Shown here: piece by piece, positions 1-64,000 of the stretch
How positions within the stretch are numbered: the first letter of the stretch is position 1
How the letters are laid out: every line of letters begins with the position of its first letter
DNA from: Mycobacterium stomatepiae
GTDB lineage: Bacteria; Actinomycetota; Actinomycetes; Mycobacteriales; Mycobacteriaceae
Direction of reading: 5' to 3'
NCBI RefSeq assembly: GCF_010731715.1
Contig: NZ_AP022587.1
Span: 1-64,000 of the forward strand
DNA: 64,000 nt
Program-made: the position numbers and the translations under genes
Notes under the pieces: model-generated
What the model saw: the letters and a program-made list of their open reading frames with translations, nothing else
Databases searched by the model: none
Told to the model about the DNA's origin: nothing

Positions 1-1039
1 CTTCATCTGGGGGCCGATCGCCGACCGCTTGGGCGGACCAAGGTACTGGCGGCGACCATCTTCACTTTCGCGATCTTCACCGGGCTTTCGGCCATGGCGG
101 AAAACGTCTGGGAGCTTGCCGTGTTCCGTTTCATCGCGGGTGTCGGGATCGGGGGCGAATGGGCCCTCGCCGGGACCTATGTGGCCGAGGCCTGGCCAGA
201 GGATCGGCGCAAGATGGGTGCGGGCTATTTGCAGACCGGTTACGCGGGCTTCTTCTTCGCGGCGCTCAATTACACGATCGGAGTTCACTTCGGTTGGCGC
301 GCAATGTTTCTGATCGGCGCGGTACCAGTGGTGGTCGCAATTCTGATCCTGACGCGGGTGAAGGAGACCGAGAAATGGCAGCGCGTCGAGGCGGCGAGCT
401 CGGTCCAGACGAATCCTGCGTGAAATCCTTGGCGTGCGCTACCGGCGTCGCACGTGGGTGGCGTGCGGGCTACTGACGATTGCGATCGTGGGCTTGTGGG
501 CGGGCACCGTTTACGAACCGACGGCCGTGATTCAGCTCGCCAGCACGCGGGTCTGGGCAGGGTGACGCGACCAGAACGGCTTCGTGGGCGACGGGCTTGT
601 TGTCGATCGGAACCATCCTGGGCTGTCTCGTCCTGCCGGTGATCGCGGAGCGCGTCGGACGCAGGAAGACGTGCGCGATCTATTTCGAGGGAATGGCGGT
701 CGCGATCACGGGCAGCTTCGGCTGGGCGTTCTATCTGCCCAACGGCCTCGCGCCATTTATCGCGTGGCTGTTCGTGCTGGGCTTCTTCGGCGGCAAATTC
801 GCGCTGTTCAGTCTCTGGCTGCCCGAGCAGTTCGAGACGCGGGTGCGCGCAACGGCGTTCGCATTCTGCACGTCGATCAGCCGGTTCGTCGGTGCCGGCG
901 TGAACTCTTGCTCGGCGCGGCAGTGCTGCACTCATACACCCTGGGCTTCCCCGTTGCTCTGACGGCGATCGTGTTCTTAGCCGGACTGTTCATCATTCCG
1001 CTGGCGCCCGAGACGCACGGCGAGATGCTGCCCCAGTAG
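1..1039 (+). pseudogene. MFS transporter, 5'-truncated by window edge, several frameshifts
   Basis: The translated pieces fit a metabolite:proton major facilitator superfamily permease. The first piece contains the loop-2/3 motif (GPIADRLG then RTKVLAAT) and the segment IAGVGIGGEWALAGTYVAEA. Later pieces carry the membrane segments LPVIAERVGRR, TGSFGWAFYLPNGLAPFIAW and a C-terminal PLAPETHGEMLPQ. The pieces lie in different frames, with breaks near positions 34, 412, 580-597 and 900. The break near 34 looks like loss of one C (GGC CGG ACC reads GGC GGA CC). The gene starts left of the window. Its 3' end overlaps the convergent padR gene by 47 bases. The family is clear, the substrate is not. 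Confidence 0.85.
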
Positions 1040-1670
1040 GGGATTCGTCGTCTTGCGCGGGCCAGCCTGAAGTGAACGAATACGGTGGCACCGTAGCGCC
1101 GGTCGCCGGCGTGACGCCGGTCCATTCCGCAAGCGCGTCTTCGGCCCAGCGAGCCCAGCGGATAACCGCCTCGTGTTGTCCCATCAGTAGCTTGCCCGTG
1201 ATCGCGGCGACGGGCAGGCGATCAGGGAATGGCCCACCCGTGGTGGTGTACTCCGTTGATCTGTCCATGATTTCAGCGAGTCGCGCCTCGGCGTCGGCCC
1301 GGATTTCGGCCACCGTCGAGCGGAACTGATCGACGTCGCCGGCGTCGGCGAACGCCACCTTGATCATCGCTTCGGATTCCATCCGCATCCCGGCGGCGGG
1401 TGCATCCAGCCAGTCGCGCAGCGCGTCGCGCCCGGCGTCGGTGATCTCGTAGACGGTGCTGCGCCGTTTGCCCGTGAAGGTGACCGTCGAGTCGGCTAGG
1501 CCCGCGGAGGCCAGCTTCTTCGGCTCCTCGTAGATCATGCTGGCCGCCCGTGGCCAGAACCAGCTCAGTGCCCGCTCCATCTGTTGTGCGAGTTCATAAG
1601 TCGTGAACGGCCGGATAGAGAGCAGCCCGAGGATCGCGAAGGATGTCGGGCTCAGCTGCTTGCGAGACAT
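993..1670 (-). CDS. PadR-family transcriptional regulator
   Basis: A 225-residue protein starting MSRKQLSPTSFAILGLLS. The N-terminal winged helix (about residues 8-85) has the family pattern, with MIYEEPKKLASAGLADSTV in the recognition region and VYEITDAGRDALRDWL in the wing. The C-terminal half is the helical dimerisation domain (Vir_C-like). PadR proteins usually repress an adjacent, often divergent, detoxification or transport gene and their own gene. Here the divergent neighbour is the nitronate monooxygenase gene, and the gap holds an inverted repeat at 1705-1727. The last 25 residues are low in similarity to the family and overlap the broken MFS gene, so the natural stop may have been lost. 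Confidence 0.9.
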   Translation of the reverse strand: MSRKQLSPTSFAILGLLSIRPFTTYELAQQMERALSWFWPRAASMIYEEPKKLASAGLADSTVTFTGKRRSTVYEITDAGRDALRDWLDAPAAGMRMESEAMIKVAFADAGDVDQFRSTVAEIRADAEARLAEIMDRSTEYTTTGGPFPDRLPVAAITGKLLMGQHEAVIRWARWAEDALAEWTGVTPATGATVPPYSFTSGWPAQDDESPTGAASRRASRAPAE

Positions 1671-1704
1671 GGGTTGAGAATACTCCAGATCGGACTAATA
1701 TGGA

Positions 1705-1727
1705 AAATGCTCCGATATGCAGCATTT
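1705..1727. promoter_or_regulatory. Candidate PadR operator (inverted repeat)
   Basis: A perfect inverted repeat, AAATGCT, nine bases, AGCATTT, lies between the divergent padR and nitronate monooxygenase genes. It ends a few bases before the AGGAGG ribosome binding site at about 1730. PadR regulators are known to bind spaced palindromes in such gaps. That this repeat is the operator is inferred from its position and symmetry. Confidence 0.5.
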
Positions 1728-1740
1728 CTGAGGAGGCGGC

Positions 1741-2797
1741 ATGCCCGATTCGACCGACAACGCGCCTCGCTTTGCGACGCGGTTGACCCGCGAATACGCC
1801 CTGCGCTACCCGCTCGTTGGCGCGGGTATGGGATTCATTGCACACGAACGGCTCGCTGCGGCGGTCACCAACGCCGGCGGATTGGGTGTACTCGGCGCCT
1901 CCCCGGATCCTGCCGAAAGCCTGTCCGTGATGGTAGAACGGTTGCGCGCCTTGACCTCTGGCCCGTTCGGCGTCGATCTCATCTGTGCCAACACGGGGCT
2001 CGGCCCGGCCAGCACCGACGAACATGTCGACGAATGCATCCGCCTGAACGTGCCCCTGGTCGTGTTTCACCACGACCCGCCCCCGCACTGGGTCAGCGCT
2101 GCGCGCGGCGGGAATACGCGTGTGGATGCAGGCGTCGTCACCGGAGATTGCCGCAATGGCAATCGGATTCGGCGTCGGCGGAATCGTCGCGCAGGGCAGC
2201 GAAGCAGGTGGCCATGCCCGCGGACGCACACCGTTGGACGCGCTGTTGCGTATCGTCCGGCACAACTGGCCCGACATGCTTCTGCTGGCGGCCGGCGGTA
2301 TTTCCGACGGTACGGCCGCAGCCGCCGCTCTACGGGCTGGTGCGGACGGGGTATGGGTGGGCACCGCCCTGGTCGCCGCGACAGAAGCCAATGCGCATCC
2401 CGAGTACCAGCGTCGACTCATCGATATGCCCGGTAAGACGTTGCGTACCAGGGCCTTCGGACCTGAGTGGCCCGATCAACCCTACCGGCTTCTGGCGACC
2501 CCCGCGGTGCATAGCGCCGAGGCAAGCGCTGCTCAGCACAACGGGACCATCGGGCGCACACGACTATTTCCGCACTCGGTCAACCTGCCCTACGACCTGC
2601 CGGCGAGGTCGGCTGCCCCGACTCCCGAGACCAGCGGTGATTGGGAGTCAATGGTCTATCCGGCCGGGCAGGGAGTGGGCGCGGTTCGGCGCATCGCGCC
2701 CGCCGCCGAGATCATCGAGCAGATGATGAGCCAGGCGCGCGCATATTATTGCCGTCCACGTCAAGGCTCAGCGGGTGGTAATGCCGACATTCAGTAG
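1741..2797 (+). pseudogene. Nitronate monooxygenase (2-nitropropane dioxygenase family), one frameshift
   Basis: FMN-dependent TIM-barrel enzymes of this family oxidise alkyl nitronates. The first 120 codons read MPDSTDNAPRF...RYPLVGAGMGFIA and PLVVFHHDPPPHWVSA. The reading frame then changes near 2095-2105, and the second part continues with RVWMQASS, GIVAQGSEAGGHAR (flavin phosphate and catalytic region), LLAAGGISDG and AGADGVWVGTALVA. Joined, the two parts give a near full-length protein of about 350 residues, so a small indel is the only visible lesion. Start: ATG after AGGAGG. It is divergent from padR, which probably controls it. Because no large part is missing, a sequencing error is a real alternative to a true pseudogene. 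Confidence 0.85.
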
Positions 2798-2994
2798 GGT
2801 CTCGCACATTTCGTTCTCCGTTCGGGACGCCGAGGTCAGCGCCCGATGGTGGGCCGCGCTATTAGACCTGACCGAAATCGACCGGGTGGCCGGTGATGGA
2901 TGGCGCGGGATCTTGCTGATGCATCCGACTACGCGGACCATCATCGAGTTCCAGCAGCACGACGCTAATCAGGGTGAGACATTCGATAGACGTT
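2781..2994 (+). pseudogene. Glyoxalase/VOC protein, N-terminal half only
   Basis: Starts MPTFSRVSHISFSVRDAEVS and continues ARWWAALLDLTEIDR through IIEFQQHDANQGETFD. This is the first beta-alpha-beta-beta-beta unit of a vicinal oxygen chelate protein. After about position 2994 the reading frame stays open to 3161 but the sequence no longer looks like VOC: it lacks the second metal-binding half and becomes hydrophobic and cysteine-bearing. The 3' half has therefore been replaced or deleted. The start overlaps the end of the nitronate monooxygenase gene by 17 bases, so the two were probably an operon. The stretch 2995-3175 contains nothing I recognise. Confidence 0.7.
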
Positions 2995-3175
2995 CACAGC
3001 TGAGGGTGCTTCGTGTGGCCTGTGCCGGGCGCATGGCGATCGCCCATCTCAGTTGCGAGTCCGATTGCTACGTGCTGGCCAACATTCGTTGTTTGGTCTG
3101 CACACTCGCCCTGCTGTCCATATTTGTCTTAGCGGTGGTTTGGGTTTGCAGTGGGCCGTGACTCGGCGCGGGCCG

Positions 3176-4765
<1,590 letters not shown>

Positions 4766-4766
4766 C

Positions 4767-4782
4767 TATCTGGATACAGATA
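4767..4782. promoter_or_regulatory. Candidate TetR operator (perfect palindrome)
   Basis: TATCTG-GATA-CAGATA, with perfect 6-base arms, sits in the 128-base gap between the divergent GMC oxidoreductase and TetR genes. TetR repressors commonly bind such a repeat between themselves and their target. Binding by the neighbouring TetR protein is an inference. Confidence 0.45.
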
Positions 4783-4878
4783 CAATCAGATGATGACTGC
4801 CTTCACATAGTCTGGCGCTAACAGCGCAGGTTGTCCTAGTCTTTGCATCATGGGACGCGTGCGATCAGAAGGTTTGGA

Positions 4879-5496
4879 ATGAGGGATTACGACGGGAAGA
4901 CCGCGACGGAGCGGGTCGCCGAGCGCCGTGCCCGGTTGGTCGACGCGGGCATCGAGTTGTTCGGCGAACAGGGCTACGCCGGCACTTCCATCCGGGCGGT
5001 GCTGCGACAAGCTGGGCTGCGCGATCGTTATTTCGGCGAGAGCTTCGCCGATCTGGACGCGCTGCTGGCTGCCGCCTACGACCAACTCATCGACGAGGAA
5101 GTCAGCGTTTGCCGTGTCGCGATCGACGCCACCAGTGGGGCCTCGGAAGGGGCGCGGGCGATGATCGATGCGATCAGCCGCGCGCTGGACGGTAAGCCCG
5201 GCCACGCGCGCATCAAGCTTCGCGAGGTGTTTGCGGGCGGGCCCATCGTTGCGGTCCAACGCGAGGTAGGGCTTCGCAAACTGGCCCAGCTCGTCGCCGA
5301 TTTGTTGCCGGCGGCGGGCGGCGTCGACGACCGCAGACGGTTGTTGCTCGGCGTCGGGGTGGTGGCCGCAGCCGACGCGTACTTACTCGCCTGGCTGGAC
5401 GGTGAATTAAAGGTGACGCGTGAAGAAGTGGTCGACCTCGTGACGCAAGTATTCGATTCGCTGGCGGCCGACATGGTGGTCAGCCCGTCGGGATAG
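4879..5496 (+). CDS. TetR/AcrR-family transcriptional regulator
   Basis: A 205-residue protein from ATG 4879, chosen because AGAAGG lies 6-8 bases upstream and the DNA-binding domain begins at once. The helix-turn-helix region (about residues 12-60) reads RARLVDAGIELFGEQGYAGTS and IRAVLRQAGLRDRYFGESFADLDALL. The second helix pattern is slightly unusual (no Y-x-H-F). The C-terminal ligand and dimer domain is all helical. It is divergent from the broken GMC oxidoreductase, with a palindrome in the shared promoter region. The inducer is unknown. Confidence 0.9.
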   Translation: MRDYDGKTATERVAERRARLVDAGIELFGEQGYAGTSIRAVLRQAGLRDRYFGESFADLDALLAAAYDQLIDEEVSVCRVAIDATSGASEGARAMIDAISRALDGKPGHARIKLREVFAGGPIVAVQREVGLRKLAQLVADLLPAAGGVDDRRRLLLGVGVVAAADAYLLAWLDGELKVTREEVVDLVTQVFDSLAADMVVSPSG

Positions 5497-5640
5497 CAGT
5501 CAGATGGCCGTCGACTTGCAGCAGGGCGTGGGCTTTCAGCGTCGACTTGGGCGCAGCTAGGGTATTCACCGGCGCGTGTTGTCCACGGTGTGCCAGTATC
5601 CCTGGTCCGCGATCGCGCCAGTGGCGGTTGCAAACGCTCG

Positions 5641-6492
5641 TCAGTAACCGATCGACGCCAGGCAGGAACCGCGTGGTTCTTGGTAGTACCCCAGCGCCAT
5701 CAGGTTCAGCATGTAGACGACGCGCAAACCGTGGTCGAAACACCATCGCAAAAGCTCCGCGTTGCGCAACGGAACAAGAAATCCATTCCAGGAGAACGCG
5801 TTTGCGTCGGCGATCAACGCCATCAGATCTTCGTTGCTCACGGCAACAGAGTGGCCGGTGAAACCGACGTCGGTCGTGTACGCGGTGATCTGGCCGTCGC
5901 GTTCGACGACCTTTGCCGATCCGTGCGCGATCGCATCGCGCAGTTCGCCACTGCGGTCGTGGCCGTGCACCTGTAGACAGAGTTTGTCGCAGTCGGCCAA
6001 ATCCGCTTCGTGGGCCGCGCGCACGTCGAATCCGCTGATCTGCATCGACAGGGTTTGCCTTGGATTGCGGCGAGGGGTTCACGGACCTGGAAGCCGAGCT
6101 TGGTGTAAAGGCTCATCGAACGGTTGTGATATGCGACCTGTACCAGCCGCACTCCCAATGCCTGCTGCTCGGCGCTTCGGTCCAGCACGGCCTGCATCAA
6201 GCGCGGCCGACGCCGCTGTCCTGGACATCGGTGGCCACGCTGACCGGGCCCACGCCGAAGATTGCCGAACGTTCGTCGAGAAAATTGCTACCAACGACCC
6301 GATCGTCGGATTCGGCTACGACGCTGAAGTATCCGGGTGCGGCTGTAACGCCGCGACGAGATCATGGGCTTGCTGCACCGAGCGGAAATCCGACGGAAAG
6401 TTGTGCCGGGCAGCGATCGCGTTGAAAGCCTTGTAGCAGATGCGCGCGCCCTCGTTGGCGTCCGCCTGCGTCATGGGGCGTATGCGGGTCAT
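5641..6492 (-). pseudogene. GNAT-family acetyltransferase, several frameshifts
   Basis: Starts MTRIRPMTQADANEGARICY, an N-terminal GNAT fold. The acetyl-CoA loop follows in the next frame as DVQDSGVGRA, and continues in a third frame as QAVLDRSAEQQALG and LVQVAYHNRSMSLYTKLGF. A second GNAT-like half (FDVRAAHEADLADCDKLC to LMALGYYQEPRG) is in a fourth segment. The breaks near 6315 and 6200 each look like loss of one base (CAC CCG GGA TAC; CGC GCx TTG ATG). The joined protein would be about 280 residues, like tandem-domain mycobacterial GNATs. Its substrate is unknown. Confidence 0.8.
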
Positions 6493-6650
6493 CTGGTGTC
6501 CTTTATCCGTCGCCAGCACTAACGACGTAGCCTACCTAGTTGACCGGCAGCTAAACACCCTGCGGCTGAAAGGCTTACGCTTCCAGTAAGGAGCGAGTGT
6601 CTTTCAGGGAAGCGAAACACAAGGGGAGAGCCCGGTACGTGAGGAGGTGC

Positions 6651-7160
6651 CTAACCGCCGATTACGAAGCAGCGACCACTGCTCGTCGCAAGCAGGACCT
6701 CTTGGACCGCGGACTTGTCGATCGTCGAGAATTCGAAGCGATGGGTTTGTTGGCCGGCCTCGATGGCAGCATCCTGAGACTCGTTGGTGCCGTCCTTCTT
6801 ACGCACGATCGCAGTGACCTTGTCCGGCTTCGACAGATTCTGCGGCTCGTGGAAATACCAAATCTCGATACCCGCTCCGGCTGAATTCGCTTGCCAGCCA
6901 TCGGAGTAGTAACACGCCGGGTTGCCCTCGGCGTCCGGCGGAGGCGGTGTGCAGATCGATAAGCCGACGCAATCGGGCGCTGCGCTGGTCGTTCCCGCCG
7001 GCACAACGGTCGTGGCGGGGGCAACGGTGGTGCTGCTGCTAGCCACGGGTTTCGCTGAGCTGGAGCCCGATGTGTTGGGTCCAGAAGCCTGGTGCGAGCC
7101 ACAGGCGGTGACGGCAACCCCCAGTGCTATTGCTGCGAGGGGGAACAAGCTGCGAAGCAT
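6651..7160 (-). CDS. Putative lipoprotein of unknown function
   Basis: A 169-residue protein with a signal peptide ending in the lipobox VTAC (Cys20). It is therefore expected to be exported, acylated and anchored outside the cell membrane. A Ser/Thr/Pro/Ala-rich linker (residues 21-60) is followed by a folded part with several cysteines (SICTPPPPDAEGNPACYYSDGW). The C-terminus reads EIWYFHEPQNLSKPDKVTAI and ends in GRCFVIGG. I do not recognise the family. It lies downstream of the SRPBCC gene on the same strand but is about 100 bases away. The 130 bases between it and the GNAT gene show no gene. Confidence 0.75.
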   Translation of the reverse strand: MLRSLFPLAAIALGVAVTACGSHQASGPNTSGSSSAKPVASSSTTVAPATTVVPAGTTSAAPDCVGLSICTPPPPDAEGNPACYYSDGWQANSAGAGIEIWYFHEPQNLSKPDKVTAIVRKKDGTNESQDAAIEAGQQTHRFEFSTIDKSAVQEVLLATSSGRCFVIGG

Positions 7161-7262
7161 CGTCTTAGGCCTTCTATTAGCGAAGCGGCGTCAGTTGCTG
7201 ACGAATACAGAGCTAACACTCGACGCGCTCGCATGGCAAGAGGCCCGGCGGTACACCGTCGC

Positions 7263-7766
7263 CTAGGAGTGGTCGGCGATCCGTGGTGGTGAAGCGCTGC
7301 ACCGCGGGATGCTCTCAGACAAACCTTCGCCGAGGGTCTTCTCGAGCTTGCCGCCCACCAAGGGGATTTTGACCTGCACTTTGACCGCGAACCGCAACTG
7401 GGTGCCATCGCCGGTCGGTTCCAGCCACGCTTCCGCGCGAGCCCCGCCCACCCCGGGCGAAGTCGAGACGTTGACCTGTCCGAGAACCTGACCGTCATCG
7501 GCCGGTTTCCACGTCTCCTCGTGCACGAGTTTCAGTTCGCCCGGTGCGAATTTGGCGACCGGGCCGGGCAAGAGCTGCCGCCCCAGGTGCTGAGTTACGC
7601 GCACTGTCACGCTGCCGTCGGGGTCGACATTCAGCGAGTCCAGGGTGGTGGTCTTGGTATCCCCGAGAGCGATCCGGGCCAGCCAATAGTCCTCGCGGCT
7701 GAACGCCGCGTGGATTTGTCGAACACTGGCAGGCGATTCAGTCACGATGTCGAATGAGCGGGGCAT
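7263..7766 (-). CDS. DUF2505-type SRPBCC (START-like) protein
   Basis: A 167-residue cytosolic protein, MPRSFDIVTESPASVRQIHAAFSR..., with the helix-grip pattern of SRPBCC lipid/polyketide-binding folds. WLEPTGDGTQLRFAVKVQVKIPLVGGKLEK near the C-terminus (residues about 115-145) is typical of DUF2505, common in mycobacteria. No catalytic residues can be assigned. The last 15 residues (PRCSASPPRIADHS) look out of frame. One lost base followed by a second small loss would turn IPAVQRFTTTWIADHS into what is seen, so a pair of compensating indels is possible. The natural tail is inferred from the family, not observed. Confidence 0.75.
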   Translation of the reverse strand: MPRSFDIVTESPASVRQIHAAFSREDYWLARIALGDTKTTTLDSLNVDPDGSVTVRVTQHLGRQLLPGPVAKFAPGELKLVHEETWKPADDGQVLGQVNVSTSPGVGGARAEAWLEPTGDGTQLRFAVKVQVKIPLVGGKLEKTLGEGLSESIPRCSASPPRIADHS

Positions 7767-7853
7767 AGCAACTCATTCTTACCAAAGTCGCGGCCGACGT
7801 GTTGGGCTTGCTCGAATCGATTGAACGTCAGGGGAACTAGCGCGCGATGACGA

Positions 7854-8609
7854 CTACTGCTTGTCGACTTTGGCAACGATCTGTTTGGCGGCGGTGACAC
7901 CCGCGTCACCCGGATCCTTTCCGCACGCCTCGGTGTCAATCACAACGTTGTTCCGAACCGTCAGCGCCCGTTGACAGGTCTGGGACATCGAGTCGGTGCC
8001 CTTGCTCAGACTCACGCTTACGGTAGTGCTGAGTATCCCGTTGGCATTGGAAACCGGTCCCACCTTCCATTGGATGTTCGGGGCGTCCGGTTCGCCGCCG
8101 GGAACGGTTTCCTGGCGGTTGGCGCAGGTGGGCCAGCGCTGGGCCGAGGTGTTGAAGAAGGCGCTCGCCTGGTCGGCGGACGGAAACAACACCACGAACT
8201 GGGTGACATCGGGGTTCGGATCGTTTGAACCTGGGGGGATGGGCGCGAGGTCACGCTCGCCGTGCACCGCGGTGTTGCCGCTGCCGCCATAGATGGGCGC
8301 TAAGCCCTCGCCGGTGATGAAGAGGCACTCGGCGGGGAACTTGTACCCCTTGGGGAATACCTCGGCGCTTTTGTCCTCTTGCAGCGTGTCGAAGGTCTTG
8401 TCGGCCTTGGAGCCCGTGGCCCCCAGCACGGTGTCGACTTCGGCGGGAGTCAGCAAGAGGTTCGCGAGCGCGGCTTGCGCGAGGGGAGGCTTCGATGACG
8501 TCGTGGTTGTGGTCGACGACGAAGCCGTGCCACCCTCGTTGCCACCGCCGCAGGCAGCGACCAATATCCCGGTAGTGGCCACGGCGGCGGCGACTGCAAA
8601 TTGACGCAT
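7854..8609 (-). CDS. PknH-like extracellular sensor-domain lipoprotein
   Basis: A 251-residue exported lipoprotein with signal peptide and lipobox LVAACG (Cys20), a Ser/Thr linker, then a domain like the extracellular sensor of kinase PknH and the LpqQ/LppH-type lipoproteins. Visible marks are LLLTPAEVDTVLGA, PAECLFITGE, FPSADQASAFFNTSAQRWPT and CQRALTVRNNVV near the end. Cysteines at CLF, TCANRQ, TCQR and EACG match the disulfide-forming positions of the family. The ligand is unknown. A paralogous but frameshifted copy lies directly upstream at 8800-9554, and both share a promoter element. Confidence 0.88.
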   Translation of the reverse strand: MRQFAVAAAVATTGILVAACGGGNEGGTASSSTTTTTSSKPPLAQAALANLLLTPAEVDTVLGATGSKADKTFDTLQEDKSAEVFPKGYKFPAECLFITGEGLAPIYGGSGNTAVHGERDLAPIPPGSNDPNPDVTQFVVLFPSADQASAFFNTSAQRWPTCANRQETVPGGEPDAPNIQWKVGPVSNANGILSTTVSVSLSKGTDSMSQTCQRALTVRNNVVIDTEACGKDPGDAGVTAAKQIVAKVDKQ

Positions 8610-8686
8610 CGTTGGTGCCTTTCCTGCTCGACTCGACAGGGTTCCGCGCGCCCGCGCGTCAGCTATCGACTGATTGTTTGCGGATG

Positions 8687-8700
8687 GAGCATACGACAGC
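8687..8700 (-). promoter_or_regulatory. Conserved promoter element upstream of sensor-domain lipoprotein gene
   Basis: GCTGTCGTATGCTC on the minus strand is identical over 14 bases to the element at 9586-9599 ahead of the paralogous gene, while surrounding sequence has diverged. It contains TATGCT, a good mycobacterial -10 hexamer (TAnnnT). Promoter function is inferred from this conservation and position, about 80 bases before the start codon. Confidence 0.45.
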
Positions 8701-8799
8701 TGCCAGCGTCCCGCGGTGTTTGCGGACGGAACGACACGCTCAAAGCTGCCGGTGAGATCGCAGCGTGAACTACCGGATTCGTGCCGGCGGGCGCGGTGC

Positions 8800-9554
8800 C
8801 TACTGTTTGTCGACTTTGCCGGCGATCTGATTGGCGATGTCGATGCCCACGTCTCCGGGGATCGGGCGGCAACCGTCGACGTCGATCGCGATGTTGTTGC
8901 GCACGGTCAGCGCCCGCTGACAGCTTTTATCGATCGTCTTGCCGTCCTTGGTGAGGCTTATAGACACGGTCGTACTGAGAACTCCGTTGGCATTGGATAC
9001 CGGTCCTACTTTCCAACCAAAGCCCGAAGACTTCGCGCTATCGGGGACTGTGCCTTGACGGTTGGCGCAGGCGGGCCAGCGTTGGGCCGAGGTGGTGAAG
9101 AAGGCACTCGCCTGCTGGGCGGACGGGAACATCACCACGTATTGGTTTGCGTCAGGGGTCGAACCATCTGACTCGGGCGAGGGGACGCTGACTCTCTCCC
9201 CGCGAACCCCGGTGTTCCCGCTGTTGGAATACACCGCGCGAGGCCGGGACCGGTGATGTACAAGCATTCGTCGGGGAACCTGAATCCCGGCGGGCCCACG
9301 CCCGCGGTTGGGTCTTCCTGCAACGAGTCGGACACTTTGTCGGTCCGCGAGCCGGTGACTCCCAGGACACCGTCGACGTCGGTCTCGCTGAGCAACAGAT
9401 CCTGCAGGCTGCCCGGCGGGAGCGCCTGCTTGGTGGAACTCGACGGGGCCGTCCACGAGGACGTGGTGCCGGTGCCGCCCCCGTTGCTATCGCATCCGGC
9501 GATCAGCATCGCGGCGGCGGCGACCGCGACCAGGGCGGGTAGCTGACGCGTCAT
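8800..9554 (-). pseudogene. PknH-like sensor-domain lipoprotein, paralog with one frameshift
   Basis: Starts MTRQLPALVAVAAAAML with lipobox LIAGCD and follows the 7854-8609 protein closely (DLLLSETDVDGVLGVTG, PDECLYITGPGLA). At about 9240 the frame breaks. Restoring one base in the CTCGCGCGGTGT stretch gives GLA-x-VYSNSGNTGVRGE, and the rest is intact to DIANQIAGKVDKQ. The two genes are a tandem duplication that diverged. A single-base lesion in an otherwise complete gene could be a sequencing error or a recent inactivation. Confidence 0.85.
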
Positions 9555-9585
9555 TGCGTGCCTTCCTGCTGGAGTCGATTCGGGT

Positions 9586-9599
9586 GAGCATACGACAGC
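9586..9599 (-). promoter_or_regulatory. Conserved promoter element upstream of lipoprotein paralog
   Basis: The same 14-base element as at 8687-8700 (minus strand GCTGTCGTATGCTC, -10 candidate TATGCT), placed 32 bases before the ATG at 9554. The spacing is compatible with a short leader. Confidence 0.45.
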
Positions 9600-9642
9600 A
9601 GTTGGCCGCCACCGCAGAACGACCGAGCTGTCAAACTGTGGT

Positions 9643-10011
9643 GTGCCCGAAATCTGCTTCGCCTCGGTAGCGCCGATCGTTCCCGTTCGAGATCTCGACA
9701 TCGCGTTGGATCGTTACCGCCGATTGGGGTTCGATGCCCGCGGCTACGACGGGCCTGAGCGCTACGGTTTTGTCGACCGTGGGGCGGTATCGATGCACCT
9801 CACCGAGTGGGCCGAGCATGATCCGCTGCGCACGGCAGCCGGCGTGTACCTCTACGTCAGCGACGCCGACGCCCTCTACGCGGAATGGGCGGCGCTGCAG
9901 GATCTCGGTGGGCGCCTGGTGGAGCCCGCCGATACTCCTTACGGCTTAAGGGAATTCGCGTACATCGATCCCGACGGGACCTTACACCGCGTCGGTTCGC
10001 GGGGAAGTTGA
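9643..10011 (+). CDS. Glyoxalase/bleomycin-resistance-type VOC protein
   Basis: A 122-residue protein from GTG 9643 covering two complete VOC repeats. It opens ICFASVAPIVPVRDLDIALDRYRRLGFDARG, has VSMHLTEWAEHDP in the middle, and ends LREFAYIDPDGTLHRVGSRG with the usual metal/ligand Glu region. Length and organisation fit bleomycin-binding-like proteins that sequester small molecules, but no resistance role can be claimed. The 3' end overlaps the convergent transporter gene by about 30 bases. Confidence 0.85.
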   Translation: MPEICFASVAPIVPVRDLDIALDRYRRLGFDARGYDGPERYGFVDRGAVSMHLTEWAEHDPLRTAAGVYLYVSDADALYAEWAALQDLGGRLVEPADTPYGLREFAYIDPDGTLHRVGSRGS

Positions 10012-10890
10012 TCGCTCGCTCGACGCATCGGTGGTTGGGGATTCGGCGGCCTGGCTGTGTGCGAGCGCCACCGCCGCCGCGATCATCACCGCGACAGACA
10101 CACCGAGCGCGACCATGCCGATGTGGTCGGTGCTCAACGTCTCGCCCAGCACGGTGATGCCAAGCACCGAGCCGACGAGCGGCTCGGCGACCGTCACCGC
10201 GGGCAGTGACGCGGTCAGCGGTCCGGCCCGAAACGCGGACTGCTCCCAGGCCGTCGCGGCGATTCCGATCACCGCCCACACGTAGAACTCGGGCGTCCGC
10301 AACAATTCCGGGATGCCGCGGCCGAGTTGGTCGACCACACCCTTCGTCAACACGGAGAAAAGACCCCACAACGCGCCCGACATGAGCCCCAGCAGCAACG
10401 CGCTCAGCCAACCCGAGGACAACCGGGCACCGATCACACAGACGATCAGTGCTGGGCCCAGGATCAAGGCCACAATCGTCCATGTCTTAATCGACCCGCG
10501 GGGAGTGCCGGCTTGCGGGTTGCCGACGGTCACCACCACGGCGACGGCAGCCACCAGGAGGACTGCCCAAATAGCTTGCCAGCGCGATATTTTGCGATGA
10601 TTCTTCGTGCTGCTGATGAGCATCGCGAACAGCAAAGAAGTCACCGACAGCGCCTGCACGAGAACCACCGAACCCAGGCCGAGCGCCGCGGCCTGCAGCC
10701 CAAACCCGGCGGCGGCCACGAGGCTGCCTAGCCACCAACGGCGATCGTGCAGTAGCCGATGGAACAGTGCCGGGGTGCTGACCGGTGTGTCGGTGACCTG
10801 CCGAGCCGATTGCTGTTCTAGGATATGTCCGATGCCGATCATCAGGGCGGCCGCCAACGCGAGTAGCACCGCGATCCAGGTCGGTCCCAT
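9982..10890 (-). CDS. DMT/EamA-like membrane transporter
   Basis: A 302-residue integral membrane protein with about nine or ten hydrophobic segments in two similar halves, the layout of drug/metabolite transporters. Marks are IGHILEQQSARQV near the N-terminus, SLVAAAGFGLQAAALGLGSVVLVQAL (helices 3-4) and PLVGSVLGITVLGETLS in the second EamA half. It ends in a polar tail of about 25 residues. The mycobacterial DMT subgroup with this N-terminal motif has no known substrate that I can name. Confidence 0.85.
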   Translation of the reverse strand: MGPTWIAVLLALAAALMIGIGHILEQQSARQVTDTPVSTPALFHRLLHDRRWWLGSLVAAAGFGLQAAALGLGSVVLVQALSVTSLLFAMLISSTKNHRKISRWQAIWAVLLVAAVAVVVTVGNPQAGTPRGSIKTWTIVALILGPALIVCVIGARLSSGWLSALLLGLMSGALWGLFSVLTKGVVDQLGRGIPELLRTPEFYVWAVIGIAATAWEQSAFRAGPLTASLPAVTVAEPLVGSVLGITVLGETLSTDHIGMVALGVSVAVMIAAAVALAHSQAAESPTTDASSERSTSPRTDAV

Positions 10891-10902
10891 CGAAAGCTCC
10901 GG

Positions 10903-11291
10903 TCAGCTGTTGCGCATGATCTTCAGCGCAGTGGTGATCATCGGTATCTGAAGAGGCAGCCGTGCGAAGGCGGCGATGCGCATCGGCCACGGCTTGCTCC
11001 ACCACAACCGGCACATGTTGACGTTGGCCGGGAAGACCCCGATGAACAGAAAGATCGCGGCGAGCGCGGCGAACCGGCGAGTCGGTCGCGGCACCAGCAA
11101 GGCGCCGGTGGCAATTTCGGCGACCCCCGATGCATAGGTGTAGAACCGCGGGGTGCCGGGCAGCTCGGCGGGGACGATCGTGTCGAACGGTGTGGGGCGA
11201 GGAAATGCACGGTGCCGATACCCATCAGCATCGCTGCGACTCGATATGCGGCGGTCTGGACTTCGCGCTGGGCTACTGGCGTGGTGGTCAT
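10903..11291 (-). pseudogene. DoxX-family membrane protein, one frameshift
   Basis: Starts MTTTPVAQREVQTAAYRVAAMLMGIGTVHFLAP, the first segment of a small DoxX-like protein. Near 11190 the frame breaks. One added base after CTCGCCCC continues TPFDTIVPAELPGTPRFYTY, then LVPRPTRRFAALAAIFLFIG (a membrane helix) and ends LKIMRNS. The protein would be about 130 residues. It follows the DMT transporter by 12 bases on the same strand, so both may have been cotranscribed. Confidence 0.8.
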
Positions 11292-11300
11292 GGACTCATT

Positions 11301-11340
11301 GTGCTCATGGCGGGCGCGTGGTGCTCATGCCGGGCGCGAG
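11301..11340. repeat. Tandem direct repeat, 2 x 20 bp
   Basis: Two adjacent 20-base units, GTGCTCATGGCGGGCGCGTG and GTGCTCATGCCGGGCGCGAG, differ at two positions. They lie just upstream of the DoxX gene. A slipped-strand duplication is the simplest origin. Confidence 0.75.
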
Positions 11341-11621
11341 CGTAACGCCACGGTGAGATTGTGAGGAGCTTTTCGCAGTGCCGTTTCCCCCGCACGCGGG
11401 AAGCGCCCAACTCGCGGCAGAGGCGCCCAGCTCGTGACAGATGCAGAGGGGCCACGCGCCACCTTTGGTCTTCAAACGTTCGGCCTCCGTCTTTACCCGA
11501 ACCGCTTAATTGTTAGCGCCGTCACACGACCGGGCTTACCGAATTTAGACCATTACTATTGCCTATACAGTATTTGATACGATTCGCCCGTCTGACCGCC
11601 CGCCGCAGTGAGGTTGAGAAC
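11341..11621. other. Intergenic region upstream of thiolase gene
   Basis: No gene is visible. The region holds an imperfect direct repeat beginning GCGCCCAACTCG at 11403 and GCGCCCAGCTCG at 11423. About 50 bases before the thiolase ATG is an AT-rich stretch with the palindrome ATAC-A-GTAT at 11565-11573, which overlaps a plausible -10 (TATACAGTAT). This is a candidate regulator-binding site for the thiolase gene. The regulator cannot be named. Confidence 0.4.
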
Positions 11622-12796
11622 ATGGCTACACCCGTAATTGTCGGAGCCGCCCGGACCGCGATCGGTCGGTCGTTCAAGGGGACGCTGGTCAATACCCCGC
11701 CCGAGACGCTGATCACGGCGATTCTTCCCGAGGTGGTGCGCCGTTCGGGTGTCGACCCGGCCGACATCGACGACATCATCTTTGCTGAATCTCATTACGG
11801 CGGTGGTGATTTGGCGCGGTATGCGGCCACTGCCACTGGCCTCGAGCACGTTCCGGGACAGTCGGTCAACCGGCACTGCGCGGGCAGCCTCACCGCGATC
11901 GGCAACGCTGCAGCACAGATTGGCTCCGGCATGGAGCGCGTCCTGATCGCGGGCGGCGTGCAGTCGCTGTCGATGACCCCGCTGACCAACTGGCGCATCC
12001 CGGGCCCCGAACTGAAGTTCGAAGAGCGCTGGATGCCGCCGACCCACGTCGAAACCCCGGATGCACCGGCCAAGGACATGTCCATCACCGTGGGCTGGAA
12101 CACCGCGCAGTCCGAAGGCATCTCCCGCGAGCAGATGGATGCCTGGGCGGCTCGCTCGCACGAGTGCGCCATCGCGGCCATGGACGCCGGCAAGTTCCTC
12201 GATGAGATCCTGCCGCTGAAGATCACTCAGGTCGACGGTTCGGTGGTCGACTTCTCCGTCGACGAGCACCCTCGCCGGGACACCACGATCGAGAAGCTCG
12301 CCGGCCTCAAGGTGCTGCACCCCGAGATCGAGGGATTCTCGATCACTGCCGGGAACAGCAGTGGTACCAACGACGCCGCCGCGGGTGTGGCACTCGTCGA
12401 CGCCGACTACGCGGCGTCCAACAACCTCAACGTGATGGCCAAGGTCAAGGCCTGGGCCGCCGCGGGTGTGCAGCCCCGGGACTGTGGTCTGGGTGCGCTC
12501 GCGGTGATCGACAGGTGCTGCAGCGCGCCGGCCTCTCGTACGGTGATGTGGCGCTGTGGGAGATCAACGAGGCATTCGCCTCGGTGCCGGTCGCGGCGTG
12601 CAAGAGGTTCGGCCTTGACGAGGAGAAGGTGAACTTCTCCGGTAGCGGCTGCAGCCTCGGTCACCCGATCGCCGCCTCGGGCGCGCGGATGGTCACCACC
12701 TTGGTCTACGAGCTGGCCCGCCGCGGTGGCGGTATCGGCGTCGCGGCGATGTGCGCCGGCGGTGGCCAGGGCGGCGCCGTCGTCATCGAGGTCTAA
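11622..12796 (+). pseudogene. Thiolase (acetyl-CoA C-acyltransferase family), one frameshift
   Basis: Degradative-type thiolases cleave 3-ketoacyl-CoA to acetyl-CoA plus a shortened acyl-CoA. The protein starts MATPVIVGAARTAIGRSFKG. The nucleophilic Cys is in NRHCAGSLTAIG (about residue 88). The second block NEAFASVPVAACKRFG, the catalytic His in CSLGHPIAASGARM and the second Cys in MCAGGGQGGA are all present. The frame breaks near 12513, where ATCGAC-AGGTGCTGCAG needs one more base to continue as KVLQRAGLS. All catalytic residues survive, so this is either a very recent lesion or a base error. Confidence 0.88.
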
Positions 12797-12841
12797 CTCG
12801 CTACGCCGAACGTGCTCTAGTGGCGCGATTTTGCCGGTGGA

Positions 12842-12861
12842 TTCAAGGTTTGGTTGCAACA
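12842..12861 (+). repeat. IS30-family left inverted repeat
   Basis: TTCAAGGTTTGGTTGCAACA, matching the complement of the right end at 18 of 20 bases. The transposase stop codon lies inside it. Confidence 0.75.
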
Positions 12862-14107
12862 GTTGTGTCTGTCGGGGTGGACAGTAGCTTGTTGAGGCGG
12901 TTGGTGGGGTTGTCCCAGTTGAAGCGTTTTCGGGGTCGTCCGTTGAGTTCGTCGGCGACGTAGGCGAGGTGTTCGGCGTCGTGCACCGAAAGGTCGGTGC
13001 CCTTTGGAAAGTATTGCCGTAGTAGGCCGTTGGTGTTCTCATTGCTACCGCGCTGCCAGGGTGAGTGGGGATCGCAGAAGTAAACCTCGATGCCGGTGTC
13101 GATGCTGATGCGGGCGTGGTGGGCCATTTCGTGGCCTTGGTCCCAGGTCACGGTGCGGCGCAAGGTGGCGGGCAGGTCTTTGACCGCGGCGATCATGGCC
13201 TCGGCGACGGCCTCGGCGCTACGGGTATGGGGTAGGTGCAGCAGTCGGACATATCCGGTGGAACGTTCAACCAGCGTGCCGATTTGAGAGGCCTGGTCCT
13301 TGCCGATGATCAGGTCTCCTTCCCAATGGCCTGGCACGGCGCGGTCGTTAGCTTCGGCGGGCCGCTCACTGATGTTGACCATGCCTTGGATACGGCCGCG
13401 GCCGTCACCGGCGCGGCCCGTCGGCGCGGTTTACGCAACGCGCGCCCGGTGCGCAGGCATGTCCTCAGTTCCCGGCGCAGTTCTCCGCGCCCTTGCACGT
13501 AAAGCGCCTGGTAGATGGTTTCGTGGGACACCTGCATCTCCGGGCGGTCAGGATAGGTCGCGGTCAATACCCCGGCGATCTGTTCGGGGCTGTACTTGTT
13601 GACCAACAACGCTTGCACCTCGGCCCGCAATTGCTCACAGCGGCCCAACTTGCCGGTCTTGGGTCGACGCGCCCGTTGCTCGCTGCGCCGCTGAGCGATG
13701 CGCGCCGAGTAGCCCGACTTCGCGTCCCAACCGGCCCGGCGGGCCCCGAACCGATACCGGGCGCGATAACGGCCCACATGCCCTCGCATGACACCGTTGT
13801 GGGCAATCTCGCGCATGATCGTCGACGGCGCCCGGCCCAACCGGCGCGCCATCGAACGGATCGACTCACCGTGCGCGGTGCCGATCATGATCTGTTCACG
13901 CTCATCCGCCGACAGCCGCGGCCGTCGCTGTCCTTGAGGCTTTGACCATCGTGGATTCACACCACCAAACCTGCGAAACCACTTGCTACCGCACGTCGCC
14001 GACACGCCGACCGCCACCCCGGCATCCTCCGAGGACCATCCCGCAGCGATCAAATCCCAATACCGCCGCTGCACCACCAACAACTGAGGCTGACCCGTCA
14101 TCAACAC
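12843..14107 (-). pseudogene. IS30-family transposase, one frameshift
   Basis: The N-terminal part (from 14107) carries the IS30 helix-turn-helix domain: RRPRLSADEREQIMIG, SIRSMARRLGRAPSTIMREI and YSPEQIAGVL. The catalytic part follows in the next frame: GHWEGDLIIG (first Asp), TWDQGHEMAHH (second Asp) and SNENTNGLLRQYFPKG (Glu), a complete DDE core. The frame changes between about 13440 and 13382, around KPRRRA and GRIQGMVNISERP, consistent with one lost base. No classic slippery heptamer is seen there, so programmed frameshifting is unlikely and the copy is probably inactive as read. Confidence 0.88.
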
Positions 14108-14121
14108 CCCTAACTACGAAG

Positions 14122-14141
14122 TGTTGCAACCACCCCTTGAA
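14122..14141 (-). repeat. IS30-family right inverted repeat
   Basis: TGTTGCAACCACCCCTTGAA, complementary to the left end except at two positions. It overlaps a second short palindrome, CCTTGA-AC-TCAAGG, at 14135-14148. Confidence 0.75.
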
Positions 14142-14184
14142 CTCAAGGCCGATTTTTCCGCCCTGACAGCACGTTGGGCGCGTC

Positions 14185-14802
14185 TCAGTTGCAGAACGTG
14201 TAGCCGATGAACTCCGTCTGGCGGGTATCGCTCGGGGAGTAGTTCACGTAGTGCACCGCCGGCATCCCGTTGTACTGGGTGTCGATTTGTTGCGCATTGG
14301 GCGGCGGGACATCCTTGGGGAAAGCCAGAATCATGCCGCCAAAGATCTTGAGGCCGACCACGCAGATCGCATCCGAGCGCGGCTTCTGCGCATTCCAGGC
14401 GTGGACAACAACCGGCTCCGTGAGTTGAGTGCCGGTGGCGCAATTCGGATCGCACAACTTGAAAACGGCGGTGCCGGTCCCGTCGGCGCCCTGTGGTCCC
14501 CACGAACTCCACGACATGTCTTGCAGCGCAACGGCAACGCTCGCGCAGCCCAACACGTTCAGCTTTTTCGGACGCGCGCTCGGCTGGACCGACGGGTTGT
14601 AGCAGCCCGGAATGGCGTAGCTGTCCGGCGGCGGTGGTGGTTGGCTGGTGGACTGGGTCGCCGTGCTCTGCGGACCCTGGGTCAGCTTCACTCCGGCGAA
14701 GATCAGCACACCTACCAGAAGGGCCACGACGATGCCGATCGCCGATAGCCGCCCCCGCGGAATGTGCCGCAACTCGCCCGATTGGGGGACGTTGCCGCTC
14801 AC
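14185..14802 (-). CDS. Single-pass membrane-anchored protein of unknown function
   Basis: 205 residues. A short basic cytosolic N-terminus (HIPRGRLS) is followed by one membrane helix (AIGIVVALLVGVLIFAGV, about residues 21-38). A Pro/Ser/Thr linker (QPPPPPDSYA) leads to an extracellular part with cysteines at GCYNPS, LGCASVA, LCDPNCATG, ICVVG and a C-terminal FCN. The layout resembles mycobacterial secreted or anchored proteins near septum and wall genes, but I do not recognise the family. It lies just outside the IS element and seems intact. Confidence 0.7.
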   Translation of the reverse strand: MSGNVPQSGELRHIPRGRLSAIGIVVALLVGVLIFAGVKLTQGPQSTATQSTSQPPPPPDSYAIPGCYNPSVQPSARPKKLNVLGCASVAVALQDMSWSSWGPQGADGTGTAVFKLCDPNCATGTQLTEPVVVHAWNAQKPRSDAICVVGLKIFGGMILAFPKDVPPPNAQQIDTQYNGMPAVHYVNYSPSDTRQTEFIGYTFCN

Positions 14803-14930
14803 GTTCTCCAGGTTAGGTCAGAACTCGGATGCCGGGTCGGGTTCCCGCAAAGAATCCTGGCACGGTAAATTTGGTCAACGCTACCAACATAAGGAAGTAT
14901 TGGGGCTCTCGCGACGTGTTAGGAGTAACG

Positions 14931-15434
14931 ATGAATGACCACGCACTGGCCGCGCGCCTGGCCACCGAGGCGGGGCGGCTGTTGCTTGGGGTGCGGGAGG
15001 AATTTGCCGGCGCCGACGCGAGCGAGCGGAAGGCCGCGGGGGACAAGCGATCCCACGACTTTCTGATGCAAGCGCTGGCCGCCGAGCGGCCCCAGGACGC
15101 GGTGCTTTCCGAGGAGGGCGCCGACGACCCGGTGCGGCTGCGCTCGGAGCGGGTGTGGATCGTCGACCCGCTGGACGGCACGCTGGTGGAAATGGGTTCC
15201 GCCGGAGCCAAAGTCGCGTCGATCGTGCAGGGTCTGTCGGATGTCTACGTCCACGCCGGCGGGCAGTTCGAGTGGGACTCGGCGGCCCCCGTTGCGGTGG
15301 CCCGTGGGGCCGGCCTGCACACCTCCCGCATCGACGGGTCCGCACTTCTCTATAACCGGGCTGACCCCAAGCTGCCCGATGTGGTGGTGTGCCGCCCCGA
15401 GCTTGCCGAAGCGGTACTTGCCGTCACGGGTTAG
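14931..15434 (+). pseudogene. cysQ: CysQ-like inositol-monophosphatase-family phosphatase with internal deletion
   Basis: CysQ hydrolyses 3'-phosphoadenosine 5'-phosphate (PAP) in sulfate assimilation. Start ATG 14931, with AGGAG six bases upstream. The N-terminal half has RKAAGDKRSHDFLMQAL, LSEEGADD (metal Glu) and WIVDPLDGT (metal-binding DPxDGT). It then jumps, in frame, to VEMGSAGAKVASI and AGGQFEWDSAAP, the C-terminal metal site. About 100 residues expected between DPLDGT and GSAGAK are missing (167 residues against roughly 267 in M. tuberculosis CysQ). The metal residues survive, but the lost core should destroy the fold. The C-terminal DPKLPDVVVCRPE is intact. Confidence 0.8.
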
Positions 15435-15483
15435 CGGACTCGCGGTCCCTCCGAACTGATTGCAGGCCAGGTGATTCCACCTG

Positions 15484-15723
15484 GTGGTTGATGATTGGTG
15501 CGTACGAGCTCGGGCCGGCGAGGCGTTGGTGATCACGTCGCACCATCCCAAAGATGAATCTGGCCAACCTCCTGCTGATTCCGACGGCATCAGCATTTGG
15601 GGCCACCTGCCAGAGGGGCCGACGATCGTCGACAGGCTCGCCCAGTTCAAGACCGGCGCGGCTTCGCTGCTACACAGGGAGGACGTCGTTTCCGCCCTCG
15701 CCGGTGCGGGCATCCCAGACTGA
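15484..15723 (+). CDS. Short hypothetical protein or gene remnant
   Basis: An open frame from GTG 15484 gives a 79-residue acidic polypeptide, VDDWCVRARAGEALVITSHH..., ending DRLAQFKTGAASLLHREDVVSALAGAGIPD. Codon positions look like real coding sequence (high GC at third positions), and the C-terminus looks like the end of a larger enzyme. There is no clear ribosome binding site, so it may be the 3' remnant of a lost gene that preceded the amidohydrolase. I do not recognise it. Apart from this frame, 15435-15747 holds nothing identifiable. Confidence 0.35.
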   Translation: MVDDWCVRARAGEALVITSHHPKDESGQPPADSDGISIWGHLPEGPTIVDRLAQFKTGAASLLHREDVVSALAGAGIPD

Positions 15724-15747
15724 GGGCCGATCACGTAAGGAGTCACG

Positions 15748-16779
15748 ATGATGCGGATCGACACCCACCACCACGCCGTCCCGTCCTTCTACCGAGACTT
15801 GTTGCGGAAAGCGGGTATTGACGAAGCCGGCGGTCGTGCGGTTCCGGACTGGAGTCCGGAAGCCTCGTTGACGACGATGGCCGAGCTCGGTGTGGGGACG
15901 GCGATTCTGTCGGTGTCCGCGCCGGGCACCACGTTCGTGCCGAATCCCGCCGACGCCGCCGCGCTGGCTCGAGAGGTCAACGAGTACCTGGCCGCTGTTG
16001 TTGCCGCCCAACCCGATCGGTTCGGTTTCTTCGCGACGATCCCGATGCCACACGTCAAGGAGTCCGCTGCCGAGGCGGTGAGATCTCTTGACGAATTGCA
16101 CGCCGAAGGCGTGATCCTGCTCGCGAACGCGGCGGGCGTCTATCTGGGGCAGGATGGTCAAGACGATTTGTTCGCCGCGCTGGATGCACGGTCGGCGGTT
16201 GTCTTCATCCATCCCGCCGACCTGCCTGGGCCCGCGGTGCCCGGTGTTCTACCGTTCGCGACCGATTTCCTGCTCGATACCACCCGCGCGGCATATCTGT
16301 TGGTCCACAATGAGATTCGCCGCAGGTATCCCAACATTAAATTCATGCTGAGCCATGCGGGCGGGTTTGCGCCCTACGCATCGCACCGAATGGCGATCGG
16401 TATCACGAGCGACACGGGGCGCGGCCTTACCGACATCCTGGATGACTTCGCCGGTTTCTATTTCGACACCGCGTTGTCCTCGACCGCCGCAGCGCTGCCG
16501 AGCCTCCTCGCATTCGCCAAGCCCGGGCACGTGACCTTCGGATCCGACTTTCCCTTCGCGCCGATCGTGGCCGCAAGGTTATTCGCCGCAGGCCTGGAAA
16601 CCTACCCTGGCCTGGACGACGACGCCCGCACGGCGATCGACCGCATCAATGCTCTTCGCCTGTTCCCCCGACTCGGGACGGCGGCACCACCGGCCGCCGA
16701 GTCGACGGTCGATCAGATCCGTCACGCGGTCAGCAGAGCTGTGATGCGCGGTGTCACGCGACTAGCCAACGCCCGCTGA
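15748..16779 (+). CDS. Amidohydrolase-family metal-dependent decarboxylase/hydrolase (ACMSD-like)
   Basis: 343 residues. AAGGAG precedes the tandem ATG start. The N-terminal metal-binding HxH is in RIDTHHHAVPSF. FGFFATIPM, ALDARSAVVFIHPADLPG (metal His) and KFMLSHAGGFAPY (metal His), with FGSDFPFAP (catalytic Asp), complete the mononuclear Zn site of the ACMSD/6-methylsalicylate decarboxylase branch of the superfamily. Such enzymes decarboxylate aromatic or unsaturated acids. The substrate here cannot be read. It converges on dhmA with a 5-base gap. Confidence 0.88.
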   Translation: MMRIDTHHHAVPSFYRDLLRKAGIDEAGGRAVPDWSPEASLTTMAELGVGTAILSVSAPGTTFVPNPADAAALAREVNEYLAAVVAAQPDRFGFFATIPMPHVKESAAEAVRSLDELHAEGVILLANAAGVYLGQDGQDDLFAALDARSAVVFIHPADLPGPAVPGVLPFATDFLLDTTRAAYLLVHNEIRRRYPNIKFMLSHAGGFAPYASHRMAIGITSDTGRGLTDILDDFAGFYFDTALSSTAAALPSLLAFAKPGHVTFGSDFPFAPIVAARLFAAGLETYPGLDDDARTAIDRINALRLFPRLGTAAPPAAESTVDQIRHAVSRAVMRGVTRLANAR

Positions 16780-16784
16780 CGCGT

Positions 16785-17690
16785 TCATAGCAGCGGTTTC
16801 TGCCAGGCGAGCACGCGTTCGGCCAGTTCCGGTCCGCTGTCTTCCTGGATGAAGTGTCCGGCCCTGATGCGGGCGTGCGGCTGGCCGGCCGCCCCGGGGA
16901 CGTGCTTGATCAGCGGACGGTCGGCCTGCCCCAGGATCGGGTCGCGGGTACCGAAGATAGCGAGCAAGGGTTTCTCCCACCGGCCCAGGGCGTCCCAGGC
17001 CGCTCGATTGGCCGGAACGGCCGGGTCGTCGGGCGAAGTCGGTACCAATTGCGGAAATGCCCGGGCTCCGGCTTGATACGTCTTGTCCGGAAAGGGGGCG
17101 TCATAGCCGGCTCGCACCTTGGGCGGAACCCTGCGGACGGTGCCGGCCGAGACGATGCGACCGGCGGGCAATACGGGGGAGTAGCGGGCAAAGGCTCGCC
17201 ACGCGTGGAAGGCGGGAGGGGTGCGTCGCTGGGCGGTGGGTAGAAAGCCATTCGCCACGACCACCCGCGCGATCCGCTCGCCCTGCTCGGCGGCGATGCG
17301 CAGCCCGATCAGCGAACCCCAGTCCTGGACGAACAGCGTGACTTCCTTCAGTCGCAGGCGCTCGAACCAGGCCGTCACCCACTCGACATGCCGGAGATAG
17401 GTGTAATCCTCCATCCGGCTGGGCTTATCGGAGCGGCCAAAGCCGATCAGGTCGGGCGCGAGCACGCGGTTTCCCGCGTCAACCAGCGGCGGAATCATCG
17501 TGCGGTACAGGTAGCTCCACGTGGGTTCGCCATGCAGCAGGACGATCGGCGGGCCATCGGCCGGTCCCTCGTCGAGAAAGTGCATGCGCACCGGCGGGGA
17601 GTCGCTTGCCGCCACATCAATGTAGTTCGCTACGAACGGATAGCCTTCCAAGTTTTCGAATCGGGAGTCCGGGGTTCGCAGCACATCCAT
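16785..17690 (-). CDS. dhmA: Haloalkane dehalogenase DhmA
   Basis: 301 residues, starting [22 protein letters not shown] 17690 is chosen because GGAG lies upstream and the start matches M. tuberculosis Rv2296. It is an alpha/beta hydrolase: oxyanion region [10 protein letters not shown], nucleophile Asp in [10 protein letters not shown], acid Asp in FGTRDPILG and base His in [10 protein letters not shown]. The Trp after the nucleophile, which stabilises the halide in this family, is present. Haloalkane dehalogenases convert C-halogen to alcohol plus halide; the natural substrate in mycobacteria is unknown. In M. tuberculosis the aminotransferase Rv2294 lies close to dhmA, as here (18551-19750). 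Confidence 0.93.
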
Positions 17691-17793
17691 ATTCAGCTCC
17701 TCCGGTGAACGGGCACCCCTCCAAGCCTCTCTCCGCGATGCCACTTCGTCTAGTACGAAATTTCATTGGGGAAGAAGCCGACAGGCCACTAAA

Positions 17794-18529
17794 ATAGCGA
17801 AATCACGGCCATTCGTCGCGCCGTACTGCTGATTGCCGATATCGGCGGCTACACCAACTACATGGCCTGGAACCGGACGCACCTCGCGCATGCGCAGCAG
17901 ACGGTCGCGCAGCTACTGGAATCGGTGATCGATGCTGCTAAAGGCCTGAAGTTGGCGAAGTTGGAGGGCGACGCCGCATTCTTCTGGGCGTCGGACGGTA
18001 ACGCCAATGTGCTGGTGTCCGATCGGCTCTGGCGCATGCGTCATTCGTTCCTCGCCCGGCGGCAGCGAATTAAAGCCGACATAGCCTGCGAGTGTGCGAG
18101 CTGCAGACAGCTCGACAGCCTGTCGCTGAAGTTCGTCGCGCACGAAGGCGAGGTGGCCACGCAGAAGGTAAAGCGCCATGTCGAACTCGCCGGCGTCGAC
18201 GTCATCCTCGTGCACCGGATGCTGAAAAACCAGGTCCCAGTGCCGGAATACGTGCTGATGACCGATACGGTTGCGGCGAGCCTCGATGAGTCGATACGTG
18301 GGCTTTCGGTGCCGCTCACGCACGATTTCGAGGGCATCGGTGAAACGTCCACGCATTACATCGACCTCGCCACGTCGGAGGCGCCACCGGCACCGCCGCA
18401 GCGCGGCTTGGCCGACTCGGGATGACGGCGATGTTCGAGCTGAATTCGATGCCGTTCCTGCTCGGTCTGAAGAAACCCGCCGACGGCTTCCGCAACCTGG
18501 GCCGCGGCGCCGAGGAGATTCCTGCCTAG
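17794..18529 (+). pseudogene. DUF2652 (cyclase-like) protein, start codon lost and C-terminal frameshift
   Basis: Reads [34 protein letters not shown] and [17 protein letters not shown], typical of DUF2652, a family with a cyclase-like fold. No ATG, GTG or TTG precedes this in frame after the TAA at 17790. The sequence AAAAT-AGCGAAATC would give ATGAGCGAAATC if one G were restored at 17795/17796. An internal ATG at 17862 would cut off the first strand. Near 18420 the frame ends as GLADSG, while an overlapping frame from 18422 gives PFLLGLKKPADGFRNLG and EEIPA, which looks like the natural C-terminus. Both lesions fit the loss of one base. Confidence 0.65.
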
Positions 18530-18550
18530 CGAAAGCGCTGTTGCACAGCG

Positions 18551-19750
18551 TTACTGAGCGTCGGCGAGCGCGCGGCCCATGCGCGAGACGGCTTCGGTGA
18601 GAATCGCCCGCGAGGTAGCGAAATTCAGCCGCACATGCCCGGCTCCGCCGGTGCCGAAGACATGCCCGGAGCTCAGCGCGACACGGGCGTGGTCGAGAAA
18701 CCAGCGGGCCGGTCCGGACAGGTCGGCCACCACCGCGAGGCCGTCGCCGGCTTCTTCGGTAAAACCGAGCTCCCGACAATCCAGCCAGGCGAGGTAGGTG
18801 CCTTGTGTGCCTTGATATTTCACGCCTGGTAGCGGTTTGGCGACCAGATCGCTCAGTAGTGTGCGGTTGGCGTCCAGGCCCGCCAGCAGCGCGTCCAGCC
18901 AGTCGCCGCCGCTGCGGAACGCTTCCGCGTGCGCGATGATGCCCAGGTGACTTGGCCCGTGGCTGACCTCCTCGGGCATCCGCTGCAGATCGGCGGCCGC
19001 CTCGGGCCCGGCGATGGCCAGTGCCGCCTTGAGCCCGGAGAGATTCCACCCCTTGGAGGCGCAGGTCAGCGCGAACGCATCCTCGGCGCCGGGGACGCTC
19101 AGGTACGGCGTGAATCGCGAACCCGGCAAGACCACCGGCGCGTGAATCTCGTCTGCGACCACCCGCACGCGCGACCGCCGCGCGCATTCGGCTACGCCGC
19201 GCAATTCGTCGACCGTGTGTACCGTCCCGGTCGGGTTGTGGGGATTGCACAACAAGTAGGCGACCTTCCGGTCCGACGCCCGCGCGCGTGTGAAGGCTTC
19301 CTCCAACGCGTCCAACGCAATTCGCCCCCCGGCATCGAGCGGCGCCTCGATCACCCGTCGTCCCGAGTGCGTCACGAAGGCGTAGAACGGCGCATACACC
19401 GGCGCGTTGACGACGACCGCGTCGCCCGGATCGGTGATCAGCCGCAGTGTCTCAACGATTCCGAGCATGACGTCCGGCACTACGGTCGTGCGGCTGACCT
19501 CGAGACCGTGCCATTGCCAACGCCGCGACGCGAATTCGCCGACGGCCTCGGCAAGGGCGGTCCCCGCCGGATAGCCGGTATCGCCGTTGTCGATCGCGGT
19601 TCGCAGGGCATCGGCGACGGTGGGGGGTAGGTTGACATCCATCTCGGCGACCCACAACGGCAAGACGTCGTTGGGATGCGCGCGCCACTTCATGCTGGTG
19701 CGCAGTCGCAATTGCGGCAGCGTGAGTTCCTCGAGTGGATTAGGCGTCAT
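18551..19750 (-). CDS. PatB/MalY-type PLP aminotransferase or cystathionine beta-lyase
   Basis: 399 residues, starting [22 protein letters not shown], the fold-type I aminotransferase class with C-S lyase activity. [10 protein letters not shown] at the N-terminus is characteristic of PatB/Mal[15 protein letters not shown] holds the Asn-Pro PLP region, [11 protein letters not shown] the PLP-binding Asp, and [15 protein letters not shown] the Schiff-base Lys (about residue 230). VRLNFATSR supplies the carboxylate-binding Arg. It resembles M. tuberculosis Rv2294. A role in methionine or cystathionine metabolism is likely, but transaminase activity cannot be excluded. Confidence 0.9.
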
Positions 19751-19776
19751 TCCCGCAGACTAGGCCGCGGGCGGAG

Positions 19777-20874
19777 TCACCCGGTCACAAACGCGCCCCT
19801 GGGGATCGTCAAAGGCAGGTCGACCGAGCTCAAGAGCCCGGGCTCGGCGGCAACGACATAGGGCACGGCGTTCACGACGCGCATCGCGGTGGCGACCATG
19901 GCGCCCGCACCCGACGTCATGCTCCCGACTCCGGCCTTGCGCGGATCCTTCAGCGTTGCCGCCATGCTGCAGTCGATATCGGGGTCGCCGAAAATCTGAA
20001 CACGGTACGACAGATCGCCGATGCCGGTTGGCCATTCGGGTGCGACGTCGGGTGCGAGCCGGGTGATGTGTTCGATGACGATGGCCTCGCGGCCGTCGAC
20101 CACACCGGTCGCCCGCATGCGCAGCGCACCGGCCGTACCCGCCTCGACGGTGCCCATGGCGACCTCCAGGGTCCGGTTGGTGACCGCGCGGTCGAAATGC
20201 TCGCGGACCTCCTGGACTTCGACGCCGAGCGCGTCGGCGATCAACCGGATCTGCCCCTGCCATTCACCGGCGATCGCACCCGGAAAGCCGATCCAGGGCT
20301 GGTAGTCGAGGGGCCGGCCGAAGCCCAGCGCGTCGCTCATGATGTCTGGCACGGCGTAGTCGTCGTAGAGGCCGATCTCCCAGGAGTGGATCCTGTCGAT
20401 GGACGACGACTGGGTGGATAGCACCAACGGCAGGTAGTCGGCGGCAAAGCCCGGCTCGATGCCCGACGCGTAGAGCGACACCTGGCCCTGCTTGGCCGCG
20501 GCGGCCAGCTGGTCGCGCCATTCGGCGGGTTCGTAGGCGTGCGGATTGACCAGCCGGGTGGTGCTGGTCGTGACGACATTGATCCCGGCCTCGAGCAGCC
20601 GGACGTAGTCGGGAATGGCCAGCGCGTCGCGCTCCGGGCCGCTGGCCGCGTAGATCACACAGTCCGGCGCCAGCGCTATCAGCGCGTCGGCGTCGTTGGT
20701 GGCTTTCACGCCGATCGGCTCGCCGTTGGCGAGTTCGCCGGCATCCTTGCCGTCTTTCTCGCGGGAGTGCGCCCACACGCCGACCAGGTCGAGATTGGGG
20801 CGCCGATCGATGGCGCGAATCGCGATCGAGCCGATCCCGCCCGTCGCCCATACCACTACCCGCTGAGCCGTCAT
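19777..20874 (-). CDS. DapB/2,4-diaminopentanoate-dehydrogenase-like NAD(P) oxidoreductase
   Basis: 365 residues, with a Rossmann start MTAQRVVVWATGGIGSIAIRAI and a DapB-type second motif (DLVGVWAHSREKDGKDAGEL). YAASGPERDALAIPDYVRLLEAGINVVTTSTTRLV is the cofactor-side segment of this family, and the C-terminal domain resembles that of 2,4-diaminopentanoate dehydrogenase. Many such paralogs occur in mycobacteria, with no proven substrate. A second copy, about half identical by eye, is divergent at 21224-22285. The gap between the two holds a candidate operator shared with the TetR promoter at 24387. Confidence 0.85.
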   Translation of the reverse strand: MTAQRVVVWATGGIGSIAIRAIDRRPNLDLVGVWAHSREKDGKDAGELANGEPIGVKATNDADALIALAPDCVIYAASGPERDALAIPDYVRLLEAGINVVTTSTTRLVNPHAYEPAEWRDQLAAAAKQGQVSLYASGIEPGFAADYLPLVLSTQSSSIDRIHSWEIGLYDDYAVPDIMSDALGFGRPLDYQPWIGFPGAIAGEWQGQIRLIADALGVEVQEVREHFDRAVTNRTLEVAMGTVEAGTAGALRMRATGVVDGREAIVIEHITRLAPDVAPEWPTGIGDLSYRVQIFGDPDIDCSMAATLKDPRKAGVGSMTSGAGAMVATAMRVVNAVPYVVAAEPGLLSSVDLPLTIPRGAFVTG

Positions 20875-20960
20875 CTGATCCTCCGAAAGACGTGGTGGCG
20901 CTTGCTCTTACGTCGGAAGCTACAGCCGCTCACCGGTAGGGTCAAGGGGTTAAGAGAGTA

Positions 20961-20993
20961 AGTACTATCCTAATGAACAAATTTTAGGTTAGG
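20961..20993. promoter_or_regulatory. Candidate operator and promoter region between divergent oxidoreductase genes
   Basis: The 9-mer TACTATCCT (20963-20971) also occurs at 24391-24398/9 upstream of the TetR gene, where it is half of a full palindrome. Around it is CCTAA (20969-20973) with the complementary TTAGG repeated at 20984-20988 and 20989-20993. The location is right for divergent control. The shared motif suggests that one TetR protein governs both promoters; that is inference. Confidence 0.45.
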
Positions 20994-21015
20994 GTGCGGG
21001 GTGTGAGGGCACGTC

Positions 21016-21207
21016 ATGCTCGCGGGCGACAGCGTAGCGGCGCTGCGCGAAGACGGCGGGCCGTACCGCATCCTGACTTCCGGCGAGACAGCCGACTAGG
21101 CGCAGAGCGGGCAATTGCTGCCGCTGGCTCCGCTGCGCGGCGGCGTAGCACCGGATGTGGCGTGGCCAAACCTTGAACGTGCCGCGGCGGTCAGCACGCG
21201 GGCTTAG
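21016..21207 (+). pseudogene. C-terminal remnant of an LLM flavin-dependent oxidoreductase
   Basis: One frame reads DSVAALREDGGPYRILTSGE, then TAG at 21097, then AQSGQLLPLAPLRGG and VAPDVAWPNLERAAAV to TAG at 21205. This matches, block by block, the C-terminus of the intact LLM protein at 22331-23305 (VDELRANPGSHIIMSV, WVQSGKMLNLSPLCGG, LPPDIAWPYLKRVGEV). At the internal TAG the homolog has Trp, so TGG to TAG is the likely mutation. Only about 64 codons remain. It is the tail of a lost paralog between the two DapB-like genes. Confidence 0.7.
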
Positions 21208-21223
21208 TCAAAGGAGACCCGTT

Positions 21224-22285
21224 GTGCGTGTTGTCGTGTGGTCCACCGGGGGAGTGGGTTCGATTGCGATCGACGCCATTTGCGGTCGGCCCGATCTGGA
21301 ACTTGTTGGTGTCTGGGTGCATTCGCCCGAGAAGGTCGGCAAGGATGTCGGCGAGTTGGCCGGAGGTGCTCCGCTGGGGCTGGCGGCGACCAACGATGCC
21401 GACGCGCTGATCGCGCTGGGGCCCGACTGCGCGGTGTACGCGGCGAGTGGCCCCGATCGCGATGGCGCGGCCGTGCCCGACTACGTGCGGCTGCTGAAGG
21501 CGGGTATCAATGTGGTGTCGACGTCGTCGACGAGTCTGGTGTACCCGCCGTCGTATTTCGCGCCCAACTGGCGCGACGAGCTGGACGCGGCGGCCAAGGC
21601 CGGCCAGGCGTCATTCTACGTGTCGGGCATCTTTCCCGGCTTCGCCTCGGATCAGCTCGCGTTGCTGATGACGACCCAGTCCAAGCGGATCCGCCGGATC
21701 ACCGCCAGCGAGGTCGCCCTCAACGACCACTATCCGGTGGCCGACGTGATGATGGACGGGATGGGCTTCGGCCGGCCGCTGGATTTCGAGCCGATTCTCA
21801 AGACGCCCGGGTTCATCGAAATAGCCTGGAAAGCACCGATTTATCTGATGGCAGCGGGGCTCGGCGTCGAGGTGGAAGAGATTCGCGCTTCGCTCGATCG
21901 TGAGCTGACGGACCGGGACATCGAGGTCGCGTTCGGCACGATCAAGGCGGGTACCTGCGGCGCCGTCCGCACCCGGGCAGTGGGCATCGTCAACGGGGCC
22001 GAAGCCATCGTGATCGAGCATGTCATCCGGATGGCGCGCGATGTCGCACCGTCGTGGCCGACCTCGGAGTGCGACGCCACGTATCGCGTCGACATCGAAG
22101 GCGATCCCGATATCCACTGCGAGATGACGCTCGGGGCGGCGGAGGGGCACGCGGCGGGCCATGCCGCGATGGCGTCCACGGCTATGCGGGTGGTCAATGC
22201 GATCCCGTATGTCGTCGACGCGCCCGCTGGCCTGCTCAGCTCGCTGGATATTCCGACGACTCTGCCGCTTTACGCCTTCGACTGA
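21224..22285 (+). CDS. DapB/2,4-diaminopentanoate-dehydrogenase-like NAD(P) oxidoreductase (second copy)
   Basis: 353 residues from GTG 21224, chosen because AAGGAGA lies seven bases upstream and the protein then begins directly with the Rossmann strand VRVVVWSTGGVGSIAIDAI. It follows the 19777-20874 paralog throughout (ELVGVWVHSPEKVGKDVGEL, AGINVVSTSSTSLVYPPSY, YVSGIFPGFASDQLALL), and MRVVNAIPYVVDAPAGLLSS is the shared C-terminal block. It is the first gene of a likely operon with the LLM oxidoreductase 45 bases downstream. Together they suggest a two-enzyme oxidative step on one substrate type. Confidence 0.87.
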   Translation: MRVVVWSTGGVGSIAIDAICGRPDLELVGVWVHSPEKVGKDVGELAGGAPLGLAATNDADALIALGPDCAVYAASGPDRDGAAVPDYVRLLKAGINVVSTSSTSLVYPPSYFAPNWRDELDAAAKAGQASFYVSGIFPGFASDQLALLMTTQSKRIRRITASEVALNDHYPVADVMMDGMGFGRPLDFEPILKTPGFIEIAWKAPIYLMAAGLGVEVEEIRASLDRELTDRDIEVAFGTIKAGTCGAVRTRAVGIVNGAEAIVIEHVIRMARDVAPSWPTSECDATYRVDIEGDPDIHCEMTLGAAEGHAAGHAAMASTAMRVVNAIPYVVDAPAGLLSSLDIPTTLPLYAFD

Positions 22286-22330
22286 ACGTGTAACGTACGT
22301 CCCGCAGCTTCAGGTCAGCTAGGAGTCGCC

Positions 22331-23305
22331 TTGTTCTCACTGCGCTTCGATATGCGTGCCCCGTCGTGGGGCGCGCCTCCCGCCGAGCTGTATGCCGCGG
22401 TCCCCGAAATGTGTGCCTGGGCAGAAGAACACGGCGGGCTGGCCGCGGTGTTGTGTGAGCACCATGGATCTGAAGACGGTTATCTGCCGTCGCCGATGAT
22501 CCTGGCGCCGGTCATTGCGGCCCGCACCCAACGGTTGTCGATGAACCTGATCCTGATTCTGCCGTTCTACGACCCGGTCCGGCTGGCCGAGGACATGGCG
22601 GTCCTCGACATCATCAGCGGCGGGCGCGTGATCTACACCCTGGCCCTCGGATACCGGCCCGAGGAATTCGAACACTTCGGCTTGGCGATCAAGAGGCGTG
22701 GCCGGATCGCCGACGAGAATCTGGGCCTGCTGCGCAGGCTGTTGACCGGCGAAACCGTCGAGGAAGACGGACGCCGGGTCCACGTGACACCCGCGCCGTT
22801 GAGCGCGGGCGGCCCGGCGATGATGTGGGGTGGCGGCGCGCTGGCGGCGGCCCGTCGGGCCGGCAAGTACGGTCTGGGCATGCTGGGCAACGCCAATGCG
22901 CCCGGCATCCGGGAGGCGTACGAGGAGGCCTGCCGCGAGCACGGCCATCAGCCCGGGCCGACGATGTTCCCCGACCGCGACACACCGTCGGTCGTGTTCG
23001 TCGCCGACGACGTGGATCAGGCGTGGAAAGAGATCGGCGAGCATCTGCTGCACGACGTGCGCATGTATGCCGCCTGGAATCCCGGGGACGAGACGACGGC
23101 GGGGTTCTCGCACGTACAGACGGTCGACGAGCTGCGTGCGAATCCGGGTTCGCACATCATTATGTCTGTCCCCGAGGCGATTTCGTGGGTTCAATCGGGC
23201 AAGATGCTCAACTTGTCGCCGCTGTGCGGTGGGTTGCCACCGGACATCGCGTGGCCATATCTCAAGCGGGTCGGGGAAGTGGTGCTTCCCCAGGCACTGG
23301 GCTGA
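22331..23305 (+). CDS. LLM-class flavin/F420-dependent oxidoreductase
   Basis: 324 residues from TTG 22331, with AGGAG five bases before it. The luciferase-like TIM barrel is clear: MFSLRFDMRAPSWGAPPAEL, VLCEHHGSEDGYLPSPMILA and RLSMNLILILPFYDPVRLAED. VLDIISGGRVIYTLALGYRPEEF and MMWGGGALAAARRAGKYGLG follow, with LSPLCGGLPPDIAWPYL at the end. Whether it uses FMN or F420 cannot be told. Cotranscription with the upstream DapB-like gene is likely. A converging terminator-like hairpin follows at 23378-23444. Confidence 0.9.
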   Translation: MFSLRFDMRAPSWGAPPAELYAAVPEMCAWAEEHGGLAAVLCEHHGSEDGYLPSPMILAPVIAARTQRLSMNLILILPFYDPVRLAEDMAVLDIISGGRVIYTLALGYRPEEFEHFGLAIKRRGRIADENLGLLRRLLTGETVEEDGRRVHVTPAPLSAGGPAMMWGGGALAAARRAGKYGLGMLGNANAPGIREAYEEACREHGHQPGPTMFPDRDTPSVVFVADDVDQAWKEIGEHLLHDVRMYAAWNPGDETTAGFSHVQTVDELRANPGSHIIMSVPEAISWVQSGKMLNLSPLCGGLPPDIAWPYLKRVGEVVLPQALG

Positions 23306-23377
23306 GCGTTATTCCTCGCCGAAGCGATCGGCTCGGGCCCTGCTCTCGTAGCTCACTGGACATCTCCTTCGATCAAC

Positions 23378-23444
23378 CGCGCCGAGCGTCGAGTTGTCGG
23401 GAAGAATTCCCGCGCTTTCACGCAACAACTCGACGTTCGGCGCG
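23378..23444. terminator. Long hairpin, probable bidirectional terminator
   Basis: Two 20-base arms (23378-23397 and 23425-23444) are complementary with one mismatch. The 27-base loop contains a nested hairpin GGGAA-GAA-TTCCC at 23399-23411. It sits between the converging LLM gene (ends 23305) and the AveC-like gene (ends 23451). There is no U-tract, as is common in mycobacteria. A similar CGCCGAACGT core follows other genes in the window (12806, 26300), which hints at a repeat family. Confidence 0.6.
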
Positions 23445-23450
23445 AGGGTT

Positions 23451-24224
23451 CTACTTGGGTTGGTTGGGCACGCCCGGGTATAGCTGCTCGGTCGGACCCA
23501 CCGTCACCCAGCCGCCCAGCTTCGTGATGAGGTGGGGCGCGAAGACCGCGCCGTACACCAGATGTCCGACGACGATCACGGCCGCGATGGACAGCAGCGA
23601 CGACTGCGTCCGAGTCTTCGATCGCTTATCGGCCCACATGTCGATCACATTGCGGCCTTGCGCATCGGTGCGCCCGAGCAGGTAGGTGAAGACCATCATC
23701 TGGATGCCCATCGCCAGCGAGTCATACAGCGGGTACTGGTGCTTGGTCCCTTCGAAGATCGCCAGGCCGGGAATCACGTAGCCGTAGTAGAAGTTGCCGA
23801 GCTCGGCACCGGTGAAGGCGTTGAAGAACAGCGCCCAGCAGAATCCGACGACGAGGCCGACCACCAGGAGGGTAATTGGTCTGCGCCAGTTGAACTTTGC
23901 GCTCAGCCAACGTCCGAGGGCGGCACCGGTCAGGGCGGGAATGACGAAATAGGAGACGTAGCCGATCGGCACCGACGAAGGCAACCCGCCCCACGTGACA
24001 TTCAACGGCCACCACGACGGCATGCGGGGCAGCGCGGGCGGAAACTGTGCGTACATCGCCCAGTCGTACGGTGACTCGATCCACGAGAACGAGATCGCCG
24101 AGATGCCCAGCAGCAGCAGCGGGTGGATGCGCCCGCGACGGTAACTCAGATAGACCCCGACGATCAGGAACACGGTGCTGCTGACGTAGGCGAAATACAT
24201 CGCCCCCGCCAGGTACGGGGTCAT
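23451..24224 (-). CDS. AveC-like (spirocyclase family) membrane protein
   Basis: 257 residues from ATG 24224, an integral membrane protein with about seven hydrophobic helices. Landmarks are TPYLAGAMYFAYVSSTVFLI, LLLLGISAISFSWIESPYDW, SWWPLNVTWGG and NFYYGYVIPGLAIFEGTKHQ, followed by YPLYDSLAMGIQMMVFTYLLG. This pattern is that of the spirocyclase AveC family. AveC itself is a bifunctional dehydratase/spirocyclase of avermectin synthesis; the many mycobacterial members have no proven reaction. The start overlaps the stop of a 42-residue membrane protein (ATGA), implying translational coupling. It is divergent from the TetR-P450 pair. Confidence 0.8.
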   Translation of the reverse strand: MTPYLAGAMYFAYVSSTVFLIVGVYLSYRRGRIHPLLLLGISAISFSWIESPYDWAMYAQFPPALPRMPSWWPLNVTWGGLPSSVPIGYVSYFVIPALTGAALGRWLSAKFNWRRPITLLVVGLVVGFCWALFFNAFTGAELGNFYYGYVIPGLAIFEGTKHQYPLYDSLAMGIQMMVFTYLLGRTDAQGRNVIDMWADKRSKTRTQSSLLSIAAVIVVGHLVYGAVFAPHLITKLGGWVTVGPTEQLYPGVPNQPK

Positions 24225-24349
24225 CTCGGTGTGCACTGGCGGCCCTCGTCGCTCGGCGCCCGCCGCGCCTCGGGATCGAAGCGGATCACGAGCCCGAATA
24301 TCAGAACGATCAGGCCGAACAGCATGCCGAGCATGATGACAGCGCCCAT
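24221..24349 (-). CDS. Small single-helix membrane protein coupled to AveC-like gene
   Basis: A 42-residue protein from ATG 24349. Residues 1-22 form one hydrophobic helix (MGAVIMLGMLFGLIVL and on to GLVI), followed by a charged tail RFDPEARRAPSDEGRQCTPR with one Cys. The stop codon overlaps the ATG of the AveC-like gene as ATGA. The overlap, the good codon use and the position directly behind the TetR-controlled promoter make it a real gene rather than a chance frame. It may be a small subunit or stabiliser of the AveC-like protein; that is inference. Confidence 0.65.
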   Translation of the reverse strand: MGAVIMLGMLFGLIVLIFGLVIRFDPEARRAPSDEGRQCTPR

Positions 24350-24386
24350 GGTGTAACCCTTTCGAATTGGCGCTCTTTAAGGTAGC

Positions 24387-24397
24387 GGATACTATCC
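24387..24397. promoter_or_regulatory. Candidate TetR operator (palindrome)
   Basis: GGATA-C-TATCC is a perfect palindrome in the gap between the divergent small-protein/AveC-like operon and the TetR gene. Its right half with flanking bases (TACTATCCT) recurs at 20963-20971 between the two DapB-like genes. Confidence 0.5.
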
Positions 24398-24428
24398 TCA
24401 AGGCGGAGTTTTGGAGGAGTGGACCTCG

Positions 24429-25079
24429 GTGCCCCAGCGAGCAACTAAGCGGCCGATACGGGCGACGGTGGTGCGCCGACCTCGGGGTGAGCCGCGCCGG
24501 CTGCTGCTCGACGCCGCCCGCGCGCTCTTCGCTGGCCAGGACTACCGCAGCACCACGACGCGTGAAATCGCCCAGGCCGCCGGTGTCACCGAACACCTGC
24601 TGTTCCGCAACTTCGGCTCGAAGGCAGCGCTGTTCCGGGAGGCGCTGGTGGTGCCGTTCGTGAGCTTCGTCGACGAATTCGGTCAGACCTGGCGGTCGGT
24701 GGTCCCCGAGGAGACCGACGAGAAGGAGCTGACGCGGCTCTTCGTATCGCAGCTCTATGACGTGTTCGTCGAACATCACGGTCTGCTGCTGACGCTGATG
24801 TCGGCCGAGAGTCTCAGCGAGGAGGAAAAGGCCGATGCCGGGATAGCAGAGATCCGCCGGGCCGTCACGGTGCTCGGCCAAATCAGCGTTGAAGGAATGC
24901 AATTGCGGGGCTTGCGGTCCGACCACCCGGACCTGCCCGCCCACTCGGCGGTTTCGATGATCGCGGGAATGGCCGCGCTGCGTTCGACGTACTTCGGGGA
25001 CACGCCACCGCCGCGGGAGGTGATCGTTGAGGAACTCGTTCAAGCGCTCTTGCACGGCTTCTTGCACCGCAACGACTGA
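24429..25079 (+). CDS. TetR/AcrR-family transcriptional regulator
   Basis: 216 residues from GTG 24429. This start is preferred over TTG 24411 because GGAGGAG lies nine bases upstream of it. A basic N-terminal arm (TKRPIRATVVRRPRGEPRR) precedes the helix-turn-helix (LLLDAARALFAGQDYRST, TTREIAQAAGVTEHLLFRNF, GSKAALFREAL). The rest is the helical ligand domain. It is 15 bases upstream of the P450 gene and divergent from the AveC-like pair. The palindrome at 24387 makes autoregulation and control of both sides likely. The effector is unknown. Confidence 0.92.
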   Translation: MPQRATKRPIRATVVRRPRGEPRRLLLDAARALFAGQDYRSTTTREIAQAAGVTEHLLFRNFGSKAALFREALVVPFVSFVDEFGQTWRSVVPEETDEKELTRLFVSQLYDVFVEHHGLLLTLMSAESLSEEEKADAGIAEIRRAVTVLGQISVEGMQLRGLRSDHPDLPAHSAVSMIAGMAALRSTYFGDTPPPREVIVEELVQALLHGFLHRND

Positions 25080-25094
25080 ATTAGGAATCCGGCC

Positions 25095-26294
25095 ATGACA
25101 AGCCCCAGCGCGGTCGAGTTGTATTACGACCCATTCGATGTCGACATCGACTCGAACCCGTACCCGGTGTGGAAGCGCATGCGCGAGGAAGCGCCGCTGT
25201 ACTACAACGAGAAGTTCAACTTCTACGCGTTGAGCCGATACGACGACGTGGCACGGGAGCTGCACAACTGGGAGACATACCGGTCCGGACGCGGGACGAC
25301 GGCCGACATCTTGTTCGCGAATATCGAAGTGCCACCGGGCATTCTGCTCTTCGAGGATCCTCCGTTGCACGACTTGCACCGCAAACTGCTGTCCCGGGTC
25401 TTCACGCCGCGGCGGATGCTGGCGGTCGAGGAGTTAGTGCGTGGGTTCTGCGTGCGCGAGCTTGACCCATTGGTTGGTGCGAGCGGTTTCGATTTCATCG
25501 CCAACCTCGGCGCGATGATGCCCATGCGCACCATCGGCTACCTCCTCGGCATCCCCGAGGAAGATCAAGAGAAAATCCGCGACCGCAGTGTCGCCAACAT
25601 CGAAATGTCCAAGGACCGCGACCCGGCAAAGGCCGACGCCGACGTGTTCGCGAATGCGATCGGCATGTTCGCGGAGTACATCGAGTGGCGGGCCAGTCAC
25701 CCGTCCGACGATCTGATGACCGAACTGTTGCGGGCCGAGATTGACGAGGGTGACGGCAAGCGTCCGCTGTCACGGACCGAGGTGCTGTCCTACACCGCGA
25801 TGATCGCGGGTGCCGGCAACGAAACCACCGCGCGCCTAATCGGTTTCATGGGACAGCTGCTGTCCGACAACCCAGATGCACGCCGCGAACTCGCCACCGA
25901 CCCGTCGCTGATCCCCGGAGCGATCGAGGAGACACTGCGCTACGAGCCCCCGTCGCCCGTGCAGGCCCGTTACGTCGCGCAGGACGCCGAGCTGTACGGT
26001 CGCGCGATTCCCGAGGGGTCGTACATGCTGCTGCTCAACGCGTCGGCCAACCGCGACGAGCGTCAGTTCCATGATCCCGATCGCTACGACATTCACCGCG
26101 GCGGAAGTCATCTCAGCTTCGGGCAGGGCCTACATTTCTGCTTGGGTTCGGCGCTGGCCCGGCTGGAGGCGCGGGTGGCCTTCGAAGAAGTGCTCAAACG
26201 CTGGCCCGACTGGGAAGTCGACTACGCGAAGGCCCAACGAGCACACACCGCGAGCGTGCGCGGCTGGGCGCGCTTGCCCGTTGTAGTGGGGTGA
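25095..26294 (+). CDS. Cytochrome P450
   Basis: 399 residues from ATG 25095 (TAGGA nine bases upstream). A soluble bacterial P450: I-helix oxygen-activation motif AGAGNETTAR (about residues 236-245), ExxR in EETLRYEPP, and the haem-binding loop FGQGLHFCLGSALAR with Cys near residue 347. Partner ferredoxin and reductase genes are not nearby. It belongs with the TetR gene just upstream and probably hydroxylates the compound processed by the DapB-like and LLM enzymes of this cluster. The CYP family cannot be assigned by eye. Confidence 0.95.
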   Translation: MTSPSAVELYYDPFDVDIDSNPYPVWKRMREEAPLYYNEKFNFYALSRYDDVARELHNWETYRSGRGTTADILFANIEVPPGILLFEDPPLHDLHRKLLSRVFTPRRMLAVEELVRGFCVRELDPLVGASGFDFIANLGAMMPMRTIGYLLGIPEEDQEKIRDRSVANIEMSKDRDPAKADADVFANAIGMFAEYIEWRASHPSDDLMTELLRAEIDEGDGKRPLSRTEVLSYTAMIAGAGNETTARLIGFMGQLLSDNPDARRELATDPSLIPGAIEETLRYEPPSPVQARYVAQDAELYGRAIPEGSYMLLLNASANRDERQFHDPDRYDIHRGGSHLSFGQGLHFCLGSALARLEARVAFEEVLKRWPDWEVDYAKAQRAHTASVRGWARLPVVVG

Positions 26295-26899
26295 TCTCCC
26301 GCCGAACGTGCGGCTAGCCGCGCACTCGCGGCCTCGTAGCGGCGGCTGAGGGATAGCAGTTCGTCGACACTCCATTGGTCGTAGGCGTGCTCGCCATACT
26401 TCGCCGCGAGGATGCGCCCGTCGGCGTCGATCAAAATGTCGGCGGGCAAGCCGAGATTGCCGTTGGTGGGGTTGGCCGGCAGCGGGGCGTGACGCTTGGT
26501 CATTGCGGTCCGGGCGGCATGCCACCAGCCGCGGGGCAGCGCTCGCCACGCTGCAGGCTTGAGAATCGCCTTGGCGGATGCGTCCACACCGAACCGCCGG
26601 TATAGCTCCTTCTCGGGATCCCCGATTACGGCGAAGGGGAGATCGTCTTCATATTTCCGCAGTTCTGTTGGGGTGGAATGGAATATCACGACTTCCCGTA
26701 CACCCGCCGCGGTGATCTCGTCGATCCGGCCGCTGATCGAGCGCAGGTGCAGGTTATAGATCGGGCAACCGGCAAATCGCCGGAACTGAAGCTGGGTCAG
26801 CGCGCCGTTAGGGTCGGGGATCGCGACCGGTCCGCCGGAGATCTCGGTCAGGCTCAGCCGCGGGAACTGGCCGCCGGCCTCGAGGTGGGCAGGGCTCAT
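26222..26899 (-). CDS. Peroxiredoxin-like (AhpC/TSA-fold) protein
   Basis: 225 residues, starting MSPAHLEAGGQFPRLSLTEI. The thioredoxin-fold peroxide-reducing family is seen from LQFRRFAGCPIYNLHLRS with the single Cys near residue 45. Relatives usually read CPIC here; this protein has Tyr in place of the second Cys, so it would be one-Cys or inactive as a thiol-disulfide protein. EVVIFHSTPTELRKYEDDLPFAVIGDPEKELYRRFGV is the typical downstream block, and LPADILIDADGRILAAKYGEHAYDQWS ends the domain. About 35 further residues overlap the P450 3' end and look non-homologous. Confidence 0.8.
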   Translation of the reverse strand: MSPAHLEAGGQFPRLSLTEISGGPVAIPDPNGALTQLQFRRFAGCPIYNLHLRSISGRIDEITAAGVREVVIFHSTPTELRKYEDDLPFAVIGDPEKELYRRFGVDASAKAILKPAAWRALPRGWWHAARTAMTKRHAPLPANPTNGNLGLPADILIDADGRILAAKYGEHAYDQWSVDELLSLSRRYEAASARLAARSAGDHPTTTGKRAQPRTLAVCARWAFA

Positions 26900-27032
26900 G
26901 GGGTCGACGTCCTCTCGTCATCTGGGCATCTAAGCAGTTCATCAGACCGCTAGTCCAGTCAATAAGTTATGAGTCGGATTAATACCCTCATCTGGAATAA
27001 TCGTCGAGTATCGTCTGTGTACTAGGAGTCCG

Positions 27033-27680
27033 ATGGATTCGCCACCCGCCAAGCGCAACCCGTATCAGTCACGGATTCGTGCCGAACAGGCGGCCGCGAC
27101 CTGCGCGCTGGTCCTCGATGCGGCCACGCGGCTGTTCATCGAGCGGGGCTATGCGGGCACTTCGATTGATGCCATCGCCGAAGCGGCCGGGGTAGGACGT
27201 TCGACGGTGTTCGCCGCCGCCGGCGGTAAGCCATGGCTACTGAAGACCGCGTGCGACCGGGCAATCGTCGGCGATGACGAGCAAGTCCCTCTGTTGGAGC
27301 GCCCGGAGGCACGCAAGTTGTTCGCAATGACGGACCCGACGGAGATCGTCACCGCATATGCCGGCATCCTCAGCGATGCTGTGCAACGGGTTTCCGCGAT
27401 CTACGAAGTGGTGCGTTCGGCTGCCGGAGTCGATGCGGAAATTCACGAACTGTGGCTGGAAATGAGCCGGCAGCGACTTGCCGGGGCGGAGAGTATCGCG
27501 AATCTGCTCCGCCGCAAGGGAGGACTGCGCAAAGGCCTGTCTGCCGGCCGGGCCCGCGACATCATCTGGATTTACAACGATCCCGGCCTGCACCACAGCC
27601 TCGTCGGCATTCGCAAGTGGCGCCAAAACAACTACCGCGAGTGGCTTACCGAAGCTTTGAAGGGACAGCTCGTCGGGTAG
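27033..27680 (+). CDS. TetR/AcrR-family transcriptional regulator
   Basis: 215 residues from ATG 27033 with TAGGAG six bases before. Helix-turn-helix: VLDAATRLFIERGYAGTS, IDAIAEAAGVGRSTVFAAAG, GKPWLLKTACDRAI. The unusual FAAAGGK replaces the common Y-x-H-F-G-S-K, a variant seen in some mycobacterial TetRs. The 133-base gap to the divergent peroxiredoxin-like gene is AT-rich for this genome and should hold both promoters. I see only a weak repeat there (ATGAG, 13 bases, CTCAT). Confidence 0.9.
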   Translation: MDSPPAKRNPYQSRIRAEQAAATCALVLDAATRLFIERGYAGTSIDAIAEAAGVGRSTVFAAAGGKPWLLKTACDRAIVGDDEQVPLLERPEARKLFAMTDPTEIVTAYAGILSDAVQRVSAIYEVVRSAAGVDAEIHELWLEMSRQRLAGAESIANLLRRKGGLRKGLSAGRARDIIWIYNDPGLHHSLVGIRKWRQNNYREWLTEALKGQLVG

Positions 27681-28083
27681 CTACCGGTGGCAGCCATTGG
27701 CTCAGTCGCCCGCTCGACTGCGAAGGTAGTTTCACTACGACGGCCAACGCCATCCACACGGCGGCATAGCCGAAGGCCAGCGCTGGCGAGGTCAGGTGTA
27801 GAGCAGACCCGCGACAACCGTCGCCACCACGTCGCCGGCCGCTTGGATCGCGCCGAGCACACCGAACCCGCGGCCGCGCAGTCGATCCGGTAGGAGTTGC
27901 GACACCACCGCCGACTGGGTCGGCTCGGCAAGCCCAATGCCCGCGCCGGCCAGCGCGAAGTCCAACGCAATGATCAGCGCGCGGTGCGCACCCGCCGCGA
28001 ATACCAGGTAGCCGACGACATAGACGGCCGCGCCGGCGCCGAAAACGGCTCGCGGTCCGGCCCGGTCGTAGCGACGTAATCAC
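27646..28083 (-). pseudogene. MFS transporter, C-terminal fragment with frameshift
   Basis: One frame reads DRAGPRAVFGAGAAVYVVGY, LVFAAGAHRALIIALDFALA, GAGIGLAEPTQSAVVSQLLP and GFGVLGAIQAAGDVVATVVA, ending LLYT and TGA near 27797. One base further in frame it resumes as LTSPALAFGYAAVWMALAVV. This is the last four or five helices of an MFS permease. The N-terminal 200-300 residues are absent, and the fragment begins about 30 bases from the hydrolase gene. The 3' end runs into the TetR gene. Confidence 0.75.
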
Positions 28084-28113
28084 GGTTCGCCTGCCCGAAA
28101 CACCCTGTAACGC

Positions 28114-29103
28114 TTAAAGAACGCTTTGATCCACCAGAACCGCGCCGTCGGGCTGGTTTCCGAGTGTGCTCAGCGAAATGTCTTCTTCTTGGACGGTCAG
28201 CAGGACGATCTGAGCCAATTGCCGGGGCGCGTCGCACTGCACGTAATGATCGGCACCCGGCACCACCCAGTAGCGATTTCGACCGGGCTTGGCCTTGAGG
28301 TACGTCTGCCAAACGTGGTTCGGGACGCGTAGCGGCGCGACGCTGTCGTGCAGTCCCCACACCACGGTGGTGTTCACTTGGCTGTTGGAAAGTGCTTCAA
28401 GCCAACTGGTTTCGTCGTCGGCACGCTCGTTCAGATACTGGATCGTGTCCGGCAGCACCCGGATTCCGTCGTTGTGGGCAAAGCACCTGGCCAGCGCGGC
28501 GATTTCGGGGTCGGTCAATTTCCTCCTCGGCATGAAGGTACTGGCCCCCATGCCGGCCGCCAGGGTCTCCGGTGTGGTCGCTGCCGCGGTGGCGCGCCCT
28601 GTCTCGGGATCGAGTAGCGCGGTTTGGAACAGCGTTAGATTCGCCAGCGGAAGGTAGATGTTGGCATTGGTCACGATGAGATCGAGCGGGGCCACCGGCG
28701 GGTCCAGCGCGGCCAACATGCCCAGCGCGATCATGCCGACGCTGCTGCCGCGATCGTGGGTGAGCATCCGAAATTCGGTCAGCTTCCACACGTCGGTGAT
28801 CGCGTGCACGAGCAGACGTGCATCGTCGTACAACGAATAGACGTACGGCTCCGGCGGCTTGTCCGACAAGCCATAACCGGGAAAATCCAACACGTAGATG
28901 TCGAAATCGGAGCTCAGCTCGCGCGCCAGATCGAAGTAGTCGATGCTCGACGTCGGAAAGCCGTGAACGAGCACCAGTGCCGGTGCCCCGGGTGTGCCGC
29001 AGCGGCGACTGAACACCGCGACTTCCTGCCCGTCGTTGGCGGCGGTAGTCGACCGCCAGCGAAGCTCGGTACCACCCTGTTGCCACTGCGCGAAGATGTC
29101 CAA
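28114..29103 (-). CDS. Alpha/beta hydrolase, dehalogenase/epoxide-hydrolase-like
   Basis: 329 residues. ALVLVHGFPTSSIDYFDLA is the oxyanion region, YVLDFPGYGLSDKPPE the following block, and MLTHDRGSSVGMIALGM has Asp at the nucleophile position as in epoxide hydrolases and haloalkane dehalogenases. VVWGLHDSVAPLRVPN supplies the acid Asp, and VPGADHYVQCDAP the base His. The length is slightly above the family's usual 290-310. Substrate unknown. It is on the same strand as lppO with a 60-base gap between them. Confidence 0.85.
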   Translation of the reverse strand: MDIFAQWQQGGTELRWRSTTAANDGQEVAVFSRRCGTPGAPALVLVHGFPTSSIDYFDLARELSSDFDIYVLDFPGYGLSDKPPEPYVYSLYDDARLLVHAITDVWKLTEFRMLTHDRGSSVGMIALGMLAALDPPVAPLDLIVTNANIYLPLANLTLFQTALLDPETGRATAAATTPETLAAGMGASTFMPRRKLTDPEIAALARCFAHNDGIRVLPDTIQYLNERADDETSWLEALSNSQVNTTVVWGLHDSVAPLRVPNHVWQTYLKAKPGRNRYWVVPGADHYVQCDAPRQLAQIVLLTVQEEDISLSTLGNQPDGAVLVDQSVL

Positions 29104-29162
29104 GCTGTCAGCATCTCAGAGGCGATCATGGTTAGACAACCGGTGTTTCGCCACACGATCGC

Positions 29163-29681
29163 TCACGGACAGGTCACATGTATCCCGAATGTGATCTGTC
29201 GCATACCGTTTTGGCCGGGCATGGTCCCCTGGCCATTGCCGGTGATCGTGTAGCTCTTGCCGTCTTTGGCGACGATCACCTGGTTCACGGATTGGGTCGG
29301 TTGATAGGGCAGCTGGTACTGACCGTTTCCGACCTTCAGTGAAATCGAAAAGCCGTCAACGCTTGGCGGCTTTTCGTCCGACAGCGCGAATGACAGCGAC
29401 GCCGCGTCGTCGTGAACGGTGATGCGCGTCGTCAGATCCCCCGACTCCGGGGGCGTTGCGTGCGGCGCGGAGGCCGAACTGGTGCAGGCGACTTTCGAGG
29501 TGATCGTGTGCGAGTGCTGATCCAGCATCACGGTGGTGTTTGACGGCGCCGGACTCGAGCTCGCCCCAGAAGCGGGTTTGCCACCATCGCGGGAACAGGC
29601 CGACAGGCCGGCGGCCAACACGAGCACGCCGAGCCCGGCACCACAACGGCCGATTCGCCGCCGAGTGTCCGGATTCTTCAT
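29163..29681 (-). CDS. lppO: LppO-like lipoprotein (LpqH/19-kDa antigen family)
   Basis: 172 residues from ATG 29681 behind AGGAGGA. Signal peptide with lipobox LSAC (Cys29). The mature part has the Myco_19_kDa fold signature: VMLDQHSHTITSKVACTSS, LSFALSDEKPPSVDGFSISL, GKSYTITGNGQGTMPGQNG and the closing FGIHVTCP, with the two conserved cysteines. Length and sequence fit M. tuberculosis LppO (Rv2290) better than LpqH. It is expected on the outer face of the cell membrane, with function unknown. Its usual neighbour sseB lies about 5 kb away here. Confidence 0.85.
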   Translation of the reverse strand: MKNPDTRRRIGRCGAGLGVLVLAAGLSACSRDGGKPASGASSSPAPSNTTVMLDQHSHTITSKVACTSSASAPHATPPESGDLTTRITVHDDAASLSFALSDEKPPSVDGFSISLKVGNGQYQLPYQPTQSVNQVIVAKDGKSYTITGNGQGTMPGQNGMRQITFGIHVTCP

Positions 29682-29767
29682 CGCAAGTCCTCCTAGAGGT
29701 CTTTTCTCCGAAGGCGCGCACGCGCCGTGCCTACCGTAGCCGCGAAGCGGCTGTTCAGCGCACCGGG

Positions 29768-30493
29768 CTACGGCCAGGCTTCCCAATGGATCATTGTGCG
29801 CAGCGGACCGGCGAATACTGGTCGCACCGCGTTCGATCGCCAGCGTTCCTCGACGAGCGGCGCCAGGGCCGCCGTCGTGCTGAGCGGATCGCCGTCCAGG
29901 TAAACGACGGTGATGTATTGATGGTCGGCGGCCCAGCCGCGGGGCAAATGGCTCCAGCCGGTGCTCGAACCGAATGTCCAGGCGCCCGCGGTGCCGGGCG
30001 TGGCGAGTAGCGCCGGGAAGTGCTCGGCATGCAGCCATTGCAGCCATTCGTTCGAGCGTCCTTCGGTGGGCTCCTCGACGATCAGCAGGATGCCGCGATG
30101 CGGCCGGAACGGCACCACCTCAGCCGAGATGAGCGCGTGCGGCGAGGCGTGCCACTGCAGCAGGCGTAGTCCCGCGATTTGCAGCAGTGGGCGTGCGACG
30201 GGGAAGCGGCCGTTCTCCCGCAGTTCACGGCCGAGGGCCACGAAGTCATCGAATGTTTCTGCAACGGGGTCGCTGACCAGATAGTGCACGACGTTGCCGG
30301 TCTCGCCTAATGATCCGTCGGCCGCGAGACGCTGGTTGAGGTAATCGCCGTCGGCGATCCAGCGCAATCCGTGCACGATCCCCGGAAGTTGATATTGCTC
30401 GGGCATGTGGTCGAGCAGGTGCCAACGCAGGTAACCGCTTTCGTCGCCGGACGGAGCGGTGAGGCTGAAAATGCCTGCCTTGATCCGGATCAC
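29768..30493 (-). CDS. EthD/Dabb-like protein of unknown function
   Basis: 241 residues from GTG 30493, whose first bases overlap the TGA of the LLM gene upstream (GTGA), so it is translationally coupled. Two similar halves can be seen: RIKAGIFSLTAPSGDESGYL with LRWHLLDHMPEQYQLPGIVH, and GILLIVEEPTEGRSNEWLQWLHAEHFPALLATPG. Both have the ...W-L-x-x-H-x-P-x-L... pattern of ferredoxin-like alpha/beta-barrel dimers (EthD-like). The reaction is unknown. Third gene of the SDR-LLM operon. Confidence 0.75.
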   Translation of the reverse strand: MIRIKAGIFSLTAPSGDESGYLRWHLLDHMPEQYQLPGIVHGLRWIADGDYLNQRLAADGSLGETGNVVHYLVSDPVAETFDDFVALGRELRENGRFPVARPLLQIAGLRLLQWHASPHALISAEVVPFRPHRGILLIVEEPTEGRSNEWLQWLHAEHFPALLATPGTAGAWTFGSSTGWSHLPRGWAADHQYITVVYLDGDPLSTTAALAPLVEERWRSNAVRPVFAGPLRTMIHWEAWP

Positions 30494-31371
30494 GCGGAAC
30501 CGCCGGGGGAATGAACCTCGGCCAGCGGCTGCAGGTTTTCTAGGTAATGCTGCAGCGACTTGTGTCTGAACCACGCGCTGACGGTGGTCGCGCCATGCGC
30601 GGCGGTCTCGGCGAGTAGCTCGCGGGTGCGTTCGGGATCGTTGATCGGGTCCAGCGGCGCGGGCGGCGGCAGCACCACCTCGAATCCGGCCGGAAGTTCG
30701 AAGCGACCCAACCATTCTCGGGCCTGCGGCAGCGTCACATTGAATGGTGTCCACCCGTCGGCCAGGGTCAGGGCGCGGCGCAGCGACCGTAACGTGCGTC
30801 CGCCGATCCAGATCGGAACGTGATCCTGGACCGCGCACGGGTCGACGACCATGCCGTCGAACGAATAGAACTCGCCGTGATAGGCGGGCTCGGGGACCGA
30901 CAAGGCTGCCCGCAGCGCCCGCAGCGCATCGTCACCGCGCGGTCCGCGGTCGTCGAAAGGAATTCCGAGGAGCTCGAATTCCTCTTTGAGGCTGCCGACG
31001 CCGACGCCGAGAATGAGCCGGCCATTGCTGACTTTGTCCAATGTGCCGTAACGCTTGGCGATTTCGAGCGGGTGGTGGTAGGCAAGCACCAATACGTTGG
31101 TAGCTAGCCGTATTCGCTGGGTGCGGGCGGCCAGGTAGCCCAACGTCGCCAGCGGATCCCAATACCGCGTGCCGCGGTGTTGCTGTTCGAGCACCACCGG
31201 CAGCGCAATGTGCTCGCTGCAGGTCAGATGGTGATAGCCCAGCCGGTCCGCGGATTCGGCGATCTGAGCCAGGTCCTCGATCGATGCGTCGCGCTCCCAG
31301 GGGGCACTGATCTGGGGCAGCGTGATCACCACCGGTGTGGACACCGACAGCTTTGCGGACGGGGTGCTCAT
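30490..31371 (-). CDS. LLM-class F420-dependent oxidoreductase
   Basis: 293 residues from ATG 31371, which overlaps the SDR stop codon (ATGA). The luciferase-like barrel shows in LAQIAESADRLGYHHLTCSE, LATLGYLAARTQRIRLATNV, IAKRYGTLDKVSNGRLILGV and GVGSLKEEFELLGIPFDDRG, with VPIWIGGRTLRSLRRALTLA. This matches the TIGR03619-type F420 branch common in mycobacteria. Middle gene of a three-gene overlapping operon. Confidence 0.9.
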   Translation of the reverse strand: MSTPSAKLSVSTPVVITLPQISAPWERDASIEDLAQIAESADRLGYHHLTCSEHIALPVVLEQQHRGTRYWDPLATLGYLAARTQRIRLATNVLVLAYHHPLEIAKRYGTLDKVSNGRLILGVGVGSLKEEFELLGIPFDDRGPRGDDALRALRAALSVPEPAYHGEFYSFDGMVVDPCAVQDHVPIWIGGRTLRSLRRALTLADGWTPFNVTLPQAREWLGRFELPAGFEVVLPPPAPLDPINDPERTRELLAETAAHGATTVSAWFRHKSLQHYLENLQPLAEVHSPGGSA

Positions 31372-32150
31372 CCCTGCATGTACCCTCTGGCATCGACGGG
31401 GATCGATTGCCCTGTGATGGTTCGACTCTCGTCACTGGCCAGGAACAATGCCAGGTTGGCCACGTCGTCGGGCGACGAAATATCGCGGAGGGCGACGTCT
31501 TTGAGCGACTTTGCCCGCACGGTCTCGACCTCGACGCTTTGTTCGTTGGCCGTTCGCTGTAACCAATTGCGATATAGATCAGTGTCGATGGCTCCCGGCA
31601 CGATGCAATTGCACCTGATGCCGTGCGGCCCGACCTCGAGCGCGACGGTTTTGGTGAAGGCACGCAACGATGCCTTCGCGGTGACGTAGTGGGTTTTGCG
31701 GACGATGCCGTGGTAACCCGCGGTGGAGGAGAAGTTCAGGATGACTCCCGAGCGGCGTTTCAGCATCGACTGGTTGAGCACTTCGCGGGTACACAGCATC
31801 GCGGCGGTGACGTCGATCGCGATGGTGGGGTTCCAGTTTTCAAGCGTCTGTTCCCAAATCCAGCGGTCTTGTCCCGGGGCGGCGGCGTTGTTGCACAGGA
31901 TGTCGACCTGTCCGAACTCGTCGACCGCGTGTGCCACCATCGCGGCGACGTCTTGCTCGTCGGTGACGTCGGCTCGCATCGCGATAGCGCCGGATCCGGC
32001 CGCCGCGGCGGCTTCGCGGACCAGCTCCTCGCGCCGCGCAGCCAGCAGTACCCGTGCGCCTTCGCGGACGAGTACCGATCCTAAAACGGGCCCCAGGCCG
32101 GTGCTTGCCCCGGTGACAATCGCCACCTTGCCCGCCAACCGGCCCGTCAT
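31368..32150 (-). CDS. Short-chain dehydrogenase/reductase (SDR)
   Basis: 260 residues from ATG 32150 (MTGRLAGKVAIVTGASTGLG). The upstream ATG at 32177 adds nine residues without family match. NAD(P)-binding TGxxxGxG is TGASTGLG, NNAA is DILCNNAAAPG, the catalytic Ser is in NFSSTAGYHG, and YxxxK is in HYVTAKASL. C-terminal: ISSPDDVANLALFLASDESR and TGQSIPVDARGYMQG. First gene of the operon with an LLM oxidoreductase and an EthD-like protein, divergent from a TetR gene with a palindrome in the gap. Confidence 0.92.
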   Translation of the reverse strand: MTGRLAGKVAIVTGASTGLGPVLGSVLVREGARVLLAARREELVREAAAAAGSGAIAMRADVTDEQDVAAMVAHAVDEFGQVDILCNNAAAPGQDRWIWEQTLENWNPTIAIDVTAAMLCTREVLNQSMLKRRSGVILNFSSTAGYHGIVRKTHYVTAKASLRAFTKTVALEVGPHGIRCNCIVPGAIDTDLYRNWLQRTANEQSVEVETVRAKSLKDVALRDISSPDDVANLALFLASDESRTITGQSIPVDARGYMQG

Positions 32151-32204
32151 TGGGCAAATATTACATAGCGGATTCATGGATTACGGCCGCGCGATAGCGG
32201 GTAA

Positions 32205-32223
32205 ATTCGAACGGTGCTCGAAT
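32205..32223. promoter_or_regulatory. Candidate TetR operator (palindrome)
   Basis: ATTCGA, seven bases, TCGAAT is a perfect inverted repeat in the 113-base gap between the SDR operon and the divergent TetR gene. Its position suggests repression of both. Binding is inferred. Confidence 0.5.
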
Positions 32224-32263
32224 GCCTTTAAATGACGATCGAAATTGATGGGGGAATGACGTA

Positions 32264-32851
32264 GTGGTAGCCACGGGAAATCCGGTCACGACGACGGCTA
32301 GCGCACGCCGCGCTTACGGGGGACTCGATCGCGACGAGGTGATCGTCGCTTTGCGTGACCTCGCGAAGCGCGTCGGCGTGCAGCGCGTGACAATGCGCGA
32401 ACTGGCCGCCGAACTCGGCGCCGCCGTGCCCTCGGTGTACTACTACGTCCCCAGTAAGCAGGCGGCTCTCGAGCTGGTTGCCGAGTCGGTATTAGCCGAG
32501 ATTCCACTCCCGGATGACGGGGCCTGGGACACTCGCCTCATCGAGCTCTATTGTGCCGCAAGGGAAATGATCCTCGCTGTACCCGGTGTCGCGAGCATCT
32601 TGCAGACCAGCACCGGCAACGAGCCGGCTCGCCGGCTCGATCGGCACAGCTGCAACCTGCTCGCCGAGTCGGGACTTCCGAAAGCCGCTGCCGCCGCAGC
32701 CCATACGGTTTTGTATACGTACCTGCTGGGCTCGATAGCGCTGGAGGAAACTCGCGCCGAAATCACCACCCCCCGTGCTAGACGCCAGACCGCCAGCCAC
32801 TTTCGTGCCGGGTTGGATGTGATCGTTGCCGGAATCAAGGCTTCCGCGTAG
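32264..32851 (+). CDS. TetR-family transcriptional regulator
   Basis: 195 residues from GTG 32264. Helix-turn-helix: VIVALRDLAKRVGVQRVTMR, ELAAELGAAVPSVYYYVPSK, QAALELVAESVL, with the familiar VYYYVPSK recognition segment. The C-terminal domain resembles TetR_C (residues about 75-190). It most likely controls the divergent SDR-LLM-EthD-like operon through the palindrome at 32205-32223. The 145 bases after it (32852-32996) contain no gene I can support. Confidence 0.9.
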   Translation: MVATGNPVTTTASARRAYGGLDRDEVIVALRDLAKRVGVQRVTMRELAAELGAAVPSVYYYVPSKQAALELVAESVLAEIPLPDDGAWDTRLIELYCAAREMILAVPGVASILQTSTGNEPARRLDRHSCNLLAESGLPKAAAAAAHTVLYTYLLGSIALEETRAEITTPRARRQTASHFRAGLDVIVAGIKASA

Positions 32852-32996
32852 GCGGGCCGACGAGCATTCGCAAGCCGAATGTGTTGGGATCGCTGGTCGT
32901 CGAGAACCCCGAGACCGCTTCGGATCGCGACGTCGCGGCGGTGCTCGACCCCGACACGTTCGTCAGCAGCAAGGGCAACACGGGCCGCCCGGCCGA

Positions 32997-33821
32997 TTAC
33001 GCTCGTCGTTCTTCCGCGGCATCAAACGGCTGCCGTGTCGTACGGGATGAGGTCGCTTCAAGCCACGCGTGAATCCGTTCGGCCACCTGGGCCCATTCGG
33101 GTTCGACCATCATGTTGTGGCCCATGTCGGGAAAGATCTCTGCTTGGGTGCGATAGGCGCGTGCGGTCTGATGTACTTCGCGCTGCGTGAAGCAGCCGTC
33201 GTTTTCGGCGCCCAGGACCAGCACGGGAGTGTCGACGCGATCCGGCGTGGGAAGATTGAGAAACAGCATGTCGAGGAACCACCGGCCCGCATATTCTTCC
33301 CCCAGCGGTGCGCTGTAGCGCACCACGTCGTCCTCCGGGGTGAATCGAGAATAGAAGTGCTCGCGCGCTAATTCGGGTGTGGCACCGATCAGATGTAATG
33401 ACTTGGTAGTCAACAACGTTCGGACGGTATGCCACCGATGCTGTTTGCCTCTGCGCAACATGAACAAGGTGACGCCGCGCGGCGGTACGGAAGCGAGCAA
33501 CACAGCGGCCGGGGCATCGTGTGATTCCAGGTACTTCTGAACCACGAAGCCGCCCATGGAGTGGCCGACCACTATCGGCGGTGTGGGCAGGCTCTTGGCA
33601 ACGGAAGCGACATCGTCGACGTAATCCGCGATCGAACAGAAGTGATTTCGTTTGGGATCGACGCTCTTACCGTGGCCGCGAAGACTTACCGCCAGCGATG
33701 GATAACCCTTTTCGGCGAAGAAGTCCAAGAAGTGCTCGTCCCAGTACCAGGCGCCGTGCACGAAAAGCACCGGCGGCTTTCCGACGTCGCGGCCCGGCGC
33801 TTTTTCGATCACTTCGAGCAT
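32997..33821 (-). CDS. Alpha/beta hydrolase (serine type)
   Basis: 274 residues, MLEVIEKAPGRDVGKPPVLF. Oxyanion region VLFVHGAWYWDEHFLDFFAE, nucleophile Ser in IVVGHSMGGFVVQKYL, acid in VLGAENDGCF and base His in FPDMGHNMMVEPEWA. Unlike the two dehalogenase-like enzymes elsewhere in the window, this one has Ser as nucleophile, so it is an esterase, lipase or C-C hydrolase type. The upstream gap to the divergent nucleosidase-like gene is 103 bases. Confidence 0.88.
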   Translation of the reverse strand: MLEVIEKAPGRDVGKPPVLFVHGAWYWDEHFLDFFAEKGYPSLAVSLRGHGKSVDPKRNHFCSIADYVDDVASVAKSLPTPPIVVGHSMGGFVVQKYLESHDAPAAVLLASVPPRGVTLFMLRRGKQHRWHTVRTLLTTKSLHLIGATPELAREHFYSRFTPEDDVVRYSAPLGEEYAGRWFLDMLFLNLPTPDRVDTPVLVLGAENDGCFTQREVHQTARAYRTQAEIFPDMGHNMMVEPEWAQVAERIHAWLEATSSRTTRQPFDAAEERRA

Positions 33822-33924
33822 GAGCAGACTCCTTTGTCGCGCACTGAGACTAGCTTCTGGTCATTCTGGACGAGGGAAAAGGGCGATAATGACGTGACGC
33901 CGCGGAACCGAGGAAGTGCGCAAC

Positions 33925-34776
33925 GTGACGGTGGATCCATCCGAACAGCACACGCTGGTCCTCACGGCCTTTCCTGTCGAGGCCGATGCGGTGCTGTCTC
34001 ATACCACGCTCGACGTTGACCCGGTGGTGATCGCCGACCGTCGGCACTTCTACCTCGGCTCGATCCGCGGCAAGAAGGTCATCGTTGCGATGACCGGTAT
34101 CGGCCTGGTCAACGCGACCGAGACCACTGAGACCGCATTAGCCCATTTCTCCAGTACCGTTGGCGCAGTGGTATTTTCGGGTGTTGCTGGCGGGGCCGGA
34201 CGCACCGGCATTGCCGATGTCGCCATCCCGGCGCGATGGACGCTGGACAACGGCACGACGTTTCGTCCGGTCGATGCCGGCATGCTGGCCGCCGCCGAGA
34301 CCCTTTCCGTCGCACTGGAGAGCACCAGGCGAATGCGGCATGAGCCGTTACTGCTGGTCGGCGGCGACGGCTGCAGCTACGACAACAACAACGGGCAGGC
34401 ATTCCCGGGTATCCCGCACGGCGGCGGGGTGTTCGGCTGCCTACCGCGAACCGCGCCCGATCGCTCATTCTTTTACGCCGGCAACTTCTTTCAGGCGGCG
34501 TGGCCGTGGCTGAGGCACGGCCTGATCAGCAATGCGAAGGTGCTGGCGGCGGCGGATCCGGCCTTCGATGCGACGGACAGCGAGACGGCGGCGGCGCAGG
34601 CCGTCGCGGACGGGCACGGCGTGCCGTTCCTGGGCATCCGCGGCATGTCCGACGGACCGGGTGATCCACTTCGCCTGCCGGGCTTTCCGTTTCAGTTCTT
34701 CATCTACAAGAGGGTCGCCGCCGTCAATGCCGCGCGAGTGACGGCGGCCTTTCTCGGGCGTTGGCCCGGCGCGTGA
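33925..34776 (+). CDS. Nucleoside phosphorylase-fold protein (MTA/SAH nucleosidase-like)
   Basis: 283 residues from GTG 33925, preferred over GTG 33916 because GAGGAAG at 33910-33916 is eight bases upstream. The PNP/UDP phosphorylase fold shows in [40 protein letters not shown] and [21 protein letters not shown] long insertion with [17 protein letters not shown] and a late [19 protein letters not shown] (the usual acidic catalytic position) follow. It may cleave methylthioadenosine or another nucleoside. The family includes proteins near sseB in M. tuberculosis, as here, where sseB converges with a 1-base gap. Confidence 0.8.
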
Positions 34777-34777
34777 T

Positions 34778-35632
34778 CTATTCGGAGCCGCGCGCGACGG
34801 GGTGACTCGGATCCGAAGACCACTCGGACCACGAGCCCGGATACAGCGCCGTCTCGCGTCCCATCGCCGTAAGCGCCGCGACGACGATCGCGGCCGTCAC
34901 GCCCGAGCCGCAGTAGGCGCCCAGCGGGCCGGCCTGGTCGATGCCGCGGTCGGACAACTGCTGGGCCAACGCCAAATCGCCGAGAAAGGTGCCGTCGGCC
35001 GCCAGCACCGAGCCGCTGGGCAGATTCCTCGCTCCGGGGATGTGGCCCGCGACGGCATCGACAGGCTCGGTGTCGCCGCGATAGCGCTCCGGTGCGCGCG
35101 CGTCGATCAGCGTCAGGGTGCCCGCGCCGGCTTGTTCGGCCGTCAGGGTGGGCAGGGCTCCGGCGTACAAATCATCATGGGGCACAGTGACATTGCCCGG
35201 CGCCGGAGTGACCGGGCCGGTCTCGAGGTCTTGCCCGGCCGCCCGCCATGCGCCCAGGCCGCCATCGAGGATGCGGACATTCATGAGCCCGGCCGCAGTC
35301 AGGACCCACCACGCTCGCGCGGAACCCGCCCGATTCCAGTCGTCATAGACCACGACCAACGAGTCCTGCTGGATACCCCAGCGGCGCGCGGCGGCCTCCA
35401 GGCTGCGCCCCGACGGCAGCGGGTGGCGGCCGCGCCCGGTCACGGTGTGATCGCTGAGGTCGTCGTCGAGCGACACGTAGACCGCGCCCGGGAGGTGGCC
35501 GTCGGTATAGGCCGCTCGCCCGTCGGGCTCGTCGAGCCGCCAACGCACATCCAAAATGGTCAGCGGATCGCCGGCTTCGATCAGTTCGGCCAGCTCCGTG
35601 GCGGTGATCAGCACCCCGTCGCGCCCTTCCAC
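34778..35632 (-). CDS. sseB: Thiosulfate sulfurtransferase (rhodanese) SseB
   Basis: 284 residues from GTG 35632, with GAGGAGG seven bases upstream; same length as M. tuberculosis SseB (Rv2291). Two rhodanese domains: the inactive N-terminal one (LTILDVRWRLDEPDGRAAY, GHLPGAVYVSLDDDLSDHT, VVVYDDWNRAGSARAWWVL) and the catalytic C-terminal one (IDARAPERYRGDTEPVDAVA, GHIPGARNLPSG, then AYCGSGVTAAI with the persulfide Cys near residue 242). It ends LYPGSWSEWSSDPSHPVARG. It transfers sulfane sulfur from thiosulfate or a 3-mercapto acid; the natural donor is unknown. Confidence 0.93.
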   Translation of the reverse strand: MEGRDGVLITATELAELIEAGDPLTILDVRWRLDEPDGRAAYTDGHLPGAVYVSLDDDLSDHTVTGRGRHPLPSGRSLEAAARRWGIQQDSLVVVYDDWNRAGSARAWWVLTAAGLMNVRILDGGLGAWRAAGQDLETGPVTPAPGNVTVPHDDLYAGALPTLTAEQAGAGTLTLIDARAPERYRGDTEPVDAVAGHIPGARNLPSGSVLAADGTFLGDLALAQQLSDRGIDQAGPLGAYCGSGVTAAIVVAALTAMGRETALYPGSWSEWSSDPSHPVARGSE

Positions 35633-35743
35633 GGCACACCTCCTCGTTGTCTGCACCGAGCCTAGCCCAGGGCCGAAAGTGGCTCGGCTCAGCAAACAAC
35701 GGCGTAGGGTCGCGATCATCACCGAGCGTCGATGGGAGCCGCG

Positions 35744-36208
35744 ATGGCCAACTTCTATCGGGTAGCGCTCGCGGCGGGCCTCGCACTGGCTGTCGTGACG
35801 GCGACACCGGCCAACGCGATGCCGAATACCCAGTGCACGCTGGCGACTCCGGTAACCGAAGCGCACAGCTTGTCGCAGTTACCGCCGGAGCTCGTCAAAC
35901 TTTTGCCGCCCATCGCCGACATCGGTGCCCCGTTCAACAAGACGGATTCGGTCGACGATCCCACGCTGCCTTTCCGGCGCCTGATCCGTGCCGGCAACCG
36001 GGGCGCCGACTGGTTCGTCTGGTACGAGCACGGCGGCGCCGGCTATTTCTGGCATGCGCTGGTGGCCCGCATCCTGCCCGGCAGCGCGCCGACGGTGACC
36101 GCGAATGCGGGAACCATTACCGACACCCTGTGCAGTCTCACCGATGGTGCGTTTACCGGCCAGGTCCCGCCCTACCCGCCGGGCTCGTGGGGTGCGGCCG
36201 ACTTCTAG
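35744..36208 (+). CDS. Small secreted protein of unknown function
   Basis: 154 residues from ATG 35744, preferred over 35732 because GGAG lies seven bases upstream and the signal peptide starts at once (MANFYRVALAAGLALAVVTA, cleavage after ANA). The mature protein has the pair CTLATPVTEAHSLSQLPPEL and DTLCSLTDGAF, likely one disulfide, and YEHGGAGYFWHALVARI in the middle. There is no lipobox, so it is probably released or wall-held. Its 3' end overlaps mgtA by 4 bases, convergently. Confidence 0.8.
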   Translation: MANFYRVALAAGLALAVVTATPANAMPNTQCTLATPVTEAHSLSQLPPELVKLLPPIADIGAPFNKTDSVDDPTLPFRRLIRAGNRGADWFVWYEHGGAGYFWHALVARILPGSAPTVTANAGTITDTLCSLTDGAFTGQVPPYPPGSWGAADF

Positions 36209-37347
36209 GCGGTGTTCTCGGTGTCGTCGTCCGGCCCGCCGATGACCGGCCCCAATGTCGCCAGCATGCCGGCCGCAGCCCGCTGCCAGGTGAAGTTCTC
36301 CGCCCGGCGCCGCGCGCACGTCCGGTGGTGATACTCGGGCAGGCTGATGACCGTGCCGACCGCTCTGGCAATGGCCTCCGGATGGTTGTCGGTCCACGCG
36401 CCGCTGTCCGGAGTGATGATCTCGGTGAGCGCTGAGGTGCGGGAGACCACCGCCGGCGTGCCGCAGGCCAGCGATTCCAGCGCGGCCAACCCGAACGTCT
36501 CATGCGGCCCCGGCGCCAGGGTGACGTCCGCCGAGGCCAGCAGCCCGGCGACGGTGTCCCGGTTGGAGACGAATCCGGTGAAGTCGATCGGCAGCCCGGT
36601 AGCTTGTCGCTGCAGCTTGGCCCGCATCGGCCCCTCGCCCATCACGACCAGTCGGGCGTCGACGCCGAAGTCGCACAGCGCGGCCAGCGCATCGATGCTG
36701 CGATCCGCCCGCTTCTCCACCGACAACCGGCCACAGTGGACCAACAGGAGCTGATTGGGAGTGGCCCATTGCCGGCGAACCAGGGGAGAGTGCCGACTCG
36801 GATGGAAGGTTTTCAGGTCCACACCCAGCGGTACGGTGACGACGTTCTTGGCGCCGATACGGTCGAATTCCTCGCGTGCGAAACCGGTAGTGCAGACCAC
36901 AGTGTCGTAGTCGGCGGCGGTGCGGCCATTGGCGAAATCGGCGAGGCTGCGCGCCGGCCGACGCGGAAGTACCTGTCCGGTAAGGCGATCCAGACGCTCA
37001 TGCGAAATCATCACGGTTGTGGCGCCGTGTTCGCGGCCCCACCGCCCGAGTGACCTCAATGTGAGCCGGTCGGAAACTTCGAGCGCATCGGGTTGCAGAG
37101 CTTCCAGCAGTCCCTTGACGGGACCCGGCATCACCGCTCGGTAACCCCCGGTAAAGGGAATCAACCAGGCGGGCATGGTGATTCGGACCACACCCGTCGG
37201 CAGCAGGGTACGCCCCGAACGCGGACCGGGAACGATCAAAAACACTTCGTGGCCGCTGGCGCTGTATTCCGCACCCAATCGATCCACCGCGGTACGAAGG
37301 CCGCCGGACCGCGGGCCATAGAAGTTGGCGACCTGTACAACGCGCAT
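36205..37347 (-). CDS. mgtA: GDP-mannose-dependent alpha-mannosyltransferase MgtA (GT4)
   Basis: 380 residues from ATG 37347 (MRVVQVANFYGPRSGGLRTA). A GT-B glycosyltransferase with N-terminal acceptor domain (ALEVSDRLTLRSLGRWGREH, VMISHERLDRLTGQVLPRR) and C-terminal donor domain: LLLVHCGRLSVEKRADRSID, then the GPHETFGLAALESLACGTPA block with the E-x7-E pair. It follows M. tuberculosis Rv0557 very closely. MgtA mannosylates a glucuronosyl-diacylglycerol acceptor or related cell-envelope glycolipid on the inner face of the membrane. In M. tuberculosis it lies next to menaquinone genes, not here, so its location differs. Confidence 0.93.
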   Translation of the reverse strand: MRVVQVANFYGPRSGGLRTAVDRLGAEYSASGHEVFLIVPGPRSGRTLLPTGVVRITMPAWLIPFTGGYRAVMPGPVKGLLEALQPDALEVSDRLTLRSLGRWGREHGATTVMISHERLDRLTGQVLPRRPARSLADFANGRTAADYDTVVCTTGFAREEFDRIGAKNVVTVPLGVDLKTFHPSRHSPLVRRQWATPNQLLLVHCGRLSVEKRADRSIDALAALCDFGVDARLVVMGEGPMRAKLQRQATGLPIDFTGFVSNRDTVAGLLASADVTLAPGPHETFGLAALESLACGTPAVVSRTSALTEIITPDSGAWTDNHPEAIARAVGTVISLPEYHHRTCARRRAENFTWQRAAAGMLATLGPVIGGPDDDTENTA

Positions 37348-37427
37348 AAGCTGAGGACACGTGGCGCTTGTGTGCACTCAACGATGCAGGCCTGTCGTGT
37401 GCCTTAACAGTCCATGAATTCGGCCGA

Positions 37428-38225
37428 CTAACCGCGGTCCTCGTCACGTCGGCCGCCGCCCTCCGCCTTGCCGATCTGCTCGGACAGGTTGTCCCCGGAA
37501 AGCCGGGCATCGAGAAACGCTCCGGAGGTCGGCAGGCTCAGATGCAGTTGTGATGCGCCGCTGACCGCGGCCTTTCCGCGCTGCAGGGTGAAATCGAGCA
37601 CGTGGCCGCCAGCCGTGCGATCGCTGTTGAGGAAGTGCAGGTGATACCCGGCCACCGAGATACCCTGCTGGAATTGCGGGGTGCGGAAGCCGACCAGAAC
37701 ACCGGTCACATCGGTGAATCGGGTTTCGGCCTGGCCTTCGGTGGCTTCGGTCAGCGGTGGATAAGGCGGATGCTGCTCCATGACCGTGCGGGTGTGCAGG
37801 TCGGCGAACTGCCCGGTGACTCGGATCGCGTAGATCAGGTTGGCGCTTTCGATCTCGCGGTCGATCGCGCCGAGGACATCGGCTTGCCCGGTGCGGGATT
37901 CGATGTCGATCTCGAAATCGGCGTGAAAACGGGTCACCGCGGCGAATGGACTGCGATCGTTTTGTGCTGCGCGAGTGGCGGTTCCGTCGGGACGCAAGCG
38001 ATAGCAGACGCCGTCGACGATGACCATCTCGCCGTCGAGGTGGTTGAAGGTGCCCAAGCCGAAGTCGCCGTGGCGCAGGATCTCGGCGACGGTGACGTCG
38101 CCGTCGTAGATGCCCTCGAGCAGGGCGCTGATCGTCGAGAATTGGTAGACCTCGGCGCCGTCTTTGGCGCGCTGATGTTCGAGAAGTGTTGCGGCCCAGT
38201 GGCGGAAGTGGTCGTACGCGTTCAT
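37428..38225 (-). CDS. alsD: Alpha-acetolactate decarboxylase
   Basis: 265 residues from ATG 38225, eight bases after the acetolactate synthase stop. Family marks: VYQFSTISALLEGIYDGDVT, LRHGDFGLGTFNHLDGEMVI and VDGVCYRLRPDG. VTGVLVGFRTPQFQQGISVA and GYHLHFLNSDRTAGGHVLDF supply the zinc His ligands (HLH...H) near residue 205. It converts acetolactate to acetoin in the cytosol. Operon position after alsS is the classic arrangement of an acetoin pathway. The C-terminal tail is charged and glycine-rich. Confidence 0.93.
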   Translation of the reverse strand: MNAYDHFRHWAATLLEHQRAKDGAEVYQFSTISALLEGIYDGDVTVAEILRHGDFGLGTFNHLDGEMVIVDGVCYRLRPDGTATRAAQNDRSPFAAVTRFHADFEIDIESRTGQADVLGAIDREIESANLIYAIRVTGQFADLHTRTVMEQHPPYPPLTEATEGQAETRFTDVTGVLVGFRTPQFQQGISVAGYHLHFLNSDRTAGGHVLDFTLQRGKAAVSGASQLHLSLPTSGAFLDARLSGDNLSEQIGKAEGGGRRDEDRG

Positions 38226-38233
38226 AGTTGCGC

Positions 38234-39904
38234 TTACTCGAATGCGTCGTCGTGCAGATGCGCCGCGAGTTCGGTATTGCGGCTGTAGTCTACGGGGACG
38301 TCGATCAACGAGGGGCCGTCCTCGGCGAGAGCCCGGCGCAATGTGGTAGCGAATTCCTCGAGAGTATTCACGCGGTATCCGTGGGCTCCGAATGTCGCTG
38401 CGTAGCAAACGATATCGTAGTCGCCGAGCTGCACACCGGAGGTGCGCCCATACTTCAGGACTTCCTGAAAAGCCACCATGTCGTAGGCGTTGTCGCGCAG
38501 GATGATGTGCGTGAACGTCAATCCCAGCCGGGTCGCGGTTTCGAGTTCTTGGGCGGAGAACAGGAATCCGCCGTCACCGGACACGGACACCACGTGCGTG
38601 CCGGGCCGCACCAGGCATGCGGCCATCGCCCACGGCAACGCGACGCCCAGGGTTTGTTGGCCGTTGGAGAACAACAGCCGTCGGGGTTCGTAGACCCGGA
38701 AGTGGCGGTCCAGGTAGATGTAGACCGAGCCGATGTCGCAGGTGATGGTTGCCTCGTCGTCAAGTTCTTCGCGCAGCCGCAAGAGCACGGCTACCGGGTT
38801 GAGTCCGGCGCCGCCAGACTCGTGGCTGCACTCGGCTAGGTCGATGTCCGCCAATGCTTTTCGCTGCTCGGCGATCCCAACTCGATAGTCGTCCGTCAAG
38901 ATGAGGCCGGTCAGGTTGCCGGCCAACGCTTTTAGCGTGTCCGCGACATTGCCGAGCAGCTCGCAGGTCGGCTGATAGTGATTGTCGATCTCGGCGGGGA
39001 TCGAGTCGACGTGCACGAGGGTGCGTTCGACGTCGCTGTTCCACAGCACCGGGTCGTATTCGACGGCGTCGTATCCGACCGTGATCAAGACGTCGCAATG
39101 GGCGACGATCACGTCGCCGGGCTGGTTGCGGAACAGGCCGACGCGGCCGAGGAAGTTGTCCTCGAGTTCGCGGGAGATCACGCCGGCCGCCTGGAATGTC
39201 TCGACGACGGGCAGGCCGGTGCCGGCGACCAGCTGGCGCAGCGCGGCGCAGCTGTCGGGGTCGGCGCCGCGGATCCCGACCAGCAGTGCCGGGCGACGTG
39301 CGGCGCGGATCAGCTCGCTTGCTTTGGCGATCGCATCGGTGGGGGCGCTGGCCAGCGGGGGGATCGGCATGCGGGCCGTGATTCCGTCGCTGGTGGGTGC
39401 GGCCAGGACGTCGGCGGGCAGCACGACGGCGGCCGCGCCGCGTGGCTCGGTCACGGCGGCGCGAAAGGCGCCGACGACGGCCTCGGCGATGTTGTCCGGG
39501 TCGTTGACCTCGCCGGTGTATTTGGTGACCGTTCTGAGCAGTGCCGCGGCGTCCATGGACTGATGGGTGCGCTTGAGACGGTCCTTGCGGCCGACTGCCC
39601 CGCATAACGCGACGACGGGATCCTGCTCGGTGTTCGCGGTCAGCAGCCCCGTCACGAGATTGGTGGTTCCCGGGCCGGACGTCACCAGCACGACGCCCGG
39701 GGTGCCGGTGAGGCGACCGATCGCACCGGCGATGAATGCCGCGTTCTGTTCGTGGCGGCACACCACCAGTTTTGGCCCGCCGTCGACCAGCGCGTCGTAC
39801 ACGGCGTCGATCTTGGCGCCGGGCACGCCGAAGACGTATTCGACCCCCTGCGCCGACAACACATCGACGACCTTTTGCGCGCTGCGCACGGGGTTCGTGG
39901 ACAT
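38234..39904 (-). CDS. alsS: Catabolic acetolactate synthase (TPP enzyme)
   Basis: 556 residues from ATG 39904 ([20 protein letters not shown]). TPP activation Glu in [14 protein letters not shown], the QSMDAAAL region, and the TPP/Mg motif [20 protein letters not shown] with [11 protein letters not shown]. Pairing with acetolactate decarboxylase marks it as the catabolic enzyme (two pyruvate to acetolactate plus CO2) rather than IlvB. No regulatory subunit gene is adjacent. The 100-base gap upstream (39905-40012) separates it from an AAA ATPase gene on the same strand. Confidence 0.92.
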
Positions 39905-40012
39905 GGGCCCCACGCTACCGCCGGGCTCGCCGTTGTTCAGTGTGCGTTCAGGGCTTTGAGTGTGCCTGCATCCTGGGCGGCGACGATTCACACTGGACGG
40001 GGGGTGGGGCAG

Positions 40013-41161
40013 TCAACGCTTGCCCCAGTCCCAGCGTGGGGTGCTCAGCAGGTCCTGGCCGGCGATACGGGTTTCGCCCCAGTCTTTGTAGAGCTCGATC
40101 ACGTCGGCCCCATCGGCCTGTTCCAGCAGTGAGCGGGAATGCGTGACGACCACCACCTGAGTCTGCTCGGCAGCGGCGCGGATCAGCGCGGCAAGCGGGC
40201 GCACCAGATCGGGATGCAGCGAGGTCTCCGGCTCGTTGAGCACCATCAGCGACGGCGCCTCCGGGCTCAACAGCGCGGCGGCCCACAACAGGAATCGTAG
40301 TGTGCCGTCAGATAATTCGGCCGCGCGCAACGGGCGCAGCATGCCACGCTGGCGCAGCTGCAGGTCGAACAATCCGTCGTGGATGGCAACCGAGATCGTG
40401 GCGCCGTCGAATGCGTCTGCGACGACCCGGCTTAACTCGTCGGACCCCGATTCGAGGATCGTCTGAATCGCCGCGGCCAGGTCGCTGCCGTCGTCGGAGA
40501 GCACGGGGGTGCGAGTGCCCACCTGCGGGTACCGGGCCGGCGCCCCGCTGTCGACGCGAAAGCCGTCATAGAACCGCCACCCGCGCAGCCGCTCCCGCAC
40601 GGCCGCGAGTTCGGGAAGGGCGTGTGGGTTGGCGTACTCGGCGAGCACGCTGCGGTACAACGGCAACGTGCGGGTCAGCTCGTCAAAACCGTTGCCGGAG
40701 TTGACGGCTTCGGCGAACGGCAGCGAACGGCGCACCAGCGTCGCGCTCGGCCGCAGCACCGGGCCGGCGAACAACACTTCCCGTTTGATCTCGGGATCGC
40801 GGGCAAAGACCGACTTGCCGGCCGACTGCGGGAGACCCAGGTCTACCAGATAACCGAAATCGTCTGCAGCGAAGCCCATTTCGAGCGACACGGGCCTAGT
40901 ACGAACCGTGCCCTGGGTCTTCTGCGAGCGTCGCGCGCCCTTCAGTTGCTCGGGCCCGGCCCAGAGCACCGATTGCAGCCCGCCCTCGCGGGCCAACGAG
41001 CCGATGACCTCGCCGCGGCCGCAATCCGCCAGCAGTCGCAGCGCGCGGTACACCGACGACTTTCCGGCGCCGTTGGCTCCCGTGATGATCGACAGCCGAC
41101 CCAGCGGCAGGATGACCTCGCGTAGCGAGCGGTACCCGCGGATGGCGACCGTCTGCAACAT
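40013..41161 (-). CDS. AAA ATPase, RecF/OLD-like (no TOPRIM)
   Basis: 382 residues, MLQTVAIRGYRSLREVILPL. Walker A is in SIITGANGAGKSSVYRALRL (residues about 27-46), the ABC-like signature is AELSDGTLRFLLWAAAL, Walker B is LMVLNEPETSLHPDL, and the H-loop is VVVVTHSRSLLEQ. This is a short SMC-like ATPase of the AAA_21 type. Full OLD nucleases carry a C-terminal TOPRIM domain, which is absent. Partner and role are unknown; some relatives act in defence, others in DNA repair. Confidence 0.85.
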   Translation of the reverse strand: MLQTVAIRGYRSLREVILPLGRLSIITGANGAGKSSVYRALRLLADCGRGEVIGSLAREGGLQSVLWAGPEQLKGARRSQKTQGTVRTRPVSLEMGFAADDFGYLVDLGLPQSAGKSVFARDPEIKREVLFAGPVLRPSATLVRRSLPFAEAVNSGNGFDELTRTLPLYRSVLAEYANPHALPELAAVRERLRGWRFYDGFRVDSGAPARYPQVGTRTPVLSDDGSDLAAAIQTILESGSDELSRVVADAFDGATISVAIHDGLFDLQLRQRGMLRPLRAAELSDGTLRFLLWAAALLSPEAPSLMVLNEPETSLHPDLVRPLAALIRAAAEQTQVVVVTHSRSLLEQADGADVIELYKDWGETRIAGQDLLSTPRWDWGKR

Positions 41162-41195
41162 CCCGCCGACTGTACGGTCACCGACCGACGCGTTG

Positions 41196-41430
41196 TCAGC
41201 TGTCGGCGGTGTCGAGCAGCTGCACCTCTTCGAGATCCATCTCGGCCTGCAGTTCGCGCAGCACGATGTCGTCGATGACCCGTTGATTGCGCAGTGTGGT
41301 GATGGCCCGGCGTTTGTGATCGAGCACGCCGAGGCGCACCCGCCGAACCAGCTCGTTGCGCTCGGTCAAGGTGTTCGTCGAATCGTCGCCGTTCTCCGCG
41401 ATCAGCGCCGCGTGCTCTTCGTATTTTTTT
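41196..41430 (-). other. A7 tract and out-of-frame C-terminal extension of the antiporter gene
   Basis: On the minus strand the antiporter codons are CAA AAA AAT. Read as A AAA AAT this is a slippery heptamer, and a -1 shift leads straight into KKYEEHAAL, ELVRRVRLGVLDHKRRAITT and VLRELQAEMDLEEVQLLDTA, a plausible coiled cytosolic tail. The coding character of the tail (about 78 codons) shows that it belonged to the gene. A deletion from A8 gives the same picture. Confidence 0.6.
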
Positions 41431-42781
41431 GCAAGCGGGCCAACAGTTTTGGGCTGGCTCCGAGCTCGGCGGCCACCACGGGTAAGGCCTCGAGAGCTGC
41501 TTGAGTCCCTCGACAGCGGGCCAGTTGCAGCTCGTTGGTGTACTCGACATCCTCGGGCATGCGCGCCCAACGGACGACCGCGGGCAGCGTGATGCCCTGG
41601 ACCAGCACGGTCGTGAGGATGACGACGACCACGATGAAAAACAGCAGGCTGCGGTCGGGAAACGGCGCGCCGCTCAGCGTGGTCGTCGGGACGGCGAGTG
41701 CGGCGGCCAGCGACACGGCGCCGCGGAATCCGGCCCAGGCGGTCACGAAGCGCTGGCGGAACGGCACCCGGCGTTCACGTTGTACCGCGCGGCGGTCGAT
41801 CAGTCGCAGTAACAGCGTGGTGATCTCGCCCCAGAAAATCCGGGACCCGACGACGACGGCGGTGACGGCGAGAGCGATGAACAGCGCGTGGCGGATGCCG
41901 CCGTCGACACCGTTGATGCCACGCACCGCGCCGGGGATCTGCACCCCGACGAACACCCACAGCGAACCGTTGATCAGGAATGTCGCCATGTCCCAGAAGC
42001 CGTAGGACAGCAGCCGGGAGCGGGCCCGGATCACCACCGGCCCCGAGTAGGCGAGCACCAGGGCCGATACCAGCACCGCGACCACGCCGCTGCAGTCCAG
42101 CGCCTGGGCGAGCAGGAACGCCGCGAACGGCGTAAGCAGGCTCATGGCTCCTTCTTCTTGCGGCGCGTCGATCCGCTTGCGCGCCAAGGTCACCAAGCCG
42201 CCGACCAGCAGCCCGGCCGCGATACCGCCGAGGTAGGAGGTGACGAAGCGCAGGACCAGGTCGGGCGGGCTGATCTCGGCCCCGCCGATCGCGACGTGGA
42301 CGGTGACGAAGAACAGCACCAGCGCCGTTCCGTCGTTGATGAGGCTTTCGCCGCGCAGCACGGTCAGCGTGCGCCGCGGCAACTTTTTCGCCAGGCCGGC
42401 GACGGCGGCGGCGGCGGTGGGGGAGAGCACGGCGCCCAGGACCGCAGCCGTGTGGGATTCCATGCCGAGGGCGCGCGCCGTCCATGACACCCCGACCGCG
42501 GTCACGATCACCAGAAGGACGCTCAACAGGATGATGATCCGGGCGTTTGCCCGCAGCTCACGGATGCTGGTGCCCAGGCCCTCCCAGTACAGGATCGCCG
42601 GCAAGAACAGCAGCAGGATGATCTCACCGTTGATGTGAATGTGAGCGTAAGCGGGAATCAGGCCCAGCAGCGTGCCGAGAAAAATGAGTAACACCGGCGG
42701 GCCCACGCGATAGCGCCGGCCCAGCACCGTCCCGACGATGACGGCCGACACGAGCGTAACGATGACTTCGAGCCCAAACAC
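41402..42781 (-). CDS. CPA1-family Na+/H+ antiporter (YjcE-like), C-terminus out of frame
   Basis: 459 residues, MFGLEVIVTLVSAVIVGTVL, with about twelve membrane helices. The ion-site region GESLINDGTALVLFFV and VTAWAGFRGAVSLAAALAV are typical of NhaP/CPA1 exchangers. It resembles M. tuberculosis YjcE (Rv2287), whose C-terminal cytosolic tail is longer. Here the frame ends TKSTRR* after an A7 run at 41424-41430. One base back the tail continues LAKKYEEHAALIAENGDDST... to DTADS at 41196. So either one A was lost from an A8 run, or slippage on it gives two products. Confidence 0.88.
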   Translation of the reverse strand: MFGLEVIVTLVSAVIVGTVLGRRYRVGPPVLLIFLGTLLGLIPAYAHIHINGEIILLLFLPAILYWEGLGTSIRELRANARIIILLSVLLVIVTAVGVSWTARALGMESHTAAVLGAVLSPTAAAAVAGLAKKLPRRTLTVLRGESLINDGTALVLFFVTVHVAIGGAEISPPDLVLRFVTSYLGGIAAGLLVGGLVTLARKRIDAPQEEGAMSLLTPFAAFLLAQALDCSGVVAVLVSALVLAYSGPVVIRARSRLLSYGFWDMATFLINGSLWVFVGVQIPGAVRGINGVDGGIRHALFIALAVTAVVVGSRIFWGEITTLLLRLIDRRAVQRERRVPFRQRFVTAWAGFRGAVSLAAALAVPTTTLSGAPFPDRSLLFFIVVVVILTTVLVQGITLPAVVRWARMPEDVEYTNELQLARCRGTQAALEALPVVAAELGASPKLLARLQKNTKSTRR

Positions 42782-42872
42782 GTGCCCATCCTGCCGTACG
42801 AGACGGCGTCTAGTTACCTGGGCCGAAACACGTCACAAACACGTAATGGCGCAACGGGTTCGATGAACTGCC

Positions 42873-43961
42873 CTACGAGCAGTCGCAGCAGCTGCCGCAA
42901 TCACAGCAGTCACCGCAGTCGCAGCAGCAGTCGCAACCATCGCAGCAGCAGATGCAGGCGCCGTCGCCGCGGCCGCCTTTGCGCTTCACGCCGGCGCCGG
43001 GGGTTTCGCCGTCGGGGATTTCGCCCGTCGGGTAGCCGGCGCCGACAGGTTGGTTGCCGAAGTTGATGGGTTCTTGCTGGCCGTGCGGGGTGCCGCAGGT
43101 GGTGTGGCCGGACCGGCTGAAGGTGCGCGAGATCGCGCGTCGCACCTCGCGGGTCAACAGCTTGTTGGCCAGCCGGCCGTCGGTGAATTCGACGTCGGCC
43201 AGGGCCAATTCGATGCCGAGTGCCGCGTCGTCGCACAAGGCGCGGGCCTGGTCGATCGGAGTTTCGGTGGCGGCCAACGGGTTCCACTTACCCCGGACCA
43301 GGTCGTCGTCGTAGTCCTCGACGGCGTCGAGCAGGTGCGCGATCCGCCCGAACAGCTGCCCGATCTCGCGCAGCGGCGCCTGATTGTCGGGGCGGCCGGC
43401 CAGCACCGCTGTGTAGGCGAATGCTTCGGCGACCGCGGTTTCGGTGGGTTCGGTCACCAGCAGCAGTGAGCTGCCAGGCCCGGCCGTCGCCTCGAGCTCG
43501 GCTTGGCGGTCCATCGCGGCGATCAGCACGCCGGTGTCAAAGCCGAGGGTGTGGCCGGTGTCGGTGCCCTGGCGCACCCAGCGCTCGGCGATGCGGCGCG
43601 CGGCCGGGCGCACGCCGGCCGCCCCCACCATGCCGTCGTGGTCGTCGACGTGATCGCGGACCCGCGCCGCGGCCAGGGCCAGCGACACGACGGCGGCCAG
43701 TCGCGCGCAGTCGCCGGTGGCCACGTCGGCGCGCCGCATGCCGCGCCCCGGGCAGGGCCCGGCCTTGCGGCGGCTGGGCTGCTCGGGAGACTGCGCCTCG
43801 ACCAGAAGCGAGACCACGAGGCCGTCGTAGTTGGTCGCTATCCGTGCGGACTGGCCGTAGTCGTCGCGCAGGGCCAGGCACAATCCGCACAATTGGGCGG
43901 TCCAGGCTGCTGCGAGCTCGCTGCCAAGTCGATGACGGCAGGGCCGGATGATGCCGAACAT
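42873..43961 (-). CDS. DUF5685-family protein with cysteine/aspartate-rich tail
   Basis: 362 residues, MFGIIRPCRHRLGSELAAAW. The body is helical, with QLCGLCLALRDDYGQSARIA and TNYDGLVVSLLVEAQ near the N-terminus, and LLDAVEDYDDDLVRGKWNPL in the middle. These acidic helices recall all-helical prenyltransferase-like folds, but no such activity is proven. A Gly/Pro linker precedes residues 336-362, where 15 of 27 residues are Cys and 6 are Asp (CICCCDGCDCCCDCG and so on). Such a tail should bind several metal ions. DUF5685 members in actinobacteria often sit near secondary-metabolism genes. Confidence 0.8.
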   Translation of the reverse strand: MFGIIRPCRHRLGSELAAAWTAQLCGLCLALRDDYGQSARIATNYDGLVVSLLVEAQSPEQPSRRKAGPCPGRGMRRADVATGDCARLAAVVSLALAAARVRDHVDDHDGMVGAAGVRPAARRIAERWVRQGTDTGHTLGFDTGVLIAAMDRQAELEATAGPGSSLLLVTEPTETAVAEAFAYTAVLAGRPDNQAPLREIGQLFGRIAHLLDAVEDYDDDLVRGKWNPLAATETPIDQARALCDDAALGIELALADVEFTDGRLANKLLTREVRRAISRTFSRSGHTTCGTPHGQQEPINFGNQPVGAGYPTGEIPDGETPGAGVKRKGGRGDGACICCCDGCDCCCDCGDCCDCGSCCDCS

Positions 43962-44011
43962 CTCACTGAAGCTACCGGACGTCCAGCAAACCTGGGGACC
44001 GAAACGCGAGC

Positions 44012-44491
44012 CTACTTTGGCGCAGGGCAGGGCTTGGGAAAGGTGACCGGCTTACCCACCCGATCCATCGCGGTGCGGAGCTGCCGCATGCCGGCCTGGT
44101 ACATGTCCGGGGTAGCGGCCGACCAGATGGTCGAGGTGCAGGTGGCGGTGTCGCAGCCGCCGCCGAATGTGATCGACGGCCCGGTTTTCACCGTGACGCA
44201 CTGACACTTGGCGCGGGCCGGGTTGACGGGATCGATCTCGCATTCCACGTCGAGGCAGTTCGCCCAGGGCGCCCCGGCCGGGCAGCTCAGCACAGCGAAG
44301 TTCGCGTTGATGTTGACCGTCGAGAAGGCCGACCGGATCTTGTTGCCGGATTGGGCCCGCTCGATGCAGTTCTTCGATCCGATCGAGTTGCCGTTGACGA
44401 CGACGCAGTCGCAGACCGAGATGTTGGGATGGTGATCATCACAAACCTCCAGGTGCGGATGGCCGAACGGCAACATTGTCCGCCCCGCCAT
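44012..44491 (-). CDS. Cysteine-rich protein, probably exported, start uncertain
   Basis: About 159 residues from ATG 44491, which is just a guess (44476 is the next ATG). The frame is open to 44686, but upstream residues overlap the divergent lipoprotein gene and look non-coding. The body contains 13 cysteines: HLEVCDDHHPNISVCDC, SKNCIERAQ, LSCPAGAPWANCLDVECEID, AKCQCVTVK, GGGCDTATCTS and FPKPCPAPK. This suggests an oxidised extracellular protein. No signal peptide is visible, so the natural N-terminus may be lost. Family not recognised. Confidence 0.6.
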   Translation of the reverse strand: MAGRTMLPFGHPHLEVCDDHHPNISVCDCVVVNGNSIGSKNCIERAQSGNKIRSAFSTVNINANFAVLSCPAGAPWANCLDVECEIDPVNPARAKCQCVTVKTGPSITFGGGCDTATCTSTIWSAATPDMYQAGMRQLRTAMDRVGKPVTFPKPCPAPK

Positions 44492-44501
44492 AATGGAGGT
44501 G

Positions 44502-44945
44502 ATGACTTTCGTGAAGATCAGGCTCTCCGTGACCGTCGCGATTCTCGTCTCGTCGATAGTGGTGGGTTGCCACTTCGAGAGCAGAAACCCGCCGACGGCC
44601 AAGGCGCTCGTGGTTCCCATGGAACAGGTGCTGAAGCAGAGCAACATCACCGAGAACGTCACGCTGGCGGTGGGGAACACTCTCAAACTGCAGTTGGGCT
44701 CGAACTACAGCACCCCATTTCGGTGGCAGGCCGACGCGAAGATCGGCGACGGGTCGATCATCGAGCAAACCAGTCACCAGTACGTGCACCCGAGCACCGA
44801 CGCGTTGGGAGCGCCCGGTAACGAGGTGTGGATGTTCTCGGCGCTGAAGCCGGGGACAACGACGATTTCCACCTATTACTCCAGCATTGTGGGCAAGAAC
44901 ACCGCACCGGTGTGCCAGTACACGGCGATCGTGACTGTGCAGTAA
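44502..44945 (+). CDS. Lipoprotein with chagasin-like (I42) protease-inhibitor domain
   Basis: 147 residues from ATG 44502 (ATG 44493 is possible, but GGAGG at 44494-44498 would then lie inside). Signal peptide with lipobox VVGC (Cys23). The domain shows the chagasin pattern: NVTLAVGNTLKLQLGSNYST, PFRWQADAKIGD and GAPGNEVWMFSALKPGTTTI followed by STYYSSIV. In chagasin the NPTTG loop enters cysteine protease active sites; here NYSTPF takes that place. It is probably anchored on the outer membrane face. It is divergent from the Cys-rich protein gene. Confidence 0.78.
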   Translation: MTFVKIRLSVTVAILVSSIVVGCHFESRNPPTAKALVVPMEQVLKQSNITENVTLAVGNTLKLQLGSNYSTPFRWQADAKIGDGSIIEQTSHQYVHPSTDALGAPGNEVWMFSALKPGTTTISTYYSSIVGKNTAPVCQYTAIVTVQ

Positions 44946-44954
44946 AACGACCAC

Positions 44955-44968
44955 GGAGCCGCGGCTCC
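44955..44968. terminator. Perfect GC-rich hairpin after chagasin-like lipoprotein gene
   Basis: GGAGCC-GC-GGCTCC, ten bases after the stop codon. No U-tract follows. It could end transcription of the lipoprotein gene before the next gene at 44986. Confidence 0.4.
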
Positions 44969-44985
44969 TCAGCTAACGTCTGCCT

Positions 44986-45462
44986 GTGCTTGCCTTTCTT
45001 CGCAACTGGTCGCAATTGACCAATGTGCCCGCCGAGCTGCACGACGAGCTCGAGGCCGAGGGACTCATCTTCCTGGCCCAGCGGGTCGGTGTCGTGCGCC
45101 ATTTCAGCGGGCATGTTCCGGGCGTCTTTTCCGCCTCGGGTGTCTCGCGCTACCTGGGCGCATTCGCGTTCAGCGCCGCGCGGGTCGTCGCCACGTTTCC
45201 CACGCGCGGGGATGCCAATCTGCGGTCCATGGACTGCGCCTGGGATGCTGCGCGCGGCCCGGCCGCCGCGACGATCACCAAGAAGGGTCTGCTGATCGAC
45301 ATCGACTTGCGCGGTGTGGACCGTGCCTTCAGCGGGTCGATGAAACTGCACTACAAGAGGCAGATTCCCGACGAAGTGCTGGAGCGACTGCCGGTGACTT
45401 CGCTGCGGTCTACGGTGGATCCGGTGTTCGTCTACCGCGCTGCCGGAGTGCGTCCCAAATGA
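44986..45462 (+). CDS. Conserved hypothetical protein
   Basis: 158 residues from GTG 44986, [20 protein letters not shown]. There is no signal peptide or membrane helix. It contains [36 protein letters not shown] and [20 protein letters not shown], alternating strands that would fit a beta-rich fold, ending [12 protein letters not shown]. Its stop codon overlaps the ATG of the DsbA-like gene (ATGA at 45459), so the two form an operon. I do not recognise the family. Confidence 0.7.
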
Positions 45463-46153
45463 GTGCACCGTCGATTTTCACTTCGACCCGATGTGCCCCT
45501 TCGCGTTTCAGACGTCATTGTGGATTCGTGACGTCCGCGAACAACTGGGCATCACCGTCAATTGGCGGTTCTTCAGCCTGGAAGAGATCAACCGGGTCGA
45601 GGGCAAGAAGCATCCGTGGGAGCGGGACTGGTCCTACGGCTGGTCGCTGATGCGGATCGGCGCACTGCTGCGGCGCACCGACATGTCCTTGGTCGACCGG
45701 TGGTACGCCGCGATCGGCGACGAGCTGCACACCCTCGGCGGCAAGCCGCACGAGCCCGCAGTGGCGCGAAAGTTGTTGGGCGACATCGGCGTCGACGACG
45801 CGATTCTCGATGCGGCACTTGCCGACCCAAGCACGCACGACGAGGTTCGCGCCGAGCATCAGCACGTGGTGGACGCCGGTGGCTACGGTGTCCCGACGCT
45901 GTTCATCGACGGGCAATGCCTGTTCGGCCCGGTGTTGGTGGACCCGCCGACCGGGCCGGCGGCGCTGAAACTGTGGGACGTCGTGCTCGGGATGGCCGAG
46001 CTGCCGCATGTCTACGAACTTCAGCGGCCCAAGTCAGCCGCCGATGCCGGGCTGATCGGGAAGAGCCTGCGGCCATACCTCGATGGGCGCGATTGGGTCA
46101 GCATCAACCGCGGTGAGGTCATCGACGTCGACCGGCTCGCCGGCCGCGGTTAA
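45459..46153 (+). pseudogene. DsbA-family thioredoxin-fold protein, frameshift at codon 4-5
   Basis: The body reads [40 protein letters not shown] and [20 protein letters not shown], a DsbA/mycothiol-dependent reductase-like fold related to M. tuberculosis Rv2466c. The active site is CPFA, with only the first Cys. The natural ATG at 45459 is in the wrong frame: MSAP then needs one more base near 45469 to join VDFHFDP. No start codon exists in the body's own frame before ATG 45491, which would remove the first strand. So the gene is broken as read, or the base is a sequencing loss. Confidence 0.75.
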
Positions 46154-47160
46154 CGCAGCCGGCGGGCGACCTCTCCGTACCGTTCGAAGTGCTCTTGGTC
46201 GCCCAGTGCGTTGTAAAGGGCTGCGCGGGTAGCGATTCCGCCGTACTTCTGAGATAGCGCGTCGGCCAGGCCATCCCACGTCGACTCGGTGGCGAAGGCC
46301 GCGATGTGCTCGTCGCTGATTTGGGCCGCCATGCCCGCGAAGTCGCCGGCCTTCTGCTTCTCGCGAATGCGGGCCGTGGTCCCCTCGAACCCTGCCTCGT
46401 CCCAGATGAACGCGTAGTTGGGGGTGCTGCCGTAGAAGGCCATGCTGGCGCGCACCGTCTCGCGTTGGGCGTCGCGCTCCTCGTCGGTGTCGCCAACGAT
46501 CGTCATCGCCGGGACGATCACCGCGACGTCCGATGGCGAGCGCCCGGCCTTCTCCGCGCCGGCGGCAAGGTTCGGCAGCACATGACGTTTCAGATAGCCG
46601 AGTTCGCCGAGCGGGTGGACGTGCACGCCGTCGGCCACCTCGCCGGCCATCCGCAGCATCCACGGATTCACCGCTGCGACATCGACTTTGGGGTCCGGCT
46701 CGTCGATCGGGCCGGCGCTCCACTGCGGGGTGATGAAGTCGAGGTTGTAAAACTCGCCGTGGTGATCCAGCTTGCCGGTGCGAAACGCCGAAAAGCAGGC
46801 CTTCACCGCCAGCACGTAGTCGCGCAGCCGCGGACCGGGACGTTCGAACTCGACACCGTAGCGGCGCACGACGTGCGTGCGGACCTGCGTGCCCAGGCCC
46901 AGCCGGAAGTTGCCGCCGGTCGCCTCCTGTAGCTCCCAGGCCTCGGCGGCGGTGACGAAGGGACTGCGCGGGAAGGCAACCGCGACACCGGTGGACAGCT
47001 GGAGTCCGGGCGCGGCCTGCGAGGCTACCGCCGCGTTGAGGTAGGCGGTGCGCCCGGTCTCGGTGAACAGCAGGCCGGAGAAGCCCGCGGCCAGCGTGCG
47101 CCGGGCCGCGTCGCCGATCTTGGTCAACGGTTGCGGAACCGTCATGACGTCAATGTGCAC
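46150..47160 (-). CDS. LLM-class F420-dependent oxidoreductase
   Basis: 336 residues, [20 protein letters not shown]. The luciferase-like fold shows in [60 protein letters not shown] and [20 protein letters not shown]. It fits the TIGR03617-type F420 group found widely in mycobacteria. Its 3' end overlaps the convergent DsbA-like gene by four bases. A monocistronic gene, as far as can be seen. Confidence 0.9.
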
Positions 47161-47197
47161 GGCACAACCTTATGTGATTCGGTTTCCAGGCCCGTGA

Positions 47198-49501
47198 CTA
47201 CTGAGTCGCGAGCGTGGCGTTGCAGGAGACCAGTGGAATCTCGGAAGCGTGCAACGGTGGGCAGAAGAAGTTGCCTTGCACGGCGTCGCAACCGTATTCC
47301 TTGAGCCGCAGCGCGGTTTCGGCGTCGCCGACGCCCTCGGCGATCGTGGCGATGCCGAACGTCGTCGTCAACTCGATCACCGCTCGCACAATCGTGGCGG
47401 CCCGGTCGTCGTGCAGGATCGGCGCGACGAAGAGGCGGTCGAGTTTGACGTCGTCGATGGGCAGTTCGCGCAGATAGGTGAGCGAGGCGTAACCGCTGCC
47501 GAAGTCGTCGATCGCGACCCGGACGCCGGACTCGCGCAGGCGATCGAGCACCGCTCGAGCCTTGGCGAGGTCGGCCACCAACATGTCCTCGGTGATCTCG
47601 ATCGTGAGCGAACTGGGGGACATGCCGCGCACGTCGAGCACGGACATGATGCGGTCGGGCAGGGCGTCTTCGTCCAACGAGGGCGCCCACAAGTTGATCG
47701 CAACGGGGATGGCCGCGCCGGCTGCGTACCAGTCCGATGCGTCGGCGACCGCCCGTGACAGCACCAGGTCCGTCACAGCCTCCATGAGCCCGTGGTCGCG
47801 GACCAGCGGTAAGAACTCGCCGGGTTCCAGCGTGCCGAGTTCGGGATGTTCCCATCGCACCAATGCTTCGGCGCCACAGACGGATCCGGTCGCCATGTCG
47901 AATTTCGGCTGGTACAGCAGCGTCAGCAGGCGATCGTCGATGGCGCGTCGCAGTTCGCCCAGCAGTTGCAGCCGGGCCATGCTGTCGTCGTGGGTCGGGT
48001 GTTTGCCGAGCTGGGCCGTCATGCCGGCGGTGAAAGTCTGCACATCGGTCGAGCTCGACTGCTGGGCCCAGCTCCGGGCTGTGCCGGCCTGTTCGAGAAG
48101 CTCGCCGGGCATCAGGGCCGAGCCGCCCTGCGATCCCGCCGAGGCCACGCCGATGTTGAGTTGGATGTGCAGCCGGTGATTCTCGAGGTCGAGGGGCTCG
48201 TCGAAGGCGTAGACGAGTTTGCGGGCAACCCGTGCCGCCACCTCGGGGCGGTCTTCGACCAGGATCGCGAATTCGTCTCCGCTCATCCGCGCGACCGTGT
48301 CGACCGCACGGACATTCTGTTGGATCCGCACCCCGACGCCGCGCAGTAGTTCGTCGCCGACGGCATAACCGAGCGTGTCATTGACCATTTTGAAGTCACT
48401 GATATTGAGTGCGATCACGCTGACTGGCACGGCGTTATGAATGTGCAACCGGGCCGCGTGCGTCAGCCGATCATCAAATAGTCGTCGATTCGCCAGCCCG
48501 GTCAACGGATCCCGCAGGGCGGCATCCGAGAGCGCGGCGGCCAGATGTTGTTTTCGGTCGAGCAGTAGTAAGTGGCGGGCCAGCATGGTGAGGAAGAGCA
48601 GCACGCAGACCGTGAAGATGAACGCATCCGCCCGGTTGGTCGGCCAAAAATGCACACCGCCGACGGCGATCGCCAGCAGCACCGGCCCATAGGGCAGCCA
48701 CAGCGACGTTCTCGACAGTGGCTGAGAAAAACCGAGGTCGAGGTCGGGTGCGGGTCGAGACGCAATTGCCGACAGCGCGACGAAGTAGATTCCGGTGGCC
48801 CAGCCGAAAATCACCAGATCATTCGGCACTTGTTCGGGGTGGTCGCCGTAGAGGCGCATTATCCCGGCCACCGCAATAGTGCCCCACCCGAGAGTCATGA
48901 ACGTCGGTGAGAGTTTGCGGCGCGGCTCGGCTTTCCGCACGGTGATTATCGACACGACAACCAGCCCGACATACACGGCAGTGGCAATGGCCAACATCAT
49001 TTGGGGTAGGGCGATTATCGCCGAAGGTGAGCGGAAGTGGCCCAGCACCAGAATGGCCAACACGGTCAACAGTGACGTCGCGACGAGGATGCCGTCAAGC
49101 AGGAGACCCATGCCGAATCGGGCGTCGTCGCGGCTGGGCAGCGTGACCGCGGTGGCCAGCGCGCAGATGGGCAACACAACGAAGCCAAGGTTGGCCGGCG
49201 AGATACCCGCCATCGCCGGAATGCCGCCCACCGTGAAGTACCACCACACCGATTGGCCGGCCGTCCAGGCAGCCAACCCGATACTCAGCACGGTCCACGC
49301 CAGCCGTTGGCGGCCTTGGGCCATCCGAGCGGCGACGACGGCGCAGCCATTCGAAAATACGCTCAGAATCCAGAGTCCGACCGGACCGGTGAGCGCGTGA
49401 TCCGAAGGGCTACTTCTGGTGAACAACAACACGCCGAACACGAGCAGACCGACAGTCGCCAACAGAGCTAACCTAGTTCGGCGTCGTGTCAGTGAGAACA
49501 T
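47198..49501 (-). CDS. Membrane-bound GGDEF-EAL protein (c-di-GMP turnover)
   Basis: 767 residues from ATG 49501 behind AGGAG. Nine or ten membrane helices fill residues 1-310. The diguanylate cyclase domain follows: DPLTGLANRRLFDDRL, the active loop reads RMSGDEFAIL (SGDEF instead of GGDEF), and the segment before it is normal. The C-terminal EAL domain has AEALVRWEHP, EITEDMLVA, IDDFGSGYASLTYLRELPID and TIAEGVGDAE, so the metal residues needed for phosphodiesterase activity are present. It probably hydrolyses c-di-GMP and may also make it. The 190 bases upstream hold no gene. Confidence 0.92.
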   Translation of the reverse strand: MFSLTRRRTRLALLATVGLLVFGVLLFTRSSPSDHALTGPVGLWILSVFSNGCAVVAARMAQGRQRLAWTVLSIGLAAWTAGQSVWWYFTVGGIPAMAGISPANLGFVVLPICALATAVTLPSRDDARFGMGLLLDGILVATSLLTVLAILVLGHFRSPSAIIALPQMMLAIATAVYVGLVVVSIITVRKAEPRRKLSPTFMTLGWGTIAVAGIMRLYGDHPEQVPNDLVIFGWATGIYFVALSAIASRPAPDLDLGFSQPLSRTSLWLPYGPVLLAIAVGGVHFWPTNRADAFIFTVCVLLFLTMLARHLLLLDRKQHLAAALSDAALRDPLTGLANRRLFDDRLTHAARLHIHNAVPVSVIALNISDFKMVNDTLGYAVGDELLRGVGVRIQQNVRAVDTVARMSGDEFAILVEDRPEVAARVARKLVYAFDEPLDLENHRLHIQLNIGVASAGSQGGSALMPGELLEQAGTARSWAQQSSSTDVQTFTAGMTAQLGKHPTHDDSMARLQLLGELRRAIDDRLLTLLYQPKFDMATGSVCGAEALVRWEHPELGTLEPGEFLPLVRDHGLMEAVTDLVLSRAVADASDWYAAGAAIPVAINLWAPSLDEDALPDRIMSVLDVRGMSPSSLTIEITEDMLVADLAKARAVLDRLRESGVRVAIDDFGSGYASLTYLRELPIDDVKLDRLFVAPILHDDRAATIVRAVIELTTTFGIATIAEGVGDAETALRLKEYGCDAVQGNFFCPPLHASEIPLVSCNATLATQ

Positions 49502-49689
49502 TTCTCCTGCCCTGTCGTATGCGGTTGTCCGATGCAGGATAAGGCACGGTGCGGGCCTAAGTGATCTAGATAGCGGCCCTTTTAACAATTTGGTCGAAAC
49601 GTATTCGGGTTGTTACGCGGTCGGCTCTCGCCTAGCAAAAGTGGCTCCCGTGATTGCGATTAATAAACGCATCCGAATTAGTGATGCAG

Positions 49690-51075
49690 TCACTCGGGGG
49701 CTGCGGCAAAGACGACGTCGGGGTTGAGAATGCCGGCCGGGTCGAAGGTCTGCTTGATCCGGTGCAGCAGGTCGACCTTGACCGGGTCCTCGAGCTCGCG
49801 CCAGTACGGCGCCTTGGCGCGGCCGAGACCGTGTTCGCCTGAGATCGCTCCACCCAATTCCATTGCCAGGGCAAAGATATCGGTCAGCAGCTTCTTGCGG
49901 ATGTCGGCATCCTGGCAAAAGATCGCCAGGTGCACGTTGCCGTCGCCGGCATGGCCACAGCCCGCCGCGCCGCCGCCGGCCGCCGTCGCCAGGCCGCGCA
50001 CCCCCTCCAAGAACTTTGGCATGGCGCCGCGCGGCACGACCGTGTCGATCAGGTCGTCGGCACCGATCGCCTTCAGGGTCCAGAAGGCGTTCTCGCGCGC
50101 CTCGATCAGCTTGCGTGCCGAACCGCCTTCCAGCACATAGGCATCCGCCGCACCCAGCTCAGCGAGCAGCTCACCGGTCCGCTCTACGTCCTCGTCCAAT
50201 CGGTCCGCCGTCCGGTTCTCAAGTCCCACAACGAGATACGCCTGACAGTTGTCGCGAATCTTGTCGGGGATACCGAGTTCGAGATTCTGGGTGTGGACCA
50301 GCGCGGCCATCGTCAGGTTGTCGATGTATTCGAGGATGCAGGGCCCCAGGCCGCTGGAGATGACGTGCGGCACCGCCTCCATGACCTGGTCGAAATCGGC
50401 GAAGGGGGCGAGCACGGTGGCGCTGTGGTCAAGGCGCGGATGCAGTTTGACGATCACTTCGGTGGCCAGGGCCAGGGTGCCTTCGGAGCCGACGATGAGC
50501 TGGGTCAGGTCGTAGCCGGTGGACACCTTGGCGATCTTGCCGCCGGTGCGGATGATCTCGCCGGTCGCCAGCACGGCCTGCAGCCCGAGCACGTTGTGAC
50601 GGGCGATGCCGTACTTGACCGCGCGCATGCCGCCGGCGTTGGTGCCGACATTGCCGCCGACGCTCGACGACAGTTCGCCGGGTTGCACCATGTAGCGCAG
50701 GCCGTCTGACGCGGTGGCGGCGTCCAGCTCGATCAGCGTCACCCCGGGCTGGACGACGGCGACCTGGTTGGTGGTGTCGACCTCGAGGACCTTGTTCATG
50801 CGTTCGAAGGAGATAACCAGCCCGTCCTTGCGTGGCAGCGCCGCGCCCGACAGACCGGTCCCGGAGCCGCGCGCCGTGACCGGAACCCGGTGCTCCGTGG
50901 CGATTTTCAGTAGCTGCGCAACCTCGTCGGCGGTGACCGGTTTCGCGACGTACGCCGGCTGCTGCGGCGGATGATTCAATACCTCGTCGTGCCAGTAGTC
51001 GTCGGGGATGGCGTCGCCCTCTAGGAGGTTGTGGCTCCCAGCGATTGCCTGCAGCTGCGTCGTGATGTCGGTCAT
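49690..51075 (-). CDS. FAD-linked dehydrogenase (D-lactate/glycolate oxidase family)
   Basis: 461 residues from ATG 51075 (MTDITTQLQAIAGSHNLLEG). The PCMH-type FAD domain shows in PVTADEVAQLLKIATEHRVP, VTARGSGTGLSGAALPRKDG, GELSSSVGGNVGTNAGGMRA and KVSTGYDLTQLIVGSEGTLA. The C-terminal cap domain ends CGHAGDGNVHLAIFCQDADI and GEHGLGRAK, then FDPAGILNPDVVF. It resembles M. tuberculosis Rv2280 (459 residues). The substrate is probably a 2-hydroxy acid; the acceptor is unknown. Confidence 0.92.
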   Translation of the reverse strand: MTDITTQLQAIAGSHNLLEGDAIPDDYWHDEVLNHPPQQPAYVAKPVTADEVAQLLKIATEHRVPVTARGSGTGLSGAALPRKDGLVISFERMNKVLEVDTTNQVAVVQPGVTLIELDAATASDGLRYMVQPGELSSSVGGNVGTNAGGMRAVKYGIARHNVLGLQAVLATGEIIRTGGKIAKVSTGYDLTQLIVGSEGTLALATEVIVKLHPRLDHSATVLAPFADFDQVMEAVPHVISSGLGPCILEYIDNLTMAALVHTQNLELGIPDKIRDNCQAYLVVGLENRTADRLDEDVERTGELLAELGAADAYVLEGGSARKLIEARENAFWTLKAIGADDLIDTVVPRGAMPKFLEGVRGLATAAGGGAAGCGHAGDGNVHLAIFCQDADIRKKLLTDIFALAMELGGAISGEHGLGRAKAPYWRELEDPVKVDLLHRIKQTFDPAGILNPDVVFAAAPE

Positions 51076-51100
51076 GAAGGCACTGTAGAGCTTCGGGGCT

Positions 51101-51946
51101 TTACGGCTGCTCAAGGAGTCGCAAGGGGTGCAAACCGTCGACCGCGCCGACGAACGGCGGATGGACGCTGTAGCCGATCATGCGCTGGATGTCGGTGGAG
51201 ACATCGCGGGCGACGTCGCGCGGAATGGAAAGAGTGAAAGACTCCATCGGTCGCAGCCACGGCTGGCAGTACTGGGCGGTGACGGCCAGCCGTGCCCGGT
51301 CGGTGGTGTTCGCGCCGCCGCCGTGCCACAGCGTTCCGACGAAGAAGACGCACGAGCCGGCGGGCATCACGACGGGCGTTGACGCGTCGGCGGGCCCCGG
51401 TGGCCGGGCGGGCCAGCGGTGGCTGCCGGGAAAAAGCACCGTCGCGCCGTTGTCGGCGGTGAAGTCGTCGATCGCCCAGATCGTCGCGGCGGCCAGCGGC
51501 GGCCGGGGCCGCGGGATCGGGTAGAACCCGTCGTCGCGGTGGGGCAGCTGCGCGGACTCGCCGGGCTGAATGTTGATGGCCTGCAACGCCGATACCAGGT
51601 AGTTGGGCATCAACAGTCGATCGAGCACGGCCAGCACCCGCGGGTGATCGACGAGCCGGTCGCAGGCGCGCGTCCGGCTCAGCACGCTGTAAATGCGCTG
51701 GGTGCGATGGCCCTCGAAGGCGTTGCGTCCGGTGTGGTCGAGCCAAGGGGTGACGACGTCGCGGATCTGCTGGCATTCGTCGGCGCTGAGCAGGTTCTCC
51801 CAGATGAGATAGCCGTCGCGGTCCAGGGCCGCCATGTCAGCGTCGACGATCGCGGGGTCGACGGAGGCGCCGCTGCTCGGTGTCCACTTGTGCCGGCCCG
51901 CCAGGTCGTTCTTGAGGTCGTCCAGCGTCGTGACGGGGTCGTTCAT
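51101..51946 (-). CDS. Phytanoyl-CoA dioxygenase (PhyH)-family protein
   Basis: 281 residues from ATG 51946 (MNDPVTTLDDLKNDLAGRHK). A 2-oxoglutarate/Fe(II) double-stranded beta-helix: DRDGYLIWENLLSADECQQI, the Fe-binding HxD in AQLPHRDDGFYPIPRPRPPL, TADNGATVLFPGSHRW, and the distal His in FVGTLWHGGGANTTDRARLA, whose Arg binds 2-oxoglutarate. It likely hydroxylates a lipid or small metabolite. It is 25 bases downstream of nothing but convergent in sense with the FAD dehydrogenase gene (same strand), so cotranscription is possible. Confidence 0.88.
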   Translation of the reverse strand: MNDPVTTLDDLKNDLAGRHKWTPSSGASVDPAIVDADMAALDRDGYLIWENLLSADECQQIRDVVTPWLDHTGRNAFEGHRTQRIYSVLSRTRACDRLVDHPRVLAVLDRLLMPNYLVSALQAINIQPGESAQLPHRDDGFYPIPRPRPPLAAATIWAIDDFTADNGATVLFPGSHRWPARPPGPADASTPVVMPAGSCVFFVGTLWHGGGANTTDRARLAVTAQYCQPWLRPMESFTLSIPRDVARDVSTDIQRMIGYSVHPPFVGAVDGLHPLRLLEQP

Positions 51947-52008
51947 GTTTCCGACAGTGGACCTAGGTTGACCTCTGGTCAAGCCTTGGACGGTGGCATG
52001 CTTCTTGC

Positions 52009-53343
52009 ATGGCGGCCGTGCCCGAAACGGTCTATGCGCGAGACGGCGATGCCCATCTCGCCTATCAGGTCGTGTCCGACAACGGTCCGGATCTCTTGTT
52101 CGTCCCCACCGGCACGTTCCCGATCGATCTGCTGTGGGAAGAACCCACCGTCGCCGGCCATTTACGTCGGTTGTCGTCGTTCAGCCGGCTGATCATGACC
52201 GACCTGCTCGGGGTGGGTAGCTCGGATGCGGTGCCGATCAACGACCGTCCGGCGATGCAGGCGTGGACGGACGGTCTCGTCGCGGTGCTGGACGCCGTCG
52301 GCAGCGAGTGCGTGACGGTCTTCGGGATGTCCGAGTCGGCGCTGCCGGTGATGCTGCTGGCCGCAAGCCATCCGCACCGGGTGCGGTCGTTGGTGTTGTG
52401 CAGCGCGTACCCCCGCTTTCTGCGCGCCGAGGACTATCCGCACGGGATGCCCGAGCCGACCTTCAGCCGGTATGTCGACTCGTTCGGCGACACCGTCGGG
52501 CGTGGCGGTGTGGCGGATAACCTGGGGCCCAGTTTTGCTCGCGATCCTGGCAAGCGGCGCTGGTGGGCGCGCGGTGAGCGACTGTCCGGCGGCCCCGGAT
52601 ACTTCAAAGAGGTCTTCGACCTCTTCCTGCGCACCGATGTTCGGCCGGCGGTGGAGAGCATCCAGGCGCCGACGCTGCTGCTGCATCGCGTCGGCGACCG
52701 GCACGTGATCGGCGGCCATGGTCGCTATCTCGCCGAGCGCATCCCGCAGGCGCGGCTGGTGGAGCTCGACGGGGACGACGACGTGTGGTTCGCCGGCGAC
52801 GCCGATCGGGTGCTCGACGAGATCGAATCGTTTGTCACCGGCGGGCGAGCGGCCGCGCCGACCAACCGGGTGCTGTCGACGGTGCTGTTCACCGACATCG
52901 TCGGGTCGACCGAACGGGCCGAGTCAATCGGCGACGATGCGTGGGCGGTCGAGCTGGACGCACACAACGAGATCGTTCGAAAGCATGTGGTGAGCGCGCG
53001 GGGTGAGGTCGTGAAGTTCACCGGCGACGGCGCTCTGGCGACCTTCGACGGACCGGCGCGAGCGATCAACTGCGCGTGCGCGATTCGCGACTCGGTGCAC
53101 GACCTCGGGCTCAACATCCGCGCCGGCTTGCACACCGGCGAGGTAGAGGTCGGTAATGGTGACGTGCATGGCATCGCGGTTCATGTGGCGGCGCGCATCA
53201 TGGCGATGGCGGGGCCGGGGGAGGTCTTCGTGTCGGGCGTGATTCCGCCGCTGGTGCTCGGGTCTCGGATCTCGTTCAAGAGCCGCGGCACGCACGAACT
53301 CAAGGGTGTGCGCGGCCGCTGGCCGGTGCTGGCGGTGGTCTAG
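52009..53343 (+). CDS. Class III adenylate cyclase with N-terminal alpha/beta-hydrolase domain
   Basis: 444 residues. Residues 1-280 are an alpha/beta-hydrolase (LLFVPTGTFPIDLLWEEP, VTVFGMSESALPVMLLAASH, with Ser in G-M-S-E-S). Residues 285-444 are the cyclase homology domain: VLFTDIVGSTERAESIGDDA (metal Asp), VVKFTGDGALATFDGPARAI (second Asp and the purine-side Lys) and NGDVHGIAVHVAARIMAMAG. The usual transition-state Asn is His here (VHVAARI), as in several mycobacterial relatives, so activity may be low. The hydrolase part may sense a lipid or ester. Confidence 0.9.
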   Translation: MAAVPETVYARDGDAHLAYQVVSDNGPDLLFVPTGTFPIDLLWEEPTVAGHLRRLSSFSRLIMTDLLGVGSSDAVPINDRPAMQAWTDGLVAVLDAVGSECVTVFGMSESALPVMLLAASHPHRVRSLVLCSAYPRFLRAEDYPHGMPEPTFSRYVDSFGDTVGRGGVADNLGPSFARDPGKRRWWARGERLSGGPGYFKEVFDLFLRTDVRPAVESIQAPTLLLHRVGDRHVIGGHGRYLAERIPQARLVELDGDDDVWFAGDADRVLDEIESFVTGGRAAAPTNRVLSTVLFTDIVGSTERAESIGDDAWAVELDAHNEIVRKHVVSARGEVVKFTGDGALATFDGPARAINCACAIRDSVHDLGLNIRAGLHTGEVEVGNGDVHGIAVHVAARIMAMAGPGEVFVSGVIPPLVLGSRISFKSRGTHELKGVRGRWPVLAVV

Positions 53344-54641
53344 CTCCTCCTGGCGTTCGGTGTGAGCGTGACGGGCAGCTTGCTCAGTCCGGTCATGCTC
53401 GGGTTGCTCATGTATTGGTGTGCTTTTTGGAGGTCGACCTGGTAGTCGGGGATGCGGTCGAGAAGCGCCTTGACCATCACCTCGGACATCAATCTCGCGA
53501 GGTGCGAGCCGATGCATCGGTGGGGACCTAGCCCAAAAGCCAAGTGGCGGTTGGGCGTTCGATCGAGGACGACTTCGTCGGGGTGTTCGAATTCCTTTTC
53601 ATCATGGTTGGCCGACAGCCAGCTGATGATGAGCCGGTCATTTTTCTTGAGATGCTGACCATCGAGCTCGACGTCCTTGGTGACCGTGCGGCTCAGGGAT
53701 CGGTTGACCGTGAAATATCTGAGGAACTCGTCGGTGGCGGTGCGGTAGAGGTCCGGGTTTTCGATGAGTTGTCTTCTCAGTTCGGGGTGGGTGCCCAAAT
53801 GTCTTAGGGTGAGCGCGGTTTGGGAAGTGGTCGTGTCGACGCCGCCGGCGATCAGGTTCCAGAGGATATTGAGCAGCTGTGTGTCGTCGAGTTTTTCGCC
53901 TTCGAACTCGAATTGGATCAGGAAGCTGGTCAGGTCTTCTCGATTGTCGGCCCTGCGGTTTGCTGCGTGCTGGAGGACTTCCTCCATTATGGCCGGGACT
54001 TTGCCGATGGCTTCGGCGTATTCGGGGCTGTCCTGCGGGACGGCCATGACATTGTGGAACGTGCTGGCGTAGAGGTGCCAGTTGTCGAGGGGCAGGCCCA
54101 TTAGCTTCATCGTAAGGATGGCCGGGACCGGGCTGGCGTAGTCGAGGACGAGGTCCATGTGTCCGTTGGGGGCGTGCTGGTCGAGGGACTCGTGGGCCTT
54201 TTCCTCCATGAACGGCTTGAGCTTCTCGACGGCGCCGGGGGAGAAGTACGGGGCCAGGGCATGCCGTAGGGCGAGGTGGTAGTCGCCGTCGACTTCGCCG
54301 ATGCCCAGGGCCGGTTGACCTTCCGGGCGCGGGACGCCCATCTCGCCTTGGTAGTTCATGCCGTTGGCGGCGCCGGGCTCGTACTTGTGGGAGAACGTAG
54401 CGTCGTCTCGGGCGGTTTGGCTGACGGCGTCGTAGCTGCTGAGATACCAAAACCCGTCGTATCTGCTGTTCCACGCGACGGGGCATTTCTGCCTCAAGTC
54501 GGCGTTGATGGTGTCGTGGTTTTCGTTGAACTCGTCGGAGTGATGGTCGAAGTCGACGATCGCATCGTGCGCGACGTCTTTGCGGCTGGTCGTTGATTGC
54601 TTTCTGGCTATCTTTGCATTATTAAGCTTTTGGAGCCGCAA
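53340..54641 (-). CDS. Cytochrome P450 (second)
   Basis: 433 residues, as read from TTG 54641. I-helix LIAGGVDTTTSQTALTLRHL, ExxR in DEFLRYFTVNRSLSRTV, haem loop HLAFGLGPHRCIGSHLARLM with Cys near residue 377. Start doubtful: no ATG or GTG lies before AHDAIVDFDHHSDEFNENHD, and the TTG is only 14 bases from the start of the divergent VOC gene. Codon choice and GC look slightly lower than neighbours. It probably acts with the adjacent VOC protein. It overlaps the cyclase gene by four bases, convergently. Confidence 0.92.
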   Translation of the reverse strand: MRLQKLNNAKIARKQSTTSRKDVAHDAIVDFDHHSDEFNENHDTINADLRQKCPVAWNSRYDGFWYLSSYDAVSQTARDDATFSHKYEPGAANGMNYQGEMGVPRPEGQPALGIGEVDGDYHLALRHALAPYFSPGAVEKLKPFMEEKAHESLDQHAPNGHMDLVLDYASPVPAILTMKLMGLPLDNWHLYASTFHNVMAVPQDSPEYAEAIGKVPAIMEEVLQHAANRRADNREDLTSFLIQFEFEGEKLDDTQLLNILWNLIAGGVDTTTSQTALTLRHLGTHPELRRQLIENPDLYRTATDEFLRYFTVNRSLSRTVTKDVELDGQHLKKNDRLIISWLSANHDEKEFEHPDEVVLDRTPNRHLAFGLGPHRCIGSHLARLMSEVMVKALLDRIPDYQVDLQKAHQYMSNPSMTGLSKLPVTLTPNARRS

Positions 54642-54655
54642 CTGAAGTAGGAGCC

Positions 54656-55108
54656 ATGACTGATCATCGAACGGTTTTCAATCATGTGGGCTTGTGCGTC
54701 AGGGATACCGAGCGGTCCCGGCGGTTCTACAAGAAAGTACTCGGTTTCCAGTACTGGTGGGAGCTCGAACCACCGGACAACACGACGGCCCAGGTGGTGC
54801 AGCTTCCCGAGCCGCTCGGGGTGAAGGCAACATATTTGGTGAAGGACGGCTTTGTGCTCGAACTCCTCGACTACTCGAAGCGCGAAGTGCATGCTGGGGC
54901 GACACGGGTCATGGATGAGGTTGGGCTTACGCATATTTCGCTGTCGGTGTCTTATCTTCCTCGTGTCCTCGAGAAGGTTCCGGAGTTCGGGGGGTCGGTG
55001 GTCGATGCGGCGGTGTCGGAAGCGATGGGCATCATCCGCGACCCAGACGGCCAACTCATCGAGCTGGTGACCGATGGATGGCTAGCGGCGCTGCCGCCGC
55101 GGCCGTAG
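54656..55108 (+). CDS. Glyoxalase/VOC-family protein
   Basis: 150 residues from ATG 54656 with TAGGAG six bases upstream. Both VOC halves are complete: FNHVGLCVRDTERSRRFYKK, VLGFQYWWELEPPDNTTAQV, VLELLDYSKREV in the first, GLTHISLSVSYLPRVLEKVP and GIIRDPDGQLIELVTDG in the second. Metal positions His, Glu, His, Glu appear intact, so an isomerase, lyase or dioxygenase role is possible. Divergent from the P450 with almost no space. A perfect hairpin follows at 55112. Confidence 0.88.
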   Translation: MTDHRTVFNHVGLCVRDTERSRRFYKKVLGFQYWWELEPPDNTTAQVVQLPEPLGVKATYLVKDGFVLELLDYSKREVHAGATRVMDEVGLTHISLSVSYLPRVLEKVPEFGGSVVDAAVSEAMGIIRDPDGQLIELVTDGWLAALPPRP

Positions 55109-55111
55109 CCG

Positions 55112-55134
55112 GTAATGCGTTGTGATCGCATTAC
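55112..55134. terminator. Perfect inverted repeat after VOC gene
   Basis: GTAATGCG, seven bases, CGCATTAC, three bases after the VOC stop codon. It could be a terminator hairpin or an operator. The rest of 55135-55253 shows nothing. Confidence 0.45.
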
Positions 55135-55253
55135 ACCAGTCTTCCCGCGGGCCTCGTTGAATCGATCTTCGACGCAGTCCTGCACGGGCGGGGTCACTTC
55201 GTCAGTTCCGTGATGTTTCCGTGCCCAGCATTCGGGACTTGAGCGACCTGCTG

Positions 55254-55628
55254 TCATCGCGCCTCATATTCTTCGCCATCGCCAGGGCCTGATACAACTA
55301 CTGACTGCTCAGACGCGACGTTGCACGGACACCATTGGCCAACTCCGCCGTGGCTAGAGCAGGTACCACTCCGGTGCTCGCTATGGGAGCACGAACCATC
55401 TTTGCAAACAGCTGTCGCGACTGAACACGAGCTGTCTGGACTCGGAACGCAGTTGCCACTAGTGCCTTGATACGTGCCAGTCGGACATTCAAGGTATCGA
55501 GCTTGTGAATTCGCGATTGCATCCAGCGTTTGATCGTTCGTCGGCGATAGCGGTTCCGCCGTGATTGACGGGGTCATGTATATCGCAACTGCTGCAGCGA
55601 TTGAAGCGAGAATGCCGGGGCAACTCAT
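55254..55628 (-). CDS. Small secreted DUF3761-like protein
   Basis: 124 residues. The signal peptide (MSCPGILASIAAAVAIYMTP, cleavage near SITA-EP) is followed by a domain with CPTGTYQGTSGNCVPSP and the DUF3761 pattern CKDGSCSHSEHRSGTCSSHG and GVGQWCPCN. Eight mature cysteines suggest four disulfides. DUF3761 proteins occur in actinobacteria, proteobacteria and phages, with unknown function. It lies at the edge of the accessory region, and its upstream gap (55629-55785) is AT-rich with no gene. Confidence 0.72.
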   Translation of the reverse strand: MSCPGILASIAAAVAIYMTPSITAEPLSPTNDQTLDAIANSQARYLECPTGTYQGTSGNCVPSPDSSCSVATAVCKDGSCSHSEHRSGTCSSHGGVGQWCPCNVASEQSVVVSGPGDGEEYEAR

Positions 55629-55785
55629 TGCTGTCTCCCTGTTACGCGTCTATGCACGGTGTGCGCGCGCAACACTAGGCTAGATTCGATGCCTCCGGAC
55701 GAGATCCACAAAACTTGATATTTGTTAGCCCACGCGGGCGTCGGCCGTTGACCGCCGTTAACGCCGCGACGAATACCCATCGGGG

Positions 55786-56589
55786 TTATTCGATCCTGTC
55801 ATGCTTCGCCAGATTGTGCCGCGCGCATAGCAATTGGATGTTGCTCTCGACGAGGGATGACCCTCCGAGTGAGTAGGGGATAACGTGATCGAAGTGCAAG
55901 TTGTCATTGCTTCCACATCTGACGCACTTGCCCTTATCGCGCTGCCACACTGTCAGTTTCACGGTGGTTGGAATGACTCGGTTCTGCTCGAGCACCGGCT
56001 CTCGTGAATCGGTAATTGGAGTCGCGGTTGGATCTATCTCGAGGCGGAATTTGAAGACCATTCGTTGGTTCGATTGCTCCCGCCAGGCGTCGATAAGGCG
56101 GAACGTTCCGTTGAAGGTCCAGATGCCAGTGCGGATCTTCTCGTACACCCGAACGTGCTCAGCGGACGCCCCTGCTTCCCGGTGGCGACTGGCGGCTTGC
56201 AGGAACAAACCGTTCTGCGTCAGCGCACCACGCGGCGTTCTTTCAGGCTGGTCCAGAGTCTTGGGGTCCGGACCGCCTTTGATCTGCGGAGCGTCGTGGC
56301 CTTCGTAGATAAGAACTCGGCCATCTTTCTCGACGCGATCGTCGTAAGGTGCGCCCGGTCGGCGGCTCATTAAAGCCACGCTAGGTCTTTCGCTGCGGTA
56401 ATTCATACCGCGCTGCAAACTGATCCCTTCCTCGCGGCACATGTCCAAGTAGGAAACGACGTCACCAGGAACTACCACAGCCCGATCGTAGGCGGTTCTA
56501 CAGCTCTTCGACCCAATACGGCGTGGGACTGCAGTATCGCCATTTGCAGCCAGTGGATCAGTTGTATGCGGTACTACCCGCGACAGCAT
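55786..56589 (-). CDS. SRA-like plus HNH endonuclease, modification-dependent restriction type
   Basis: About 267 residues from ATG 56589; GTG 56478 is an alternative start, since neither has a clear ribosome binding site. Residues about 50-200 look like an SRA/YDG base-flipping domain: SVALMSRRPGAPYDDRVEKD, GRVLIYEGHDAPQ, LTQNGLFLQAASRH and VRVYEKIRTGIWTFNGTFRL. The C-terminal HNH module is KCVRCGSNDNLHFDHVIPYS plus NIQLLCARHNLAKHDRIE, with both zinc Cys pairs and the catalytic His. SRA-HNH proteins such as TagI and VcaM4I, and ScoMcrA, cut DNA carrying modified bases. No cognate methylase is nearby. Its 5' end overlaps the kinase gene. Confidence 0.75.
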   Translation of the reverse strand: MLSRVVPHTTDPLAANGDTAVPRRIGSKSCRTAYDRAVVVPGDVVSYLDMCREEGISLQRGMNYRSERPSVALMSRRPGAPYDDRVEKDGRVLIYEGHDAPQIKGGPDPKTLDQPERTPRGALTQNGLFLQAASRHREAGASAEHVRVYEKIRTGIWTFNGTFRLIDAWREQSNQRMVFKFRLEIDPTATPITDSREPVLEQNRVIPTTVKLTVWQRDKGKCVRCGSNDNLHFDHVIPYSLGGSSLVESNIQLLCARHNLAKHDRIE

Positions 56590-58117
56590 GCGTTGTGCTG
56601 ATGATTTTAGCGGCGCAGTGGTCCCGATCAAATCCCTGGCTTCTGCACCATGTCAGCGCACCAGCGGAGTCCTGAAATGTAATGCCCGCCACGGTGACCC
56701 AGAAGTCAGGTCCAGAAAACGTCGACCAGTCGCCCGACCAGAGCAATTTCACACCTGGGTAGTGCTGTCGGAGCTGCAAGTGTTCCTGAAGCGTCATAGC
56801 GTTGTCCCACACGACGCCGTTGTCGACGACCCCGGGACGCTTCGAGCTAAGTTGAGGGACCCAGCGGTCAGCAAGATTTGTGTATACGGATGAGTGATCG
56901 TCATTGGCGATTTGTCGCAGTTGCTGTGCGGGTTCTTTGGACGCAGACGTCGCCGTGGTGGTCGCTTGGGCCGTGCGCGATGTCGAAGGCGATGCCGTGT
57001 CGTACGCCGTTGGCACTGGGTTGGAGTAGGGGACAAGTGACGACGTTGCTGGCTCCGAACTGGAATTTCGATTGGCAAGGAGACCGATGGCCACTCCAAC
57101 TCCGCCCACTACAAGTGCTGCGGCGATTCCGATAGCGGTAACGACGATTAGGTGTCTTGAGCGCCCGCTATCACCCGTGTTCGCAATGGTGGGACCTGTT
57201 GCACGAGGACCATATTGAGCGATAAACGGAGGGAAGCTGGGTGGCCCGGCGACGTGCCGTGGCGCGAGGAGCGTATCCGGCTGGGACAGGGCAGGTTCTA
57301 CTGAAAGTGCGCGCTTTGCTGCGCGTCCCAATGCTCCGGCACTCCCGTAGCGATCGTTGGGGTGTTTTGCCATGCCACGCCCGATGACCTCGTCGAAGGA
57401 CGCGGGAATGCGCGTATTTACTGCGCTGGGGCGCGGGGGTTGGGATGCCAGGTGAGCGCCAATGATTTGTTCTGCGCTGTGCACTGGAAACGGTTTGGCG
57501 CCTGTCAGCGCCTCGTAGAGCACGCAGGCCAGCGAGTAGACGTCGACGGCAGGGGTGGCTTCCGTATCGCCGAATCGTTCGGGAGCCATGTAGTCAAAGC
57601 TGCCAACTTGATAGCCCGCCATCGTCAGACGAGTCTCGCCCGTGGTCTCTGCGATACCAAAGTCCACCAAGTATGCGAAGTCATCCGGTGTCACGATAAT
57701 GTTCTGCGGCTTCACGTCGCGATGGATAAGCCCTTGGGCATGAGCCGCATCCAAGGCCGCCCCGATCTGCCCAATGATGGCTACTGCACGGTCCGGGTCG
57801 ATCGCCCTTCTTTTGAGCAAGTCAAATAGTGTTTCACCTTGGACGAGTCGCACGTCGATGTAGAGAACGTTGTCGATTTCGCCCCAATCATGGATGGGGA
57901 TCACGTGTGGCTCTTGAAGAACTGCGGCGGCACGCGACTCACGCAAGAACCGGGCGCGAAATGCCCCATCTTCTGCGTATTGTTCCTTGAGTAGCTTCAG
58001 TGCGACGGTCCTACCCTTTTCGGCGTCGTAAGCCTCGTAGACCTCGCCCATCCCGCCTTTTCCGAGCAGGCGCCTAATTTCGTACTTACCGAACGTCTCG
58101 CCGACGAGCGACTTCAC
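56558..58117 (-). CDS. Transmembrane Ser/Thr protein kinase (PknA/PknB-type)
   Basis: 519 residues from GTG 58117, with GAAGGGAAG about six bases upstream. The Hanks-type kinase domain fills residues 12-275: LLGKGGMGEVYEAYD, VALKLL (Lys41), LIHRDVKPQN, LVDFGIAE and GSFDYMAPERFGD. A membrane helix (about 323-350, VTAIGIAAALVVGGVGVAIG) is followed by a Ser/Thr linker and an extracellular domain of about 115 residues (DRWVPQLSSKRPGVVDNGVV, GALTWCRSQGFDRDHCAAKI) with one Cys pair. It may phosphorylate neighbours such as the EcsC protein, but this is inference. Divergent from the EcsC gene. Confidence 0.92.
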   Translation of the reverse strand: MKSLVGETFGKYEIRRLLGKGGMGEVYEAYDAEKGRTVALKLLKEQYAEDGAFRARFLRESRAAAVLQEPHVIPIHDWGEIDNVLYIDVRLVQGETLFDLLKRRAIDPDRAVAIIGQIGAALDAAHAQGLIHRDVKPQNIIVTPDDFAYLVDFGIAETTGETRLTMAGYQVGSFDYMAPERFGDTEATPAVDVYSLACVLYEALTGAKPFPVHSAEQIIGAHLASQPPRPSAVNTRIPASFDEVIGRGMAKHPNDRYGSAGALGRAAKRALSVEPALSQPDTLLAPRHVAGPPSFPPFIAQYGPRATGPTIANTGDSGRSRHLIVVTAIGIAAALVVGGVGVAIGLLANRNSSSEPATSSLVPYSNPVPTAYDTASPSTSRTAQATTTATSASKEPAQQLRQIANDDHSSVYTNLADRWVPQLSSKRPGVVDNGVVWDNAMTLQEHLQLRQHYPGVKLLWSGDWSTFSGPDFWVTVAGITFQDSAGALTWCRSQGFDRDHCAAKIISTTHAVAGSTAYN

Positions 58118-58296
58118 CGCATCTTCCCTTCTTCGTCGAAGCCAGTATCCGCCGCGAGGGTTGGGTACGCAGACGTTTGCCCAAGAAGCCTTGTACCTGC
58201 TCAATGCGCACATGCCACAGGCTGTGACTCTGCGCATGCCTTTGGGGCTGAGCGAGGGGAAGATGTCCCTGGGCACATTTACGTCGGGAGCATCGG

Positions 58297-59318
58297 GTGG
58301 CGTTATCTGAGTACGAGCAAGAACAGCTCAAGAGGGTCAACGCGCACAAAAAGCGAACCCTTAAGCGGTCGTCGCGTCGATTAATTCCCTTCACGGTAAG
58401 TGGATTGAGCTCGGGGCTGGCGGGCCAGGTGCTGAAGCTGCCCGGCCTTCGCGAGGCGAAAGACCAAGGCACTGCACTGTTCGACGGAGCGGCGGCGGGC
58501 GCGGGCAAAGTCATGAGCAGGACGAGTCAACGTCTGACGCTCAAGTAATCGGTGCCTATGCGAAAAATGGTCACGCCGTAGATCACATCGAAGACATCAG
58601 GAAGCTCGACCTGAAAACCGTGGACGAGGTGGCGTCATTCACGCTCTTGCATCACGCCTACTCGCTATCCGCAGCGGCAGAAGGTGCGGCAGCCGGCCTT
58701 GCCATCAACAGCGGCGAGGTAGTGGCAACTGCCGGTTCGGTCGCAACTGGCGGAGTCTCAGCCGCACCGGGACTCGGTACCGTCGTTGCTGCGATGGGTG
58801 TCGATGCCGCCGCGCTTTTGACCGCTTGCACCGGCGTCGTGGCGCGGGATGCCCTCTATTACGGCTACGACCCGCGTGATCCCGCCGAGGAGATCTTCAT
58901 GATGCAAGTCATCGGGCTAGCCCTGGCAACGACGGCATCGGCAAAAGCCGCTGCCTACCAACAGCTCACAGCATTGACAGAAAGACTCAATGAAAATGAG
59001 GCTTGGTATCAGCTCGACCAGCAGGAGTTCGACAAAGTTGCTCAACGCTTCGCCGTTGAGTTCAGCCAGAAGTTGATGAACAAGAGGATCTTGCAGCTGC
59101 TGCCCGTCGTCGGAGTCGGTATCGGCGCGGCCTTGAACTGGAAGACGGTCAACGCGATTGCCGATGCTGCGTATTGGGCGTACCGCGAGCGCTTCTTGTG
59201 CGAAAAGGGCGGCGAAACCGAGCCCATCGCAATTAATGTCGATTCCGCCGACGATGATCTAGCGGCGATTGATGTTGTCGACATCCTGAAGTCGGAAGGC
59301 GTCCACCCCGGCGAGTGA
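58297..59318 (+). pseudogene. EcsC-family protein, one frameshift
   Basis: From GTG 58297 (GGGAG six bases upstream) the first 83 codons read MALSEYEQEQLKRVNAHKKR to SRTSQRLTLK and stop. One base back, the frame continues VIGAYAKNGHAVDHIEDIRK, SAAPGLGTVVAAMGVDAAAL, YYGYDPRDPAEEIFMMQVIG and LQLLPVVGVGIGAALNWKTV with WAYRERFLCEK. The second part is clear EcsC (Gly/Ala-rich amphipathic segment, YGYD, LPVVGxxxG). The break is near 58540 and fits loss of one base. EcsC-like proteins are linked to membrane or secretion functions and appear in some defence-associated gene sets. Confidence 0.75.
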
Positions 59319-59331
59319 AAGGACGGGCGCG

Positions 59332-59788
59332 TTGGACCCCATAGCTGTGGCAGACGCAATTGCGGCCGAGGCGCATGCGGGCCAGGTCGACAAGGCGGGC
59401 ATGCCTTATGTCGGACACGTCCGCAGGGTGGCGTCCTACGTCGATCCCGCCAACACCGACGCCGTCGTCGCGGCATTGCTTCACGACGTCATCGAGGACA
59501 CCGCCATCGACGCGGCCGAACTAGCCGAGCGCGGTATCCCCGCCCAAGCGATCGATGCGATCGAGCTGCTCACCCGCCGCGACGACCAGCCGTCCGCCAC
59601 CTACTACCAGCGCATTAGCGAGCACCCAACCGCTCGCGGACCTGGCCGACAACACCGATCCCGATCGCCTGGCCACGCTGCCCGAGTCCGACCGGGCCCG
59701 CCTCACCCAGAAGTATGCGGGCGCCTACGCGGCACTAGATGCCGACTTCGACGACGGTGTCCGCCGCAGAGCGCGTGCGGCACAATAG
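59332..59788 (+). pseudogene. HD-domain phosphohydrolase (SpoT/MESH1-like), one frameshift
   Basis: From TTG 59332 (AGGA upstream), the frame reads VADAIAAEAHAGQVDKAGMP, YVGHVRRVASYVDPANTDAV, VAALLHDVIEDTAID (HD motif) and AIDAIELLTRRDDQPSATYY. The frame then changes near 59630 and ends PLADLADNTDPDRLATLPES with ARLTQKYAGAYAALD. The parts make a standard small ppGpp-hydrolase-like HD protein of about 150 residues. It is 14 bases after the EcsC gene on the same strand, so the two probably formed an operon. Confidence 0.75.
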
Positions 59789-59791
59789 CTT

Positions 59792-59896
59792 TCAGCAATC
59801 GACGTAACGGCTGATGGTGTCCGCAAGTGTCGGCACGGCGCCGCCGGTTTGAGACTGCGCGGAGGCCAGATACAGCGGCGGGCTGACGATTTCGGA
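59792..59896 (-). pseudogene. C-terminal remnant of a LysR-family regulator
   Basis: About 34 codons, SPPLYLASAQSQTGGAVPTL followed by ADTISRYVDC and a stop, match the last residues of the intact LysR protein at 61450-62331 (TLYLASAASQTGGAVKALVD, TITRYVEN). The DNA is clearly related but diverged, so it is an old paralog, not a fresh duplication. The rest of that gene is gone, replaced by the REP13E12 element. Confidence 0.7.
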
Positions 59897-60047
59897 TTGG
59901 CGGTGGTTGCGACGAGCCACCGCCAACCACGGTCGATGGTCGGCAGAGTCTGTGGACAAACTCGTGACTGTGGATACGGACGCGAGGCGTGCCCGGCGTG
60001 GAGTTGAGCGGCCGAAATTTGTCGGCCCCGGTTGCGAAGATCTTGTT

Positions 60048-61206
60048 ATGTCTTCGACCACATCGGTTCCCGCGGCGGTGAGCCCTAAGGAGCGGCTTGA
60101 GGTGTTGTTCGATGAGTTGGCGGAGTTGGCTGGTCAGCGTAATGCGGTTGATGGGCGCATTGTGGAGATCGCCGCCGAGATCGATCGTGACGGGTTGTGT
60201 GGGATGACGGGGGCGCGGTCGGTGGCGGCGTTGCTGGGGTGGAAGCTGGGTTCTTCCTCGGGCAATGCCCATACGATCGCCACGGTGGCGCGCCGCTGGG
60301 AGGAGTTTCCCCGCTGCACGCAGGGGATGCGGGAGGGTCGGCTGTCACTGGATCGGTCGGGGTGATCGCGGCCCGAGCGAGCGACGGCTCTGATGAGCAT
60401 TACGCGGCGTTGGCCAGCGTTGCCACCGTCAGCCAGTTGCGCACCGCGGTCAAGCTGGAACCGCGCCCCGCACCCGAACCCGCTTGGCCGCAGCCGCAGG
60501 CCTCGATCACCCAGACCTCTGACGAGGAGTTCACGTGCTGGCGGATCAAACTTGCGCACCCGGACGCGGCGAAGTTCGACGCGGCACTGGCGTCTCATCG
60601 TGATGCGCTGATCGCCGAGTGGAAGCGGGACCACGACACTGGCGGCGCCCGCACGGGCAGCACACCACCGTGGTCGTGCACGTCGATGTGGCGCAGCGCA
60701 CGGCGGCGCTGCATCTGGGTCCGCTGCTCACCGACGCCGAACGCCAGTACCTCACCTGTGATGCCACCTGTGAGGTGTGGTTCGAACGGGATGGCGAGGT
60801 CATCGGCGCCGGGCGCACGACGCGGTTGATCAACCGGCGGCTCCGCCGCGCCCTCGAGCACCGCGACCAAACGTGTGCGGTTCCCGGCTGTGGGGCCACC
60901 CGCGGTCTGCACGCACACCACATCCGCCATTGGGAAGACGGCGGTCCCACCGAGTTGTCCAACCTGGTCTTGGTGTGCGCGTACCACCATCGGTTGCACC
61001 ACCGGGGCGTCATCACCATCAGCGGACCCGCAGACGATCTCACCGTTACCGACGAGGACGGCCGACCGCTGCGCCCAGGGTCGCTGGCACGGCCGCCCAC
61101 CCATGCCCCGCCCGATGTCCCACCCTGCCCCGGGCCCACCGGGGAACGCGCCCAATGGTGGTGGTACCAACCTTTCCAACCCCAACCGCCACCAACAACC
61201 AACTAG
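60048..61206 (+). pseudogene. REP13E12-family DUF222/HNH protein, two frameshifts
   Basis: From ATG 60048, MSSTTSVPAAVSPKERLEVL is the usual DUF222 opening (LAELAGQRNAVDGRIVEIAA, GMTGARSVAALLGWKLGSSS). The frame breaks near 60350, where CTGGATCGGTCG needs one A to give SLDQVGVIAARA. It breaks again near 60640 before HGQHTTVVVHVDVAQRTAAL. The HNH module is RDQTCAVPGCGATRGLHAHH followed by LVLVCAYHHRLHHRG. About 20-30 residues in the middle also seem missing. REP13E12 copies in M. tuberculosis serve as integration sites for the phiRv1 prophage. Confidence 0.88.
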
Positions 61207-61316
61207 GTAGCTCACCGCCGCCGGTCATGACCAGCACCGGATCAAAGCTTAAACGGGTTGGGGCGTCAAGAAATTCGCGATACTGCATCGTGAAATTCAA
61301 CGCTGGCAACCAGGCC

Positions 61317-61405
61317 CGCACTACCGGCCCGCCACCCCGACGACCTCGGCAACGCCCTCACCGCGATCCGCGCCGACATGCGCACCACCGGCGCGCCACC
61401 CCGAC
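61317..61405. repeat. Spaced direct repeat, 2 x 25 bp
   Basis: A 25-base unit at 61317-61341 recurs at 61381-61405 with two mismatches (core CGCCACCCCGAC). It lies in the 243-base gap between the REP13E12 gene and the LysR gene, which otherwise holds no gene and may be the decayed 3' flank of the element. Confidence 0.6.
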
Positions 61406-61449
61406 TTGGACGACGAGACCGGCACAGATCCCTTGCAGCGCAATGAAAG

Positions 61450-62331
61450 TCAGTTCTCGACATACCGCGTAATCGTGTCGACGAGAGCCTTTACGGCGCC
61501 GCCGGTTTGGGACGCCGCTGAGGCCAGATACAGCGTCCAGGTCAGCGACGGGCTCAACGGAATCGTGCGTAGGTCGGGGAACCGCTCGGCCGCACTGATC
61601 GGCAGCACGGTTGCGGCCAGCCGGTGTCGCACCAGCTCAGCGGCGATCGCGTAGTCGGCGACTTCGTAGGCGCTCGTCGGATGCACGCCCGCCTCGGCGA
61701 AACCCGCGTCGAGGCGCTGGCGGATTCCCCACCCGCGCGGGAAGTTAATGAAGTCCAGCCCGTCGAGATTCCCCAAAGAGACATGGCGACGACGCGCCAA
61801 CGCATGGCTGGATTCGCAAACGAAAACCATCGGCTCATGCGTCAATTCGCGGACCGCAACCAACCGCGACGGCGATGAGGACAGGGATACCAGCGCGAGG
61901 TCCATCTTGCCGTCGGCGATCGCGTCGAGATGGCCGGCCGACCCGGTGAGGCTTTGGCGCAGCTGAACCGACACCAACGGGTGCAGGCGACGGAACTCTT
62001 CGAGCACCGCCGCGAGATTCAGCCCACCCCAGGACATCAGCGTGCCCAGCGTGACGGTGCCGGTCAGCTGATCGCGGTAGTCCGCCACCGACGCCTGCGC
62101 GCGCTGCGCGGTGTGGATGACGTCGCGGGCATGCTGCAGGAAGACCTCGCCGGGAGGTGTGAGCACGATTTGGCGCTTGGACCGGTCGAACAGCTCGACA
62201 CCCAGTTCCTTTTCCAGCCTGGCCACCGATGCCGACAGCGCGGACTGCACGACATGGATCCGCTGGGCCGCCCGCGAGAAGTTGAGCTCCGCGGCCACCG
62301 CGACGAAGTACTCCAGCTGCCGCAACTCCAT
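61450..62331 (-). CDS. LysR-family transcriptional regulator
   Basis: 293 residues, MELRQLEYFVAVAAELNFSR. The winged helix (residues 1-60) is standard: AAQRIHVVQSALSASVARLE, KELGVELFDRSKRQIVLTPP. The substrate-binding domain follows (VTLGTLMSWGGLNLAAVLEE, FPRGWGIRQRLDAGFAEAGV). It is divergent from the quinone-oxidoreductase-like and intradiol-dioxygenase genes, the classic layout for a LysR activator of an aromatic catabolism operon. The inducer is unknown. Confidence 0.92.
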   Translation of the reverse strand: MELRQLEYFVAVAAELNFSRAAQRIHVVQSALSASVARLEKELGVELFDRSKRQIVLTPPGEVFLQHARDVIHTAQRAQASVADYRDQLTGTVTLGTLMSWGGLNLAAVLEEFRRLHPLVSVQLRQSLTGSAGHLDAIADGKMDLALVSLSSSPSRLVAVRELTHEPMVFVCESSHALARRRHVSLGNLDGLDFINFPRGWGIRQRLDAGFAEAGVHPTSAYEVADYAIAAELVRHRLAATVLPISAAERFPDLRTIPLSPSLTWTLYLASAASQTGGAVKALVDTITRYVEN

Positions 62332-62432
62332 CCAGACAATCTATCGCGAGCAGCGATCGTTTTGATCGATCTTCAGCGTTGGAATAGATCAGTCGCGAGG
62401 TGTTGTCTTGAACCAGTTGATGGGAGGACACG

Positions 62433-62630
62433 ATGACTCGGAACAGCCTGGCCAAGCTGGCCGTTGTGTCGCCACCCGACGCCCGGCAAACCGCGAGCCG
62501 CGCAACGGTCAGGGGAAACGACCCATTCCGGGCCGGGTCCGCACCCCACGAGCCCGGCACGGCACCCAACTCGACAGCTAAAGTGACCATCACCTCCCGG
62601 AGGAACAGCCATGCGAGCCTTGCGCTTTGA
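62433..62630 (+). CDS. Possible short protein or leader, doubtful
   Basis: ATG 62433 has a good GGGAGGA six bases upstream, and a 65-codon frame follows, MTRNSLAKLAVVSPPDARQT, ending ITSRRNSHASLAL. The later part looks non-coding and overlaps the next gene's start. It may be the truncated head of a lost gene, or a leader between the LysR-controlled promoter and the oxidoreductase gene. Confidence 0.25.
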   Translation: MTRNSLAKLAVVSPPDARQTASRATVRGNDPFRAGSAPHEPGTAPNSTAKVTITSRRNSHASLAL

Positions 62631-63576
62631 CACGTTCGGTGACCCCACCGTCCTGCACATCGAAGATCTGCCAGATCCGAACGCAGCGGAACAGGACGCG
62701 GTGATCCGCGTCGAAGCGGCATCGGTCAACCCGTCCGACGTGAAAAACGTTGCCGGCCTGATGGACTGGACCGTGCTGCCGCGCACCCCCGGACGGGACT
62801 TCGCCGGCGTCGTCGTCGATGGTCCACCCGAATGGGAAGGCGCAAGAGTGTGGGGCACCGGCGGGGACGTCGGCTTCAACCGCGACGGCTCGCACGCCGA
62901 GCTCATCACGGTGCCCGTCGAAGCACTGGCACGCCAACCGGAAAAACTGACCTTCGACGAGGCCGCGACCGTCGGCGTCAACTTCGTGACCGCCTGGTAC
63001 GGCGCGGTCGAGACGGCGCAACTCGCGGCCGGCGAAACGATCGCAATCTTCGGTATCTCCGGGGGAGTGGGCGGTGCGGTCGCGCAGATCGCGCACGGGC
63101 TGGGCGCCCGAGTGATCGGCGTGGGCCGTCGCAAACCCGAACCGGAAACACCCGCCGCCAACGCCATCGACGAATTTGTCACCCTCGGCCCCGACGTCGC
63201 CTCCGAGGTCAGACGACTCACCGACGGCAAAGGTGTCGAGGTCGTGTACGACGCCGTCGGCGGTGTCACCACAAACGCGGCACTGGCGTCGCTCGCGCAC
63301 CGCGGCCGGCTCGTCGTCATCAGCACCACCGGTTCGCCAGAAGTCACGATCGACATAAAAGCGCTGTACCGCAACGAAACCCGCATCTTCGGTGTGGACA
63401 CCGGTAAACTCGGCGTCACAGACTCCGCGCGACTATTGCAGAAGATGTTGCCCCACTTCGAATCCGGCGAGTTCCGGCCACTGCCCATCGCCGCCCGCTA
63501 CCCCCTCGACCAAAGCGCAGCCGCGTACGAAGCGGTCGGCGGCCGAATCGCCGGCCGCGTGGTGATCAACCCCTGA
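62611..63576 (+). CDS. Quinone-oxidoreductase-like medium-chain dehydrogenase
   Basis: 321 residues from ATG 62611 with CGGAGGA seven bases upstream. MDR family: GroES-like N-terminus (MRALRFDTFGDPTVLHIEDL, VNPSDVKNVAGLM, LPRTPGRDFAGVVV) and Rossmann domain with IAIFGISGGVGGAVAQIAHG (AxxGxxG) then RVIGVGRR, a basic residue pair favouring NADPH. The catalytic-zinc cysteines are absent, so it is a zinc-free quinone/enone reductase. It precedes the intradiol dioxygenase by 11 bases. Confidence 0.92.
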   Translation: MRALRFDTFGDPTVLHIEDLPDPNAAEQDAVIRVEAASVNPSDVKNVAGLMDWTVLPRTPGRDFAGVVVDGPPEWEGARVWGTGGDVGFNRDGSHAELITVPVEALARQPEKLTFDEAATVGVNFVTAWYGAVETAQLAAGETIAIFGISGGVGGAVAQIAHGLGARVIGVGRRKPEPETPAANAIDEFVTLGPDVASEVRRLTDGKGVEVVYDAVGGVTTNAALASLAHRGRLVVISTTGSPEVTIDIKALYRNETRIFGVDTGKLGVTDSARLLQKMLPHFESGEFRPLPIAARYPLDQSAAAYEAVGGRIAGRVVINP

Positions 63577-63587
63577 AAGGCACACCC

Positions 63588-64000
63588 ATGTCCACCAACC
63601 TGACCGAACACACGATTACCGAGGCCGTGCAAAAGACCTTCGACACCTCCACCGATGAGCGCTTCAAGCAATTGATGGTCAGCATGGTGCAGCACATCCA
63701 TGACTTCGCCCGCGAGGTGCGGCTAACCGGCGACGAATAGTTCACCGCAATGGACTTCATCGAACGGCTCGGCAAGATCTCCAGCCCGACGCGCCAGGAA
63801 GTGGTGCTGGCCTCCGACATCCTCGGCCTGTCGATGCTGCTGGACACGATGAACGAGAACCCCGGGGGCTCAGCCACCGACTCCGCCCTGCTCGGCCCGT
63901 TCTATGTCGAAGGCCGTCCGACGGCGAACAACGGAGACGACATCTCCAATGGCGTTGCGGGAACCCCGATGTTCGTCACCGGCCGGGTCGTCAACGAGAA
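63588..64000 (+). pseudogene. Intradiol ring-cleavage dioxygenase, N-terminal part with in-frame stop, truncated by window
   Basis: From ATG 63588 the frame reads TITEAVQKTFDTSTDERFKQ, LMVSMVQHIHDFAREVRLTG, DE-stop-FTAMDFIERLGKIS, VLASDILGLSMLLDTMNENP and DSALLGPFYVEGRPTANNGD. This is the helical N-terminal domain of catechol/hydroxyquinol 1,2-dioxygenases and the start of the catalytic domain. Codon 51 is TAG (63738-63740), where relatives have Trp, so one G-to-A change would explain it. The catalytic Tyr and His residues lie beyond the window. It is the third element of the LysR-controlled cluster. Confidence 0.8.

What the first reader, a model, noticed from the sequence alone, without database searches (positions are those of the whole stretch)
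55254..59788. Candidate accessory defence module: SRA-HNH nuclease, transmembrane kinase, EcsC and HD hydrolase
A modification-dependent nuclease candidate (SRA-like domain plus HNH) overlaps, tail to head, a transmembrane Hanks kinase. Divergent from them are an EcsC gene and a SpoT-like HD gene. The nuclease and kinase are directly seen. EcsC, HD nucleotide hydrolases, kinases and SRA-HNH nucleases each occur in anti-phage gene sets, but this combination is not one I know. Both divergent genes are frameshifted and the set borders a REP13E12 element, so it looks like a mobile, partly decayed island.
Basis: partly seen in the sequence, partly recalled or inferred. Interest (0 to 1): 0.7.

Follow-up and report, generated by a model that had tools for sequence, protein, structure and literature searches.

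The report
Restriction-gene hotspot in mycobacteria
The four genes are not one defence system: they look like separate arrivals at a chromosomal spot, beside a P450 gene pair, where different mycobacteria keep different DNA-cutting and other accessory genes; here the intact defence gene is a small enzyme predicted to cut methylated foreign DNA.

Summary
The genes are real. The nuclease is an intact 230-aa SRA-HNH protein (modelled SRA fold; pocket-like and HNH residues kept); a modification-dependent (type IV) restriction enzyme is its best reading. Its "overlap" with the kinase is a start-codon artefact: 79 nt separate them. EcsC and HD are broken here and whole in relatives. The four-gene module is not supported: it recurs in none of 197 other sampled genomes of the genus, and nuclease, kinase and EcsC-HD each occur without the others. 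They are neighbours because the interval beside a conserved P450-glyoxalase pair is a variable site. In relatives the same place holds an EcoRV-like enzyme with a C5 methylase, an AspBHI-like enzyme with Vsr and a C5 methylase, a type III-like pair, another HNH protein, an N6 methylase, or non-defence genes. Of 18 C5-methylase genes in 44 such genomes, 6 lie within 12 kb of this point (0.03 expected by length; 4 of 16 without the two that prompted the test); two other restriction families showed no significant clustering. Defence hotspots are a known kind; the paper searches I ran showed no description of this one. New member of a known kind.

The parts
53340..54641 (-). cytochrome P450, left anchor of the variable site
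   Evidence: Pfam p450 1.2e-28; called upstream of the glyoxalase in 44 of 46 loci kept, within 1 kb of it in 35 of the 44
54656..55108 (+). glyoxalase-like gene, inner edge of the left anchor; cargo begins past its 3' end
   Evidence: Pfam Glyoxalase 1.4e-11; found in 53 of 198 genus genomes, the window's included, at E<=1e-55
55254..55628 (-). DUF3761 protein; DUF3761 matches also lie past the glyoxalase in G131, G128, G060 and G130
   Evidence: DUF3761 3.2e-13; relatives
55786..56478 (-). intact SRA-HNH nuclease, 230 aa, GTG start (the frame stays open to 56631)
56558..58117 (-). transmembrane Hanks-type Ser/Thr kinase, probable GTG start at 58117 (frame open to 58276)
   Evidence: Pkinase 5e-45; full-length orthologs in 22 other genus genomes, two of them with a stop inside the match; start and transmembrane stretch placed by eye
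58297..58548 (+). EcsC gene, first piece (broken gene)
   Evidence: 43-70% identity over about 81 residues to EcsC genes of 7 relatives
58620..59318 (+). EcsC gene, second piece, in another frame
   Evidence: Pfam EcsC 1.3e-22
59332..59814 (+). HD gene (SpoT-like HD_4); about the first 102 codons match relatives, then the frame departs
   Evidence: HD_4 3e-7; 83-88% to G109, G131, G163 over residues 1-103
59761..59877 (.). copy of a LysR gene's 3' end on the near side of the repeat element
   Evidence: 117-nt direct repeat with 61419-61535, 72% identity; LysR match
59907..61206 (+). REP13E12-type DUF222-HNH element, in pieces
61450..62331 (-). LysR-family regulator, start of the right anchor in G131 and G109 (product name by eye)
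   Evidence: 90% to G131 and 96% to G109, same order
62611..63576 (+). alcohol dehydrogenase-like gene, right anchor (product name by eye)
   Evidence: 80-83% in G131, G109, G416, same order

Best explanation
The stretch is one allele of a variable chromosomal site (a hotspot) whose fixed edge is the P450-glyoxalase pair; in the window's closest relatives found, the other edge is LysR and/or the alcohol dehydrogenase gene. Genes arrived there separately: EcsC-HD-repeat element (shared by G109, G131, G416), the kinase, and the SRA-HNH nuclease. The intact nuclease works alone as a type IV restriction enzyme: its SRA domain flips a 5-methyl- or 5-hydroxymethylcytosine out of incoming DNA and the HNH domain, as a dimer, nicks or cuts nearby. 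The host has no detectable C5 methylase, so its own DNA is spared. EcsC and HD are decayed passengers and the kinase is an ordinary signalling kinase. Shown: domains, predicted fold, intact frame, independent distribution, variable cargo, C5-methylase clustering, no C5-methylase match in the host. Inferred: the cutting mechanism, defence role, passenger status, lack of a partner and order of arrival.
Against: Two other restriction families do not cluster significantly at the site: N6_Mtase 1 of 43 matches, expected 0.08; Mrr_cat 1 of 47, expected 0.09. Much cargo is not defence: sulfatase, PE-CBM2-glycoside hydrolase, GMC oxidoreductase, cyclase, FMO, radical SAM, FIST. By the scans made, 11 of 46 loci hold a restriction-type nuclease or DNA methylase; the rest were not shown to. 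The control side is not free of candidates: PADLOC PDC-S48 (2 proteins), PDC-S11 (1), DEDDh (2) and a kinase (1), and HipA_C, PIN and an exonuclease in Pfam. The nuclease-kinase junction of about 80 nt is kept in M. alsense, so a functional link there is not excluded. I searched nuclease neighbourhoods only for relatives of the window's own genes, so another partner is not excluded. How cargo is exchanged is unknown. The 0 of 5 for C5 methylases is weak: 0.10 by chance at the rate of 16 of 44, and completeness of two of the five genomes was not told. The length-share expectation assumes evenly spread genes.
Confidence: 0.78

Rival explanations
1. A four-gene anti-phage module: HD and EcsC signal or act at the membrane, the kinase controls, the SRA-HNH nuclease cuts.
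For: All four are adjacent; the second EcsC piece has PADLOC candidate matches (PDC-S29 2.7e-9, PDC-S30 2.5e-4). Nuclease-kinase adjacency recurs in M. alsense. Other Hanks kinases lie beside EcsC in G103 and G095.
Against: No recurrence of the set in 197 other genus genomes; nuclease, kinase and EcsC-HD each occur without the others. In 80 nuclease loci (3.2-16.7 kb held, some cut by contig ends) EcsC has no match, HD one weak match 4.5 kb away (L141), and this kinase only L130 (whole) and L128 (its end, at a contig edge), both at this same site. PD-T4-6 matches of the kinase are generic: a control-side kinase matches them too.
Confidence: 0.04
2. Nuclease and kinase form a two-gene unit: the kinase senses an envelope signal (for example phage adsorption) and switches the nuclease.
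For: Same strand, 79 nt apart; 80 nt apart in M. alsense.
Against: Kinase orthologs at the same site lie beside other genes: HNH in G001, DUF3761 in G128, an AspBHI-like gene in G187. In IS-836 about 6 kb lie between. The nuclease family is large (7735 of 7997 scored proteins at E<=1e-8), and in the 78 kept loci other than L128 and L130 a kinase match lies near only 2, L139 and L144.
Confidence: 0.08
3. EcsC with the SpoT-like HD protein is a two-gene defence or stress pair of its own, sometimes with a Hanks kinase nearby, that has decayed here.
For: EcsC-HD adjacent in 5 of 9 genomes with a close EcsC (window, G109, G131, G163, G416); a Hanks kinase directly beside EcsC in 3 of 9 (window, G103, G095). 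EcsC gives PADLOC candidate hits.
Against: Four of the five EcsC-HD copies are at this one site and the fifth, in G163, is 23 kb from its glyoxalase on the same side, so all may be one inheritance; HD relatives in G048, G028 and G041 have no EcsC match within 1.5 kb; no paper of the held library has the words EcsC, anti-phage and defense together.
Confidence: 0.15
4. The P450-glyoxalase flank is merely a fast-rearranging region, with no particular pull for defence genes.
For: Much cargo is metabolic or unknown; N6_Mtase and Mrr_cat are not significantly enriched. No other variable site of these genomes was measured for comparison.
Against: C5 methylases 6 of 18 against 0.033 expected; no restriction-type model on the control side in PADLOC at 1e-20.
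Confidence: 0.22

Closest known systems
TagI / ScoA3IV / TbiR51I SRA-HNH modification-dependent endonucleases
   Different: Shorter (230 aa; TagI chain 285 residues); sequence search with one protein or a profile of 64 did not list TagI at E<=0.1; cutting not tested
MspJI/AspBHI-family and SUVH/UHRF SRA proteins
   Same: Shared SRA fold
   Different: Other catalytic or effector domains (recalled)
Bacterial defence hotspots / defence islands (recalled as a kind; other genera seen only in search listings)
   Same: Fixed flanking genes, variable cargo, C5-type restriction genes over-represented
   Different: Anchor is a P450-glyoxalase pair in mycobacteria; no tRNA in the window; much non-defence cargo
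EcsC family and SpoT-like small HD hydrolases
   Same: Profile matches
   Different: Both broken here; function in this pairing unknown

Membership tests
SRA-HNH modification-dependent restriction endonucleases | N-terminal SRA domain | tested here: met
SRA-HNH modification-dependent restriction endonucleases | C-terminal HNH domain with H-N-H residues | tested here: met
   HNH 1.4e-9, 64 of 64 family members; H198, N213, H221 invariant; assignment of the three residues is by eye
SRA-HNH modification-dependent restriction endonucleases | base pocket with two aromatic residues and a carboxylate | tested here: inconclusive
   Y45, D47, Y58 invariant in 64 and in register with SUVH5; no bound base modelled
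SRA-HNH modification-dependent restriction endonucleases | cleavage dependent on 5mC or 5hmC | not testable with these tools
   needs an assay
Defence hotspot | conserved flank with different cargo in different genomes | tested here: met
   7 loci with GLX and a common far gene, intervals 2.0-8.8 kb, differing content
Defence hotspot | defence genes over-represented in the cargo | tested here: met
   C5 methylases 6 of 18. Met for this family only: N6_Mtase 1 of 43 and Mrr_cat 1 of 47 are not significant
Defence hotspot | cargo protects against phage | not testable with these tools
   no experiment
Four-gene defence module | the genes recur together | tested here: not met
   0 of 197 other genus genomes
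PD-T4-6 defence kinase | specific match beyond the kinase domain | tested here: inconclusive
   Best model covers residues 53-351, a second one 56-460; a control-side kinase matches the same models

The most novel reading that the evidence does not exclude
The P450-glyoxalase site is a genus-wide mycobacterial defence hotspot in which 5mC-making systems and a 5mC-reading nuclease replace one another, and its uncharacterised cargo, including the EcsC plus SpoT-like HD pair, contains undescribed defence systems.
Probability: 0.25. Interest if true: 0.6.

Novelty: new member of a known kind. Interest (0 to 1): 0.42.

Why it matters
It turns one odd neighbourhood into a map reference: a place, recognisable by two conserved genes seen together in at least 42 of 198 sampled genomes of the genus, where restriction and other accessory genes can be read off genome by genome. 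That gives a short list of candidate defence genes in mycobacteria, where phage use and plasmid transformation both run into restriction, and it warns against reading function from adjacency at such sites.

Tried and rejected
The four-gene module was tested by presence/absence in 198 genus genomes and rejected. PADLOC PD-T4-6 hits to the kinase were set aside as generic. The nuclease as IscB or Cas9d: NCBIfam matches (2.3e-6, 0.013) cover the HNH part only and lie far below their cut-offs. The nuclease as plasmid or phage cargo: no phage record matched at 1e-15; two Deinococcus plasmids matched over residues 166-229 only. EcsC in wider sampling: 6 of 298 order-level genomes at E<=1e-40; the three outside the genus have no HD or kinase match to the window's genes within the 15-16 kb fetched. 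An insertion footprint past the kinase was looked for by alignment and not found; the DNA past the kinase stop did not align. The one direct repeat found flanks the repeat element, not the nuclease or kinase. N6_Mtase and Mrr_cat clustering: 1 of 43 and 1 of 47, not significant; that most of those matches are conserved genes elsewhere is my reading of their near-equal scores, not checked. I did not search for integrases; none is among the families shown.

Rows dropped: 9 of 52 fetched non-window glyoxalase loci were left out (L243, L244, L246, L256: little or no sequence past GLX; L250, L254, L255, L257, L259: no matching P450 in place). One search used the 44 of 46 loci with a P450 called (not L228, L235). 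Kinase rows under 45% identity were not printed. The kinase search scored at most 6 candidates a genome, so 22 orthologs is a lower bound. Individual Pfam scans covered 39 proteins of related loci, not all cargo; 11 of 46 is a lower bound. Family tables show only the first 25: of 116, 69, 141. One search listed 120 of 7735 proteins.

Papers: PMC6212794 was seen as outline with abstract, found passages and section 20; all others as search listings only. 'No description found' rests on (15 of 68 listed; 12 of 23; 4 of 4; 0 held).

Full report
What is there. The window lies in a 6.21-Mb single-contig genome; relatives at this site that could be named are mycobacteria. Between a P450 (53340-54641) and a LysR gene (61450-62331) lie, in order, a glyoxalase-like gene, DUF3761, an HNH protein with an SRA-like N-terminus, a Hanks kinase, an EcsC gene in two pieces, an HD gene whose frame departs after about 102 codons, and a DUF222-HNH repeat element in pieces. 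The reported overlap of nuclease and kinase is not: relatives start at about the GTG at 56478, 79 nt past the kinase stop.

Are the four a set? In 198 genomes of the genus the nuclease is whole only here and in G019 and G103 (75-77%), with pieces in G133 and G187 and matches to the HNH part in six more. Close EcsC genes occur in seven other genomes, close HD genes in three of these, and full-length kinase orthologs in at least 22 others. Fetched neighbourhoods (11 loci, 20 kinase loci, two short ones) show no second case of the set. In G103 nuclease and EcsC are on different contigs. Of 80 nuclease loci, this kinase lies near only in M. sp. IS-836 (whole) and M. alsense (its end at a contig edge), both at this same site; weaker kinase matches lie near L139 and L144, a second kinase 5 kb off in IS-836, one weak HD match near L141, and EcsC near none. 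I looked there only for relatives of the window's genes, so other partners of the nuclease are not excluded.

Why they are neighbours. The glyoxalase is in 53 of 198 genomes at E<=1e-55, the window's included. I fetched the 52 others, kept 43, and added the window and two named loci, 46 in all; P450 is called upstream in 44, within 1 kb in 35 of these. Past the glyoxalase the genes differ from genome to genome. Within 4.5 kb, 72 of 155 ORFs of at least 100 aa occur in one locus only and 24 of 155 in clusters of five or more; on the P450 side the figures are 45 of 168 and 71 of 168. The ORFs were called by a simple script, not a gene finder. Seven loci share a far gene (c8, an SMP-30-like protein); their intervals run from 2.0 to 8.8 kb with different contents. 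The window's close relatives make the point best: G131 has glyoxalase, a DUF3761 piece, EcsC, HD, repeat, LysR; G109 has among others an EcoRV-like enzyme, a C5 methylase and a kinase-like gene before EcsC, HD, repeat, LysR; G416 has EcsC, HD, repeat and a second EcsC; the window has the nuclease and kinase.

Is it a defence site? Individual scans found in the cargo: EcoRV-like with C5 methylase (G109), AspBHI_N/Mrr_cat with Vsr and C5 methylase (G187), HNH (G001); N6_N4 methylase with ResIII (G045), N6 methylase (G115), SNF2 helicases (G163, G164), a dynamin-like GTPase (G046); C5 methylase (G057), an AAA_21 ATPase (G037), a GmrSD_N match below its cut-off (G046). With the C5 methylases of G017 and G037 and the three nuclease loci, 11 of 46 loci hold a restriction-type nuclease or DNA methylase: window, L128, L130, G109, G187, G001, G045, G115, G057, G017, G037. 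PADLOC at 1e-20 lists 141 models on the cargo side, the 25 shown all DNA methylases and each met by three proteins, and 25 on the control side, none of restriction type, though these include candidate families PDC-S48 and PDC-S11, DEDDh and a kinase. Models are not genes, so this contrast is only supportive. Other cargo is plainly not defence.

A sharper test. PF00145 over 44 hotspot genomes gave 19 matches in 16 genomes, which I count as 18 genes because two in G157 are pieces of one frame; 6 lie within 12 kb past the glyoxalase, at 0.4 to 9.1 kb, all on the cargo side. By length share 0.033 are expected (Poisson 1.6e-12). Two of these, G109 and G187, had prompted the idea; without them it is 4 of 16 against 0.029 (2.9e-8). 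The same test with N6_Mtase gave 1 of 43 and with Mrr_cat 1 of 47, each expected about 0.08, not significant. So the pull is shown for C5-type systems, not for restriction in general, and no other variable site was measured for comparison.

How it likely works. The SRA-HNH enzyme should bind a flipped modified cytosine and cut nearby, as TagI does (PMC6212794 abstract). The host has no C5-methylase match, nor do the other four genomes with a whole nuclease, 0 of 5, while 16 of 44 hotspot genomes do. That fits a 5mC reader that cannot live with a 5mC maker, but 0 of 5 would arise by chance about one time in ten.

What stays open. The kinase and nuclease keep nearly the same spacing in M. alsense. 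EcsC sits beside HD in 5 of 9 genomes and beside some Hanks kinase in 3 of 9, a lead too thin to claim; in G163 the pair lies 23 kb from the glyoxalase on the cargo side, so even that copy may belong to the site. How cargo is exchanged is unknown: the window has no tRNA, and integrases were not searched for.

Noticed in passing
59761-59877 and 61419-61535: A 117-nt direct repeat (72%) made of the LysR gene's 3' end flanks the REP13E12-type element, and LysR pieces lie near it in G109, G131 and G416: perhaps an old duplication at the element's edges.
   Followed up: partly
L220 (G037), about 2.0 kb past the glyoxalase: A second glyoxalase copy with two stop codons lies inside the cargo, as if the flank had been duplicated when cargo came in; G037 has two C5 methylases here.
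   Followed up: no
L040:8673-11921, L043:6956-11614: EcsC genes of G103 and G095 lie directly beside other Hanks kinases (33-38% to the window's kinase).
   Followed up: partly
L212:6379-11310: A 1643-aa open frame past the glyoxalase of G017 has no Pfam match at 1e-5; likewise an 850-aa frame at L222:6951-9503.
   Followed up: no
L128:2456-5076: Two radical SAM proteins sit between the nuclease and the glyoxalase in M. alsense.
   Followed up: no
55254-55628: DUF3761 protein rich in cysteines towards its C-terminus; gave weak defensin matches (0.0071, 0.11), likely chance.
   Followed up: no
L114:7980-12309: G187 holds an AspBHI-like modification-dependent enzyme together with Vsr and a C5 methylase in one stretch.
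   Followed up: partly
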